From an uncultured Planctomycetales bacterium (GTDB lineage: Bacteria; Planctomycetota; Planctomycetia; Isosphaerales; Isosphaeraceae): a stretch of DNA of 56,616 bases. Position numbers and translations under genes: made by a program. Under the pieces are notes generated by a model. That model saw only the letters and a program-made list of their open reading frames with translations, did not search any database and was not told where the DNA came from. The stretch lies in NCBI GenBank assembly GCA_903926465.1, contig CAIYJE010000177.1:1-56616 (forward strand), written 5' to 3'. Of this stretch, positions 1 to 56,616 are shown in pieces; within the stretch, counting starts at the first letter, position 1; each line of letters opens with the position of its first letter.

Positions 1-330
1 CTCCTTGACCTCTTTTCTTGGGATTCGCACATAAGATTTTCCTGATTCCAGAGGGCCGCAGTCATGACGTTCACTGCACTCGCACCGGTTCAGTTCCCGC
101 ACGATCCCAGCACCAAAAAGCCAGCCGCCTCGATTCACGGCCCACCAAGGGCCTGAGCCCCGCGTCCTGGGCCCTACTCCCTCCTTGACCTCTTTTCTTG
201 GGATTCGCACATAAGATTTTCCTGATTCCAGAGGGCCGCAGTCATGACGTTCACTGCACTCGCACCGGTTCAGTTCCCGCACGATCCCAGCACCAAAAAG
301 CCAGCCGCCTCCATTCATGGCCCACCAGGG
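1..330. repeat. tandem direct repeat, 180-bp unit, two copies
   Basis: The sequence from 1 recurs from 181. The first 130 or so bases of the two copies are identical, and the match then decays through a few mismatches to about 330. The period is exactly 180 bp. Because copy 1 begins at the window edge, more copies may lie upstream. No ORF with credible coding character spans the units, so this looks like intergenic duplication. Seen directly. Confidence 0.95.
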
Positions 331-360
331 GTGTGGCGTGCCTGAACACTTGCATAATCA

Positions 361-389
361 TTGACATGTTCAACACTCTTGAAGATAAA
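361..389 (+). promoter_or_regulatory. sigma-70-like promoter, no obvious gene attached
   Basis: A perfect TTGACA (361-366) is followed by a 17-base spacer and GATAAA (384-389). Transcription would start near 396, over 400 bases before the HEAT-repeat gene at 807. Between them I see only one weak open frame (to 687), which includes a hydrophobic stretch and no recognisable domain. It may be a gene remnant, a long leader or a small RNA locus. Confidence 0.45.
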
Positions 390-806
390 AGCGTCCGCGC
401 TTCCTTGCCGATCAGAATTCCTCGCAGGCCTGTGGGGTCTTACTATCTCAGCCTACAGACCTGGCTACGACCTGTTGAAGTCTTCATATTATCGACCCCG
501 GGGCCTGGTCAGTCTTTCGATGAAAAATCGGTCGTTGGCGTTTATACCTGAGTCGATTTACCCCACCGATTTCCCGTTGATCACGGCTCTGGTCAGAGTT
601 CTATGGCTCATTCTGGACCAGTTTGTGGCCGGCTTCATCAAGCACAACCCTTGTTGCCTTCAACGACCCCAAGCTGCCGACGCTTGAGAAATTTTGAGGA
701 ATTTTGCGGATTTTCCATGTGTCACCGATCGAGATTTCTCATACGATCAAGTCTCGCAAGTTCCGGTTCTCACAAGCCGATCGTTCCTGCTGTCTGAGGT
801 TTTGCC

Positions 807-2006
807 ATGCGTAAGGATAAACGCTGGGTTCGAAACCCTGTGCTCACCGGGTTCGCATTGCTGGGCGCAATCGGTTCGATGCAGTGGGCCTGGCGTGTGA
901 GCCAGGAAGACGCCGAGGTCAGGCCCCGCGCCGAACAGCTAAAATCTCCGATCGCCGACGAGCGTGTGGCCGCCCTCTCAGAAATTGCATTGCTGGTAGG
1001 TGTGGAACCGGGACACCACGCCGCGGCCTTTCCGCTGGTACTGGAGGCGGCCACCGACCATGATTCTTCGGTTCGGGCCCAGGCGCTGGTCTCTTTGGGC
1101 GATCTTGCCGGCTCGATCCAGAATGATGCGGCACGGTCGGATGATCGCCGCGTGGCTCGCAATACGATTCTCAACCATTTCCGAGATTTTGACCCCAAGG
1201 TGCGTGAAGCCGCAGTAGCCTCAGTGGTACGAATTGGACCGATTCCGGACGAAGCCTTGTTCGTCCTGACCCGGTTCGCTGCCGACCCCAGGCATGCCTC
1301 AATGCGTCAGGTGGCGGTGGAACGGCTGAGCCAGATGGAACGTCGGCTACCTGAAGCGCTGACGGCCATTCTTCAGGCCATTTCGGATCCCGACCCGATG
1401 GTCCGGGTGGCGGCCGTGCGTGCCCTTGCGCCGTGGTCGGGTGCAGACTCCAGAGCCGCTCGTTCGGTGATTGGCCGCCTGGTGGATGAGCATTCCAATG
1501 TGCGTCAAGCTGCCGCCCAGTTGCTGATGAACAAGGCGCTGGTACCGCCAGTCGAAGTGACTGCGGACCTGGTGGCCCTGTTTGAGCTACAGGATCACTG
1601 GCCCGGTACGGTGGCGGTTTTAACCCTGTCTCGCATGGGGGAACACGCCTCACGGGCGGCGGCTCCTGTGCTGCTCTCCAGCCTGCGTCGAGGCCTGAAA
1701 GCAAATGTGGGGCTGACCGATTTTAGCAACCATCTGCGGAGCCTGCAGAATCTGGAAACGGCCGGCCCCACGGCCCTGCAAGCCCGGGCCATTCTTCGTG
1801 ACTGTGTGCTGAACCACGCCGAGCCGGGCTCTCGCCAGTTTGCCGCTGCCTGCCTGGCCCGCTATGGTCGGTTTGCCGTTGATAGCCTGCCCGCCCTCAC
1901 GGAAGCGCTTCGGGACCCAGATCCCGAAGTGCGTGCCGCCGCCCAGCGTGCCATTGAAACGATTGAGGCCGACCGCGCAAAAGCCAAACTCCGCTCCCTG
2001 AGTTAA
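807..2006 (+). CDS. HEAT-repeat protein with N-terminal membrane anchor
   Basis: A 399-residue protein. A hydrophobic stretch at about residues 11-28 suggests a signal anchor or uncleaved signal. The rest is a run of HEAT/PBS-lyase-like repeats, recognisable from recurring D-x-x-V-R-x-A-A helices near residues 95, 135, 195, 230 and 375 (for example DPDPMVRVAAVRAL and DPDPEVRAAAQRAI). Such proteins are usually scaffolds; no catalytic residues are visible. The start at 807 has GAGG eight bases upstream. The gene stands alone with repeat-rich DNA after it. Family assignment is firm, role unknown. Confidence 0.8.
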   Translation: MRKDKRWVRNPVLTGFALLGAIGSMQWAWRVSQEDAEVRPRAEQLKSPIADERVAALSEIALLVGVEPGHHAAAFPLVLEAATDHDSSVRAQALVSLGDLAGSIQNDAARSDDRRVARNTILNHFRDFDPKVREAAVASVVRIGPIPDEALFVLTRFAADPRHASMRQVAVERLSQMERRLPEALTAILQAISDPDPMVRVAAVRALAPWSGADSRAARSVIGRLVDEHSNVRQAAAQLLMNKALVPPVEVTADLVALFELQDHWPGTVAVLTLSRMGEHASRAAAPVLLSSLRRGLKANVGLTDFSNHLRSLQNLETAGPTALQARAILRDCVLNHAEPGSRQFAAACLARYGRFAVDSLPALTEALRDPDPEVRAAAQRAIETIEADRAKAKLRSLS

Positions 2007-2039
2007 TGGCCGTGCCCGCAGTTCAACCATGACCGGAGA

Positions 2040-2600
2040 CCCCGGCCAGATTCCTGTGAGCCCGACGCGCGAGCTTTGAAGTTTCGCTTTTGGGATCAGA
2101 GCCCGCAAAATTGCAGCCGACGCTCCTGAAAATGATTTCGCGATGCGTTGCAAAGGGCCTGGCCAAGCCTTTGAGCGGAAAGACAAGCCCGACGCGTGAG
2201 CGAGTGGATTTCTTATCGAATGACCGGCTCCTGACGCATTCAGCCTCGTTTGCCGCCACGCCCTTCTTGGGCAAACCCCAAGAGATCGACTCGCTGGCAC
2301 TCTTTGAAGTTGCGCTTTTTGGGACCAGAGGCCGCAAAAAAGCTACGAACAGGGTACTCCTGTTAGTCCGATGCGTGAGCGAGGGATTCTTCATGAATGT
2401 CTGTTGATCAGGGGTTACGGCCGGAACTAAGAAAGCCCCCAAGAGATCCACTCGCTCACGCTTCGGGCTCGTATCCGGTGAAGAATCCCTCGCTCACGCG
2501 GCGGGCTAATATCGCAGGCTTCTTGCCCAGCAAAACCCCAAGAAGCGTAACTTCAACGCTCACGCGTCGGGCGAGCAGCCATGTGGCGTCCAGGGGGCTT
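2040..2600. repeat. dispersed intergenic repeat, copy A
   Basis: Most of the 870-base gap between 2007 and 2879 is built from repeats whose core is TCGCTCACGCGTCGGGCT, present in both orientations (for example near 2185 and 2368 inverted, near 2445, 2490 and 2560 direct). About 2340-2516 aligns with 25858-26024 at roughly 85% by eye, and 2516-2580 aligns with 26214-26262. Short open frames here are by-products of the repeat. No gene is called in this gap. Confidence 0.85.
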
Positions 2601-2879
2601 CGTCCAGGGTCTTTACGCCCATCCGGAATTGCGGTTGGCCGGTGCCTGATGTTCGGGTGAATCGAAAGCCACGCTTTCAGGCCACACGCGTCGAGGAAGC
2701 CTGTCGCCGGGCAAAATTAGCGGGCCTGGACGGGAATCGGACTTGGCGGCACCTTCGGGGTTGGGTAAGGATAATTGAGATTTTTGGGCATTCGCCTCGT
2801 GGGCATGCGTGGGGCGGGCCAGATTTTGGGACGAATCTGGTGACGGATCCAGAAATTCAAGCCGAGGGGAGAACCTTCC

Positions 2880-3101
2880 ATGCGTGTGCATCGCAATTGG
2901 GGACTGGCAGTGGCGTTTGTTGGGTTTCTGGCCCTGGCGGGTTGTGGCGGTGAGCCGCCGCTGGACGTGAATCAAGGCCAGGGCGGCTCGGCCGCCAAGC
3001 TGGACGGCGGCACCATCCAGCAGGCCGCGGAATACAAGGCCGAGGGGCTTAGCACCGGTTATTCGGGAGGTGGCAATGGCGGATCCGAACCCACGAAGTG
3101 A
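2880..3101 (+). CDS. small lipoprotein
   Basis: 73 residues with a type II signal peptide: short basic start, hydrophobic core, and lipobox LAGC near residue 22. The mature part is only about 50 residues, glycine rich, and shows no domain. GGGGAG lies about eight bases before the ATG. Its end overlaps the start of the next gene by 26 bases, so the two are probably co-translated and may work together at the cell envelope. Function unknown. Confidence 0.75.
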   Translation: MRVHRNWGLAVAFVGFLALAGCGGEPPLDVNQGQGGSAAKLDGGTIQQAAEYKAEGLSTGYSGGGNGGSEPTK

Positions 3102-3810
3102 ACGGGTGTTGAGGATTGGACCCAGCGTCTTCCTGTTCCTGCTGGCGCTGGCCGGCCTGGGCTACGGTTATGGGCGGTTTAGCCACCTGTTTGCGGACAA
3201 GCCGCCGGTCACCACCAGCCTGGGCCCGACGATCAGCCAGGTGGAAAAGCTGGGCCAGCTCACCGTCATGCGGGTATCGGTGTCTGACGTGCTCAAGATG
3301 ACCGGCTTCAACTACAAAGGGGCATTCCTGATCAAGGGAGATGCGCTCATTGCCGTCGATATGCGCAAGCTACAGATTCTCGAACGAGACGAAGCGCAGA
3401 AGCTGGTCACCATTGCGTTGCCAGACCCCGAAGTCATCCAACCGCGGGTTGACCACAGCAAAACCATGACCTACGACGTCAAGGGAGACTGGCTGAGCAT
3501 GCTCCCCGGCTGGGGGAACGAGAGCAAGCTCCGCGATGCGGCCATGCTTGAGGCCCAGAAACTGGTCGAACACGCGGTGAAGCAGCCCGAATACATCCAG
3601 CAGGCCAAAGATAACGCCGTGGTCATGCTTCAGAACATGCTCGGCTTCACCGGCTGGTACGTCACCATCAAATGGCAGGGGGAAGACGCCAAGGAGAAAG
3701 CCGCGGCCACGGCCAACACCACGGCCACGGTCTCGGCCGGTAGCTCCCCAATCCCCTCAGCCGCCCCAGGCGCAACCTCCGCCACGCTCCAGCCGGCCGG
3801 TTCACGCTAA
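3076..3810 (+). CDS. membrane-anchored DUF4230-like protein
   Basis: 244 residues from the ATG at 3076, which has GGGAGG five bases upstream; an in-frame GTG at 3070 is part of that ribosome site and less likely. One transmembrane segment at about residues 12-30 is followed by a soluble domain with the pattern of DUF4230 proteins (a GxxLIxVDM strand followed by a VTIALPDPEV strand). The C-terminus is an Ala/Thr/Ser/Pro-rich tail. It follows, and overlaps, a lipoprotein gene and ends at a strong terminator. Family call moderate; function unknown. Confidence 0.7.
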   Translation: MADPNPRSERVLRIGPSVFLFLLALAGLGYGYGRFSHLFADKPPVTTSLGPTISQVEKLGQLTVMRVSVSDVLKMTGFNYKGAFLIKGDALIAVDMRKLQILERDEAQKLVTIALPDPEVIQPRVDHSKTMTYDVKGDWLSMLPGWGNESKLRDAAMLEAQKLVEHAVKQPEYIQQAKDNAVVMLQNMLGFTGWYVTIKWQGEDAKEKAAATANTTATVSAGSSPIPSAAPGATSATLQPAGSR

Positions 3811-3852
3811 GCAGCTATCCGCCCGCAATCGGACCAAGCTCCGACTACCCGA

Positions 3853-3891
3853 GGACCAGCCTGGAACGATCACCAGGTTGGTCCTTTTTTT
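3853..3891 (+). terminator. intrinsic terminator after the DUF4230-like gene
   Basis: A 12-bp stem (3853-3864 with 3873-3884, one G-U pair), an 8-base loop and seven T residues at 3885-3891. It closes the lipoprotein/DUF4230 transcription unit and lies just beyond the 3' end of the oppositely oriented glycosyltransferase. Confidence 0.9.
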
Positions 3892-3997
3892 GGGAAACAG
3901 ATCGCAGAATTCGGTGACCGCCGGCCGTGGCATAAAACCACCAGCCCCCAACGCCTGGCTGAAACCCCAGGAACAGGCTCAGCACCCAAAGCACGGC

Positions 3998-5239
3998 TCA
4001 GGCACGGGTTGCCATCAACGCGCGGAAGAACTGTTCATACTGGCCGGCCAGAACTTCCCAAGACCAGCCTTGCAGCACCCGCTGGCGGGCGGCGGCTCCC
4101 AGGGTGGCCCTGCATTCTGGCTCCAGGGCCTGCTCAATGGTGGCGGCGGTCTGGCTGAGGTTGGCCGTATCACTGTAAAGGGCCGCATTACCCAGGGTCC
4201 ACCGGGTCACGGCCGAGTCATGCACCACCAGGGGTAGCCCGGAACTGGCGGCCTCTAGATACACCAGGGCCGAGGGCTCGGTGGGGCACATGTGAAAAAA
4301 CAGGTCGGCGCGGCGGAAGAGGTTGGGCATGCGATGCCGCAAGACCGATCCCAGCAGGCGGTGCCGACCGGCCAGGTGCCGGGCCGCGGTATCGGCCACA
4401 GCCTGCCGCTCTGAGCCCTCGCCGGCCACCACTACAAAGACACCAGGCACTTGCCCCAGAATCTCCATGGCGGCAGGCACTTGCTTGTTCGGTTCCTGGG
4501 CGCTGGCAATCAAAACCACCGGCTGGCCGGGGGCAGGGCGGGGGCCATCACCGGCATCAACCTCGGGAATGAACCGAGCCGTTCCGGGCTCGGCTGGCAG
4601 GAACCGGGCCGGGTCCACACCGTTGGGAATCAGGACCGACCGGTGCGCCTGCCGGTTCCGCTCAAAGTACTCGGGATTGGTGCAAACCAGGCCATCGGTG
4701 CGGAAGTAGCGGAACTCCCGGGAACGGGAGTAGCAGGGCCAGTCGCCGTTCTGGGTCACGTACACCAGCTTGGCCCCAGCCCGCGTTTTCCGGCTCCCCT
4801 GGCGAAGGTACCAGTTTACCCAGGGGTAGGTGCAGTGCACCGCAATATCATGGGCGGCAGGGTCATAAAGCCGGCTGTGGCGGAGCTGCCTGACGAACGA
4901 GAATTCCTCGTAATACGCTTCGGTCCGGAACGCCGGCAGGTGGGGCCAGCGTTCAAACGACTCACGAGGCCGAATTTTAAGCACATGGTTCACAGACTCG
5001 GCAGGTGCCCCCTCGGTCCCCGAGCCGAACAGCGAGAGCGTAACGCCAGGCCGGTTCACCCACACCCTGGCCAGTTCCAGGAAGGCGGCCTCCGCCCCCC
5101 GCCGCACCCGGCCCAGCCCGCTCAGCAGCATGGCAATGCGGAGTGGCTGGCCCTGATCCAGGCCGGGTACCCAAGGCGCAGGCTCCCAGGCGGCAGGCAT
5201 GGGGCGGGCAAGAGGCTGGGGCTCAGTCTCGGTCGGCAT
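3998..5239 (-). CDS. GT4-type glycosyltransferase
   Basis: 413 residues from the ATG at 5239; the frame stays open to 5410 but that extension is low-complexity and unlikely to be coding. The N-terminal half has the nucleotide-fold start LRIAMLLSGLG and the acceptor-domain pattern. The C-terminal half carries typical GT4 elements: an IPNGVDPARF linker, VVVAGEGSE, and LVYLEAASSGLPLVV, the E-x7-E type nucleotide-sugar region. It probably adds a sugar to a surface glycan on the cytoplasmic side. Two more minus-strand genes of the cluster lie upstream (ATP-grasp and APH-like). Confidence 0.85.
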   Translation of the reverse strand: MPTETEPQPLARPMPAAWEPAPWVPGLDQGQPLRIAMLLSGLGRVRRGAEAAFLELARVWVNRPGVTLSLFGSGTEGAPAESVNHVLKIRPRESFERWPHLPAFRTEAYYEEFSFVRQLRHSRLYDPAAHDIAVHCTYPWVNWYLRQGSRKTRAGAKLVYVTQNGDWPCYSRSREFRYFRTDGLVCTNPEYFERNRQAHRSVLIPNGVDPARFLPAEPGTARFIPEVDAGDGPRPAPGQPVVLIASAQEPNKQVPAAMEILGQVPGVFVVVAGEGSERQAVADTAARHLAGRHRLLGSVLRHRMPNLFRRADLFFHMCPTEPSALVYLEAASSGLPLVVHDSAVTRWTLGNAALYSDTANLSQTAATIEQALEPECRATLGAAARQRVLQGWSWEVLAGQYEQFFRALMATRA

Positions 5240-5480
5240 CGGTCTCACTCGCGCGGGCGTGATCCGCCAGGCTGCGTTGGGGGAATTGGCACATCGGGCA
5301 TTCGATGCACCCAAGAAACCCGCGCCAGGGCGCCCGTCACTCAAGGGGCTGGGCGCGTTTTCAAGCTTGAGGCTCCATGATCGAGATCGGCGGTTGGCAG
5401 TGTCAAGCAAACGATGCAGGGTGGCAACATCCCTACCCCTGACGCGTCGCTGGAACCAACATCACCCGCCCGCACCCGGC

Positions 5481-6359
5481 TCAGGTCCGGTCGGGGAACG
5501 TCTCTTCCCACAGCCGGCCCAGGGACGCGTCGGCACCAGGCGTGAATCCCTGCCCATTCAGGGGTACCGACGAAAATTCGCCAAAGGTGCAACCCTTGGC
5601 CGTCAGATAGAGATCGACCCGGACGAAGCTGCCATACGCCGACCCCAGCGTGCGGGCAATCCCCAGCATCTCGTCCAGTTTTGCCGGCCGCGGTCGATGG
5701 AGCGAGCCAACCCGCAGTGCATTGAAGAGATCCTCCTGGCCATGCTGATCTTTGAACACGGTCCAGTCGGGATGGTAGGCCGTTTTCAGGCCGGCTTGTC
5801 CCGTGCGCAAGACCTGATGGATCAAACCCACCCGGTCGCCAAACACGTAAAAGCAGTATTCCACGCCCCGCTCATAGGCCCCAGCTTGGTTGGTCAGAAA
5901 CTCCTCGGCCAGAATTGGGAACCGCGTGATCGGTCCATGTTTTTCCAGGAGCCGGCCGATCAGCTCCGAGCGCGGGATGGTCTGAAGCGTGAGCAGTTCA
6001 AGGTCGCCCGCCATCACAAACGTCTCTAGCCCACCGGATCCCCAGGCGGGACGGATCACGACATGCTCGGGCAGATCAGCCATCGGTAACGCCGACACCC
6101 GCCGCCCACTCCAGTACAGCTCAGGCACAGGCACTCCGTGCATGGCCGCAAACTCACGTGAATTCCACTTGTTGTTCAGGCAGCGTTGCCACTGGTCACA
6201 ACAACGCCAGCGGTCTAGCGGCAAACTGCGGTCCCGAAGCCGGGTTCGGTCCAGCCAGCGGTGGATCGGCCGCCGCCAGTTCGCCCGGTTCCGCCAGCCA
6301 CCCGGCACCCCCCACCAGACCGATTTCCGGATTTGCAGCCGTTCACTGAAGGTAAGCAT
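5481..6359 (-). CDS. TupA-like ATP-grasp protein
   Basis: 292 residues. The pattern matches TupA-like ATP-grasp enzymes: N-terminal NKWNSREFA, VVIRPAWGSGG as nucleotide-binding lysine/glycine region (with R where K is usual), ILAEEFL, VEYCFYVFGDRV, and the C-terminal SFVRVDLYLTAKGCTFGEFS metal/nucleotide region. TupA acts in teichuronopeptide synthesis in Bacillus, so an amino-acid or peptide ligation onto a surface glycan is plausible. GGAG lies seven bases before the ATG. It follows the APH-like gene by 39 bases, consistent with one operon. Confidence 0.75.
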   Translation of the reverse strand: MLTFSERLQIRKSVWWGVPGGWRNRANWRRPIHRWLDRTRLRDRSLPLDRWRCCDQWQRCLNNKWNSREFAAMHGVPVPELYWSGRRVSALPMADLPEHVVIRPAWGSGGLETFVMAGDLELLTLQTIPRSELIGRLLEKHGPITRFPILAEEFLTNQAGAYERGVEYCFYVFGDRVGLIHQVLRTGQAGLKTAYHPDWTVFKDQHGQEDLFNALRVGSLHRPRPAKLDEMLGIARTLGSAYGSFVRVDLYLTAKGCTFGEFSSVPLNGQGFTPGADASLGRLWEETFPDRT

Positions 6360-6398
6360 CGACCTGCTCCAAATCCTGGCCCTGATTCTCCAACTCGC

Positions 6399-7274
6399 TC
6401 AGGGCTCAAGCCGGCGTTTCAGGGCCTGAATCGGTGCCCCCGCATCTGCAAACCGATACCGCAACCGGATGCTGGCGGAATATGCCTCGGCCGCCAAACC
6501 CCAGAACGGCAGGGCATCGAGACCGGCTGGCCCTTCTGCCGCCGCATAACCGGCCAGAAACTCAGCCCGGGCCACCCCCTCCAGGTTCCAACGATGGACT
6601 GCCCGGCCCAGATCTTGCTCGCAAGACCCAATCCGCAGCGTCTCGTTATCCACACACACCGGCCCGCGGATCGGATGCCATACCAGATTCTCACCACAAA
6701 AATCCAGATGCACAATGCCGGGTTGGATTCGCCGAGGTGCCAGAGCCACAGCCCGGTCCGCCAACTCGATGGCCTCGGTCCGAGTGAACCGGCCGGCAGC
6801 CTCCAACTCCCCAAGATGAGACCGGACCTGGCCCAGCTCTTGCTCAACAGACAGACCGATCGCTTCATCGGCGGGAATGGCAACCTGATGCAACTGCGCC
6901 AAGATCACGCCACACTGCCTGGCGACCGCCGGCTCGGGCGGCTGCCCCCCCAAAGACTCTCCCTCAACCCACTCTTCCAGGAAGAACTCGCGAAACCGCA
7001 AGAGCAGCCCGGCCCAGGCGGGATTCGGCCCCAGGGCCTTCAAGAGCCGTTCGACCTGTTCCGCCCGCGCCACACTTTGCAGCCGCCGAACCTTGACCAC
7101 CCGCCCATCGGCCAGCGTCACCCGGTAAGTGTTCTTGAGCGCGTGAGACGGCCGCGCGGTGATCTCCGAAATCTGGACCACCGCAACGCCAAATTTCGCC
7201 AGCAACTCCCAAACTTCGCTGGGTACCCGCACGCAAACCTCCGCCGAAATCCGGGGCTGATGCCCAGACAGCAT
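6399..7274 (-). CDS. aminoglycoside-phosphotransferase-like kinase
   Basis: 291 residues with the APH/choline-kinase fold signature: a catalytic loop VHLDFCGENLV near residues 189-199 (H-x-D-x4-N) and a following metal-binding segment VCVDNETL. The N-lobe has a KNTYRVTLADGRVVKVRRL strand pair containing the ATP lysine. Substrate cannot be read; in this neighbourhood a sugar or glycan intermediate is more likely than an antibiotic. AAGGTG lies before the ATG. It is the first gene of a minus-strand trio with the ATP-grasp and GT4 genes and diverges from the HprK-like gene. Confidence 0.8.
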   Translation of the reverse strand: MLSGHQPRISAEVCVRVPSEVWELLAKFGVAVVQISEITARPSHALKNTYRVTLADGRVVKVRRLQSVARAEQVERLLKALGPNPAWAGLLLRFREFFLEEWVEGESLGGQPPEPAVARQCGVILAQLHQVAIPADEAIGLSVEQELGQVRSHLGELEAAGRFTRTEAIELADRAVALAPRRIQPGIVHLDFCGENLVWHPIRGPVCVDNETLRIGSCEQDLGRAVHRWNLEGVARAEFLAGYAAAEGPAGLDALPFWGLAAEAYSASIRLRYRFADAGAPIQALKRRLEP

Positions 7275-7374
7275 GGATCACCTTGGTATTCTGGTTCTAC
7301 AGCCCAGAACTCTCCAGCCATCGCCCGGTTGCCAGGCGTGGCCGCCTGAAGCCCATCATCACACCACCGCCCGC

Positions 7375-8490
7375 ATGAACTCTACCTGGTTTTCCTACGA
7401 CGGTTTCTCGATCGAAGTCGCTTCCGACCAGACCAGCGACCTGAGCTGGCTCGCCGAGTTTCTTGGTCCCAGCTTTGAGCAGCGCACCGGCTGCGACCCG
7501 CGGAACATCCACCAACGGGTCCTGCTTTCGGAAGACCGCCCTGGTTTTGAACGCTTGCAGCGGCTGGCCCACCCATCCACCACCCATTGCGTGGGCTTTG
7601 TGCTGGACAGCGGGCCACTGGAACTGAACACGTTCCACGACCAAGGCGCCACCGTGGCCGTGGACGAGGCGTTTGACGTTTTCTACCTGCGGCAGCCGTC
7701 GGGCACGCTTCAGATTATGGATGCCCACCAGGCATCGCCTCGGCACGCGCGGGTGGCGCTCATGCGGGTGGTCCGCGAATATGCCATGCATCACAGCCTG
7801 CGGCAGGGGCGAATCTTCCTCCACGCCTCGGCCGTGGCCCGCAATGGCCGGGCCGTGCTGTTCACCGGCCCCAAGCAGGCCGGCAAAACCAGCCTGGTTT
7901 GCGCCAGTCTGTACAACCGCCCCGCCTGTGGCCTGCTGGCCAATGACCGCGTACTGGTGGCACATGAAGCCAGCGGCTGGCAGTGCCGTGGCATGCCCAG
8001 CATCGTCTCGGTACGGCCTGGAAGCTTTACGGTACTCCCCTGGCTGCACGCGCGGGTTCAGCAGTTCGCCTGCGGACACACCCGTTTCGCCAGCGACGTC
8101 GGACCGGCCAGGCTCTTGAACGATGGCCGCTATGGCCTGAGCCCGGCCCAGTTCTGCCAACTGCTCAACACTCAACCGGTGGCCACGGCCATGGCCTCGG
8201 CCATTGCCTTCCCCCGGCTCGACCCCACCATTTCCGGCGCCCGGGCGCACCGCCTGAACACCGCCAACGCGGCCGAGCGGCTTACCGCCTGCCTGTTTGC
8301 TGCCTCGGGGCTGGGCACCCGGTCGGAACTTTTCGACCTCCCAGAATCAGGCCGGTTCCCCACGCCACTTGAACTTCAGAACCAGGCCCGGCAATTTGCG
8401 GCCGAAATCCCTTGTTTTGAGGTCAGGCTCGGGCCCCATGCCTACCAACCCGAACACATAGACCCCTTGCTGGACCAACTGCTAGGTTAA
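7375..8490 (+). CDS. HPr-kinase-like P-loop protein
   Basis: 371 residues from ATG 7375. An upstream ATG at 7273 is in frame but overlaps the divergent gene's start codon, so it is unlikely. The central part resembles the HprK C-terminal domain: FLHASAVARNGRAVLFTGP, Walker A GPKQAGKTS near residue 165, then LLANDRVLV. HprK-related kinases of this type occur in exopolysaccharide/exosortase and lasso-peptide loci beside nucleotidyltransferase-like proteins, as here. No ribosome site is evident. Its stop overlaps the stop of the converging gene. Substrate unknown. Confidence 0.7.
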   Translation: MNSTWFSYDGFSIEVASDQTSDLSWLAEFLGPSFEQRTGCDPRNIHQRVLLSEDRPGFERLQRLAHPSTTHCVGFVLDSGPLELNTFHDQGATVAVDEAFDVFYLRQPSGTLQIMDAHQASPRHARVALMRVVREYAMHHSLRQGRIFLHASAVARNGRAVLFTGPKQAGKTSLVCASLYNRPACGLLANDRVLVAHEASGWQCRGMPSIVSVRPGSFTVLPWLHARVQQFACGHTRFASDVGPARLLNDGRYGLSPAQFCQLLNTQPVATAMASAIAFPRLDPTISGARAHRLNTANAAERLTACLFAASGLGTRSELFDLPESGRFPTPLELQNQARQFAAEIPCFEVRLGPHAYQPEHIDPLLDQLLG

Positions 8491-9248
8491 CCCATGCCGG
8501 CACTACACGGCCGAAGTTCCTGCATGAGATCATCCATCATCCGTACGTAAGGGCGGCTCCAGTCCAGCGCCGCCGGCAACGGGCGCTGGTACAAGACCGA
8601 ATATTCCCGGTACTTCCGCAACAGCCTGCCGCGACCGATCGGTTTGCAGCGGTCGGCGTACCGCATTCCGAGCGAAGTCCGTGAGGCCAGCGTACGGTTC
8701 ATCAGGCTCAGGTGGCCCGGCAGCCGCCCGACCTGCGACGGATGGTCCCAGAACCAGCGGCTGGCACGGATGTGATGATCATAGATCGTGTCCATGGCTT
8801 GAGATTTGGCCACGGCATAATTATTGGTGCTGCAAATCCATTTGGGCGGCGTTGGCAGCACCCGCCGCTGCCACAGCCTGATCCGGTGCCCAAGGTTGAG
8901 CGGCACCTCCAGAAATGACGCCGGCCAGTGATAGCCCACGGTGCTGCACTCATCGGTATGCGCTTGCTCCAGCACCTCCCCGGCCTCAGGCGCAAACCAA
9001 TCGTCATCGTCGGCCGGCAACACCAGCGCTCCGGCTGGAATTTCATTCCAGGGCAGACAGGTCACATTCCGCAGCGTTTCCGCGTTTTGCCTGGCAATCT
9101 CACGCACCCGGTGCCTGAACAGGTGATACGGCTGACCAAACGTGGCGTTCCACTCCCGCACCGTGGGTGCAAACCCCGCCGGCAACTGGGCCCAGAAGGC
9201 GTCCTCGTCTGACCAGTCCAGCGTCTGCCGGATGCAAAGATAAACCAT
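8487..9248 (-). CDS. putative DxD-type glycosyltransferase
   Basis: 253 residues from ATG 9248; the frame is open to 9383 but that part lacks coding character. The protein has a short N-terminal strand, a conserved LVLPADDDDWF segment that could be the metal-binding acidic motif of a GT-A fold, and many Trp/Arg/His residues in the C-terminal half. No other signature is recognised. It lies directly downstream of the nucleotidyltransferase-like gene, so a glycan role is inferred from context. It could be an unrelated hypothetical. Confidence 0.5.
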   Translation of the reverse strand: MVYLCIRQTLDWSDEDAFWAQLPAGFAPTVREWNATFGQPYHLFRHRVREIARQNAETLRNVTCLPWNEIPAGALVLPADDDDWFAPEAGEVLEQAHTDECSTVGYHWPASFLEVPLNLGHRIRLWQRRVLPTPPKWICSTNNYAVAKSQAMDTIYDHHIRASRWFWDHPSQVGRLPGHLSLMNRTLASRTSLGMRYADRCKPIGRGRLLRKYREYSVLYQRPLPAALDWSRPYVRMMDDLMQELRPCSAGMG

Positions 9249-9309
9249 GGGTGTACCGCAGCCCGTTGAGGGGTAAGCCACCAGTTTTCGAGTGATCAAA
9301 CCCGGGTTT

Positions 9310-10416
9310 TCAAACCTTTCGCCGGAACCGAGGATGGCTGACCGCCGTTCGGAACGGCAGCGAGACCAGCCACCAGCAGGCATAATAAGGCCGCGTCACC
9401 GGCAACCGCTGCGCCGCCCACCGCTTACCCCGTGAACCGCCGCCAGATCGTTCTAGAACGAACAGGGCCTCATCCCGCGAAGGGGTTACACCCAGGGCCT
9501 GCTTGAGTGCCGGAAATTCGGCCTCCAGGCCCAGTGAACCCAGCAACAAACCGAGCACGCCCCGGCAGATAAACTCCGACCGTTCCAGCCGCCGCCGGGC
9601 AAAGAAGCCGGCCCAGTCCAGATCCGGTAACCGCTGGAGCAGGGCCCAGATGTCCACCAACGATTGCAGCCGTAAGTAGCCGCGCTGGATGTCGGCGAAA
9701 ACCGAGACCAGGACGAACGCCAGCTCATCTTCCAGGCTCAAAACTTGCACTTCCAGCTTGTGCAGATCAAGCCGCTCGGCCCTGGCAAACAGGCCCGCGC
9801 TGTCAATCCGCAACCCTGGCAGCCGAGACAGGCACCAGTGCAGGTCCAGCTTGATCTCGCCCTTGGCATAGTCCAGGGCATGGGTGAAGCGGGCAGAAAG
9901 CCGCTCACTCAGAAAAACCGACGATTTGAGGTGGAATCCCCGGCTCTCCAGTAACCGGCACGTGCGGTGGCGGTCCACCTCACGAACCAGCAGATCCAGA
10001 TCCCAGAAACCGCGCCGGGAAACCCCGCCAAACAGCCGCTGGGCCATTTCCAGCCCCTTGATCACCACCAGGGGAATGCCCTCGGCCTGAAACGCCTTGG
10101 CCAGCTCATCCAGCCCGCTCAGACAACGCTCGGCCAGCACCGCTTGCCGCTCGGCCGTCTTGGAAATTCGCGCCCGCAGCTCGGCCGGCAAGACGGGCCC
10201 CAGTGGAGAACCCTCCAGCCTGAAATTCAGGAACGGGCCCATCCGGTGGCGGGCCACCAGAATGTCCAGGGCCTGCGAACTCAGCCCGCCGCCGGCAAGC
10301 TGGCCGGCCAACGCCGCATCCTCGCCACGCAGCAGGCCACCCACCGCCAGGCAAAGCTCAGCGGGGGCACAGCCAAGATCAGACCAAGGGTGGGGCGGGC
10401 GAACCACGGGCGTCAT
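9310..10416 (-). CDS. nucleotidyltransferase-fold protein (NTP_transf_5 type)
   Basis: 368 residues from ATG 10416, preferred over an in-frame ATG at 10488 because AGGAG sits five bases upstream. The pattern is that of the uncharacterised nucleotidyltransferase family PF14907: IPLVVIKGLEMAQRLF followed by RGFWDLDLLV, where the paired aspartates would be catalytic, then HALDYAKGEIKLDLHW. The family is typical of polysaccharide and HprK-linked gene clusters. It heads a two-gene minus-strand unit with the putative DxD glycosyltransferase. Confidence 0.75.
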   Translation of the reverse strand: MTPVVRPPHPWSDLGCAPAELCLAVGGLLRGEDAALAGQLAGGGLSSQALDILVARHRMGPFLNFRLEGSPLGPVLPAELRARISKTAERQAVLAERCLSGLDELAKAFQAEGIPLVVIKGLEMAQRLFGGVSRRGFWDLDLLVREVDRHRTCRLLESRGFHLKSSVFLSERLSARFTHALDYAKGEIKLDLHWCLSRLPGLRIDSAGLFARAERLDLHKLEVQVLSLEDELAFVLVSVFADIQRGYLRLQSLVDIWALLQRLPDLDWAGFFARRRLERSEFICRGVLGLLLGSLGLEAEFPALKQALGVTPSRDEALFVLERSGGGSRGKRWAAQRLPVTRPYYACWWLVSLPFRTAVSHPRFRRKV

Positions 10417-10762
10417 GAAGGCTCCTGTTTGGGAATCTGCCTCAAGATACGGTTCATCGCTTCCCAGACTCCACACGTGTGTGGCCAATCTTCACGCAAA
10501 CGCACGTCTTTATGAGGGCTTTGCACCTCAAAGCCCCGACGCGTTGCCATGAGACAACAGCCTGACGTCGCATATTACATTAAGTTTTGATAAAACGGCC
10601 CATCATCAACAATTCATACACTCTCAAAACACGCAGCCGTTGTTGTCTGCATGTGGCCTGCACCAAACCTATGGCCGGCAAGGGGGTGGGATCTTGCGTT
10701 TCTTGGTTCTCAGAACGGGTCGCAAATGCCAGATCTCATGGAAATTTCGGCGAGATTATGAA

Positions 10763-11551
10763 ATTTCGTACACCGGTGCCACCCGCTTGATCTTCATCGT
10801 GGGCGATCCCATTGCCCAGGTTAAATCCCCCCAGGGGGTCACACCCGTGCTTCGCAATCGCGGGGCCGACGTTCTGGTGGTGCCGGCCCAGGTGCCGGCG
10901 AATGCGCTGGCCGATTTCGTGGCCACCGCCCGGCAGATGGGGAACGTCGATGGCATCATCGTCACCCTCCCCCACAAGTTCGCGGCGCTGGCCTTGTGTG
11001 ATGCCGTCTCACCACGTGCCGCCGCCATTGGCGCGGTCAACCTGATGCGGCTCACTCCGTCGGGCGGCTGGTACGGCGACATGCAAGACGGCCTGGGCCA
11101 TGTGGCGGCCCTGCGTCAACATGGCTGCGAGCCGGCCGGCCAACGGGCACTCGTCATTGGCGCGGGGGGCGCGGGCACGGCCATCGCATTTGCTCTAGCC
11201 GAGGCCGGCGTATGTGCCCTGGCCATCCATGATACCTGCACCGACCGCCGCGATAACCTGATTCGCAAGCTCAAGGCACACTGTCCCGTGGTGCCGGAAC
11301 TCGGATCCAGTGACCCCACCGGCTTTGACCTGGTGGTCAACGCCACCCCCATGGGCATGCAGCCCGATGATCCGCTGCCCATCAGCGTCCAGCGCCTGGC
11401 TGCCACCACTTTCATCAGTGACGTGGTTACCATGCCGGCCGTGCCACCGCTCATTGCCGCCGCCCGCAAACGCGGCTGCCCCACCATGACCGGTACCGGC
11501 ATGTTTCAAGCCATGCGCAACTGCATTGTAGACTTCTACCTGAATCTCTGA
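10763..11551 (+). CDS. shikimate/quinate dehydrogenase-like oxidoreductase
   Basis: Substrate half: IFIVGDPIAQVKSP, then GIIVTLPHKFAALALCD with the catalytic lysine and GAVNLM. NADP half: ALVIGAGGAGTAIAFALA, NATPMGM, and a C-terminal TGTGMFQAMRN. These are AroE-family motifs, but the N-terminal SxSP segment is altered, so the substrate may not be shikimate. Homology by pattern begins near 10760, where no ATG, GTG or TTG lies in frame. Candidates are ATT 10763 (used here), TTG 10787 or a distant ATG 10640; ATG 10758 is out of frame. It leads the O-methyltransferase/GT1 genes by 29 bases. Confidence 0.8.
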   Translation: MSYTGATRLIFIVGDPIAQVKSPQGVTPVLRNRGADVLVVPAQVPANALADFVATARQMGNVDGIIVTLPHKFAALALCDAVSPRAAAIGAVNLMRLTPSGGWYGDMQDGLGHVAALRQHGCEPAGQRALVIGAGGAGTAIAFALAEAGVCALAIHDTCTDRRDNLIRKLKAHCPVVPELGSSDPTGFDLVVNATPMGMQPDDPLPISVQRLAATTFISDVVTMPAVPPLIAAARKRGCPTMTGTGMFQAMRNCIVDFYLNL

Positions 11552-11580
11552 CCGCACGCACACCACCGCCACGCCCGTCC

Positions 11581-12666
11581 ATGGTTCCTGAGCAGCTCCT
11601 CATGCCCGAATCTACCCTCCAAACCCAACCCCAGCCCCAGAGCCCCGAACAGGCCGCCGCCGAACTCAATCGCCTGATCAACGGCTACCAATCCACCCAA
11701 CTCATTTACGTGGCGGCCGTGCTGGGCTTGGCCGACCACCTGGCCCAGGGACCACAAACCAGTGAAACCCTGGCCACCCTGGTTGAGGCCAACCCCACCG
11801 CGCTTTACCGCCTGCTCCGCGCCCTGGCGGCCCTGGGCGTACTGCATGAACATGAGCAGCCGCCTCAGACCTTCTCACTCACCCCCATGGGAGATTGCCT
11901 GCGCTCCAACGCCCAGCCCTCGATCCGCCCCTGGGCCACCTTCGTGGCCCAACCTCACCGCTGGCAAACCTGGGGACATCTGCTTCAAAGCGTGAAAACC
12001 GGCGAGAACGCCTTTCAGGCCGTGCTGGGCATGGATAGCTGGACTTACCGCCAGCAAAACCCCGAGCAAGGGGCCATCTTCAACGCCGCCATGACCGTGA
12101 ACGCGCAACGGATCAATGCCGCCATTGTGTCGGCATATGATTTCAGCCGCTACCACCGCATTTGCGATATCGGCGGCGGCCAGGGCGCGCTGCTGGCCGC
12201 CATTCTGGCCGCCAGCACGCAGACGCAGGGCACGCTGTTTGATCTGCCCCACGTGGTCAACTCCGCAGGCCCGGTGCTGGACGCCGCCGGTGTCGCCGGT
12301 CGCTGCCAGACCATGGGCGGAAGCATGTTCGACAGCGTGCCGCCAGCCTGTAACCTGTACCTGCTCAAGTTCATCTTGCATGACTGGAACGACCATGACT
12401 GCCTGCGCATCTTGCAAGCCTGCCGGCGCTCCATGCCGGAGAACGCCACCCTGCTGGTGATTGAGTATCTGATTGGCCCGCCCAACCAGGGGCTGGCCAC
12501 CAAGCTGTCTGACCTCAACATGCTGCTGGGCCCCGGCGGCCAGGAACGGACCCAGGCCGAGTTCGCCACCTTGTTTCAAAACGCCGGGTTTCTTCTCAAG
12601 CAGGTGCTTCCCACCAGTGCCCCCGTGAACCTGCTTGTCCTGGAACCGGCCCTGACATGCCCATGA
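11581..12666 (+). CDS. SAM-dependent O-methyltransferase
   Basis: 361 residues; ATG 11602 is an alternative start and neither has a clear ribosome site. An N-terminal winged-helix dimerisation domain (about 20-110) is followed by a PF00891-type catalytic domain: SAM motif ICDIGGGQGALLAAIL near residue 195, KFILHDWNDHD near 262 with the likely catalytic histidine, and DLNMLLGPGGQERT. This is the class that methylates phenolic hydroxyls in bacterial natural products. Its stop overlaps the glycosyltransferase start, so the two are translationally coupled. Confidence 0.88.
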   Translation: MVPEQLLMPESTLQTQPQPQSPEQAAAELNRLINGYQSTQLIYVAAVLGLADHLAQGPQTSETLATLVEANPTALYRLLRALAALGVLHEHEQPPQTFSLTPMGDCLRSNAQPSIRPWATFVAQPHRWQTWGHLLQSVKTGENAFQAVLGMDSWTYRQQNPEQGAIFNAAMTVNAQRINAAIVSAYDFSRYHRICDIGGGQGALLAAILAASTQTQGTLFDLPHVVNSAGPVLDAAGVAGRCQTMGGSMFDSVPPACNLYLLKFILHDWNDHDCLRILQACRRSMPENATLLVIEYLIGPPNQGLATKLSDLNMLLGPGGQERTQAEFATLFQNAGFLLKQVLPTSAPVNLLVLEPALTCP

Positions 12667-13871
12667 CGCCCGTTGTCGTCGTTTGTATGCCCGAACGCGG
12701 CCACCTTCAGCGGTTGTTGCCCATGATCGCCGGCATTGCCGGCCGTGGCCGGATCGTGTACGTACTGACCGACCCCCGCTATCAACCCCAGGTGGCGCAG
12801 GCCGGCGGCCGCCTGATCGACCTGTTCCAGCACCATCCGCTCCATGACGTCGACGCCAGCTCCATTCCCGTGCCCAGCCGGTACGTGACGTTTGCCGCCA
12901 CCTCTGTGGATTCGCTCACACCACGGGTCGCGGCCCTGAAACCAGGCCTGATCCTCTACGACACCTTTGCCGTGGTGGCTCCGCTGATCGCTCGCCGGCT
13001 CGACCTGCCTTATCTCAACGTCTGCGCCTGCCACGCCGCCGTGCCCGCGCAGCAAATTGCCGAACTGCGACAAGACCCCAGAGTGGCCACCTCGGCCGCC
13101 TGCCACGCGGCCGTGCAACGCCTGCAAGATTGTGAAGCGATGCCAAATGCCCACCCCTTCTCCTACATCGATAACCCAAGCCCGTTCCTGAATATTTACG
13201 GCGAACCGCCCCAGTTTCTGGACCCCGCCAGCCGTGCCGCGTTTGAACCGCTGGCCTTCTTCGGGTCGCTGGCACCAGAACTTCAAACCGGTTCGGCCGC
13301 CAGGAGCCCGTTCCGGCCCGGTACACGGGCCCGCACCATTTACGTTTCATTTGGCACCGTGATCTGGCGCTACTACCAGGCCACGGCCTTGGCCGCGTTT
13401 GAGGTCTTGGCCAACGCCGTCGCCGGGCTCGAAAATGTGGAAGCGGTGTTCGGCCTTGGCGGCCATGCCGTAGACCCGGCCCTCTGCGCACCACTTCAAC
13501 GCCCCAACGTGCGCATTGCCTCGTACCTGGACCAGTGGTCCACCCTGCAAACCACCAACCTGTTTGTGACCCATCACGGCCTGAACTCGACCCATGAAGC
13601 CATTTACCACCGCGTTCCGATGATCTCCTACCCGTTCTTCAGTGATCAGCCGGCGCTGGCCGAACGCTGCCGGCAACTGGGCCTGGCCGTGCCGCTGACC
13701 ACGGCCCCCAGGGCCCCGATCTCACTTGAAGCGGTGCGCAACGCCCTCCAGACCTTGACCGCCGACCCCACAGGCTTTGCCAACCGACTGGAACAGGCAC
13801 GCGGCTGGGAACTGGAGACCATTGCCGGCCGACCGGCCGTCATTGACCAGATCTGCGCGTTTGCACGCTAA
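12663..13871 (+). CDS. GT1-family (UGT/MGT-like) glycosyltransferase
   Basis: 402 residues from ATG 12663, whose ATGA overlaps the methyltransferase stop; ATG 12657 is an alternative. The N-terminal domain begins VVVVCMPERGHLQRLLP with the acceptor-base histidine. The C-terminal domain has IYVSFGTV and the donor-binding THHGLNSTHEAIYHRVP segment followed by FFSDQPALAERC, typical of macrolide/flavonoid-type glycosyltransferases acting on small molecules. With the O-methyltransferase and the shikimate-dehydrogenase-like gene it suggests tailoring of an aromatic or polyhydroxylated metabolite. Confidence 0.88.
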   Translation: MTPVVVVCMPERGHLQRLLPMIAGIAGRGRIVYVLTDPRYQPQVAQAGGRLIDLFQHHPLHDVDASSIPVPSRYVTFAATSVDSLTPRVAALKPGLILYDTFAVVAPLIARRLDLPYLNVCACHAAVPAQQIAELRQDPRVATSAACHAAVQRLQDCEAMPNAHPFSYIDNPSPFLNIYGEPPQFLDPASRAAFEPLAFFGSLAPELQTGSAARSPFRPGTRARTIYVSFGTVIWRYYQATALAAFEVLANAVAGLENVEAVFGLGGHAVDPALCAPLQRPNVRIASYLDQWSTLQTTNLFVTHHGLNSTHEAIYHRVPMISYPFFSDQPALAERCRQLGLAVPLTTAPRAPISLEAVRNALQTLTADPTGFANRLEQARGWELETIAGRPAVIDQICAFAR

Positions 13872-14186
13872 ACCCGGGCCACACGTTGTTCCTGAGCAGT
13901 ATCGAGGGACGGTTGCTGCCGTCTTGTCTTGCCGGCCGATCCCGTTAATGATCAAGACAACCAGAATTCTGATGGCCGGCCGATGCCCGAGATCCCGTCT
14001 CCCGCAAAGACCCACTCGTGAAACGAACAGGATTGAGCCGACGCCCGGTCGGCGGCCTGGCTGGTACCGGGGCCTTGGCCAGCCGCGAGCGCCTGAACTG
14101 GGACGCTGTGGCCGAACGGTTCAGAGATAGCGAGACCATCCATCCCAATCCAGGGCCGGCCAGGCCCACCAAAAGGACCTGCCACC
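13872..14186. other. intergenic, no feature recognised
   Basis: 315 bases between the GT1 gene and the aldo/keto reductase. Overlapping open frames exist on both strands but none has a domain, a ribosome site or plausible composition. AAAAGGAC at the right end is the ribosome site of the next gene. Confidence 0.5.
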
Positions 14187-15413
14187 ATGACGCGACCCGC
14201 TCCCGGCGAACGGAACCCCAGCCGTCCGTCCGACCTCTCCAGACGCGAAGCCATTCAGGCCGGCGTGGGAGGATTGCTGGCCTCTACCGTGCCGGTGACC
14301 GCCAATAGCCTGCACGCCGAGTCCACAACGCCGCCCGAAAATCCGCCCGCGGCCAACGTCGAATGGCGAAACCAGCAAGCCGGCATGGCCTACAGACGGC
14401 TGGGCCGGACCGGCCTGATGGTGTCGGAAGTGGTCAGCGGCGGCGACCCGATTAACCTGGACAACTACAAGCACCTGGACCGGGCCCTGGAACGTGGCCT
14501 GAACTACCTGGACATGGCCCCCATGTACGGCGACGGTGCCTGCGAACAAGCGATTGGCAAACTCCTGGCGGGTTCCTCCAATAAGCGTGACAAGGTCTTT
14601 CTGACCACCAAGATGAGCGGCTTCACCGGCCAGCGTGAAGGGATGTATCGCGACATCTTCAACGGCCTGCCCCCCACCAAGCAAGACGCGATCATGGCCA
14701 GGGCCCAAGCCCTCCGCAACAGCCGGGGCGTGGATGCCCCCGGCTACTACATGACTTACTACCCTGGCCAGCAAGAAGGGTTCGAACCCGCCTACCTGCG
14801 GGTGGCCATGCGCGAGGAATACGGTGCCCAGGTTGAAGGCAGCCCCAGCTTCCAGGGCTTCATCCAGAAAACGCTTGAGGGCAGCCTCAAGCGGGTGGGC
14901 ACCGACCACTTCGACATCATCATGTGCCCCCACGGCGCCAACGCCCCCGAAGATCTGGACGCCCCCGAAATTATCGAGGCGTTCAACGACCTGAAACGCC
15001 AGGGAAAGGTCCGCTTCCTGGGCGTGACCTCCCACAATGATCCGGCCGGTATCCTGCGCGCGGCCGTTGCCGCCGGCCATTACGACCTGGTCATGTGCGC
15101 CTACAACGTGATCAACGGCGGCTACGTTGATGAAGCCATTCGCCAGGCCGCCGCCAGCGAGGTGGGGATCATTGCCATGAAAGTGGCCATGGCCGTGGCC
15201 ACCCACCACACGCCGCTCCAGCCCACCCCCCAGTGGCGCATTGACAAGGTGAACAAGATTGTGCCCGGAGACTGGAAGGCTCCCCAAAAAGCATACCTCT
15301 GGTCACTCCAGAACCCCAGAATTACCGCCGTGATCTCTAACCTCTGGAACGAGACGTTCATCGACGAGAACCTGAGCCTGGCCGGCATCAAGGTCGAACT
15401 TCAGCCGGCCTGA
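14187..15413 (+). CDS. aldo/keto reductase with twin-arginine signal
   Basis: 408 residues. The N-terminus has SRREAIQAGVGGLLAST, a Tat-type signal, implying export folded with its nicotinamide cofactor. The mature part is an AKR barrel: YRRLGRTGLMVSEVV, catalytic D-x4-Y in DMAPMYGDG, lysine in LTTKMSG and histidine in IIMCPHGAN. A longer loop at about residues 155-225 is unlike cytosolic AKRs. AGGAC lies before the ATG. Planctomycetes have many exported AKR-like oxidoreductases of unknown substrate. It may or may not belong to the preceding cassette, which ends 315 bases upstream. Confidence 0.85.
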   Translation: MTRPAPGERNPSRPSDLSRREAIQAGVGGLLASTVPVTANSLHAESTTPPENPPAANVEWRNQQAGMAYRRLGRTGLMVSEVVSGGDPINLDNYKHLDRALERGLNYLDMAPMYGDGACEQAIGKLLAGSSNKRDKVFLTTKMSGFTGQREGMYRDIFNGLPPTKQDAIMARAQALRNSRGVDAPGYYMTYYPGQQEGFEPAYLRVAMREEYGAQVEGSPSFQGFIQKTLEGSLKRVGTDHFDIIMCPHGANAPEDLDAPEIIEAFNDLKRQGKVRFLGVTSHNDPAGILRAAVAAGHYDLVMCAYNVINGGYVDEAIRQAAASEVGIIAMKVAMAVATHHTPLQPTPQWRIDKVNKIVPGDWKAPQKAYLWSLQNPRITAVISNLWNETFIDENLSLAGIKVELQPA

Positions 15414-15647
15414 GAAATCCCATTTCCCAACCCGGCCGGGGGGTTCCCGCGCCTCCAGCTTGCGTTCCGGGCCAGCTTTCAAGGGCCCAGCCAACCAGCA
15501 CGCCGTTCCAGACGCAACCCCGACGACCTACACTGATAGCATCCAAGCGAAGCAAACCATCCCGAGGCCCCGCGAAACGTACACCAAGCCAACCCTGGGT
15601 CCGTGCCACCCGGGGCTCACACAGCTCCCAACGAGGCAATCTTACCC

Positions 15648-15878
15648 ATGGCAACCGACGAAGAGTTGAAGGCCGCACTCAAGGCGTTCAAGAAGCGGTT
15701 CAAGCTGGCCAAGCTCGATGATGAATCCCGTCTCGGGCATGCGGGAAGCCGTAAGTCCGGCCTCACCGGCATCATGCCGCCCAGCGGCCACCCACCAGGG
15801 ATCTGGGAAGAGCTAGTCAAGAAAGGCAAACTCAAACGCGAGATGTCCGACACCTATTCGGTCATGCCCGGCGTGTGA
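15648..15878 (+). CDS. small conserved planctomycete protein
   Basis: 76 residues from ATG 15648. Lysine-rich N-terminal helix (LKAALKAFKKRFK), a central GHAGSRKSGLTGIMPPSG and a WEELVKKGKLKRE helix near the end. This arrangement resembles small hypothetical proteins common in planctomycetes; no function is known to me. It is a single gene ended by the hairpin at 15957-15995. Confidence 0.65.
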   Translation: MATDEELKAALKAFKKRFKLAKLDDESRLGHAGSRKSGLTGIMPPSGHPPGIWEELVKKGKLKREMSDTYSVMPGV

Positions 15879-15956
15879 GTGGCTTGCCAGTCCCAAGACT
15901 CGACACGACGTGTTGAGGAACGGCGTGGCTTCTTGCCGCCACTGTTGCTCCAAAGA

Positions 15957-15995
15957 AAACGCCCATATCTGGCCTTCGGCCAGATGTGGGCGTTT
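15957..15995. terminator. bidirectional terminator hairpin
   Basis: A long near-perfect inverted repeat: AAACGCCCAYATCTGGCC facing its complement across a 3-base loop centred near 15975, flanked by A residues on the left and T residues on the right. It sits between converging genes (15648-15878 plus, 16100-16615 minus) and would serve both. Confidence 0.85.
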
Positions 15996-16099
15996 AGGCC
16001 AATCTGCAATGCGTTGGCATAAGCACAAATTCACGATGGACTTACGCCTCACCGTTGGTTTCAGCTGAGGCAATCAGGCACGCACCGCACCCTGCAGGC

Positions 16100-16615
16100 T
16101 CACAGGTCATCATTGCCCAGAATGTCATCGTCTTCGCTGTCGTCAGACTCGGAGCCGGCTTCTGGGTCCAAGGCCGACAGTTCGGCCGCGTGATCGGCGC
16201 AGTGGTCCAGGAACTTGGGCAGATACCGCTGGATAAACAACGAGACGGCAATCTGCGTATCCGGGTTATTCATCCCCCAGATACTGACCCGGGCTTCGTC
16301 CAGTTCCGGATCCATCTGGATGCAGAACCGATCATCCACGGCCATGCAAAGCGGCAGATCGTCTAACCACTGCTTGGCCAGCAAGTTCACCCCCGGCCCA
16401 CCCAGGGAAATGCTGGGCAATACCTGCAGCGCTTCTTCATGCAGCCAGCGCACATCGGCCACCACCGACACCCGAAACGGCACCCCCGGGCGGGCCCGTA
16501 AGGCATCCTCAATTTGCTGCTTGAGGTAATACGCCAGCGGCCGGTCGGCCTCCTCGGCGCGCAGGGTGGTTCCGGTCACGAGCAGGATCAAGCCGGCCCG
16601 TTGCTTCTCGGCCAT
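16100..16615 (-). CDS. conserved hypothetical protein
   Basis: 171 residues with AGGAG seven bases before the ATG at 16615. Mixed alpha/beta composition, no signal peptide, and an acidic tail (about residues 150-171 rich in Asp, Glu and Ser). Segments such as VSVVADVRWLHEEAL and FCIQMDPELDEARVSIWGMN suggest a compact cytosolic domain, but I recognise no family. It is monocistronic. Confidence 0.65.
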   Translation of the reverse strand: MAEKQRAGLILLVTGTTLRAEEADRPLAYYLKQQIEDALRARPGVPFRVSVVADVRWLHEEALQVLPSISLGGPGVNLLAKQWLDDLPLCMAVDDRFCIQMDPELDEARVSIWGMNNPDTQIAVSLFIQRYLPKFLDHCADHAAELSALDPEAGSESDDSEDDDILGNDDL

Positions 16616-16860
16616 GCCGGGCTCCTACTCAGAAAAATCGAAACGGGGATAAACTTCGGCATTCAATTGCAAACAAGACTTTCACCATGGGCAAAAGCGG
16701 ACGCGGCCAAGAATCAATCGCACCCAAGAAACCGCGGTCCGGATTCGCAACGAGTGACTTGCCAGGAACATGCTACGGCAACACCCACTCCGAGGCAATT
16801 CAAACGCAGGCCACACCGCCTGGAAAGCCACCCCGCACCAACCCTGGAAAGGCACGAAAC

Positions 16861-17646
16861 TCAGGGATTTTCAGAGACCCGCCAGGCCACAATCCGCCGT
16901 AAAACCGACTCGGCGGCCGAGAGCACATCTTGGGACTCGGCCTCAAATTGCTGAGAGACCGACGCATGACCAGGCACCGGCACCGCGCACCGGAACCGCA
17001 CCGTTTGGCCGGGCTCGCCCTCAATCCAGAACCGGCTCACTCCCTGCGCCTTGAGCTTGCGGGCCAGATCGGCCCAGGTGCTGGCCGACGCACCAGTTGC
17101 AGCAGCCGCCACCGCAACCGCAGGGCCAGAAACCGGCATGGGGGTGGGGGGCAAGCCAGGATCAGGCCGACCCGAAGCACCAGTTCCCACAGCCGCAGAC
17201 GACCGCCGCAGCAGTTCATCGCGGGTCAGGTCGGTGGTGGGGGCCGGAGGCTCGGAAATGGCCGTGGCAGCAGATCCACGCGACGTTGTGGACGGCGGCT
17301 CCAGCGGTGGCGGCTGCACGCCCCAGGGATCAACGGGGGCCGACTTCGGCTTGGCCGGATGCTGAACCGTGCCGGCAACCGGCAGCGGCGCCTGTCCGGC
17401 ATGGTCTAAGCCCGCCACCAGCGGTTGAATGGGTTTGGAGGCAGAGGCAGACTCCGCACCACCACTGGCCGGCTTGCCCAGATCGAAACTGGGAAGTTCC
17501 GAGGCCGGCTCGGCCGGCAGCGGGTTCAGCTTGGGGGGGGTCAGGCCAACCATGTCACGCACCCAGGCCAACCCGGGCCCATTCACCACCGCGCCACCCG
17601 CAAACGAGGCACCGACCAGCGTCAAAACAAGAAGGGCTTTCTGCAC
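16861..17646 (-). CDS. exported/anchored protein with Pro-rich linker and C-terminal domain
   Basis: 261 residues from a GTG at 17646, chosen because GGAGG lies eight bases upstream and the peptide then begins with a signal-like MQKALLVLTLVGASFAGG; the frame upstream is not credible. Residues about 45-175 are a Pro/Ala/Ser-rich linker. The last 85 residues form a small folded domain (WADLARKLKAQGVSRFWIEG, then VRFRCAVPV). Domain not recognised. Probably periplasmic or membrane-anchored. Confidence 0.65.
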   Translation of the reverse strand: MQKALLVLTLVGASFAGGAVVNGPGLAWVRDMVGLTPPKLNPLPAEPASELPSFDLGKPASGGAESASASKPIQPLVAGLDHAGQAPLPVAGTVQHPAKPKSAPVDPWGVQPPPLEPPSTTSRGSAATAISEPPAPTTDLTRDELLRRSSAAVGTGASGRPDPGLPPTPMPVSGPAVAVAAAATGASASTWADLARKLKAQGVSRFWIEGEPGQTVRFRCAVPVPGHASVSQQFEAESQDVLSAAESVLRRIVAWRVSENP

Positions 17647-17956
17647 CCTAACGGCCTCCCTGCCGATGGTTACCACATGAGCGGCCTGGAGAAAGAAAAT
17701 CCAGACCGCGACGGGTTTGACCCCAAGCTCAAGCCCCGGCCAGCGAACTGACCCTGGAGCCGTTGAGATGCGCCCCGGGCCACCGCGGCCGGATTTCACC
17801 CGAGCCCGGCGGTTTCGGCAAGGTCAAGTTCACCAACCGAACGCCCCAGGCCGGCCCGAGTCATCCGTTGCCCGGTCAACAGGTTACGGTAATCACCGGC
17901 CATCCAATCACTCTCCCTTTCCTCGTTGCCGCAGGGCTGGTAGTGTGGGGAAGATC
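17647..17956. other. divergent intergenic region, no feature recognised
   Basis: 310 bases between the divergent starts of the GTG-initiated gene (minus) and the small membrane protein (plus). It must hold both promoters, but I see no confident -35/-10 pair. The open frames across it have no ribosome sites. Confidence 0.45.
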
Positions 17957-18160
17957 ATGCTCGACCTGATCTGGGCTATCCTGACATTCCCGTTTCGCGC
18001 CATCGGCTGGGTGGTGGGGCTGTGCGGCCGTATGGTCGGCCTGGCCATTGGGTTTGCCCTGATGGTCTTGGGGGTGGCCGTGTGCGCCAACGGCTGGCTG
18101 CCCGTGGGCATCCCCCTGTTCGCCATCGGCCTGCTGCTCACCCTCAGAGCCCTGGGCTAA
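17957..18160 (+). CDS. small two-helix membrane protein
   Basis: 67 residues from ATG 17957. Almost entirely hydrophobic, with glycine-rich helices at about residues 12-38 and 44-62 (GLAIGFALMVLGVAVCANGW, then GIPLFAIGLLLTLRALG). It resembles small inner-membrane proteins of unknown role. The frame extends far upstream but that part is low-quality; the ATG is preferred because the membrane protein begins there. Confidence 0.6.
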   Translation: MLDLIWAILTFPFRAIGWVVGLCGRMVGLAIGFALMVLGVAVCANGWLPVGIPLFAIGLLLTLRALG

Positions 18161-18300
18161 ACCGGCCAACCTCCCCCCCACTCGGCACGTGACTTGCCTT
18201 CAGCCGTGTGGCAGAAACGACCACGCAAACCGGCCTTTCCCAGACCTCATTTTTGGCCCGCCTCCCGCACGCGAGGACAGACTGCCCGACATGGACGGCT

Positions 18301-18756
18301 TCATTTGCCGTCCGGTGGCGGTGCGTGCTTGAACGTCATCAGGCCGGCTTTCCCCTTGCTGGTAAACTCGGTGGGCCGTTGCGCCCCTGGACCGGTGGGA
18401 AAGCAGAGCTTGAGGTTTCCGTCCTTGATCTCATAAATTCCCTCGACCTTCTGGCCCGTGGGCTTGCCCCCTTCTTCAGCCAGGAGATCGATTCCCTTGG
18501 GGCTGGCGTCTGGATAGACCACCACCTGCGCCCTGGCCACCAGCTTATCCCCTTCATAGACCGCCAGCTTGGGCCCCTCAAACACATACCGCCCCTTGGC
18601 CACGAAATCGAGCGGGGCCGACTGGCCGCCAATCTCAAACCCCGTCCCCAGCCACGACCCCTGCAGCGCCTGCATTTCGGCCTTGGTAGCCGCCGTTGCG
18701 TCGTCTTGAAACCCCACCGCCACCAGCACCAACCCCTGGATCAACAACGCCAGCAT
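18301..18756 (-). CDS. TIGR03067-type lipocalin-like exported protein
   Basis: 151 residues from ATG 18756, which has GGGAGG about seven bases upstream. Signal peptide, then the planctomycete TIGR03067 pattern: MQALQGSWLGTGFEIGG, a beta-rich middle, GIYEIKDGNLKLCFPTGPGAQRPTEF and a terminal KGKAGLMTFKHAP. The fold is thought to be a small beta-barrel; function unknown. Monocistronic. Confidence 0.8.
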   Translation of the reverse strand: MLALLIQGLVLVAVGFQDDATAATKAEMQALQGSWLGTGFEIGGQSAPLDFVAKGRYVFEGPKLAVYEGDKLVARAQVVVYPDASPKGIDLLAEEGGKPTGQKVEGIYEIKDGNLKLCFPTGPGAQRPTEFTSKGKAGLMTFKHAPPPDGK

Positions 18757-18896
18757 TGCGTTTCCTCCCGCATCAGAAAGCCAACCTCCACCGCCCATAG
18801 CGCCCGGAGTATCCAGATTTCAAGAATGAGATCGAGGGCAGTTTGGCAACCGGGCCAGTTCTGAGGCCCTATCGCGGATTCATAGCCCGCCGCCTA

Positions 18897-19190
18897 TTAA
18901 CTGAGCAGATCGTGATCAAGCTGGTCCACCACCGCTTGGACCTTGGCCAGGGCTTGTGTGCGAGTGAGCGCTCGGGTCCTTTGAAGGAACCGGACCGCGT
19001 CTTCCCGCGCTCCTGCTCTGACCAGACTGTGGAACTGCATTTCCCACTCAGAATCAACCCCGGGCTGCGCTGGTGGCATCCAGTCCACATGCACTCGTTT
19101 GTCGTCCACCAGGCCGCAGACCAAGACCCGCCGTTGATCCGAAGGGGACATCTGTTGCTTGTATTGAAGCATTGCCTCCACATTTTCCAC
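18897..19190 (-). CDS. hypothetical small protein
   Basis: 97 residues from a GTG at 19190; ATG 19172 is an alternative. The sequence has a strand-rich front (RRVLVCGLVDDKRVHVDWM) and two helices at the end (FLQRTRALTRTQALAKVQAVVDQL). No family recognised and no strong ribosome site. It lies upstream of, and divergent from, the arsenic operon promoter. Confidence 0.45.
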   Translation of the reverse strand: MENVEAMLQYKQQMSPSDQRRVLVCGLVDDKRVHVDWMPPAQPGVDSEWEMQFHSLVRAGAREDAVRFLQRTRALTRTQALAKVQAVVDQLDHDLLS

Positions 19191-19367
19191 GGGGCGACAA
19201 GACGGCTATTGAACTTTTTGTGGCCGGGGTGCAGGGCTGGGAAGCCGTACTGCGGAGGCAATTAAGTGACGGTAAGTCACATTCTGCTTGAGACTTATGC
19301 GGCAAGTGCTGGCTGCTAAATGGCGGGATTCCTGACTGCTTGATGCTTTGGGAATGTGCACCAAACC

Positions 19368-19396
19368 TTGACAAAGCCCAATATGTCCATTATTCT
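19368..19396 (+). promoter_or_regulatory. arsR promoter (sigma-70 type)
   Basis: TTGACA at 19368-19373, a 17-base spacer, and TATTCT at 19391-19396. The expected transcription start, six or seven bases on, falls on the arsR ATG at 19403, so the transcript would be leaderless or nearly so. No ribosome site precedes the ATG. Confidence 0.75.
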
Positions 19397-19409
19397 AGAA
19401 ATATGGACA
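19384..19409 (+). promoter_or_regulatory. probable ArsR operator
   Basis: Inverted repeat TGTCCAT (19384-19390) and ATGGACA (19403-19409) separated by 12 bases. The left arm abuts the -10 element and the right arm contains the arsR start codon. ArsR-family repressors bind such dyads at their own promoters, so autoregulation is inferred. Confidence 0.6.
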
Positions 19410-19738
19410 ATACGAAAGCAGTAGATGCGTTTGCGGCACTTTCGCAGGAGACGAGACTTTCAGCTCTGCGAGTGCTGGTGGAGCATGGCCACACTGGATT
19501 GCCTGCGGGCGATTTGGCTGATCGGCTGGCCGTGCCACACAACACGCTTTCGTTTCATCTATCGCATTTGGAGCGTGCCGGGCTAGTCGCTTCCCGACGT
19601 AATGGCCGCCAGGTGATCTATCTCGCCAATATTGACGCGTTGCAAAGCCTAGCCAAGTTCTTGCTCGCAAATTGCTGCATCCGCGAGAGTGCGGAATCGC
19701 CTGACTGCCAACCCACGTCTGAAGGAGCCTGTCCATGA
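19403..19738 (+). CDS. arsR: ArsR-family arsenic-responsive repressor
   Basis: 111 residues. Winged helix-turn-helix with the recognition region LADRLAVPHNTLSFHLSHLERAGLV and wing SRRNGRQVIYL. The classical CVC metal site is absent. Instead cysteines lie at 91, 92 and 102 (with 110) in the C-terminal tail, like the C-terminal As(III) site described for AfArsR of Acidithiobacillus. Start at 19403 coincides with the predicted transcript start and operator arm. It heads the arsenic operon; its stop overlaps a 25-codon ORF. Local GC is lower than in neighbouring genes, hinting at transfer. Confidence 0.92.
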   Translation: MDNTKAVDAFAALSQETRLSALRVLVEHGHTGLPAGDLADRLAVPHNTLSFHLSHLERAGLVASRRNGRQVIYLANIDALQSLAKFLLANCCIRESAESPDCQPTSEGACP

Positions 19739-19812
19739 AGTGTCTGCATATCGCCTTGGCCGACCGTTTAATCGGTCGCGGTTGCGTAACGAAGGTGGGG
19801 AGGGGCTGCTGA
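19735..19812 (+). CDS. 25-codon ORF linking arsR and arsC
   Basis: A very short ORF with an excellent ribosome site (AAGGAG, seven bases before the ATG). Its ATG overlaps the arsR stop (ATGA) and its stop overlaps the arsC ATG (TGATG). The peptide has cysteines at positions 3, 17 and 25 and is basic. It may simply couple translation of arsC to arsR, or be a small functional peptide. I do not recognise the sequence. Confidence 0.55.
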   Translation: MKCLHIALADRLIGRGCVTKVGRGC

Positions 19813-20291
19813 TGAAAACGGTACGGATTCTCTGCACGGGCAACTCCTGTCGTAGCGTCATGGCCGAGGGTCTCGTGAACCATTGGGGAAGCGGGCGATT
19901 CAAAGCGTTCAGCGCTGGGAGTTTTCCTACGGGGCAGGTCAATCCGATGAGTCTGCAAACCCTTGCTCGTCATGGGCTGCCAACAGAGGGTTATCGCAGC
20001 AAGTCCTGGGATGAGTTTGTCGATCAGCAAATCAACATTGTGATTACCGTATGTGATGCCGCTGCTGGGGAATCCTGTCCGCTTTTTCCGGGTGGTCCGG
20101 TCAAGGCTCATTGGGGTGTGCCCGATCCCGCCCATGCCGTAGGCACTGCCGAAGAAGTCGCGGCGGTATTCGATCGCGTCTATAGCCAACTTGAACGGCG
20201 GGTCAAAGCGCTTGTCGCCCTGCCGGTCGAGACGATGCCGCAGAGTGAGCTGGCGGCGGCATTGGCTTCCATCGGAAAAGACCAACTGTGA
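19812..20291 (+). CDS. arsC: arsenate reductase, thioredoxin-coupled (LMW-PTPase fold)
   Basis: 159 residues from ATG 19812. P-loop CTGNSCRS at residues 8-15 (CX5R) gives the nucleophilic Cys8. Cys81 and Cys89 lie in VCDAAAGESCP, matching the triple-cysteine relay of Staphylococcus pI258 ArsC (10, 82, 89). The general-acid region VPDPAH follows. It reduces As(V) to As(III) in the cytosol using thioredoxin. The reading frame is open upstream, but GGAGG before 19812 and the family's N-terminus fix the start. Coupled to the 25-codon ORF. Confidence 0.93.
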   Translation: MKTVRILCTGNSCRSVMAEGLVNHWGSGRFKAFSAGSFPTGQVNPMSLQTLARHGLPTEGYRSKSWDEFVDQQINIVITVCDAAAGESCPLFPGGPVKAHWGVPDPAHAVGTAEEVAAVFDRVYSQLERRVKALVALPVETMPQSELAAALASIGKDQL

Positions 20292-20314
20292 ACAATGACA
20301 CAAAGGAGACCGAA

Positions 20315-20677
20315 ATGACCAAGATTCAAGTTTACGATCCTGCCCTCTGTTGCAGCACCGGCATCTGTGGCGTGGATGTTGACCAGGAAAAAGTTACTTT
20401 TGCCGCCAATGTAGATTGGCTGAAGAGCCAGGGGGGCCAGATTGAACGTTTTAACCTTGCCCAGCAACCGATGTCTTTTGCAGAAAACCCTGTCGTCAAA
20501 AGTTTTCTGGCAAGGTCAGGCGCGGAGGCACTGCCGTTGATTTTGGTTGATGGCGAAGTGGCCTTGGCTGGCCGTTATCCGCATCGCAATGAATTGGCAA
20601 AGTGGGCGAAGATAAGCCTGCCTTCGACGGAAGCCAACCAAGGCGGCGGTTGTTGCAGTGGCAAGCGTAGCTGCTAA
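20315..20677 (+). CDS. arsD: ArsD arsenite metallochaperone
   Basis: 120 residues with AAGGAG before the ATG. The start MTKIQVYDPALCCSTGICG holds the As(III)-binding cysteines 12, 13 and 18 of the ArsD family. The thioredoxin-like body ends PLILVDGEVALAGRYP. The C-terminal Cys113-Cys114 and Cys120 correspond to the second and third cysteine sites. ArsD passes As(III) to ArsA and is a weak repressor in some systems. Found between arsC and arsA as expected. Confidence 0.93.
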   Translation: MTKIQVYDPALCCSTGICGVDVDQEKVTFAANVDWLKSQGGQIERFNLAQQPMSFAENPVVKSFLARSGAEALPLILVDGEVALAGRYPHRNELAKWAKISLPSTEANQGGGCCSGKRSC

Positions 20678-20704
20678 ATCTATCTCGAAAAGGAATCAGA
20701 CGTG

Positions 20705-22468
20705 ATGAAGTTTCTCGACCAACTCCCGAACTTTCTCTTCTTTACTGGGAAGGGTGGAGTTGGCAAAACTTCACTGGCATGTGCCACCGCCGTTAAACTT
20801 GCTGATGCAGGGAAACGTGTGCTTCTCGTCAGCACTGATCCTGCCTCCAATGTTGGGCAAGTGTTTGGAGTGGCCATCGGCAACAAGATCACGCCATTCG
20901 AGTCAGTACCGAGGCTGTCAGGACTTGAAATAGATCCACAAGCTGCCGCACAAATTTACCGCGATAAGATTGTCGGCCCAGTTCGCGGAGTCCTTCCAGA
21001 TAACGTGGTAAAGGGCATCGAAGAGCAACTGTCGGGTGCTTGCACTACTGAGATCGCTGCTTTCGATGAATTCACCGCGTTGCTGACCGATGCGGCAATA
21101 CACCAAGACTACGATCACGTAATCTTCGACACAGCGCCGACGGGGCACACCATTCGCCTATTGCAACTGCCTGGAGCGTGGAGCGGTTTTCTGGATGAAG
21201 GCAAGGGTGATGCGTCCTGCCTCGGCCCGCTTGCCGGTTTGGAAAAACAACGAGAACAGTATAAATCTGCGGTGGATGCCTTGTCCGATCCTAATCGCAC
21301 ACGATTGATACTTGTTACCCGTGCCCAAGCCTCGTCTCTTCGCGAAGCCAATCGCACCCACGATGAATTGTCCGCAATTGGTTTCAAACGGCAATATCTG
21401 GTCGTGAACGGGGTTCTCGCCGAAGCAGATACGAAAGAAGATCCGTTGGCATTAGCCGTATGGAAACGGGAACAGGCCGCGCTGGCCGCTATGCCGGATG
21501 CGCTACGAACTCTGCCGATCGATCATGTCTCGCTTAAGTCATTCAATCTTGTCGGGCTGCCAGCGCTCCGCCATCTTCTGGTCGAGGGTGAAGTTGTGTC
21601 TCAAGAAGCCATTGTCACCTTGCCAAAGTTGCAAGCTCCCGATCTCGCCACTCTGGTTGATAGCCTCGTGGGCGAAGGGCACGGCTTGATCATGTTGATG
21701 GGCAAAGGCGGTGTCGGCAAAACAACGATTGCCGCCGCTGTGGCGGTCGAGTTGGCCAGCCGGGGATATCCGGTCCACCTTACCACTTCCGATCCCGCCG
21801 CACATCTCGCCGAAACGCTCGAAGGCTCCCTTGATCACCTGACAGTGAGCCGAATTGAGCCTCATGTCGAAACCGAACGATACCGCCAGCATGTCATGGA
21901 AACCAAAGGCAAGGACCTGGATGCACAGGGCAAAGCACTATTGGAGGAAGATTTACGCTCGCCCTGCACCGAAGAAATAGCAGTATTCCAAGCGTTCTCG
22001 CGGATCATCCGTGAGGCAGGAAAGAAGTTCGTTGTGATGGATACCGCACCAACGGGCCATACCCTGTTATTGCTTGATGCAACTGGTGCTTATCACCGCG
22101 AGACGGCACGGCAACTGGGCGCAAGCGGCATGCATTTCACGACGCCAATGATGCAGTTGCAGGATGCTAACCAAACCAAAGTCCTGATCGTTACCCTTGC
22201 TGAAAACACACCGGTGCTTGAGGCTGCCGGACTGCAAAGCGACCTTCGCCGCGCTAACATTGAACCTTGGGCGTGGATCATTAACAACAGCTTGGCAATG
22301 GCAAATCCAACTTCGGCTCTGATGCGCCAACGCGCGACAAATGAACTTGCCCAGATTGAAGCGATAACGTCTCTTCATGCCAAGCGTTGGGCTGTCGTTC
22401 CGTTGCAGGCAGAAGAACCCATCGGCGTCGAACGGCTAAAGAAACTCGCACGGCATTCAGTCGGTTGA
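20705..22468 (+). CDS. arsA: ArsA arsenite-stimulated ATPase
   Basis: 587 residues from ATG 20705 (GTG 20702 is adjacent). Two fused ATPase halves each have a GKGGVGKT P-loop (residues 15-22 and 333-340) and DTAPTGHT signal (142-149 and again in the second half). Cysteines at 113, 172 and 421 match the metalloid-binding Cys113/172/422 of E. coli ArsA. The protein should power an ArsB-type efflux pump, yet no arsB or acr3 gene follows: the next gene is convergent and overlaps the end of arsA by 12 bases. Confidence 0.95.
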   Translation: MKFLDQLPNFLFFTGKGGVGKTSLACATAVKLADAGKRVLLVSTDPASNVGQVFGVAIGNKITPFESVPRLSGLEIDPQAAAQIYRDKIVGPVRGVLPDNVVKGIEEQLSGACTTEIAAFDEFTALLTDAAIHQDYDHVIFDTAPTGHTIRLLQLPGAWSGFLDEGKGDASCLGPLAGLEKQREQYKSAVDALSDPNRTRLILVTRAQASSLREANRTHDELSAIGFKRQYLVVNGVLAEADTKEDPLALAVWKREQAALAAMPDALRTLPIDHVSLKSFNLVGLPALRHLLVEGEVVSQEAIVTLPKLQAPDLATLVDSLVGEGHGLIMLMGKGGVGKTTIAAAVAVELASRGYPVHLTTSDPAAHLAETLEGSLDHLTVSRIEPHVETERYRQHVMETKGKDLDAQGKALLEEDLRSPCTEEIAVFQAFSRIIREAGKKFVVMDTAPTGHTLLLLDATGAYHRETARQLGASGMHFTTPMMQLQDANQTKVLIVTLAENTPVLEAAGLQSDLRRANIEPWAWIINNSLAMANPTSALMRQRATNELAQIEAITSLHAKRWAVVPLQAEEPIGVERLKKLARHSVG

Positions 22469-22795
22469 GACACACTGGCTGCATGTGGGGGCAGTAATCA
22501 CGCCGGTTAGCCCCATATTGCGGTGACGTTGCAGTGACATTGCCTTCACGTAGTAGTCGAGATCGGTGGATTTGAACTCATCCCAAAAGTGCGGGTTCGC
22601 GGCTTCCAGCTCCTTGAAGGATCTGGCAGGAAACTCGCGTGCGGGCTTCAGACCCACCGATTCGTTCCAGGCAATGTGCGCGTACAGCAGCGCCACGCTC
22701 ATGGCTTGGACCGTGGGTGGTGACTTCCGGTCTTTGAACGCAAGCTCGGCCATTTCCTTTAGCAGGTCCGACATTTTGCGAAGCTGCGTTGGCAT
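22457..22795 (-). CDS. hypothetical protein
   Basis: 112 residues, mainly helical, cytosolic, with GGAGAAGG before the ATG. The middle SVALLYAHIAWNESVGL looks like a conserved helix of a planctomycete hypothetical family, but I cannot name it. Its 3' end overlaps that of arsA by 12 bases tail to tail, so the arsenic operon may have been inserted right up to it. Confidence 0.65.
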   Translation of the reverse strand: MPTQLRKMSDLLKEMAELAFKDRKSPPTVQAMSVALLYAHIAWNESVGLKPAREFPARSFKELEAANPHFWDEFKSTDLDYYVKAMSLQRHRNMGLTGVITAPTCSQCVSTD

Positions 22796-22946
22796 AGGGA
22801 CCTTCTCCAGAAGGGACCGCGGACAGCAACCCGTGCTAGCCTTGCGTGGCTCATTTTTCCAAACATCGGTTGGGGGAGACCGGGGTTCTGTCTGGGCCGA
22901 GCGTGCGGGTGGAACGAAATAGAGTGGCCGAGGAACCGGCCAATTT

Positions 22947-23219
22947 TCAACCAGGCTCAGACAAAGTTACGGGCCTGGGCATCGTGCTGCTATCTGGAAA
23001 AATCGTGCGATCGTACCAGGCGTGCAGTTCGGACGTATCGCCGTTACTGGACATGGGCACAATCAACCGCACGCGGCAGTCTGGATGTTCACGCATCCAC
23101 TGCGTGAGGCACTGAGACAGGAACGGCCCCAGTTCGCCAGTGGGCTCTCCGCTGACCAGAAAGAACCGAACCCACCCGCCCATATCTTGGCTGACAATTT
23201 GAAATCGAGGCTGACTCAT
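22947..23219 (-). CDS. hypothetical small protein
   Basis: 90 residues from ATG 23219 with AAAGGA upstream. One compact alpha/beta domain: FFLVSGEPTGELGPFLSQCLTQWM, VRLIVPMSSNGDTSELHAWY. The pattern recalls short conserved planctomycete proteins; function unknown. Confidence 0.65.
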   Translation of the reverse strand: MSQPRFQIVSQDMGGWVRFFLVSGEPTGELGPFLSQCLTQWMREHPDCRVRLIVPMSSNGDTSELHAWYDRTIFPDSSTMPRPVTLSEPG

Positions 23220-23299
23220 GGCCGTGAATCCTTTCTGGATCCCAGAAATCTGCGGCAGCAGAACACGCCGATCATACCAGGTGAACCACTGACAATCTC

Positions 23300-23536
23300 T
23301 CACCCGGCAAAACCAAGCTCAGCCCAGCCGGCAATGGCAAAACCCGGGGCTTGCCTCCGCAGGTGACAGGCTTTGATCGTCTTGCCGCTTCCACACAGGC
23401 AGCGATCATTCCGACCCACGGGGCGGGGCCGCGACCACGGACTGAGGAGCGGGCAGGGGAGGCATAACCGCCGGCTTGGCGAGCCGTCTTTGCGTTCTCG
23501 CTCACGCGGCCGGCGAATTGGGGCCTTCGTTGTCAT
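23300..23536 (-). CDS. small SEC-C motif protein
   Basis: 78 residues. A basic N-terminal half is followed by the SEC-C zinc-binding motif GRNDRCLCGSGKTIKACH near residues 41-58 (CxC...CH). SEC-C motifs occur at the end of SecA and in small proteins of unknown role. The ATG lies 3 bases after the stop of the zinc-ribbon coiled-coil gene, so the two are in one operon. Confidence 0.75.
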   Translation of the reverse strand: MTTKAPIRRPRERERKDGSPSRRLCLPCPLLSPWSRPRPVGRNDRCLCGSGKTIKACHLRRQAPGFAIAGWAELGFAG

Positions 23537-23539
23537 ACG

Positions 23540-24571
23540 CTAGTCATCATCTCCCTTGTTGAGGATGAAGGTGGCGTTGGAGTTTGAGAAATCCAGTTTG
23601 ACATCCTCCGAACTCAGAATAGCCACCGGAACCAGCCATTCAACGAGCCCAAATTCCGTGGTATACATTGAGTAAAAGACGTACTTCCCGCCCTTGAGCT
23701 TGAGCTCATATTTGCCATCAATATCGGTTTTGACACTGTCAACAAACCCTTTCTTGGCGATATCAATAAACTCTCGGTCTTCAAGAATCTCCTCGCGTTG
23801 CTTGTCAGATGACCAGGTTTCGGGGAACTTACGGCTCTTGACATAGGCGTCTGTCAGGTCCGTTCCATCGGACAACTCGGCAGCGAGAACGATGATTGAC
23901 AACCCGCGCTGGATCTCTGAGTTTCCCAACTTTTTGATCAGGAACGCGCCACCAGAAACCTTTGCCTCGAACCTGGCAAGCCGGTTCCGTTCATCCTTCT
24001 TTTCCCGGACAACCTTCAACAATTCCTCTTGTTCTTGTTTCTCTTGTTCCCGTTCTTGTTGTTGTGCTTCAGACTGCAATTTCTCCTTGAGCGCTAGAAC
24101 CTCACGTTGGCGGGCCTCTTTATCTTCTTGCTCCAGTTCCGCTTTGAGATTGTTCTCAAGTTGTTGCTTCTTCGATTGAGCCTCCTGGATGGCAGATCGG
24201 AACACGGGGTCAGCCCGATATTCCTGAGCCTTTTTCAGAAACGTGTCATAAGCTGTCAGAGCTTCGCGTGGGTTCAGTTCAAATTGAGAATCCCCTTGGG
24301 CTTTGATCGCACGGACTTCGGCTTTTCGAGCTTTAGACCTTGAGTCTGAGATCACATATCCCATGAAGCCCAGAAGCACGAATCCACAGAATGCGATCGC
24401 GCCCAGAATGACGGGTTCAAGGTACCAAGGCTTGGCCTCGCCCACGGGTTCGGCCAGAAATACCGTGCGACACGACGGGCAACCGACCTTGGTGGGCAGT
24501 TTACTGGCCGCCACCTCGCAATCATTCCCACAATTCGGGCATTCGACATCCACAATTTCGTCATTGTTCAT
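23540..24571 (-). CDS. zinc-ribbon, coiled-coil membrane protein
   Basis: 343 residues. N-terminal zinc ribbon (CPNCGNDC ... CPSC, residues 10-35), one transmembrane helix at about 52-74, a Glu/Gln/Lys-rich coiled coil at about 100-195, and a C-terminal beta-rich domain (DGKYELKLKGGKYVFYSMYTT) like a carboxypeptidase-regulatory or transthyretin fold. AAGGGA before the ATG. Composition is more AT-rich than the genome norm. Role unknown; a cytosolic zinc ribbon joined to an exported sensor domain is plausible. Confidence 0.75.
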   Translation of the reverse strand: MNNDEIVDVECPNCGNDCEVAASKLPTKVGCPSCRTVFLAEPVGEAKPWYLEPVILGAIAFCGFVLLGFMGYVISDSRSKARKAEVRAIKAQGDSQFELNPREALTAYDTFLKKAQEYRADPVFRSAIQEAQSKKQQLENNLKAELEQEDKEARQREVLALKEKLQSEAQQQEREQEKQEQEELLKVVREKKDERNRLARFEAKVSGGAFLIKKLGNSEIQRGLSIIVLAAELSDGTDLTDAYVKSRKFPETWSSDKQREEILEDREFIDIAKKGFVDSVKTDIDGKYELKLKGGKYVFYSMYTTEFGLVEWLVPVAILSSEDVKLDFSNSNATFILNKGDDD

Positions 24572-25195
24572 GTGAGTTTCCCTTCAGAATCCTGCTTTCA
24601 GGTTTTCTGGTGTTCAAGCAAGCAATTCAGCCAAAATGTGCATGAATCAGCCAGGCTGGTCCGCGAGGGCTTCCCTGCCCGACAAGCCCAAATCATGTGC
24701 GCGGAACACTTGGGCCTTGTGTGTTTACTCCTCATGGCCCGAAGCCTGAGCAAGGGTTCTCAACACCTGACGAAGAACGGGAACAGACCCCGGCCGAGGT
24801 CTACCCTGAACACCTGTCACGCTTGGGGGGTGAGCCTTACCGGGCTAGGCTGGAAGCACCAACCGGCCCCGGTGGGTGACCACATTGGTGAGAGGCCTTT
24901 CTTTTGAGATGCGCCTGACGCCCAAAAACGAACAAGAAAATGCGCAAACCGGCCCCAACGGGGCCGCTTTTTCATCGCAACGCCATCCAGATCAAGGACT
25001 TAAAATTTTTGAACTTTTCCGCCTTCAACACCCCTGGCGGAAGCCACTGCATGCGTGCATCAAGGCTCGTAAAACATAAACGGGCGTTTAGTCATGCAGA
25101 GGGCAGGCATGGATAGGCCTTTGGGAAAACTGGGAGATTCTGGGGACGAAATCCGCGTGTGGTTTTGTTTTGCACTGGGTACCAGCGCCATCTTG
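24572..25195. other. 624-base region without a called gene
   Basis: Only short, unconvincing frames on both strands. It contains an intrinsic terminator at 24950-24972 pointing right that has no recognised gene in front of it. No tRNA or repeat recognised. Confidence 0.5.
24950..24972 (+). terminator. orphan intrinsic terminator
   Basis: Perfect 7-bp stem CGGCCCC/GGGGCCG with a 3-base loop, followed by CTTTTT. The nearest upstream plus-strand gene is arsA over 2 kb away, so it may end an unannotated short transcript. Confidence 0.75.
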
Positions 25196-25567
25196 CTAAG
25201 CCTGGGCATATCCGCAGGCGTTCAGCCAGTAGCGCTCTGTGTGTTGAAAACAGTCTCCGTTGTCGGCCTGGAAGTTCGGCTTTTCCTCCAGGTACAAATC
25301 CCAGAGCCGGGCCTGGTAGGCGGGATGAACTTCCACGGCGGAGAGCAGTACCCAGCTCCCGCATGGGAACAGAGAGTACAAGGCTTGGTCCAGGGTTTTG
25401 AATGGGCCGCGTTTCCAGTGGTGCCAGATTTCCTTATCTTTCTCATCACGATCGATGCTGCAACCCGCTTCGTAGATCTCCCACTGGCCGGCGGCGTTCT
25501 TCTCTCGGTGAAAGTCTGAGCCGCCCCCCTCGCAGACGAGTCTCAAAACCACTTCTTTGTCGGGCAT
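25196..25567 (-). CDS. hypothetical protein
   Basis: 123 residues with GGAGG five bases before the ATG. Small cytosolic alpha/beta protein (VVLRLVCEGGGSDFHRE, WHHWKRGPFKTLDQALYSLF, PAYQARLWDLYLEEKP). I do not recognise the family. Monocistronic. Confidence 0.7.
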   Translation of the reverse strand: MPDKEVVLRLVCEGGGSDFHREKNAAGQWEIYEAGCSIDRDEKDKEIWHHWKRGPFKTLDQALYSLFPCGSWVLLSAVEVHPAYQARLWDLYLEEKPNFQADNGDCFQHTERYWLNACGYAQA

Positions 25568-25857
25568 GGAGGGCCTCCAGACAGGATCAGGCCGATACGC
25601 TTGCCCCTACCTTACCCAGGGGGGTAGGACAACTACGGTCCTACCCTCTTGAAATCTTGGAAAATTTTTCAGGCATGAAGTACCCGTGCAAACGCGGGCC
25701 GGACAGGCCGGAACCTTCGACCTGCGGGCCAGCAGCAATCGATTGAAATTCAAGGCCGTTCAGCAGAATAGGCATAAGTCCACTTTGACGTTGAACCCGC
25801 GTGCTGGCGGTGGTGGGAATGGGGGCTTTGGGGGCCAAAGCCCGCAAAATATCAGCC

Positions 25858-26262
25858 GACGGGGTATTCCTGTTAGCCCGACGCGTGAGCGAGGGATTCT
25901 TCGAGAATGTCTGTTGATCAAAGGTTGCGGCCCAAGCAAAGAGAAGCCCCAAGAGATCCACTCGCGAGAACGCTTCGGGCTCGTATCAGATAAGAATCCC
26001 TCGCTCACGCGTCGGGCTAATAGGGAAGCCGTTACCTTGGCCGAGCGCCCCCCAAAACCCCGACCCAGAATCCCTCGCTCACGCGGCGGGCTAATAGGGA
26101 AGCCGTTACCTTGGCCGAGCGTGCCTTAACCACGGCCCGGAATCCTTCGCTCACGCGTCGGGCTAATAGGGAGACCGTTACGTTGGCCAACCGCGTCGGG
26201 CTCTGATTTCCGGCCCCTTGCCCAGCAAAACCCCAGGAAACGCAACTTCAAAACGCACGCCT
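25858..26262. repeat. dispersed intergenic repeat, copy B, with three internal tandem units
   Basis: Matches the array at 2340-2600. Inside it, a unit of about 73 bases starting GAATCCCTCGCTCACGCG occurs three times in a row (starts 25994, 26068, 26140). An inverted partner of the core lies at about 25880-25905. The region 25568-26507 carries no convincing gene; frames through it are repeat translations. Confidence 0.88.
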
Positions 26263-26423
26263 GGGGCTTGGATTTCCGCTGAACCGCCTGGCTCTGTGGT
26301 GTGTCTCGCCACGGTGCACCGCAACAGACCCTTGTTTTACGGCGCCGGTCTGGGCATTGTCAGGGAGATGGAATTGCCCTGGCTTTGGGGCAGCCCACAC
26401 CTTTGTTAAGAAGCCGTTTCAGA

Positions 26424-26470
26424 ACCGGGACTGGCTCCACGTCTGCGAAGTGCCTATCCCAGGTTTGAAA
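26424..26470 (+). repeat. dispersed hairpin element, family 2, copy 1
   Basis: ACCGGGACTGGCTCC, about 17 variable bases, then GTGCCTATCCCAGGTTTGAAAA. The ends pair (GGGA with TCCC). The same element occurs on the opposite strand at 42985-43033. It lies about 40 bases before the ceramidase-like gene. Confidence 0.75.
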
Positions 26471-26507
26471 ATCGCCTCCAGAACATTCCTCGGGAGCTGG
26501 TCCTGAC

Positions 26508-27884
26508 ATGTCACCACGACTGATGATTTACGGGCTGCGGGTCCTGGCTGTTCTGGGTGCGTTGGGCCTATCGGCCGTAGACGCGCGGGCTGAGCAACCC
26601 TTGAAGGTTGGGCTATTCGCGGTAGATGCCTCGCCGCCGATAGGCAGCCCGTTGGCGTATGATCCCAACAAGGAAGTGGCCGTCCCGCTGAGCTGTCGGG
26701 GGCTGGTGCTGGTGGGCCATGGTCGGCCCATTGTGCTGTGCGCGGTGGATTGGATTGGGATTGGCAATGATGGGCAGGTGGCATTTCGCCAGGCCTTGGC
26801 CAAGGCGGCCGGTACCAGCGTCGACCGGGTGAACGTGCACACGCTGCACCAGCATGATGCGCCTCATTGTGATTTTTCGGCCAACCGGCTGCTGGCCGAT
26901 TATGGCATCAATCATGAATTATTTGATAATCGGTTTGTCCGTGTGGTCATCGAGCGCACGGCCAAGGCGGTGCAAACCGCGGTCAAAGAGGCCCGGCCGG
27001 TGACTCATTTTGGTGTGGGCCAGGCCGAGGTGGAGAAGGTGGCCTCGAACCGACGGATTCTGGGGCCTGATGGCAAGGTTCAGCACGTCCGGTACACGGC
27101 GTGTGCCGATCCAGAGATCCGGGACAAGCCGGTGGGCACCATAGACCCGCAGCTCAAGCTGATCAGCCTGTGGGATGGCGAGACGCCGATTGTGGCGATG
27201 ACCTATTACGCCACGCACCCGCAAAGTTATTACCGCACCGGCCAGGCGAACCCGGACTTTCCGGGGATTGCGCGAGAGGATCGCCAGAAAGCCACGGGAA
27301 TTCCGCACATTCACTTTGATGGTGCGGGCGGCAATATTGGTGCGGGCAAGTGGAATGATGGAGCGCACGAGAATCGTCAGATCCTGGCCGATCGGGTGGC
27401 CGACGGCATGAAGCGGGCCTGGGAGGCGACCCAGAAGAGTCCAATCACGGCCGCCGACCTGGGCTGGAAGTCGGTCCCGGTGGCGCTGCCGGTGGGCCTG
27501 CACCTGGACGAGGCCAAGCTGCTGGCCGAGCTAGAGAACCCGGCGGCCACCACTCAGCAGCGGGGCCGGGCGGCCAATGACCTGGTGTGGCTCAGGCGTT
27601 GCAAGGCGGGCGACACGATTGACATCTCTTGCCTGCGGCTGGGTCAGGCGCGGGTGCTGCACCTGCCTGGTGAGTTGTTCGTGGAGTATCAGCTGGCTGC
27701 CCAGGCCATGCGCCCCGACCTGTTCGTGGCCATGGCGGCCTATGGTGATTACGGACCCGGCTACATTGGCACCACGGTTTCGTACGCTGAGGGTGGGTAT
27801 GAAACCGGACCCACCGCCTCGCTGGTAGACCCCTCGGTGGAGCCGCTGCTCATGGGTGTCATCAAGCAGTTACTGGATGAGTGA
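26508..27884 (+). CDS. exported neutral-ceramidase-like protein
   Basis: 458 residues; ATG 26523 is an alternative start. Signal peptide to about residue 28 (GLSAVDARA). The rest follows the N-terminal domain of neutral/alkaline non-lysosomal ceramidases: KVGLFAVDASPPIGSPL, NVHTLHQHDAP with metal-binding histidines, YYATHPQSYY, and HFDGAGGNIGAGKWNDG. Planctomycetes have many such exported proteins, and actual ceramide cleavage is unproven. The usual C-terminal domain is absent, as is common in this group. REP copies follow 38 bases after the stop. Confidence 0.82.
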   Translation: MSPRLMIYGLRVLAVLGALGLSAVDARAEQPLKVGLFAVDASPPIGSPLAYDPNKEVAVPLSCRGLVLVGHGRPIVLCAVDWIGIGNDGQVAFRQALAKAAGTSVDRVNVHTLHQHDAPHCDFSANRLLADYGINHELFDNRFVRVVIERTAKAVQTAVKEARPVTHFGVGQAEVEKVASNRRILGPDGKVQHVRYTACADPEIRDKPVGTIDPQLKLISLWDGETPIVAMTYYATHPQSYYRTGQANPDFPGIAREDRQKATGIPHIHFDGAGGNIGAGKWNDGAHENRQILADRVADGMKRAWEATQKSPITAADLGWKSVPVALPVGLHLDEAKLLAELENPAATTQQRGRAANDLVWLRRCKAGDTIDISCLRLGQARVLHLPGELFVEYQLAAQAMRPDLFVAMAAYGDYGPGYIGTTVSYAEGGYETGPTASLVDPSVEPLLMGVIKQLLDE

Positions 27885-27921
27885 ACGTCAATCAGACAGA
27901 CGCCTCTTTCAGCTGGCTTCT

Positions 27922-28036
27922 GGTCGGAACAGAGCCCAGAACGTCAGTGACGGGGCAGGCTTTGCTGGCTAGATTTAAACTGTGTTCAGATAGTTTTCCT
28001 GGTCGGAACAGAGCCCAGAACGTGAGTGACGGGGCA
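27922..28036 (+). repeat. two REP-like copies upstream of the RAYT gene
   Basis: GGTCGGAACAGAGCCCAGAA followed by CGT(C/G)AGTGACGGGGCA, at 27922-27957 and 28001-28036, same orientation, 79 bases apart. The inner part forms an imperfect bulged hairpin (GCCC...GGGC, CGT...ACG), as in REP elements. Further copies lie at 28653-28689 (same strand), 28817-28850 and 28882-28916 (opposite strand). Confidence 0.88.
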
Positions 28037-28141
28037 ACTTTCTGGACGGATCCCAATTGCGTCGGGTCTGTCTTTCTGATCGGATTGAATCTGCGATCGG
28101 GCAGTTTTGCTGTCTCTGGTTATTCTCTATCAGAGGGAGGC

Positions 28142-28678
28142 ATGTTCCAGTCACCGCTGGCTTATTTCTTAACTTTCTCGACATACGGCACTTGGTTACA
28201 CGGTCGAGAACCTGGTTCGGTCGATAAGTCGCACAACATTTTCGACACGCCCACTCTTCCGACAAACTCACGACGTGAACAAGTCATTCGATCCCAGATG
28301 CGTCAACCTGAGTACGTGCTTGATGAACCACGTCGACAATGTGTGCGGCTTGCGATTCAAGAGGTCGCTCATTATCGCGACTGGGCACTCCACGCTGCTC
28401 AGGTGCGAACCAATCATGCGCATATTGTGATCACCACACCCAGTCTGAAGCCGGTACCCGTCCTGATGGTTCTCAAAGCGTGGTCGAGTCGGCAACTCCG
28501 GCTGACGTTCAAGGAAGAGCCGAAGCGAGTTCGATGGACGCATGATGGCAGTACAGAATACCTTTGGGATGAAGCAGCACGGGCAAGAGCCTGCAAGTAT
28601 GTGGTTTATGAACAAGGCGAACCGATGGCCGTGTTTCCAACCGAACCCAATCCGGACCGAATACAGCCCGGAACGTGA
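28142..28678 (+). CDS. REP-associated tyrosine transposase (RAYT, IS200-like Y1)
   Basis: 178 residues from ATG 28142, with GGGAGG just upstream. Pattern of Y1/HUH transposases: AYFLTFSTYGTWLHG at the start, NHAHIVI as the HUH motif near residue 97, and a C-terminal helix ARACKYVVYEQG carrying the candidate tyrosine. RAYTs are domesticated transposases that spread or maintain REP sequences. Here two direct REP copies precede the gene, one overlaps its stop codon, and two inverted copies follow. Length is normal, so it may be active. Confidence 0.82.
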   Translation: MFQSPLAYFLTFSTYGTWLHGREPGSVDKSHNIFDTPTLPTNSRREQVIRSQMRQPEYVLDEPRRQCVRLAIQEVAHYRDWALHAAQVRTNHAHIVITTPSLKPVPVLMVLKAWSSRQLRLTFKEEPKRVRWTHDGSTEYLWDEAARARACKYVVYEQGEPMAVFPTEPNPDRIQPGT

Positions 28679-28916
28679 ACGTCGGGGCAATCTGGCTGCC
28701 TGACTGTTCAGACCTGCGAGATTGGGATCAGTCCAGAAGGATGCCCCGGCAATGAGACGCTGTTGAAACCAGAAAGATTACCCCAACGCAATTGGGATCA
28801 GACCAGCAAACGACGGCCCCGTCACTCACGTTCCGGGCTCTGTTCAGACCAGACGCCAGACAAAAGGCATACCACAAAGACTGCCCCGTCACTCACGTTC
28901 CGGGCTCTGTTCAGAG
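28653..28916. repeat. three REP-like copies downstream of the RAYT gene
   Basis: 28653-28689 is in the same orientation as the upstream pair and includes the transposase stop codon. 28817-28850 and 28882-28916 are inverted. The last one contains the stop codon of the hydrolase gene that ends at 28911. A weaker relative (CAATTGGGATCAGACC) occurs near 28788 and, inverted, near 28050. Confidence 0.85.
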
Positions 28917-30014
28917 CTCAGAATTTAGCAATTCATACGCCTGTTCCCGCATGGCGGGTGGGAAGTCATGCGGGCCGTCGGGATGCTCCAGGCGCAGGTG
29001 GTTTTCCTGGCCAAACAGCCGAAACACAGGCCGGGCCGCCTGCACAATTCTGTCCACGCTGGCGGCCTGGAAGTTACTGTCCTTGAGCGGCGCCACAATC
29101 AGCACGAACCGGGGCGCCAGGGCTCCAATCAGTTCTTGAAAGTCGAACGGGATCTCGGCCAGGCGGCCTCGATAGTCGGCCAGCCTGGGCATGTACCGGG
29201 TTTGGGTCCAGCCCTTCTCGGGTTGCCAAACGGCCTCGTTGCCCTGGTAATAGTCTAGAAACGAGTCCAGCCCGCAACTGGAGACCACCACCTTGAGCCG
29301 GTCATCAAACACGGCGGTGAACACGGCGTTATGGCCGCCCAGCGAGTGGCCGATCACGCCGTAGTTCCCATGCTTGACATAAGGAAGTGAGTCAAGCAGG
29401 TCCAGTCCGCGCAGGTTGTCCCACACCGCCTTCAGGGTGCCGCTTTGCCAGCCCAAAACCTTGATGTCTGGCTGATAGGCGGCCAGCAGGGGGTAGCTGG
29501 GCGCCAGCACCACAAAACCGCGCTCCACCAGTTCGTTGGCGTAGGCCGGGTAGGGGGTTCCGCCCAGTCCCACCAGCACGCCATGCCCCACCACGTCATC
29601 GGTGGGGTGCAGGGCCAGCACCGCCTTGGCCGGCGTATGGCCTGGTTCCAGTACCGCCTTGGGGACCAGCAGGTAGGCCGGCACCCGGCCGCCAGGCTCA
29701 GACTCATAAGAGATCAACCGGCGGAGGTAGGTACCGCAATCGATCTCGGACACAATCTTCAGGTCCAGGTCGCAACGCTTCTCTGGGCCGGGCAAGGGCC
29801 CCATCACCTGGTTCATCCCCTGAACAATCTCAGCGCGGCGGTGCTGCCAGTCGGCCATGGTGTGAACCGGCTGCGGTACATGGCCTGGCCCGTGGAAAAG
29901 CAGCAAGTTTTCACGCGGCAACCGCTCTTGCGCCTGGGTGGGCCCGGCCTGGAACCAGGCCAACAAAAACGCCAGTTCCACAAGGCAGGCGTGGCGGGCG
30001 AACCTGGCAATCAT
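28911..30014 (-). CDS. exported alpha/beta hydrolase (acetyl-esterase/dienelactone-hydrolase-like)
   Basis: 367 residues from ATG 30014; the frame upstream is not credible. Signal peptide to about residue 27 (AGPTQAQ). Hydrolase core: VPAYLLVPKAV, LALHPTDD, nucleophile elbow GHSLGG, and the late histidine in HPDGPHDFPP. This organisation is common in planctomycete exported esterases next to sugar-degradation genes; substrate unknown. The last codons and stop lie inside a REP copy, so the C-terminus may have been altered by repeat insertion. Confidence 0.8.
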   Translation of the reverse strand: MIARFARHACLVELAFLLAWFQAGPTQAQERLPRENLLLFHGPGHVPQPVHTMADWQHRRAEIVQGMNQVMGPLPGPEKRCDLDLKIVSEIDCGTYLRRLISYESEPGGRVPAYLLVPKAVLEPGHTPAKAVLALHPTDDVVGHGVLVGLGGTPYPAYANELVERGFVVLAPSYPLLAAYQPDIKVLGWQSGTLKAVWDNLRGLDLLDSLPYVKHGNYGVIGHSLGGHNAVFTAVFDDRLKVVVSSCGLDSFLDYYQGNEAVWQPEKGWTQTRYMPRLADYRGRLAEIPFDFQELIGALAPRFVLIVAPLKDSNFQAASVDRIVQAARPVFRLFGQENHLRLEHPDGPHDFPPAMREQAYELLNSEL

Positions 30015-30233
30015 AAGTCGGACCCTTGGGGGATGGCCTGAGAAACCTGGTCTGGGTTCGCCAAACTGGAAACTGGCCGCGCGAAGCCGATTGGGCCAGT
30101 CTTCCTTTTGGAGTTTACCCAGGCGTGAACCAATGCTGTAGACTGTGAGTCTTGGAATCGGTGAAGCACGGAAGCGCGGCGGCATGGATTCTTGAGGAGC
30201 CGCGGTGATCACATGGTAGGGAGCGATCCGGGG

Positions 30234-33200
30234 ATGAGAGCCAAGAGCTGCGGGCGGTTGCGGAACGGGCGTTGGCTACTGATCGGCCTGGTAAGTGGCA
30301 GCCTGGCGCTGGCGGGCGTGCCGGGCGATGATGACGACCTGGCCAGGGAGCTGCCCCGGATTCCGTCGATGTCCACGGACCAGGCCTTGAAGTCGTTCCA
30401 GATTCAGCCGGGGTTCCGGCTGAGCCTGGCGGCCGCCGAACCGCTTGTGACCGATCCCGTGAGCGCCTGCTATGACGCCGATGGCCGGCTGTACGTGGTG
30501 GAGATGCGCGGGTATCCCTACCCAGAGAATTCGCCCACGGGCAACGTGCGGCGGCTGGAAGACACCAACGGCGACGGCACGTTTGACAAGAGCACGGTCT
30601 TTGCAGACGGTCTCTCTTGGCCCACCGGAGTGCTGGCGTCGGATGGCGGCGTGTTTATCACGGTGGCGCCGGATATTATTTACGCCAAAGATACCAATGG
30701 CGACGGCGTGGCCGACCTCCAGCGCGTGATGTTCAGCGGCTTTGGTACCCAGAATGTCCAAGGGTTGGTCAACGGCCTGATCTGGGGCCCCGACGGCTGG
30801 ATTTACGGCACCTCCAGCAGCAACGGCGGCGAGATCCAGAACCGAACCCACCCCGATCAGAAGCTGGTCTCGGTCCGGGGCCAGGACTTCCGGTTCCGCC
30901 CTGACGGCTCGGCGTTTGAGGCGATTGCCGGCGGCGGCCAGTTCGGCCACGCGTTTGATGACTGGGGCCACCGCTTCACCTGCAATAACAGCAACCACAT
31001 CCGCCAGATTGTGCTTGAGCCGGGCGACCTGGCCAGTAACCCAGCGCTCACGGTGCCTTCGGTCATCCAAGACATTGCCGTGGAGGGGCCGGCCGCCCCC
31101 GTGTTCCGGATCAGTGCGCCTGAGCCTTGGCGGGTGGTGCGGACCCGCCAGCGAGTGGCCGACCCCGAGATGCTGGCCAAGCTGGCCCCCACCGAGCGGT
31201 TCGCCGCCGGCTTCTTCACTTCGGCCACCGGCGTCACCATTTATCGAGGCACCGCGTATCCAGCCGAATACCAGGGGAACGCGTTCATTGGCGATGTAGG
31301 GGCCAACCTGGTACACCGCAAGCTTCTGGCAGCCCGGGGGGCCGAGTTTCAGGCCACCCGCGCCGATCAGAACGTGGAGTTTCTGGCGTCGCCCGATAAC
31401 TGGTTCCGGCCGGTCAATTTTGTGAACACCCCCAGCGGCACCTTGCTGATCCTGGATATGTATCGAGAGACGATCGAGCACCCGTTCTCGATCCCCGAAC
31501 CGATCAAGAAGCACCTCGACCTGACCAGCGGGCGTGACAAGGGGCGGCTGTACGAGCTTCTGCCCGAGAGCTTCCAACGCCGGCCTGCGCCTCACCTGAG
31601 CCAGGCCACCAGCGCCGAGCTGGCGAGCCTGCTAGACGATCCTGACGCCTGGTGGCGAGAAACGGCTCAGCGATTACTGCTGGAACGGCGAGATCCGGCG
31701 GCGATTGCGCTGGTACGGAACCAGGTGACGCAGGCCAAGCGGCCGCAGGGGCGGGTGCATGCACTCTGGACGCTGGCGGCCCTGGGTGCGCTGAGTGATG
31801 CGGATCTGCTGGCCACGGTGCGAGATTCCAATCCTCATGTCAGGCAGCAAGTGGCGGCCCTGTTCCGAACGCTGAAGGCACCCGGCCGAGCGTTGGAAGA
31901 TCGCGTGGCAGGCCTGGCCACCGACCCAGACGCCGGCGTGCGGTTCCAGGTGGCGCTGGCGCTGGGATCGATGGCGGTAACGCCCGATCGGCCGCTGCGG
32001 GAACAGCTCGCCATTCTGGAACGGGATGCGACCGACCCCTGGACCCGCCTGGCTGTGTATGCGAGTGCGGCCGGTACTCAAGCGACCAGCTTGCTCAAAG
32101 CGGTGCTGGGCCTGACGCCGCCCTCGGCCGAGGGCCGGGGAATGGCTCAGAGCCTGGCCGAGTTAATTGGCGCCGGGGGCAGCGTGTCTGACGTGGAACT
32201 GGCCCTGGGCTGGGCGTCCGATACCGCCGTAGATTCCAGATCCAGGCACGCATTGATCCGTGGTCTGGGGCGTGGCTTACAGCGGGCCGGCAAATCGCTG
32301 CGGGCCCTGGTGTCTCAATCTCCGCGTCCAGAGCTGACAACGGCGTTTGCAGAGGCTGCGCAGCAGGCGAGCGACAACTCACTTGAGCTTTCGGCCCGAG
32401 TGGATGCGATTCAGATTGTGGGGCTGGGGCCGCTGGAAACCACCATGGCCACGCTGCCCGAGCTGCTGGACGCACGCCAGCCCACCGAGCTGCAAATGGC
32501 CGCGCTTCGGGCTCTGGGTGAGCAGGCCGACCCGCGTGTGGGCCCGGCGGTGATTGAGCGTTGGAAGGCGATCAGCCCGGGGACCCAGCGTGAGGCGGTG
32601 GAAGTTTTGCTGGCTCGGCCTGAACGGCTCAACGCCCTGCTAGACGCGGTAGAGGCCAAGCAGGTGCCCGCTGGCGCCCTTGAGCCCACCCGCCGCAAAG
32701 GGCTGCTGGAACATGCCAATGCACAGATCCAGGCGCGTGCGGCCAAGTTGTTTGGCGGCGAGCTTCAGAGTGATCGGGCGGCGGTGATTGCCAGCTTCAA
32801 GCCGGCCCTGGCGCTGGAGGGGCAACCGGCGAGTGGGCGCGGGTTGTTCCAGAAAGCGTGCGCTCCGTGCCACAAGGCTGAGGGGCAGGGGGAAGCGATT
32901 GGCCCTGACCTGGCGACAGTGGTTGGTCGCACGGCCGAGGATCTGATTGTGCATATCATTGACCCCAATCGCGAGGTATTGCCACAGTACCTGGATTACA
33001 GCGTGGCCACCACCGATGGCCGGATCTTCACGGGCCTGATTGCCAGCGAAACTCCGGGCGCTGTCACCCTGAAGCGGGCCGGCAACGTGACCGACGTGAT
33101 TGCCAGGCCGCAGATTGAGGCCATTGCGTCGACTGGCCGGTCACTCATGCCCGAAGGTTTGGAGAAAGCACTCTCACATCAGGATCTGGCCGACTTGATT

Positions 33201-33245
33201 GGGTTCTTGAAGAGTATTCAGCCGGCGGCCCCGGCCACGAAGTAA
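30234..33245 (+). CDS. PVC-type membrane-bound dehydrogenase with C-terminal cytochrome c domain
   Basis: 1003 residues from ATG 30234, where a signal peptide (RWLLIGLVSGSLALAG) follows naturally; ATG 30213 is also possible. Residues about 50-430 form a beta-propeller of the PVC dehydrogenase type (RLYVVEMRGYPYPEN, LIWGPDGWIYG, LDMYRETIEHPFSIPE). HEAT-like repeats follow (about 450-840), then a haem domain with CAPCH near residue 877 and the C-terminal IGFLKSIQP. The family is thought to oxidise sugars or alcohols in the periplasm. The propeller also has calcium-type DTNGDG motifs. Confidence 0.9.
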   Translation: MRAKSCGRLRNGRWLLIGLVSGSLALAGVPGDDDDLARELPRIPSMSTDQALKSFQIQPGFRLSLAAAEPLVTDPVSACYDADGRLYVVEMRGYPYPENSPTGNVRRLEDTNGDGTFDKSTVFADGLSWPTGVLASDGGVFITVAPDIIYAKDTNGDGVADLQRVMFSGFGTQNVQGLVNGLIWGPDGWIYGTSSSNGGEIQNRTHPDQKLVSVRGQDFRFRPDGSAFEAIAGGGQFGHAFDDWGHRFTCNNSNHIRQIVLEPGDLASNPALTVPSVIQDIAVEGPAAPVFRISAPEPWRVVRTRQRVADPEMLAKLAPTERFAAGFFTSATGVTIYRGTAYPAEYQGNAFIGDVGANLVHRKLLAARGAEFQATRADQNVEFLASPDNWFRPVNFVNTPSGTLLILDMYRETIEHPFSIPEPIKKHLDLTSGRDKGRLYELLPESFQRRPAPHLSQATSAELASLLDDPDAWWRETAQRLLLERRDPAAIALVRNQVTQAKRPQGRVHALWTLAALGALSDADLLATVRDSNPHVRQQVAALFRTLKAPGRALEDRVAGLATDPDAGVRFQVALALGSMAVTPDRPLREQLAILERDATDPWTRLAVYASAAGTQATSLLKAVLGLTPPSAEGRGMAQSLAELIGAGGSVSDVELALGWASDTAVDSRSRHALIRGLGRGLQRAGKSLRALVSQSPRPELTTAFAEAAQQASDNSLELSARVDAIQIVGLGPLETTMATLPELLDARQPTELQMAALRALGEQADPRVGPAVIERWKAISPGTQREAVEVLLARPERLNALLDAVEAKQVPAGALEPTRRKGLLEHANAQIQARAAKLFGGELQSDRAAVIASFKPALALEGQPASGRGLFQKACAPCHKAEGQGEAIGPDLATVVGRTAEDLIVHIIDPNREVLPQYLDYSVATTDGRIFTGLIASETPGAVTLKRAGNVTDVIARPQIEAIASTGRSLMPEGLEKALSHQDLADLIGFLKSIQPAAPATK

Positions 33246-33372
33246 AAAGAGAAACCTTTCAGCCGAATTGCAGGAAGGCCGTTCGCCGGTCCATCAGGTC
33301 CATTCAAGGCACCAGCACGGTGCCGGTTTGCATGGACGGCAGGGACGCAATGGACCCATCTTTATGAATTCC

Positions 33373-34794
33373 TCAGCCGAACAGGGCCCGGATCGGCTCG
33401 CCGTCGGGCATCAGGTCAAAGGGCCGGCCCAGGCGGTCGATCATCTTGAGGTCTTCAATCCCCATGGCGTGATACAGGGTGCGCGCAATATCCTCGGGGC
33501 CCACGGGCAGGTCGGCCGGATAGGCGGCAATATGGTCGGAACTGCCGTAGGTTTGCCCCCCCTGGATGCCGCCGCCAGCCAAAAGGACCGACATGCACTT
33601 GGTCCAGTGATCTCGGCCCGCGCCCGACTTGCCGCCCGAGCGCACGTCGCCAATGCGGGGGTTCCGGCCCATCTCGCTGTTCACCATCAGCAGGGTGCTT
33701 TCCAGCATGCCCCGGTCGTTCAGATCTTCGATCAGGGTGGAGAAACCCTGATCGAATTCCGGCAACAGGTGGTCCTTCAGGCAGTTGAAGTTATTGCCGT
33801 GGGTATCCCAGCCGCCACCACTTTTACACAGGCTGTCGAGCTTGGGATCTTCCATCCAGAACACCGAGACAAACGGCACCCCCGCCTCCACCAGCCGCCT
33901 CGCCAAAAGCAGGCTGGTCCCGTTGACGGTGGCCCCGTACCGGCTACGCAGGGCTTCGGGTTCCTGGCTCAGATCAAAGGCATTGCGGGCCCTCGGCGAG
34001 CCCAAGAGCGAGAAGGCCTGGTCTTGCAAGAGCGAGTAGCCGGTTGATCTGGCCGTGCGATCGAACTGGCGCACGGCCCCTTCAATCATGCCCAGCAGCG
34101 ACCGGCGCGAGGTCATCCGTTCCACCGTAACCGGTCCCTGCAGCGCCAGCGCCGGGGCAGCGAACTCCAGCGGCTTATCACGCTGGCCCAGCACATAGGC
34201 GGGGTCATACTGCACGCCCAGGCGGGCGGCAAACTGGCCAGGGCGGGTGTACTGGGGCGCTCCTGGCTTTTGCGGCAGGGTGATCGGCTGCGGCAGGTAC
34301 GGGTGCGGCGGCCGCTTGGCGGCAACCACACTGCCCAGAAACGGCCAGTCTTCAACCTCGGGCTTCCGATCGTTGAGCAGGGCCTTGAAGCTGGGGTCTG
34401 GGGCGTGCCCGGTCAGGTTGTAATAATAGCCGGCGTGGTGGTCGCCGGTCCCTTGATCCGCGTGGCCCAGGGACCGGACAATCGCCAGGTGGTGGGCCTG
34501 TTTGGCCAGCCTGGGCAGATGCTCGCAAAGCTGGATGGCCGGTGCCGAGGTGGCAATCGGTTGAAACTCGCCCCGGAAATCGGCAGGCGCCTTGGGCTTC
34601 ATGTCCCAGGTGTCAATATGAGACGCGCCCCCGCTAAGCCAGATCAAAATGGTAGACCGGGCCGGTTGGGTTTGGCTGGCCAGGGAACGCACGGGCGAAG
34701 CCGAGGCCAGATGTCCACAAACGCCCAGGCTGCCGGCCACTAAAAACGCGCGACGGTCAAGCGGGAACCCCGGGTGTGCGTGAACCCTGCTCAT
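33373..34794 (-). CDS. DUF1501 Tat-type protein
   Basis: 473 residues from ATG 34794. Twin-arginine signal (PLDRRAFLVAGSLG), then the DUF1501 pattern: STILIWLSGGASHIDTWDMKP, IVRSLGHADQGTGDHHAGYYYNLTG, WDTHGNNFNCLKDHLLPEFDQG, and NSEMGRNPRI. DUF1501 proteins are related to sulfatase/phosphatase folds, and are typically encoded beside PVC cytochrome (DUF1549/DUF1553 or dehydrogenase) genes in planctomycetes, as here; the two genes converge. Function unknown, periplasmic. Confidence 0.92.
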   Translation of the reverse strand: MSRVHAHPGFPLDRRAFLVAGSLGVCGHLASASPVRSLASQTQPARSTILIWLSGGASHIDTWDMKPKAPADFRGEFQPIATSAPAIQLCEHLPRLAKQAHHLAIVRSLGHADQGTGDHHAGYYYNLTGHAPDPSFKALLNDRKPEVEDWPFLGSVVAAKRPPHPYLPQPITLPQKPGAPQYTRPGQFAARLGVQYDPAYVLGQRDKPLEFAAPALALQGPVTVERMTSRRSLLGMIEGAVRQFDRTARSTGYSLLQDQAFSLLGSPRARNAFDLSQEPEALRSRYGATVNGTSLLLARRLVEAGVPFVSVFWMEDPKLDSLCKSGGGWDTHGNNFNCLKDHLLPEFDQGFSTLIEDLNDRGMLESTLLMVNSEMGRNPRIGDVRSGGKSGAGRDHWTKCMSVLLAGGGIQGGQTYGSSDHIAAYPADLPVGPEDIARTLYHAMGIEDLKMIDRLGRPFDLMPDGEPIRALFG

Positions 34795-34914
34795 GAACTC
34801 CGCCTTTCCATGCAAAAATCGCCTACCTGACGGCCGGACGGGTAAGATGGAGACTGGAGCGTGAGCGAAGCGCAAGACGGATCACACACTCTTTTCAAGT
34901 CTGTCCAGCCTGCC

Positions 34915-36090
34915 ATGGTTTCTCGTTTCATGCAACCGATCGACCTCGACCAGAACGCTACCAGCCCGCTCGACCCGGCCGTATTGGAGGCGATGCGGCC
35001 CCACTGGCTGGCTGGCGGCAACCCAGAAAGCCGGCACGGGGCTGGGCGGGCAGCCAGGCGGGCCTGGGACCAGGCCAAACGCACGGTGGCCGAAATTCTG
35101 GGGGCTAAGCCCGATGAGGTGATTTTCACCTCGGGCGGTACCGAAGCCAATAACCTGGCCGTGCGCGGGCTGGCCATGGCCACTGGCGGCCCCGGGCACC
35201 TGGTCTGCAGCCCGTTTGAGCATCCGGCCGTGGCCGAACTGGTGGAGCGGCTGCCTGGGTGGGTGGCGACCAAGGCCCAGGCCCAGGCCGATGGCACGGT
35301 TGGGCTGGAAAGCCTGCTGGCGGCGTGCACCAGTGCCACCCAACTTGCCACGCTGATGCTGGCCAACAATGAAACGGGCGCCCTTCAGCCGGTGGCCGAG
35401 CTGGCGGCCACCCTGGGAGACCGGGGAATTTTGGTTCATACCGACGCGGTTCAAGCCGTGGGGCGGGTGCCGATCTCGTTCCATGAACTGGGAGTAGCAA
35501 CCCTGGCGGCCAGTGCGCATAAGTTCCATGGCCCCCAGGGGATCGGCCTGTTGCTGGTGCGGAAAGGGACCCGGCTGGAACCGTTGCTGTTGGGCGGTGG
35601 CCAGCAGCGTGGCTTGCGCCCTGGCACGCCACCGGTGGCCCTGGCGGTAGGGCTGGCGGCGGCCCTGGAGCGGTGGCGGGCTGATCAGCCGGCCCGGGTC
35701 GAGCGGATGGTGGCCTTGCGCAACCGGCTCGAGGCGGGCATCCGGGCCGGGGTGGGACCTGGCCAGGCCGTGATCCGCCACGGCCCGGCCAGCGAGTCCC
35801 AGCGGTTACCGCAAACCTTGATGCTGGGGTTTCCGGGACTGGACGCCAATGCGCTGCTGATCCAGCTCGACCTGGCGGGGGTGTACGCCTCGCTGGGCTC
35901 GGCCTGCGCCAGCGGCAGCACCCAGGGCTCGGCCACCTTGCTGGCCATGGGCGTGGCCGAAAGCCTGGCCAGAGCCTCGATCCGGTTCAGCCTGGGGGCG
36001 TTTACCACCGAGCCAGAGATTGACCAGGCCATTGAGCGAGTGGTCCAGGTGGTGCGCTCCACGGGCAACCTGGACGATGAACTCGGTTGA
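34915..36090 (+). CDS. cysteine desulfurase (NifS/IscS family)
   Basis: 391 residues from ATG 34915; ATG 34930, whose product starts MQPIDLDQNATSP, fits the family N-terminus equally well. PLP enzyme: HTDAVQAVGRV with the PLP-binding aspartate, SAHKFHGPQG with the Schiff-base lysine, and ASLGSACASGS with the active-site cysteine in its loop. It removes sulfur from cysteine for iron-sulfur clusters or thiolated tRNA. It stands alone: no iscU, iscR or mnmA is in the window. It diverges from the DUF1501 gene. Confidence 0.9.
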   Translation: MVSRFMQPIDLDQNATSPLDPAVLEAMRPHWLAGGNPESRHGAGRAARRAWDQAKRTVAEILGAKPDEVIFTSGGTEANNLAVRGLAMATGGPGHLVCSPFEHPAVAELVERLPGWVATKAQAQADGTVGLESLLAACTSATQLATLMLANNETGALQPVAELAATLGDRGILVHTDAVQAVGRVPISFHELGVATLAASAHKFHGPQGIGLLLVRKGTRLEPLLLGGGQQRGLRPGTPPVALAVGLAAALERWRADQPARVERMVALRNRLEAGIRAGVGPGQAVIRHGPASESQRLPQTLMLGFPGLDANALLIQLDLAGVYASLGSACASGSTQGSATLLAMGVAESLARASIRFSLGAFTTEPEIDQAIERVVQVVRSTGNLDDELG

Positions 36091-36119
36091 GGGGCCGAAG
36101 GGGGTTGGGACCTCGCGTT

Positions 36120-36908
36120 TCAGTTTCCGCTAGGCGGGAACATCTCGTCGGCCGGTTCCAGATAGGTGGGTGGCGCATCGCAGTTCCGCTGAAGCCATTC
36201 CTCGCGATGAGCCTGGATAATGGCAATGGCCTCGTCGGAATGTTCCACGCAAATCGGCACCTTCATGTCCTCGGTGGTGGCCATGGGGAAGTCACCATCC
36301 ACCATGTTATTTCTGGCCCATTCAATGAGCGAGGGCCACATTGAGCCCACCAGGATCAAGGGGACGTTCTTGAGGTGGCCGACCTGAAGCAATTGCCAGA
36401 CCATGCTCAGCTCCAGCAGCGTGCCAATGCCACCAGGCGTGACAATGAAGGCATCAGACGAGAGCACGAAGTGGTGCAGGCGGGTGAAGAACGTGCGGTG
36501 GGTGAAGGCCATCTGGACGAACGAGTTGGCCCCCTGTTCGAACGGGAGATCGACCCGGATCCCGATCGAGCGGTTATGTTCTGGTGCGCCGGCCGCCATG
36601 GCCCCTTCGTTGGCGGCCTGCATCAGGCCAGGGCCGCCGCCGGTAATAATGTCGCACCCCATGCCGGCCAAGGCCTGGGCAATCTTGCGGGTCTTTTCAT
36701 AGGTCAGGGTGCCCGGTTCGCAACGGGCCGAGCCAAAAATCGTCACCCGGTAGTGGCAGGTGTGCGTGGGCTTGAGCCGGGTCAGGTTATTCACAATCTC
36801 CCAGAGCCCCAGGACCGAGTTTTGCAGGATCATCTGGGCGTCACGCTCATCGGACAGGGGAACCGCGCCCATCTTGCTGGTATACAGATCGGTGGGATTG
36901 CTAGCCAT
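36120..36908 (-). CDS. LOG-family/TIGR00730 nucleotide phosphoribohydrolase-like
   Basis: 262 residues from ATG 36908. Rossmann-like fold with YRVTIFGSARCEPG, GCDIITGGGPGLMQAANEGA, and PGGIGTLLEL (PGGxGTxxE). These are the signatures of LOG proteins, often mis-annotated as lysine decarboxylases, which cleave nucleoside 5'-monophosphates. The long N-terminal helix (residues 1-45) is as in bacterial type II LOGs. It converges with the cysteine desulfurase, 29 bases apart. Confidence 0.88.
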   Translation of the reverse strand: MASNPTDLYTSKMGAVPLSDERDAQMILQNSVLGLWEIVNNLTRLKPTHTCHYRVTIFGSARCEPGTLTYEKTRKIAQALAGMGCDIITGGGPGLMQAANEGAMAAGAPEHNRSIGIRVDLPFEQGANSFVQMAFTHRTFFTRLHHFVLSSDAFIVTPGGIGTLLELSMVWQLLQVGHLKNVPLILVGSMWPSLIEWARNNMVDGDFPMATTEDMKVPICVEHSDEAIAIIQAHREEWLQRNCDAPPTYLEPADEMFPPSGN

Positions 36909-37207
36909 TCGGTACTCGGCAGTGCGTAGTGAAGAAAGAGACCATCGGCCAGACCAGGGACAAGCGAATGAAGCTCTTGACCTGCAGCCATAGGAATTAT
37001 CAGGCTTTGCCGCGATTCCTGCTAGCCTTGCTGAAGAATCCCTGGAAACCCCAGGGGCCCACGGCATGGCCTTACCCACCAGATCGGGTATGCTCGATCC
37101 TGGGGGGGGTCTGGAGCGGCAAACGACCAATTCGCAAACCACGCCCACGGTGCCGGAACCAGAATCCGGCCAAACCCAAAGGGCGCAGAAGCGGGGAACA
37201 AGCGATC

Positions 37208-38218
37208 ATGCGAAAACGTGGCTGGTTGGTGATCTTACCCATGCTGGTACCGGCGGCCGAGAGCCGGCTCATGGCACAGACGCAGGTACAGATTCAGGGA
37301 CAGGGACAGGTTCGCGTTCAGGCTCTCAGCCAGCCATCGGCACGGCAGGTGCCGGCTCAGGCAACGGCCGCCGGGGCCGCCCAGCCGGATGCCGAACTGA
37401 AGCAACTGATTGGCCAATATGACCTGGCGTTCAATGCGGCCGACGCCGCAGCCGTGACCGCCCTGTTCACGCCCGATGCCCGGGTTTATGACCCTGAAGG
37501 CGTGCTGCTGGAGGGTGCCGACGCCATCCGTCAGCGCTTCAGCCAGGTGTTCAGCGCCGAGCCGGGGCTCAAGGTCAAATCGACCGTGGACGAACTGCGG
37601 TTAATCACGCCCGATGTGGCGGTGGAAACCGGCACCACCACCATCACCACCAAAGAGGGGGCCTCACGCACCAACCGGTACCACGCCCTGCATGTGAAGC
37701 GGAACCAGCACTGGCAGACGGCCGAGGCCCGTGAGTTCTCGGCCCCTGAGCTGCCGGCCAACGCCGACAACCGCCTGGCCGAGCTGGAATGGCTGCTGGG
37801 CGACTGGATCGACGAGGGACCGGCCGGCGTGGTGCGTTACAAGGGGGCCTGGGACGATGCCAACCGGCGGCGGTTCCTGGTGCGTCCGTTCACGGTCACG
37901 GTGCAGGGGAAACCGGTGCTCACCGGCACCCACCGGATTGGCTTTGATCCCACCCTGGGCCAGATCAGGGGCTGGGTGTTTGACTCCAACGGTGGATTTT
38001 CCGAAGAGTTCTGGTTCCCAACCGGGCCCGATCAATGGGTGATCAAATCTTCGGGCGTGGATGCGCAGGGAGAACGGGTGACGGCCACCCACGTCCTGAC
38101 CCACGCCAGCAGCCACAATGCACGGCTGGCCGTGCTCGATCATTCGGTGGCCGACCAGGCGTTGCCGGCCGGTGAGCAACACCAGATCACCCGGCCGCCC
38201 GTGGAACCCGCCAAGTAA
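37208..38218 (+). CDS. exported SnoaL/NTF2-like (DUF4440-type) protein
   Basis: 336 residues from ATG 37208. Signal peptide to about residue 23, a Gln-rich linker, then an NTF2-like domain at about 60-175 (ELKQLIGQYDLAFNAADAAA, FTPDARVYDPEG, GADAIRQRF) of the TIGR02246 type. A second beta-rich domain (about 185-320; LEWLLGDWIDEG, HRIGFDPTLGQIRGWVFD) often follows this domain in planctomycetes. Function unknown; likely periplasmic. Confidence 0.8.
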   Translation: MRKRGWLVILPMLVPAAESRLMAQTQVQIQGQGQVRVQALSQPSARQVPAQATAAGAAQPDAELKQLIGQYDLAFNAADAAAVTALFTPDARVYDPEGVLLEGADAIRQRFSQVFSAEPGLKVKSTVDELRLITPDVAVETGTTTITTKEGASRTNRYHALHVKRNQHWQTAEAREFSAPELPANADNRLAELEWLLGDWIDEGPAGVVRYKGAWDDANRRRFLVRPFTVTVQGKPVLTGTHRIGFDPTLGQIRGWVFDSNGGFSEEFWFPTGPDQWVIKSSGVDAQGERVTATHVLTHASSHNARLAVLDHSVADQALPAGEQHQITRPPVEPAK

Positions 38219-38340
38219 GCAAGCTGGGACCAAGCCCAAGCAAGCCGCAGCACAGGCCAGTACTGGCTGGCGCGGCTCAGACAGATCAATCGGCAACAGA
38301 CTGACCAGGACAACCCAGAGATCGACGTGGAGTTTGGATC

Positions 38341-40002
38341 ATGAACCGATGGATTCGTAAATACACGCTGGCGGTGCCGCTGGCATTTGTGGTAACGGCC
38401 GCGCCTTGCCTGGGCTTCCACGGTGGTGGCGGTGGCGGGTTTCGGGGCGGCGGCGGTGGCGGCGGCTTCCGGGGTGGATTCAGTGGCGGCGGCGGCGGCT
38501 TCCGGGGTGGTTACGGCGGCGGCGGCTATGGCGGTGGTGGGTTCCGGCCCGCCGGTGGTGGCTATGGGGGTGGTGGCTACCGGCCTGCCGGTGGGGGCGG
38601 CTACGGGGGTGGCTTTGCCGGCGGCGGAGGGTACCATCCCGGCTATGGCGGCATGGCCGGTGCGCGAGGCGTGGGCATGGGGGGAGCCGCGGCTGCGCCC
38701 CGGATTGACATGGGAAACCGTGCCAACATCGGCGCCGGCTCATTCGGCCAGCGGCCACCGGCCGGTGAGTTCGGGGGCGGCAATCGCGGCAACTTCAACA
38801 ACCTTGGCAACCGGACCAACTTCAACAACGTCAATGTGAACGCCAACCGGTTTGGCGGTGTGAACAACGGCTGGGGTGGGGCCGGCTGGGGCAACCGCGG
38901 CTACTACGCCGGTTACCATAACGGCTGGGTGAACGGCTACTGGCACGGCAACAACTGGGGCGGCTGGGGCTGGGGCTCCGGCCTGGGCATGGGCCTGGGC
39001 TGGGGCCTGGCAAGCTGGGGCATGGGCTCTGCGCTTTACAACAGTTGGGGTTACTGGCCGTACACCAACCCGTACTCCACCATGGTAACGCCGGTGGTGG
39101 CCAACTACACCGTGCCGTATGACTACAGCCTGCCGATTAACACCGATACCACGCCCGCCCAGGATGCAGGCACCCAAACCACCACGCAGGCGGCCATGGG
39201 GGTATTTGACCAGGCGCGTGACGCGTTCAAGGCTCAGAATTTTGACCAGGCGCTCCAGCTTGTCGATCAGGCGATCAAGCAGGTGCCCAATGACCCGGCC
39301 CTGCACCAGTTCCGGGGCGTGACCCTGTTCGCTTTGCAGCGGTATACCGAGGCCGCCACGTCGCTGTATGCCGTGCTTTCGGTGGGCCCAGGCTGGGACT
39401 GGACCACCCTGATTGGCCTGTACGGCAACCCTGAAACGTTCACAACGCAACTCAGGGCGCTGGAAAACACGGCGAAGCAGGCCAGCGCGGGCCCGGCCGA
39501 GCACTTCATGCTGGCCTACCTGTACCTGACCGAGGGGTTCATTGACCCGGCGGTGGCCCAGTTCAAGAAGGTGGTGGCCGCCTCGCCTGGCGACACGCTT
39601 TCGGCCAAGTTGCTGGCCGAACTGGAGAGCCACCAGAAGGCGGCCACCCAGCCGGCAGACGCCACGGCAGTGGCCGGCACCGACGCCGCCACAACCTCGG
39701 TTGCGACACCCGCCGCTCCTGCGTTCCCGCTCACCGGCACCTGGACCGCCTCACCCGCCAGTAACCAGACGATTACGCTGGTGGTGAACGCCGACAACAC
39801 CTTCACCTGGACCGTGAACCAGGGGGGGCAGACGCACGAGCTCAAGGGGCAATCGACCAGCGGTAACGGCCTCTTGACGCTGGCCCCAGCCACCGGCGAG
39901 CCACTGGCCGGCCGGGTGGCCTGGCAAGACGCCAGCCACTTCTCGTTCCAGGCGGGCGGTGGCGGCACAACCGACCCCGGCCTGGCGTTCCAGAAGAACT
40001 GA
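38341..40002 (+). CDS. exported Gly-rich protein with TPR region
   Basis: 553 residues, GGAG nine bases before the ATG. Signal peptide to about residue 25. Residues about 27-115 are dominated by glycine with F/R/Y (runs of GGGG), followed by Asn/Gly/Trp-rich repeats to about 245. TPR-like helices lie at about 285-440 (AFKAQNFDQALQLVDQAIKQ), then a Thr/Ala linker and a C-terminal beta domain (LTGTWTASP). Probably a surface or envelope protein; role unknown. The glycine-rich DNA is low-complexity and a likely site of length variation. Confidence 0.8.
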   Translation: MNRWIRKYTLAVPLAFVVTAAPCLGFHGGGGGGFRGGGGGGGFRGGFSGGGGGFRGGYGGGGYGGGGFRPAGGGYGGGGYRPAGGGGYGGGFAGGGGYHPGYGGMAGARGVGMGGAAAAPRIDMGNRANIGAGSFGQRPPAGEFGGGNRGNFNNLGNRTNFNNVNVNANRFGGVNNGWGGAGWGNRGYYAGYHNGWVNGYWHGNNWGGWGWGSGLGMGLGWGLASWGMGSALYNSWGYWPYTNPYSTMVTPVVANYTVPYDYSLPINTDTTPAQDAGTQTTTQAAMGVFDQARDAFKAQNFDQALQLVDQAIKQVPNDPALHQFRGVTLFALQRYTEAATSLYAVLSVGPGWDWTTLIGLYGNPETFTTQLRALENTAKQASAGPAEHFMLAYLYLTEGFIDPAVAQFKKVVAASPGDTLSAKLLAELESHQKAATQPADATAVAGTDAATTSVATPAAPAFPLTGTWTASPASNQTITLVVNADNTFTWTVNQGGQTHELKGQSTSGNGLLTLAPATGEPLAGRVAWQDASHFSFQAGGGGTTDPGLAFQKN

Positions 40003-40035
40003 GCCGCACCGCCAGAACGAAGCTCCAACAAGGTC

Positions 40036-40064
40036 CAGGGCGTTTACCATTGGTGAACGCCCTG
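40036..40064. terminator. 13-bp hairpin between two plus-strand genes
   Basis: CAGGGCGTTTACC (40036-40048), 3-base loop, GGTGAACGCCCTG (40052-40064); all pairs form, one being G-U. No T tract follows, so it may be an attenuator or an mRNA-stabilising hairpin. It begins 34 bases after the Gly-rich gene and ends 7 bases before the next ATG. Confidence 0.65.
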
Positions 40065-40070
40065 ACGATC

Positions 40071-40544
40071 ATGAGCCCAGCCAAATTGCAAGTCAGCCTG
40101 CGTGGCCTGCTGGTACTAACGGCGGCCTTTGCTTACTGGCTCTGGCTGTTGAGCCCACTCTGGCGTCTGCCGCTGGGGTTTGCCATCTTCACCGGAATTA
40201 CCCTGGTAAGTGGTGTGGGTTCTCATCTGGTTTCTACGTCTGTCTTGCCGTGGCGGGGCACGGCGGTGGTGTGCTTGGTGCTGGGGCCTCTGTTGCTGCT
40301 GGGGCTGCCGCTGTACTGGCTGACGGGCGGGGCAACTGGATACACGATTCTATGGATGCCACTGAATTTCCTGAAACATCAGCAGGGAATCCACCTGGTC
40401 TCTGGAGTCTTGTTGCTGGCCAGCGTGATGGGGCTTACCGCCGCACATCTGGTGCGGCCTGGGTTACTCACGGCGATCATCTCGGCGCTGGGGGTTTCGC
40501 TCCGGTACGGAATTGCATTCCTGATGGCGGCCGATGCCGGATGA
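40071..40544 (+). CDS. hypothetical integral membrane protein
   Basis: 157 residues from ATG 40071 (in-frame TTG 40050 lies inside the hairpin). Four or five transmembrane segments at about residues 10-30, 33-50, 60-85, 105-125 and 130-150. No motif recognised. The hairpin just before the ATG may limit ribosome access. Confidence 0.6.
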   Translation: MSPAKLQVSLRGLLVLTAAFAYWLWLLSPLWRLPLGFAIFTGITLVSGVGSHLVSTSVLPWRGTAVVCLVLGPLLLLGLPLYWLTGGATGYTILWMPLNFLKHQQGIHLVSGVLLLASVMGLTAAHLVRPGLLTAIISALGVSLRYGIAFLMAADAG

Positions 40545-40640
40545 AGCCTTGGGATTTCAAGATCATCCTCCAGCGCCAGACCACGAGCCAACAGGCCGTG
40601 ATCCGCACGGACCTCATTTGCCTGGCTATATGACTTCGGC

Positions 40641-41045
40641 TTATCTGAAAGTTGAAGGCTCTGGCGCCTGCGGAACTTTCTCGGCCAGTAAGGCCTCAAT
40701 AGCCGGCCGGTCAGACTCAGGGATTTTGAGCACCATGTCCGTGAGTTTCCTACCGTACCGGAGCGCCAGATGGCCTTCCTTGTGCCAGGTGTAAGAATGC
40801 AACCTGGTCCAACCAAGTAGTTGAAAGAGGCTCCAGACGCCATTTTCATGAAACTGAATGCGACCCCACGCCTGGGGAAGGAAGAAGAGGATCATCAAGA
40901 ACGGAAAATACAATTGCCGGGCATGAACGGGTGGAACAAGTGCCAACCCGGCAAGTATCAACAAAATCCCCATGCAAAGCAGGATCATGATTCGACCAGG
41001 GTTCGGCTGAGAGAATGAGCTGATCTTCGCGCCGCGGGTTTTCAT
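40641..41045 (-). CDS. hypothetical membrane protein
   Basis: 134 residues with two adjacent transmembrane helices (about 18-40 and 45-60) and a soluble C-terminal domain (GRIQFHENGVWSLFQLLGWTRLHSYTW, then LALRYGRKLTDMVLKIPESD) resembling DUF5673-like domains that follow two helices. Its ATG overlaps the stop of the DUF5615-like ORF (ATGA), so the two are translationally coupled. Confidence 0.7.
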   Translation of the reverse strand: MKTRGAKISSFSQPNPGRIMILLCMGILLILAGLALVPPVHARQLYFPFLMILFFLPQAWGRIQFHENGVWSLFQLLGWTRLHSYTWHKEGHLALRYGRKLTDMVLKIPESDRPAIEALLAEKVPQAPEPSTFR

Positions 41046-41356
41046 CCCGCGCCAGTAGCTCCAGTAATTAAGAGGTCAAAAAGAGAAGAGGCCCAATGAT
41101 CAATAGCCAATCGAAGAACCTGTCTTGGCGATCCGCCATCGAAATATCCTTCCAGTCGTCTTGACGAACACGAGCAATCATTAGCTTGGGTCAGCAGGAT
41201 TCGCGGTTCGACGGAATCCCAGGCGAGAATGATGGGGGCGGCAGTTTGCGAAAGCCCCACATCTTGGATACAAACCACATTTACGTCAGGCATGCAACGT
41301 AGAAGACCTCGTAAGATCTCGCGGTCAAAGTTTTGGTCACAGAGTTGCCTGATCAC
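41042..41356 (-). pseudogene. DUF5615-like (PIN-like) gene, apparently damaged
   Basis: 104 residues. The first 50 or so match DUF5615 proteins: MIRQLCDQNFDREILRGLLR, QDVGL, ILAWDSVEPRILLT. After ILLT the normal continuation (HD, R-x-AG-x-PMPG, IGxAIxDLLL) is missing, and the tail ends in an unrelated LLITGATGAG. The other two frames do not restore it cleanly, so an internal deletion or replacement is likelier than one frameshift. DUF5615 genes are often toxin-like partners of DUF433 genes; none is intact upstream (an open frame without ATG spans about 41343-41530). Interpretation moderate. Confidence 0.55.
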
Positions 41357-41546
41357 TGAGCCGCGTCTTGGCCTTGGTACATGTCAGGATTAGCTCGCGA
41401 AGATTATCTGCTGGTCCCTGCGCCGCCTCGATCTTCTCACGAACCGCCAGAGCTTGCTCTTCGCGGTAAGGTTTTACGGCATTCGGCTGAATGAATACGA
41501 ATCCTCTACGTTCGTGTGTGGCAAACCAGGCAGCGCAGGGTCTCCC

Positions 41547-42851
41547 TCATTTCGACGCTGGCTCCGCCAGCACCCACATCAGGGTTTGTTCCATCTCGGC
41601 CGGTTTGAAGCCAAACGGGCCGCGGCCGCTCTTGTACGCCACCTTGCCCGCACGGTCGATCACGTACAGGCGGCTGGGCATGCCGCTGTAGGTACCGCCC
41701 ACACGGTCGTCCAGCGTATCGACCAGAAACGGCATGTCGAAATCCAGCTTCTGGCGGCACTGTTGCGCCGCGGCCGTGCGCTCTTCCATCGTCTTGGGCT
41801 GGGCCAACGTCACGCCGTAGCGGTCATTGAACCGCATATGCCAGCCGTCGGTGGGATGCGCTTCTCGCACGTAGACCATCACGAACTCGGCCTGGTCTTT
41901 GTAGCGGTGGTACAGCTTTTCAATGTTGCCGGCCTGGCTCCGGAACGGCCCGCAGGTGATATTGCCAAAGATGAGCACCACCGGCTTCTGGCCCATGTGA
42001 GCCGACAGACTGAACGAGCCGGTGGCACCACTCACCGGGTTCAGCGTGAAGTCAGGGGCCGCCTCACCCACGCCCGGGCCGGCCTTGAGCGCACCAATCT
42101 CTTGCTGGAACAGGCCACGCACCAGGGTGGCCTTGGTGGGGCCGCTGGGCCTGGCCGCAGGAGGAGGCGCATCAGCCGTGCTGGGTGCAGGCGGGGGTGG
42201 GGGCGGCGCATCGTTGGGCAAGAGGGCACGCAGGTCGTCTTGCGAGAGGTAGCCCAGGCCATCACGATCGGCCGCGGTGAAAACCGCCTCCAGTTCCTGG
42301 AACGTCACCTTGCCGTCACCGTTCCCATCGGCCAGGTAATAGAGTGACGCACCCGGGCTATCAGACAGGGCATTTTCCGGCCAGCTCAGGTCCAAAGCCG
42401 TGATCGCCTTATCACCATCGCGATCCAGCCGCTGAAAGAACGTGTCTGGGCCTGGAAACTCTGCGCGGCTGATCCGGCCGTCGCCGTCGTTGTCGAACTG
42501 GTTCTTGACGGTGTCCCAGGTGTACCGGCTCTGGGCCACCCCCTTCTTGAACCAGCCATCGGCCGGTCCCAGCCGGCTGCCTTGCAGGATATCGGCGAAC
42601 ATGTCGAGCCATTCCGGATGTTCGGGGTCGGCGGCAAGCTGCGCGGTGAGCCAGCGGCCGAATGCGGCCGAACCGTCGGCGTTCAGCCAGTCGATGGCCG
42701 CCTGGTCCATCACGGGGGGCTGGGCGGGCGGTTGAGCCACCGGTTCCTGGGCTTGGGTCCAGGCTTGGTCTGAACCGGCTGCAAACAGGGCAAGGGCCAG
42801 CCCCAGTTGGCGCCAAGGTGGAACAGCCGAAAGGGCAAGCCGGATGCGCAT
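41547..42851 (-). CDS. exported EF-hand protein with deiodinase/thioredoxin-like domain
   Basis: 434 residues from ATG 42851. Signal peptide to about residue 30. Four EF-hand-type loops at about 115-205 (DNDGDGRISRAEF, DRDGDKAITALDL, DGNGDGKVTFQEL, DRDGLGYLSQDDL). After a Pro-rich linker, a thioredoxin-fold domain of iodothyronine-deiodinase type: VVLIFGNITCGPFRSQ, with Cys where vertebrate enzymes have selenocysteine, and FVMVYVREAHPTDGW. Exported redox activity of unknown substrate is inferred; thyroid-hormone activity is not implied. Confidence 0.85.
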   Translation of the reverse strand: MRIRLALSAVPPWRQLGLALALFAAGSDQAWTQAQEPVAQPPAQPPVMDQAAIDWLNADGSAAFGRWLTAQLAADPEHPEWLDMFADILQGSRLGPADGWFKKGVAQSRYTWDTVKNQFDNDGDGRISRAEFPGPDTFFQRLDRDGDKAITALDLSWPENALSDSPGASLYYLADGNGDGKVTFQELEAVFTAADRDGLGYLSQDDLRALLPNDAPPPPPPAPSTADAPPPAARPSGPTKATLVRGLFQQEIGALKAGPGVGEAAPDFTLNPVSGATGSFSLSAHMGQKPVVLIFGNITCGPFRSQAGNIEKLYHRYKDQAEFVMVYVREAHPTDGWHMRFNDRYGVTLAQPKTMEERTAAAQQCRQKLDFDMPFLVDTLDDRVGGTYSGMPSRLYVIDRAGKVAYKSGRGPFGFKPAEMEQTLMWVLAEPASK

Positions 42852-42984
42852 GACTTGGGTTCCGAGGTGGAAGGAGAAGATTGATACCTGATTGTGGATT
42901 CTGGAACGGCTAAGGGCCAAGGCGGAACTGGCCCTGGCCCGGATGGAGGTTGCGTACTGACGACCTTGGCTTAAAAGAACCGCT

Positions 42985-43033
42985 TTCAAAACCTGGGACA
43001 GGCACCTCTCGGAATCGGAGCCAGTCCCGGTTT
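42985..43033 (-). repeat. dispersed hairpin element, family 2, copy 2
   Basis: On the minus strand it reads ACCGGGACTGGCTCC, about 12 bases, GAGGTGCCTGTCCCAGG, then TTTTGAAA, matching 26424-26470. GGGAC pairs with GTCCC, and a short T run follows on both strands, so it could also terminate the transcript of the gene ending at 43047. Confidence 0.75.
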
Positions 43034-43046
43034 TGCAAGCTCCTGA

Positions 43047-44426
43047 TCACGGTTCCAGGGTCAGGCCGCTGGTCTCGGTGAGCCGGTCAAAGAAGGCGGC
43101 CTCGGCCACCTGGTGAATCACCTCGGCGGTGGCTTTATCGGAGAAGAACACCCGGAGAGATTCCACGTCGAAGTCGTCGATGCGGGCTGGCTCGGTGGTC
43201 AGCTTGCGTGCGAACGCGGCCACCACCCGGCTGGCCGGCACCTGCTTGGCGGGATCGGTTTGCTTGAGGAGCGTACGTTCCTGGGCCGAGAGTGGCTGAG
43301 ACTGAGCGTCCAGGCTGGCAATCTGGGCCTCGCTCAATCCGGCCGCCTTGAGCCGCTGAATGGCGTGCCCCAGGGCATACCAGGCGCGATCATTGCGGGC
43401 CGCCACGTAGGCCACAATGGCCTTGAACTTCGGCTCAAGTTCGCCATTCTGCTGGGCGGCCTGGTACAAGGCCACGCGCTGGGGACCGGCCTTGGGGAAG
43501 GTGGCCAGCAAGCGCATCCACTGAGGCACCGGGCCGGTTGCCGGGGCAGATGCCCCCAGAATCTGGCGGGCCTGGGCTTCGTCTACCAGTGGCAGGCGTG
43601 GGGTACGGGTGCGGCTGGCGTTCAGGGCGGCGGTCACGGCCGCGCCGGTGTCCGGTTCAGGGCGCTGGGTGGGTGCGGCCACCTTGGCAGCGGCTTCCGC
43701 GGCCGGGGCAATCCGGCTGGGCAGGGTGCGGTACTTGTCTGAGGTGGCGGTCAGGTACTCGCGGTGCTCTTCCTGGGGAATCCGGAGGGCACCGGTCCAG
43801 CGGTTCATGGCGTTGAAATTGCCATCGACCAGCACAATCTCAAGAATCTGGGCATCGGTGTAGCCGGCCGCGCGAAGGTCGGCCAGATCGGCGTCGGTCA
43901 CATTCTGGGGCGTGGCGGTCAGCTTGCGGGTGAACTCATAAGCGGCCCGATCTTTGGAGTTTGACTCGGACCAGTCGCTATCAAGCTGGGCAATCTCGTC
44001 ATCGCTCATCCCCACGGCCGCCAGCTTGGCCTCTTGGTGGCCCATGCAGTAGGTGCAGTTATTGCCACGTGACACAATCCAGAACAAGCGGGTCTGGAAC
44101 GGGTAGCCCAGTGACATCGCGGGGTCGGGATCACGCGACAGGCCGCCTGAGACCGAGCCGGTTGGCAGGTAATGTTTGCGCATCCGGCCGTTATTAACCA
44201 CGCCGAACTTCCCCTTGGCCAGATCGACCGGCTGCTGCGCCAGCGCCTTCTCTTCGTCGGTCATGGGGGGCAGCGGCAGCCTGGGCACATTATGCTTGGA
44301 ATTTTCTAGGGCCTGCTTGAGTTCGGCACGCGTGCCAGGCACCAGCGGAGCACCGTCACCGGCTTGGGTGAGGGCGGGCAGCATTAGCCCCAGGGCGGCG
44401 GCCATTGAAAGCGACATTGTTCGCAT
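43047..44426 (-). CDS. exported double AhpD/carboxymuconolactone-decarboxylase-like protein
   Basis: 459 residues, GAGGTG nine bases before the ATG. Signal peptide to about residue 22. The first AhpD-like domain (about 60-230) has the redox motif NCTYCMGHQEAK (CxxCxxH) and TAIL-type helices. The second (about 290-440) is a degenerate copy, with ARNDRAWYALGHA where the cysteines should be. It may act in periplasmic peroxide or thiol redox. It follows no operon partner closely; the lipoprotein gene upstream is 67 bases away on the same strand. Confidence 0.78.
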   Translation of the reverse strand: MRTMSLSMAAALGLMLPALTQAGDGAPLVPGTRAELKQALENSKHNVPRLPLPPMTDEEKALAQQPVDLAKGKFGVVNNGRMRKHYLPTGSVSGGLSRDPDPAMSLGYPFQTRLFWIVSRGNNCTYCMGHQEAKLAAVGMSDDEIAQLDSDWSESNSKDRAAYEFTRKLTATPQNVTDADLADLRAAGYTDAQILEIVLVDGNFNAMNRWTGALRIPQEEHREYLTATSDKYRTLPSRIAPAAEAAAKVAAPTQRPEPDTGAAVTAALNASRTRTPRLPLVDEAQARQILGASAPATGPVPQWMRLLATFPKAGPQRVALYQAAQQNGELEPKFKAIVAYVAARNDRAWYALGHAIQRLKAAGLSEAQIASLDAQSQPLSAQERTLLKQTDPAKQVPASRVVAAFARKLTTEPARIDDFDVESLRVFFSDKATAEVIHQVAEAAFFDRLTETSGLTLEP

Positions 44427-44493
44427 GAAATCAACACCTCAACGAATGGAAGACTGAGTATCAATCTAGGTCTTGGTTATGGAATCGCAATCT

Positions 44494-44907
44494 TCAGTCT
44501 TGGCGAACCACCGAGATCTGAGGTGAGCCGGTGACCTGGTAAGCCACCTTGCGGGCCACGGTCTTGCCCCGGGCGTCACGAACTTTGAGGACGACCGGCC
44601 AGAGTCGGCTGGGGCCGGCCACCACGGTGGTTGACTCTTCACCCAGTTGAAAATCTTCGAGCTTGGTGCCGGTGAGCCAGTCTTCATCGGCCACTTGCAT
44701 GCCGGTGTTAGACGCCAGGTGTCCTGAGTAGGCCTCTCCATTTTTCCAGGCTTCCAGGGTGGCGGTGAGCGCCGTCCGGGCCTGCTCCGCAGACGCAGCG
44801 GCGGGCGCGGCCGAGGCGCCATTGCAGCCGGTCAGCATGACCAAACAGCAGGGCAGTAACAGGCAGGCCAGGCAGGCATAGGAAGAAGCGATTGGTTTCA
44901 GGCTCAT
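44494..44907 (-). CDS. small lipoprotein paired with DUF1559
   Basis: 137 residues from ATG 44907 with GGAG upstream. Type II signal with lipobox LTGC near residue 28, preceded by an unusual run of cysteines (ACLACLLLPCC). The mature domain is beta-rich (VVLKVRDARGKTVARKVAYQV). Small lipoproteins of this kind often follow DUF1559 genes in planctomycetes; the gap here is 91 bases. Confidence 0.7.
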   Translation of the reverse strand: MSLKPIASSYACLACLLLPCCLVMLTGCNGASAAPAAASAEQARTALTATLEAWKNGEAYSGHLASNTGMQVADEDWLTGTKLEDFQLGEESTTVVAGPSRLWPVVLKVRDARGKTVARKVAYQVTGSPQISVVRQD

Positions 44908-44998
44908 CAGTGAATCTCCAGGATCTTGAGGGACGTGAAAGGGATGCAAGCAGTCCGGCGTGATGGCTTGTGATGAGCGATCACGCCGGGTGGCGTCC

Positions 44999-45988
44999 TC
45001 AATAATCGCTGGCGCTCACCACTTCTTGGCCGTTGCGGGTGCCAATGGCACGCCAGGTGGGCAGAGCGATGCTGGACTTCATGAACTTGACCGATCCGTC
45101 ACCCATGCAGACGTTCACGCCGCCGGGGTGCATGCTGTTGGCCACGGTCATGATGCGGCTGGGTGGGAACATGCACGACCGGCTGTTGGGTGGGCCGGAG
45201 TGCCAGTAGCTGGAGGTGGAGTGGTAGCCGTACACCCAGGGGGCACCCACCGACGAGACGCGCTGGAAGCTGAGGTTGGTGTAGTCGAACGAGCGGCACT
45301 GGTTCACGGCTTCATCGGGGGTGGCGGGGTAGGTCTGGGGCCAGAAGGTGTCAGACTTTTCGGTGGCTACGGCGTTGGAGAAGTCGCCCAGCACGTGTTC
45401 GGAGAAGGCGGCCGTGTTGCTGAGGCCGTCGGTCACGCTGGCGATGGTGATCAGTTCATTGGCAAAGAACAGGCCGTTGGGGGCAATGGCCAGGGTCTTG
45501 TTCACGCCTGCGGTATCACTGGCGCCGTACCACATGGCCACGCTGGTCCCTTCGTTGGACCGGTAGTTGGTGCCGGCCCAGCCAGTGGGAATCTTGCCGG
45601 CCGCGCCCGAGTCTGTTGGGCAGAGGAACGAGGAGATGGAGGTGGCGGTGACCGTGCTGTTTGAGGGGTCGGTCCAGCCGTAGTTGAAGTTGATGGCGTT
45701 CTGGAGCACGTTCTGATCCATGTACGGCAGCATCCGCGCCAGGTAAGAGAACGAGGTGGCGGTGGCGGCCGTCCGACCCAGCGGCATTGAACCAACCGAA
45801 TCGTGATAGCTATGAAGTGCCAGGCCAAGCTGCTTGAGGTTGTTGGTGCACTGGGCCCGGCGGGCGGCCTCGCGGGCCGACTGCACGGCCGGCAACAACA
45901 GCGAAACCAGGACACCGATGATCGAGATCACCACCAGCAACTCAATGAGGGTGAACCCGCGTGCTTGAGAACGTGAAGAGCGAATCAT
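44999..45988 (-). CDS. DUF1559 type II pseudopilin-like protein
   Basis: 329 residues from ATG 45988, with GGAGG five bases upstream. N-terminal prepilin-type cleavage site and helix [20 protein letters not shown], followed by the DUF1559 signature [30 protein letters not shown]. The C-terminus has the family motif [17 protein letters not shown]. These proteins are highly amplified in planctomycetes and probably form type II-secretion-like fibres or surface structures. It leads the lipoprotein gene. Confidence 0.95.
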
Positions 45989-46317
45989 GTGAGCCTCCGA
46001 GCCGAAAGAAAACGGAAAGATGATCGAGAAGAAAGCAGGGACGATAGATTCCACGGCGCCAAAACGGAATGAAGGATAAGTCTGGCGGGTGGATTGCTGA
46101 GACTGGAAACCGGGCCCAGATCCAGAACCTGGGGCCGTACGCTGCCTGGTCCCCGCCACGCCCAAGACGTGACGTCTCGGGGCTGCGGCGGGAAGGAAAC
46201 GAAAAGCCGGCGCGGACTCTGAGCGGCAGCCACTCACCCAGGGGGCGAGAGGTGTCAGCAGGTCACCGTGAGCTGGGGAAGCCACGATGGCCAACGGTCT
46301 GGATCTTCAAACCCTGG
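45989..46317. other. upstream region of the DUF1559 gene
   Basis: 329 bases with the DUF1559 ribosome site at the left end. I see no confident promoter, terminator or repeat in the rest. Confidence 0.45.
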
Positions 46318-46425
46318 TCAGCCGAGGACGGTCATCCCCAGGCCCACGGTGGCGAGCGTGGAGAGAATCAGGGCCACGGTTGAAACCACAGCCAAGCGAT
46401 CACCCAGCGTATCAATCCACAGCAT
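46318..46425 (-). CDS. 35-residue membrane protein
   Basis: From ATG 46425, preceded by GGAGG eight bases upstream. Short front MLWIDTLGDRLA, then a single transmembrane helix (VVSTVALILSTLATVGLGMTVLG). The frame is open to 46506 but the ribosome site favours the short form. No relatives recognised. It lies upstream of the DUF1559 gene on the same strand. Confidence 0.5.
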   Translation of the reverse strand: MLWIDTLGDRLAVVSTVALILSTLATVGLGMTVLG

Positions 46426-46676
46426 TGGAACGTCCTCCAGAATCCGCACCAGCGGCTTGATTTGTGGCCGCTCGGTGCAAGGAATCGTTACGAAATACCC
46501 TGGCACTGGTGGTATGACGGTGGAGGCCCAACCTTCTTGAGCTGGTTTGTAATCTTTCGGATCTGCGGGTTGCCCGGGGTTCCAGCCTGAAGGCTGAACC
46601 CAGCAACCGGTTCTCGGAAAGAACTACGAACTCGGTGCGTCTTTTGTGACGCGCAAGGCGGGGCCACGCTGCCGAA

Positions 46677-47126
46677 TTAGGCCAGGGGGAATCGCGGAGG
46701 CTGCAGCAGAGGATCGGTGGCGGGCGAGGGGTATGCAGAACTGTCACTCACCTGGAGCGCGTCTGAACCCAGTTGGGGCGTGGGCAAGGCCGATTCGAAG
46801 TGGGCCCACTGGTCAACGTCGACCACCAAGATGGCGGTGGGGACGGGCGGCAGGCTCGAATTCGAGCCACCCGAGCAGCTTGGCCCAGAACAGGGCTGAG
46901 GCGTGCTGGGATCGTGCCTGAGCGGAAGAGCAGCCGGGCTCGAATCTGGCAGGGCGCCAGTTTCCGTGAGCCAGGTGAACGAGGCCGAGGTTGAAGCCGA
47001 CACCTGGTGCGAGCGGTGGTTACAGCCGGCCGACGACGAGGACGCACTGAGGCTCAGCAGCCCAAGGGCCGCCAGTACCGGACACAAGGCCCGGACCCAC
47101 CAGTGGTTTCCAAGTTCGTCTTGCAT
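46677..47126 (-). CDS. exported Ser/Pro-rich protein with CSGPSCSG motif
   Basis: 149 residues. Signal peptide to about residue 33 (ALCPVLAALGLLSLSASSSSAGC), then a low-complexity Ser/Pro/Thr region with the motif CSGPSCSG near residue 80, and a segment ILVVDVDQWAHFESALP. The paired-cysteine motif recalls small exported planctomycete proteins. No clear ribosome site; start uncertain. Confidence 0.55.
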   Translation of the reverse strand: MQDELGNHWWVRALCPVLAALGLLSLSASSSSAGCNHRSHQVSASTSASFTWLTETGALPDSSPAALPLRHDPSTPQPCSGPSCSGGSNSSLPPVPTAILVVDVDQWAHFESALPTPQLGSDALQVSDSSAYPSPATDPLLQPPRFPLA

Positions 47127-47395
47127 CTGGCTGAACGCCCCCTGCGCACAACACTCGTTTCAACCGTGGTTCCAGGGAAAACCGGTGCGTGACCGGAACT
47201 CGAACCCTGAAAGGTTGCAACCGATTTGCCTCACTACAACTAATAGCAGCAAATCCCCCGCAGGCAAGCCTGTTCCCTGGAAAACCTGAAAAGAATTTTT
47301 CCGCTCCTTGGCCCCACCCTGGACCGGGGTGGCCCGCCTTGGGACGTGACTCGGGGGTGAGCCGTCAGGGCGAGGGCCCCTGACTCGCACCGAAA

Positions 47396-47448
47396 CTGCC
47401 ATTTTGGCACCAGCTAACCCGACTTCAAATTCTGCCATTTTGGCACCA
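47396..47448 (+). promoter_or_regulatory. two upstream palindromic sites, probable activator-binding sites
   Basis: The 17-base sequence CTGCCATTTTGGCACCA occurs twice, at 47396-47412 and 47432-47448, 36 bases apart. Each contains the dyad TGCCA-TTT-TGGCA. They lie about 110-160 bases upstream of the sigma-54 promoter, the usual place for enhancer-binding-protein sites. The rest of 47127-47713 carries no called gene. Confidence 0.65.
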
Positions 47449-47557
47449 CGCTCCCAAATCATCGACCTGCTAACTTGGCAGCCACGCCCTAAATTTGGGG
47501 TCGTCTTTCCCAGAAAACCAGCCACTTCCTGGCGGATCCGGGGGTTGGCTTGGGGTT

Positions 47558-47574
47558 CTGGCACGAGCCTTGCT
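47558..47574 (+). promoter_or_regulatory. sigma-54 promoter for hsp20
   Basis: CTGGCACGAGCCTTGCT fits the sigma-54 consensus YTGGCACGRNNNTTGCW at every defined position, with the -24 GG and -12 GC correctly spaced. Transcription would start near 47585, giving a leader of about 130 bases to the hsp20 ATG. No sigma-70-type promoter is evident nearer the gene. Confidence 0.75.
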
Positions 47575-47713
47575 CTGGTTTCCATTCCAGACGCGAAGCC
47601 CGCCCGGACGGCCGGGGTGGGATCGAAGGGTGAGAACGTGTGGTTCTCACTGAAAGCGAGGTGTGGGGTGGGTGAAAGCAAGCTTGAATTCATCCAGATG
47701 AAAGGTGATTCAC

Positions 47714-48160
47714 ATGCCAGTTGTTGAACGTTGGGATCCGTTCCGTGACGCGGTGAGTCTGAGTGATGCCTTCAACACGCTGGTGCGTGAGAGCGTGGTC
47801 CGGCCCACCGCCGGCGCGGGTACCGCACCCGGGGTGGTCTCACTGCCTCTGGACGTGGTGGAGACCGAGAACGAGTATGTGGTGAAGGCTTCGCTGCCGG
47901 GCGTGCCGCCCGACGCCGTGCAGATCACGGTGCATAACGACACCGTGAATATCCGCGCGGAGACCAAGGCCGACGCCGAGAAGAAGGGGGAGACCTGGCA
48001 TCTCCGTGAACGCCGCCAGGGGGTTTATCAGCGGGCATTCTCGCTGGCCACACCCATCAATGCCGATCTTGCCAAGGCCGAGTTCCAGCACGGCGTGCTC
48101 ACCCTGACCTTGCCCAAGGCCGAGACCGCCAAGCCCCGCCAGATCAAGGTGACGGGCTAA
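47714..48160 (+). CDS. small heat-shock protein (Hsp20/alpha-crystallin)
   Basis: 148 residues from ATG 47714, with AAAGGTG nine bases upstream. Short N-terminal arm (MPVVERWDPFRDAVSL), alpha-crystallin domain at about 45-135 (PLDVVETENEYVVKASLPGV, GETWHLRERRQGVYQRAFSL, FQHGVLTLTLPKAE) and a terminal RQIKV tail (IxV-type anchor). It holds unfolded proteins in the cytosol without ATP. Regulation appears to be by sigma-54 with a dedicated activator, inferred from the upstream sites. Confidence 0.93.
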   Translation: MPVVERWDPFRDAVSLSDAFNTLVRESVVRPTAGAGTAPGVVSLPLDVVETENEYVVKASLPGVPPDAVQITVHNDTVNIRAETKADAEKKGETWHLRERRQGVYQRAFSLATPINADLAKAEFQHGVLTLTLPKAETAKPRQIKVTG

Positions 48161-48168
48161 ACGGATTT

Positions 48169-48235
48169 CGGGATGGACGGGATGGACGGGATGGACGGGA
48201 TGGACGGTTTATACCTGTCCATCCCGTCCATTTTC
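48169..48235 (+). terminator. hsp20 terminator built from a 10-bp tandem repeat
   Basis: GGGATGGACG repeats about four times from 48169 to 48207. The last 15 bases (48191-48205) pair perfectly with 48217-48231 across an 11-base loop, and TTTT follows. Slippage in the left arm would not break the hairpin. It lies just outside the converging SNF2 gene. Confidence 0.88.
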
Positions 48236-48251
48236 TTGATTCCCGCTTTGA

Positions 48252-51200
48252 TTATGACAGCAAGAACGCCAGGTCGTCTTTGGTCAGGGTCTGGATGATC
48301 CGGTTGTCAGCGTTAAGGATGGCGTCGGCGAGGTCGCGCTTCTTTTGCTGGAGGTCGAGGATCTTCTGCTCCACCGTGTCACGGGCAATCAAGCGGTAGG
48401 CAAACACGGTGCGGGTCTGGCCAATTCGGTGCGACCGGTCGATGGCCTGCGCTTCCACGGCCGGGTTCCACCAGGGGTCGAGCAGGTAAACGTACTCGGC
48501 CGAGGTCAGGTTCAGGCCCAAGCCACCCGCCTTGAGGCTGATCAGGAACACCCGGCAATCGGGATCGGTCTGGAACCGATCGACCCGCTCCTGGCGGTCT
48601 CTGGTTTTGCCATCGAGGTATTCATACACAATCTTTTCTTCATCAAGCCGCTTGCGGACGATGGAGAGGAAGCTGGTGAACTGGCTGAAGATGAGCACCT
48701 TGTGCCCTTCGTCGACAATCTCGGAGATCTGGGGCAAGAGCATCTCAAGCTTGGTTGAGGGCTCGCCGGTTTTTTGCTTGTCGATCAGGCCGGGGTGGCA
48801 GGCCGCCTGGCGGAGCCGCAACAGGGCTTCCAGAACCTCGATCTTGCTGTTCTTGAGTTCGCTGTCGTCTTTGCGAAGCAGGGTGGTGCGGTAGTGGGAC
48901 AGCAGGTCGTCGTACAGTTTGCGCTGGGGGGGTTCCATATCGCAGTACAGGGTCTGCTCGATCTTGTCGGGCAGGTCCTTGACCACTTGCTGCTTGGTGC
49001 GGCGGAGGATGAACGGGCGGAGGGCGCGGGCCAGGACCCCGCGGGCCTGTTCGTCTTGCCCGCTGTTGCTGGTGGCTGCGCGTTTGAACACCGTGGCCGT
49101 GCCCAGCATCCCCGGGTTCAAGAACTCAAAAATGCTCCAGAGTTCGCCCAGGTGGTTTTCAATGGGGGTACCGCTCATGGCCAGGCGGTGCCTGGATTGG
49201 AGCAACCGGGCCGCCTTGGCGCTCTGGCTATCGGAGTTCTTGATCGCCTGGGCCTCGTCGAGGATCGCCCAGTCGAATTCGATGTTGCACAGTTCGGCAA
49301 TATCGGAGCGCAAGGTGCCGTAGGTGGTGACAATCAGGTCATACCGGCCGAAATCTTCACGGAGCGCATGGCGACCGGTGCCGGTGTAGTCCAGCACCCG
49401 CAGCCGGGGCGTGAACTTGGCGGCTTCCTGGATCCAGTTGAAAACCAGGGAGCGGGGGACCACGATCAGGCTGGGCCCCTTGAGCTGGCGTTTGAACCGC
49501 ATTCGCTGGAGGAAGGCCAGCACTTGCACGGTTTTACCCAAACCCATGTCGTCGGCCAGAATGCCACCGAAGCCGAACTTGCGGAGGTATTCCAGCCATC
49601 CCAGCCCTTCCTGTTGATAGGGGCGCAGTTCCCCCTGGAAGCCGGGCGGGGGTTCGGTGGCGGTCACCCCTTCAAAGGCGTGCAGTTCCTGACGCACCTT
49701 GGCGAAGCCGGCATCCACCTTGCACTCAGGCTGGTTGGCCAGCAGCGAATCGAGCAGGCCGGCCTGGCTCTTGCTGAACCGGAGCGAGCCTTCGTCGGTG
49801 GCGGTACCCAGGTCGGCCAGCAGGCCGTACTGGCGGATCCAGTCTTGGGGCAGCATGCCGATCGAGCCGTCATTCAGGCTGATCATCATGTCGCCCCGGC
49901 GGGCCGCTTCGAGCAGTTCGGGCAGCGGAATTTCCTGGGAGCCGAACTGGACCCGGCCATCGAGTTCGAACCAGTCCATGTTGCTGGTGACGGCCAGCTT
50001 GAAGTCTGAGGCCGGTCGGTACAGGGTCCCTTCGGCTTCCACCCGCCAGCCGTCGCCCACCAGTTCGCGGGTGGCGGTAATGACCTTCTTGGGTGAGATT
50101 TCGAGCGTGCCGGGATCGAAGCGGTAATCGTCGATCGGTCGGAAGCTGAGTTCGGCCAAGCGTTCGAGGGCGCGGGCTTCGGCGCGCAGGTCGCGGCGAA
50201 TCACCCGGCGGCGCCCCGATTGCACGGCCATGCGGACGGCCGGGAATGAGGCCACCCGGGCACCGTCGTAATCAAACTCAACCTCGGCGATGAGCAGGTC
50301 GGTGCCACGGGTCTGCATCGGTGCCCGCACCGTGAGGCAGGGGACCGGGGGCAGGTCCACTTCCTCCAGTTCCAGCCCTTCCACCAGCTCGGCCGCCGGT
50401 ACGCGGGATTCGCCCAGGATGCGCCCGAGCATGGTGTCTTGCTGAGACTCGGGCAGCGACATTTCCTTCTCGTGCCTGAGCCTTGCCATCCACAGGAACA
50501 CGCCGCCGTCATCAAACCGGGCCGCCCGGCCAATCCCCTGGATGACCAGGCCTGGAAAGAGCACCTGCGGTTCGGCCAGATCCATCCGATCTTCTTCGCG
50601 TCTGAGCGCACCTCGCCAGGTCCAGCGCCTGGCGGCGGGATCGGCCAGCTTGACGTCGATGATGAACCGCCAGGGGCGGGCGTCGTCCCACCGCAGCGGC
50701 GGTGGGTTGGCCTCATCGGCGGTCCGTCTGAGCCGGCAGCGTCCGGTCTTGCAGAGCTTTTCCACCAGTGACGCCTGAACCTCGGGGCGCAGCACGAACC
50801 GCTTGGGGTACGGCAGAATGCCCCCGGTGGTGCGGGGATCCACGCCGGGCGTGGCGCCTGGGCGTGGGGCCGGCGGCGCGGGCCGGGCGGAAGAGATGGG
50901 CGCAGACCTGGGGGCGTTGGAATCGTAATCGATCCGCCCTTCGTCGAGCTGGGCCAGCAAGATCCAGTCTTCCGGCTCGTACTGGTTGCCTTCCAGCGCG
51001 GCGCTGGGGAGTCGCCGCTTCTTGGGCTGAGGCTTCCCCTTGATCCGTTCCGTGGGCAAACGTCGGGGTGCGCGCCTGGCGAGGGTGACCACCACGCTGT
51101 TCTGGGCCAGAGTTTCGGCCGCATCAATCACGTAGAGTAATGTGGGGTAGGGGGCGGGAACCGGCTTGGGGCGGGGCTCAATCCGTTCGCCGCGTGGCTT

Positions 51201-52235
51201 GGGCTTGAGGCCGCGGGTCCGGTCCAGGCGATCACGATCTCGGTCGGCGCGACCGGGTCCGGCCGGGCGTCTGGGTCCGGCCGGGCCGGCCCCTGGCCCA
51301 GAACCGACCATGCCACCGCCGCCATAGCCGGGTCCATAGCCGCCGTAACCCGGGCCATAACCACCGTTGCCCGCGCCAGGGCCACGGGCATTGCCGTTGG
51401 CCGGCCCGGGACCGTAACCGGCGGCCGGTGTGGAATGATATCCCCCGGGCCCCTGCGCGGTAGGACCGGCGGGCGGCCTGGGCATGTAGGACTGGGGACC
51501 CAGCCCCGAGGGGGGCTGCTGGCCATAGGGGGTGCGTCGATCTCGAGGGGCAGCGCCGCTGGGCCCAGGCCGGGACGCACGTGGCGGTGGATAGCGGCCG
51601 GGCGGCTGGGGCTGAGGGCCGCGTGACGGACCGGCTGGCCCGCGTGGCCGCGTGGGATAAGCGGGCCGAGGAAGCTCGGAGGAATAATCCGGTCGGTCCA
51701 GGCTCGAGGGATCACCGGGTGACGGGGGCAAGCCGTTGCGGCCACCAATCAAGGGCCAGCGTGAATCCTGGGAAGGCAGAGGCCGGGGCTGGTCATAGCC
51801 GCCGAGCGGGTCGGAATTCCGATCGGGCCCCGGGCCGGACCGGATCGGGCCCGGGTCCTCATCATAGCCGCCCGGTTCTTCACCAGGCCGGTCGGAATTG
51901 GCGGCCAGGTAGGCGCGCACATCCGGCACGTACCGTAACGGCCGCACCGGCGCCGCATGCAGCAAGATTCGCGCATCGGCGGCCAAAATGGTCGCCCAGA
52001 TATGCTTGCAAGGCTCACCGCTGGGGCCGAAATACAGGCAGGTGCACGAGCTGTACAGCCGGCCGTTGCGCACCCGCAACCGAACCTTGTACGTCTCTGT
52101 GCCCCGGACCTTGGCCACCACCACTTCTCCCGGCTTGGCCGAGGTAATGGAGACCTTCCCCTTGGAAAAATAGAGCTGGCCGCGGGCGCGGACCCCCTCT
52201 GTAAACTGGCGCGAGACCTTCTGGGCGATCCCCAT
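48252..52235 (-). CDS. SWIM-domain SNF2/Swi2 helicase
   Basis: 1327 residues. N-terminal SWIM zinc finger at about 60-75 (SSCTCLYFGPSGEPCKHIWA). Residues about 120-360 are a Pro/Gly/Arg-rich low-complexity linker with many YGP/GGY repeats. A bacterial SNF2-associated domain follows (about 450-860), then the ATPase: ILADDMGLGKTVQVLAF near 898, DEAQAIKNSDS near 993, and a C-terminal helicase half with SLKAGGLGLNLT and DPWWNPAVEAQAIDRSHRIGQ. DNA translocase of the RapA/SNF2 superfamily, perhaps in transcription or repair. Family usually lacks so long a linker. Confidence 0.92.
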   Translation of the reverse strand: MGIAQKVSRQFTEGVRARGQLYFSKGKVSITSAKPGEVVVAKVRGTETYKVRLRVRNGRLYSSCTCLYFGPSGEPCKHIWATILAADARILLHAAPVRPLRYVPDVRAYLAANSDRPGEEPGGYDEDPGPIRSGPGPDRNSDPLGGYDQPRPLPSQDSRWPLIGGRNGLPPSPGDPSSLDRPDYSSELPRPAYPTRPRGPAGPSRGPQPQPPGRYPPPRASRPGPSGAAPRDRRTPYGQQPPSGLGPQSYMPRPPAGPTAQGPGGYHSTPAAGYGPGPANGNARGPGAGNGGYGPGYGGYGPGYGGGGMVGSGPGAGPAGPRRPAGPGRADRDRDRLDRTRGLKPKPRGERIEPRPKPVPAPYPTLLYVIDAAETLAQNSVVVTLARRAPRRLPTERIKGKPQPKKRRLPSAALEGNQYEPEDWILLAQLDEGRIDYDSNAPRSAPISSARPAPPAPRPGATPGVDPRTTGGILPYPKRFVLRPEVQASLVEKLCKTGRCRLRRTADEANPPPLRWDDARPWRFIIDVKLADPAARRWTWRGALRREEDRMDLAEPQVLFPGLVIQGIGRAARFDDGGVFLWMARLRHEKEMSLPESQQDTMLGRILGESRVPAAELVEGLELEEVDLPPVPCLTVRAPMQTRGTDLLIAEVEFDYDGARVASFPAVRMAVQSGRRRVIRRDLRAEARALERLAELSFRPIDDYRFDPGTLEISPKKVITATRELVGDGWRVEAEGTLYRPASDFKLAVTSNMDWFELDGRVQFGSQEIPLPELLEAARRGDMMISLNDGSIGMLPQDWIRQYGLLADLGTATDEGSLRFSKSQAGLLDSLLANQPECKVDAGFAKVRQELHAFEGVTATEPPPGFQGELRPYQQEGLGWLEYLRKFGFGGILADDMGLGKTVQVLAFLQRMRFKRQLKGPSLIVVPRSLVFNWIQEAAKFTPRLRVLDYTGTGRHALREDFGRYDLIVTTYGTLRSDIAELCNIEFDWAILDEAQAIKNSDSQSAKAARLLQSRHRLAMSGTPIENHLGELWSIFEFLNPGMLGTATVFKRAATSNSGQDEQARGVLARALRPFILRRTKQQVVKDLPDKIEQTLYCDMEPPQRKLYDDLLSHYRTTLLRKDDSELKNSKIEVLEALLRLRQAACHPGLIDKQKTGEPSTKLEMLLPQISEIVDEGHKVLIFSQFTSFLSIVRKRLDEEKIVYEYLDGKTRDRQERVDRFQTDPDCRVFLISLKAGGLGLNLTSAEYVYLLDPWWNPAVEAQAIDRSHRIGQTRTVFAYRLIARDTVEQKILDLQQKKRDLADAILNADNRIIQTLTKDDLAFLLS

Positions 52236-53318
52236 TATGCCTTCTCACTGGACCGGGCAAGGCTACGGTCAGTCTTCAAGGACCAACACCGCTTCTCGCC
52301 GCTATTCGGAGCGATCAAAAGAATTAGCAACTGAAACTCATCTTGATATCAGCACAGATAGAAAATTGAATCTGAAAATGAACGCAAACTCGGCCGAAGA
52401 TCGGTGGGTTACCCGTCTGGGCCAAACGCTTGGTCTGATCTACCTTGAGACTACCGGTTTCCTCACGCGGACATCTGCCTGGTTGAGTCGTGCCTGGAGA
52501 TCTTCCTGAGCGCCCAACCCTGTGGTTTGGTGCGGTTTGGAGCACCTTGAGGTTCTGGTTCCGGCCGTCTCGATCATGTACGAGAAGCGCCAGAACAAGA
52601 GACGCATCCAGCTTCTGATCGGGGGTCCTGAAATATGCTTGAGAAACTCAGGTCACTAACGCCTGACCCACGCCTGGCCAGGCGGAATATCCGTGAATCA
52701 ATATGAGAGAGCCAACAGAAACGGCTGGAGGCCAAGATTCCTTGAAAAAACATCGGAAATCTGGCAGAGCCAAACCGCACGAAAAAGAGCCATCGCGGGC
52801 ATCTCCCGCCCGATACCGAACGCTTCTCAAGGGGATCTCAGATCCGAAGCCGTTCGCTTACACGGTCACATGAGTGCCTTGCGAGGCAGGCCTGTCAGAA
52901 GAACCAGGTGGCTTCCTGAACCGGGGCGGGGTGAACCTCCGGCCGATTCACTGACTATCACTATAACGGAGATTGCCCGGAAACGGAACCAGATTCTCAC
53001 AAATCGACCCAGATTCCCCCCACACCGCGTCTGACTCTCATTGGAATCGGACTCAAGCCCAGGCAATTTTCCCAGGCCGGCAGCCCTGCGGACCAACACA
53101 CTCAAGAGACACCGAATTCCTGGTCCCGCCTGGCGCCAACGCCGACCGGAGCTTGCCCATTGCGGGCCAGAAACCACCAACGGATGGCTGGGACGCTTCC
53201 TCAGCCAACGGCTCTTGGCAGCAGCCCAAAGCGATTCCCTTCCTGACGCGGTGGGTTGGTGGCCGGCAGGGCCGCGCGGCTTGCAGCGGCGCGGCCCTGC
53301 CGATTTGATCCACCAAGT
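52236..53318. other. 1.1-kb region without a called gene
   Basis: Between the SNF2 start (which needs a promoter here) and the 3' end of gyrB. Frames up to about 110 codons exist on both strands, but none has a ribosome site and domain pattern together. No tRNA, known repeat or convincing promoter seen. It may hold decayed genes. Confidence 0.5.
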
Positions 53319-55850
<2,532 letters not shown>

Positions 55851-55934
55851 TCAGGAGCAAATCCAAAGAAATCCAGGTTGGGGGCCAATCCCGTCCATTC
55901 TCCCCAACGAAATCTGTTGCGTCTGTCAGTCAGT

Positions 55935-55970
55935 GAAAAAGAGCCAGTCAGCGCCTGCCTGGCTTTTTTG
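55935..55970 (-). terminator. terminator overlapping the end of dciA
   Basis: AGCCAG (55942-55947) pairs with CTGGCT (55959-55964), with A5 on one side and T6 on the other, so it could work on both strands. The loop contains the dciA stop codon. It would uncouple dciA from gyrB. Confidence 0.7.
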
Positions 55971-56391
55971 AGCCTGGTAAGGGGCCTTGGGGGGGCCTGG
56001 CAGCGGGAGTTGGCGATGGCGGTTGAGATGTGGGGGGCTCATGGGCGGGCAAGGGGGCCTGGATCTTGCCAATCCGGAACCGCAGGTCCTGAAGCTTGAC
56101 CCCGGGCAACTTGCTCCGCATCGCCTCTAGCAATTCCAGTTTCCGAAAGGCCGCCAGATCCTGGAGCAGGGTGGGGTGGGCTACGGTCACGGTCAGAACA
56201 CCATGCCGCAGGCCGGCAAGCTGAGTCTGGGTGGCACCCACCGCACCAATGACCTCTTCCCAGGCCGTTTCCAGCTCGGTTGCAGCCCTGATCTGGCTGA
56301 GACCGCGAGCCGCAAACAACTCACCCAGCAAGTCTCCCAGTGCGCGCGGGCCCCGCCCCTGGTCTTGCCTGCCTCCCTGGTATCTGCTCAT
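55948..56391 (-). CDS. dciA: DciA-like (DUF721) protein
   Basis: 147 residues from ATG 56391, with AAGGAAG eight bases upstream; ATG 56415 is in frame but coincides with the predicted transcript start. DUF721 pattern: RALGDLLGELFAARGLSQIRAATELETAWEEVIG, LAGLRHGVLTVTVAHPTLLQDLAAFRKLELLEAMRSKLPG. DciA is the ancestral loader/partner of DnaB helicase and commonly neighbours gyrB or recF. The last 40 residues are a Pro-rich basic tail. Confidence 0.85.
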   Translation of the reverse strand: MSRYQGGRQDQGRGPRALGDLLGELFAARGLSQIRAATELETAWEEVIGAVGATQTQLAGLRHGVLTVTVAHPTLLQDLAAFRKLELLEAMRSKLPGVKLQDLRFRIGKIQAPLPAHEPPTSQPPSPTPAARPPQGPLPGSKKPGRR

Positions 56392-56421
56392 AGGCTTGGC
56401 TTCCTTACGAAACATCTTGAC

Positions 56422-56450
56422 ATTATATGGATTTACAGCCGATCCAGCAA
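56422..56450 (-). promoter_or_regulatory. dciA promoter
   Basis: On the minus strand TTGCTG (56445-56450), a 17-base spacer, and a perfect TATAAT (56422-56427). The transcript would start near 56415, giving about 24 bases of leader that includes the AAGGAAG ribosome site of ATG 56391. Confidence 0.65.
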
Positions 56451-56599
56451 CCCGGAACATGGGCCCGGCCACCGCGGGGGTGCAAGTACACTAATGCGCC
56501 TCCCGCAGGCCTCCCAAATTCGTCAATAGCGGTATCTGATCGGTTTTGCTATTTTGCTTGGGCATCTAGGTAGTTTACGCCGGTCAAGGAAGACCCACC

Positions 56600-56616
56600 A
56601 TGAAGCGACACGCCCC
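56600..56616 (+). CDS. start of a gene cut by the window edge
   Basis: ATG 56600 is preceded by AAGGAAG at good spacing and encodes only MKRHA before the window ends. The basic start could be a signal peptide or ribosomal protein L34-like N-terminus, but nothing more can be said. It diverges from dciA. Confidence 0.4.

Follow-up and report, generated by a model that had tools for sequence, protein, structure and literature searches.

The RAYT gene and the repeats around it

The window, by which we mean the whole stretch of 56,616 nucleotides that was analysed (contig C177 of a 6.9-Mb genome made up of 207 contigs), carries a RAYT transposase gene of 178 aa at 28142..28678 on the + strand, an open reading frame preceded by a good Shine-Dalgarno sequence, GAGGGAGG. 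The product scores 26.5 bits against the Pfam profile Y1_Tnp, the cut-off of which lies at 23, and displays an NH-A-H motif, the pair W132-T133 and a YVVYEQ motif. The HUH histidines H92 and H94 as well as K112, W132, Y153 and Q158 are all kept, and H92, H94 and Y153 are conserved in 7/7 and in at least 90 % of 43 relatives. The catalytic residues thus support an intact enzyme, and in this respect the intact REP-RAYT unit proposed by the sequence-only reading stands. An AlphaFold2 model of the protein (pLDDT 85.6) matched the TnpA proteins of ISDra2 and IS608 and TnpAREP (4er8) in Foldseek with E values of 7.7e-5 to 1e-3, and VIA structure comparison with the same proteins gave Z values of 10–14, the nearest by Z being IS608/ISDra2 TnpA. 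Thg1 and ferredoxin-like folds follow in the VIA list at lower Z, which we take as a common fold only. A PDB sequence-profile search returned weak IS200 matches only, 4er8 being absent from them and recovered by the fold search. The score against the NCBIfam family REP_Tyr_transpos (NF047646) is 20.8 bits, far under the curated cut-off of 80, and 38 of the 43 relatives match this family weakly as well, with a best E value of 4.9e-8.

Four clean REP copies surround the gene and all of them face inward, toward the RAYT. Upstream, on the + strand, lie copy 1 (foot CAGA 27930–27933, hairpin 27934–27956, GTCA loop, one A.C stem mismatch) and copy 2 (foot CAGA 28009–28012, hairpin 28013–28035, GTGA loop, the same A.C mismatch); downstream, on the − strand, lie copy 4 (foot CAGA 28839–28842, hairpin 28816–28838, built as CCCG-GA-AC-[GTGA]-GT-GA-CGGG) and copy 5 (foot CAGA 28906–28909, hairpin 28883–28905). 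A 20-mer of the repeat accordingly matches with at most two mismatches each at 27932–27951 and 28011–28030 (+) and at 28821–28840 and 28888–28907 (−), where shuffles of the window give an expectation of 0 matches by chance, and the two direct copies before and two inverted copies behind the transposase that had been described from the sequence are both borne out. The fifth copy in that description is a degenerate one on the gene strand (copy 3, 28666..28688), whose 20-mer at 28664–28683 carries four mismatches in 20 and whose foot is lost (TACA), so that the foot CAGA, rather than GTAG or GTGG, is present on four of the five copies. Besides their two REPs, both inverted-repeat flanks (left 27906..28078, right 28721..28915) contain a second element, GATCCCAATTGCG, at 28049–28061 and inverted at 28787–28799 as CGCAATTGGGATC, with a further partial copy at 28721–28729. 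The inverted flanks are about 58–160 bp long, non-REP sequence included, and a 40-nt extended repeat (28876–28915) is common to both right-hand copies. Predicted DNA folding of the hairpin is modest at −4.6 to −5.7 kcal/mol (z −1.6 to −2.3, nearest-neighbour energies), in models that credit tandem G.A and GNNA loops poorly.

Two repeats had been read as containing stop codons and as having rewritten the ends of genes. The RAYT stop TGA (28676–28678) does lie inside the degenerate copy 3, whereas the stop TGA of the neighbouring alpha/beta hydrolase (28911..30014, − strand, weak GCE_fung/Peptidase_S9 match) lies at 28911–28913, 2 bp beyond the core of copy 5 and within the extended repeat. Stop codons supplied by REP ends are known for GTAG REPs (PMC3733652), and the insertion may have given the hydrolase its stop triplet. 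A rewritten hydrolase end is nevertheless not supported, and the result that had been named beforehand as refuting it was obtained: in REP-free orthologues of 63–76 % identity the ends (AYLLLEAELKK*, AYSLFDKVLRR*, AYGLFEAELK*, AYALFDMVLR*) agree with AYELLNSEL* in the window within about 1–2 residues; a few orthologues have longer, unalignable tails. By these alignments the insertion left the hydrolase protein essentially unaltered. In the RAYT (C-terminus ...MAVFPTEPNPDRIQPGT; that of its paralogue on contig C25 is MAVFPRSTE) the last ~5 codons (IQPGT*) and the stop are indeed encoded by the REP, yet a same-strand hairpin sits on the RAYT stop or at most 10 nt from it in the nearest relatives too (loci L067, L068, L069 and L072). 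Because these share the layout, a REP on the RAYT stop is better seen as a habit of the clade than as a local rewrite. Over all 57 scorable loci, the stop falls within 8 nt of a hairpin in 16.

Repeats and RAYTs in the genome and its relatives

The repeat is not confined to the locus, a finding that would have refuted the sequence-only reading. Genome-wide, the 20-mer is found at six places exactly and at 52 with up to three mismatches, the reversed-pattern control giving 0, and about 75 to 100 REP hairpins in all are scattered through the genome, many of them dispersed singly. The hairpin pattern GAGCCSSGARCGNNAGYGASSG occurs 73 times exactly, whereas the 44 further genomes of its GTDB family have 0–2 matches each. 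Several sub-types can be told apart, among them CCCGGAACGTNAGTGACGGG, which belongs with the window RAYT, as well as CGCGAACGGAAGTGAGCG and CGGGAGCGCAAGCGACCG.

A near-identical second copy of the window RAYT gene was not found in its own genome, where the next best copy has 57 % identity. A second intact RAYT lies on contig C25, flanked by inward-facing copies of its own variant; the REP types paired with the two enzymes are CCCGGAACGTGAGTGACGGG for the window RAYT and CGCGAACGTGAGTGAGCG for that on C25. The third, on contig C169 (L040:1655–2143), is decayed by an internal TGA and TAG; the REPs that flank it are degenerate and of a type of their own, close to CGGGAGCGCAAGCGACCG. These paralogues are mutually 54–57 % identical while their REPs are near-identical, and REPs outnumber genes by more than 20:1. 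In the tree the three RAYTs group together (support 100/97) inside a larger set of Planctomycetota sequences, and therefore a single ancestral gene has produced no fewer than two living pairs of gene and repeat as well as a dying one. The same genome also encodes a Y1 transposase of another subclass on contig C129 (552–890, L057; NHFH, YVERNP), which was ruled out as owner of the REPs by its YVERNP motif and by the lack of a flanking inverted repeat, and which served as negative control.

Convergent or palindromic pairing of the copies, which had been put forward for checking, is not what prevails in this genome: neighbouring REPs within 300 bp have the same orientation in 23 cases versus five opposite ones, a BIME/REPIN organisation was not found, and the direct arrays have a period of 89–97 bp. 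Convergent pairs do occur in relatives: in G047 16 of the 19 close pairs listed are +/− at 37–38 bp, and most of the listed copies at short spacing in the genome that holds locus L074 converge, likewise 37–38 bp apart. A second motif, GAACACCAGGTT (palindromic GAAC-ACCAG-GTTC), has 59 exact genomic copies (control 0). Fifty-three of them have a REP no more than 250 bp away, and for 32 the distance to the start of a same-strand REP is fixed at 51–53 nt, whichever the REP sub-type; examples of the spacing are seen at L041:1600–2060 and L042:1280–1690 (− strand). The REPs that flank the window RAYT do not carry this motif.

Other repeats in this genome have the look of REPs. The families GAGCCGCGAACGGAAGTGAGCG and TTAGCCCGACGCGTGAGCGAGGG are REP-like and come without an identified RAYT. 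A different family, TTAGCCCGACGCGTGAGCGAGGGATTC, is present in the window at 2183–2509 and 25863–26193 as inverted and 72–74 bp direct copies; it fits a C-GNNA-G hairpin (CCC-GAC-GC-[GTGA]-GC-GA-GGG) and recurs at 29 genomic places with at most three mismatches (control 0), with no cognate RAYT seen. The contig start (1–331) carries a 151-nt direct repeat, 98 % identical and 180 bp apart.

Counting of three REP types in 15 genomes, with every reversed-pattern control at 0, relates the type of a repeat to the enzyme present. The type GAGCCCCTCGCG.. / GAGCCCCTCGCGNNAGCGAGGGG has 339, 40, 14 and 4 copies in the four genomes where it accompanies the RAYT, one stray copy elsewhere and 0 in the other ten. 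Some overlap exists for the other types: GAGCCGGAAGCGTNAGCGACGG has 265, 9 and 11 copies in its three genomes and three copies (one mismatch) in one other, and GAGCCGCGACCGTNAGGGAGCGG has 5–524 copies in eight genomes and 0 in that of the window. Repeats of the form GAGCCGCGACCG.. number hundreds in G045 and tens in G047, a type not recorded beside the RAYT seen there; as both genomes hold two REP types, each probably has a second RAYT.

A hairpin design across related loci

A contig scan yielded 80 related loci from Planctomycetota, Acidobacteriota, Sumerlaeota, Chloroflexota and a few other groups. Chance similarity of the flanks is ruled out by cross-locus, shuffle and distal-flank controls: in 69 % of 88 loci the flank-versus-flank inverted-repeat score lies above the 99th percentile of the cross-locus controls, and inward GNNA hairpins occur on both sides of 46 of 83 RAYT loci, whereas dinucleotide shuffles give 0.0 and flanks at a distance of 1–1.4 kb give 0/74. 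In the common design a foot is followed by a stem, a tandem G.A mismatch, two base pairs and a GNNA loop that a C-G pair closes; GA on the 5′ side usually faces GA on the 3′ side, with GAA/GA or a continuous stem sometimes in its place. The foot reads CNG[AT] at 29 of 38 related loci.

To guard against circularity, copies for a covariation analysis were chosen solely by the unpaired letters GA..CGNNAG..GA. The inner pair is Watson-Crick in 38 of 38 (G-C 19, C-G 17, A-T 2), compared with a mean of 17.4 and a maximum of 28 in partner shuffles, which ignore the kinship of the loci; outer pairs 1 and 2 each reach 32 Watson-Crick cases out of 38, where the shuffles yield at most 28 and 26, respectively, and both show C-G/G-C as well as G-C/C-G states. 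This non-circular covariation over 38 related loci supports the predicted hairpin. In one further genome (G027), a pair of class-3-like RAYTs (L059, L066) is flanked by common planctomycete repeats, AAGCTCGAAGCGCCAGCGAGTGAA, which read in frame as TSSKRQRVNS / PEAPAS. Their position suggests that these ubiquitous repeats may be the REPs of class-3-like RAYTs.

Relation to known systems and interpretation

The system compares most closely with the class 3 TnpA_Y1 proteins of Quentin et al. 2018 (PMC6006769). Their hosts are Planctomycetes, Acidobacteria and Proteobacteria, the proteins of ~178 aa carry NHVH, W[TA] and YV[VI][AENY]EQ, and the hairpins are atypical with a CnGA foot; Solibacter usitatus has ~600 hairpin copies and three related class 3 genes. 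When first described, the class counted 24 known proteins only, with no experiments, and it is regarded as perhaps intermediate between IS and REPtron. The window RAYT has NHAH, WT and YVVYEQ, that on C25 and most relatives have NHVH, and the foot CAGA fits CnGA. The motifs and foot support assignment of the window system to the class 3 TnpA_Y1 REP/RAYTs and not to the GTAG type known from enterobacteria and pseudomonads. The class 3 REPtrons are alike in protein signature, length (~178 aa), phyla, multicopy CnGA-foot hairpins and three genes per genome, and unlike in that here direct ~90-bp REP arrays with a second motif occur and the host lineage is apparently new. A RAYT with cognate REPs, as first read from the sequence, is upheld by the Y1 enzyme, the flanking inverted REPs and the 52 genomic places, and is sharpened to this class; the family call was right as to kind and wrong as to type, the system not being of the GTAG type. 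E. coli TnpAREP with its GTAG REPs (PMC2817692, PMC8266576, 4er8) likewise combines a single-copy HUH/Y1 gene with inverted flanking REPs, the hairpins of which are imperfect, preceded on the 5′ side by a tetranucleotide foot and interrupted in the stem by a zone of mismatches, but the foot here is CAGA (CnGA), the hairpin is shorter and weaker, and the window protein is only 12–16 % identical to 4er8.

We consider it highly probable that the locus is a REPtron, a single-copy class 3 HUH/Y1 gene bracketed by inward copies of the hairpin that it recognises, the REPs being mobilised in trans. An intact HUH motif and tyrosine, inverted flanking REPs, multicopy dispersed REPs and a gene that is not multicopy are all found. 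Against it count the weak predicted folding of the hairpin, the REP type of G045 and G047 that is not recorded beside their RAYT, the empty site looked for in relatives and not found, and the sequence around the hairpin, where the REPs next to the window RAYT have the accessory GATCCCAATTGCG and those elsewhere in the genome have AACACCAGGTT. E. coli TnpAREP cleaves single strands with its tyrosine, moves REPs in trans and recognises the mismatch zone and foot (PMC8266576). By analogy with its biochemistry and that of IS608, from which single-strand cleavage, a guiding foot and mobilisation in trans are inferred here, the protein would bind one REP strand while this is single-stranded, as on the lagging-strand template, and would read the CAGA foot together with the hairpin of stem, tandem G.A mismatch, 2 bp and GNNA tetraloop. 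Y153 would then cleave near the hairpin via a 5′ phosphotyrosine intermediate before the ends are rejoined. In this way the non-autonomous REPs would multiply and relocate in trans, with the RAYT gene keeping its place.

The locus could instead be an insertion sequence of IS200/IS605 type, whose terminal inverted repeats (TIRtron/IS) recur elsewhere as solo ends or MITEs. The inverted flanks that extend into non-REP sequence on both sides would suit such an element, as would the closeness by Z to IS608/ISDra2 TnpA and the perhaps intermediate position of class 3. IS608 and ISDra2 share the fold and catalytic residues, and TIRYTs/TIRtrons (PMC3733652), whose hosts include Acidobacteria and Rhodopirellula, combine a gene for a tyrosine transposase with long inverted repeats at the ends, some of which recur genome-wide. 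However, no gene copy is near-identical, no transposition of the unit is evident while the repeats multiply without the gene at more than 20:1, the flanks break up into a number of structured REPs with a direction, where an insertion sequence would have a single LE and a single RE, and the IS605 accessory gene is absent, which makes an insertion sequence quite improbable. A comparison of synteny revealed no empty site, the orthologues of the two flanking neighbours lying on different contigs in relatives. An ordinary tandem repeat or minisatellite unconnected with the transposase would agree with the dominance of 89–97 bp direct arrays in this genome. It can hardly be reconciled with two intact RAYTs each flanked by inward copies of its own variant, with the contrast of 46/83 to 0/74 between near and distal flanks over several phyla, or with the many singly dispersed copies, and we give it almost no credence.

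Somewhat unlikely, albeit the strongest of these alternatives and one that does not exclude the REPtron, is that a host function such as transcription termination, mRNA 3′-end protection or nucleoid-protein binding has preserved the REPs, with a domesticated RAYT and a proliferation that belongs to the past. Copies do abut gene ends, with the RAYT stop inside one and the hydrolase stop 2 bp from another, the families GAGCCGCGAACGGAAGTGAGCG and TTAGCCCGACGCGTGAGCGAGGG lack an identified RAYT, and one RAYT is decayed; yet a conserved host signal would not be expected to be restricted to one lineage as these REP families are, with hardly a copy in the 44 other genomes of the family.

Going beyond the REPtron itself, we tentatively propose, as a picture that we hold possible rather than probable, that class-3 RAYTs of Planctomycetota, Acidobacteriota and neighbouring phyla share a single hairpin code, in which a CNG[AT] foot is followed by a stem, in some cases a tandem G.A mismatch, 2 bp and C-GNNA-G, and that the sequences of the stems change along with the enzyme. 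One ancestral RAYT would have given rise to three gene/REP pairs in one genome, the REPs of which now sit in a composite ~90-bp unit with AACACCAGGTT 51–53 nt downstream, which may act as the missing second end. The observation is sound, and the system is a typical representative of a group already known yet neglected, in which the cross-phylum hairpin design and the radiation into three pairs with composite 90-bp arrays may be new. The 89 related proteins collected, 46 of them with hairpins on both sides, provide a covariation-tested target design, and the matched enzyme/REP pairs of the window and C25 in one genome make class 3 recognition and the switching of specificity testable in vitro. 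Class 3 REPs may account for part of the conspicuous short repeats in planctomycete genomes.
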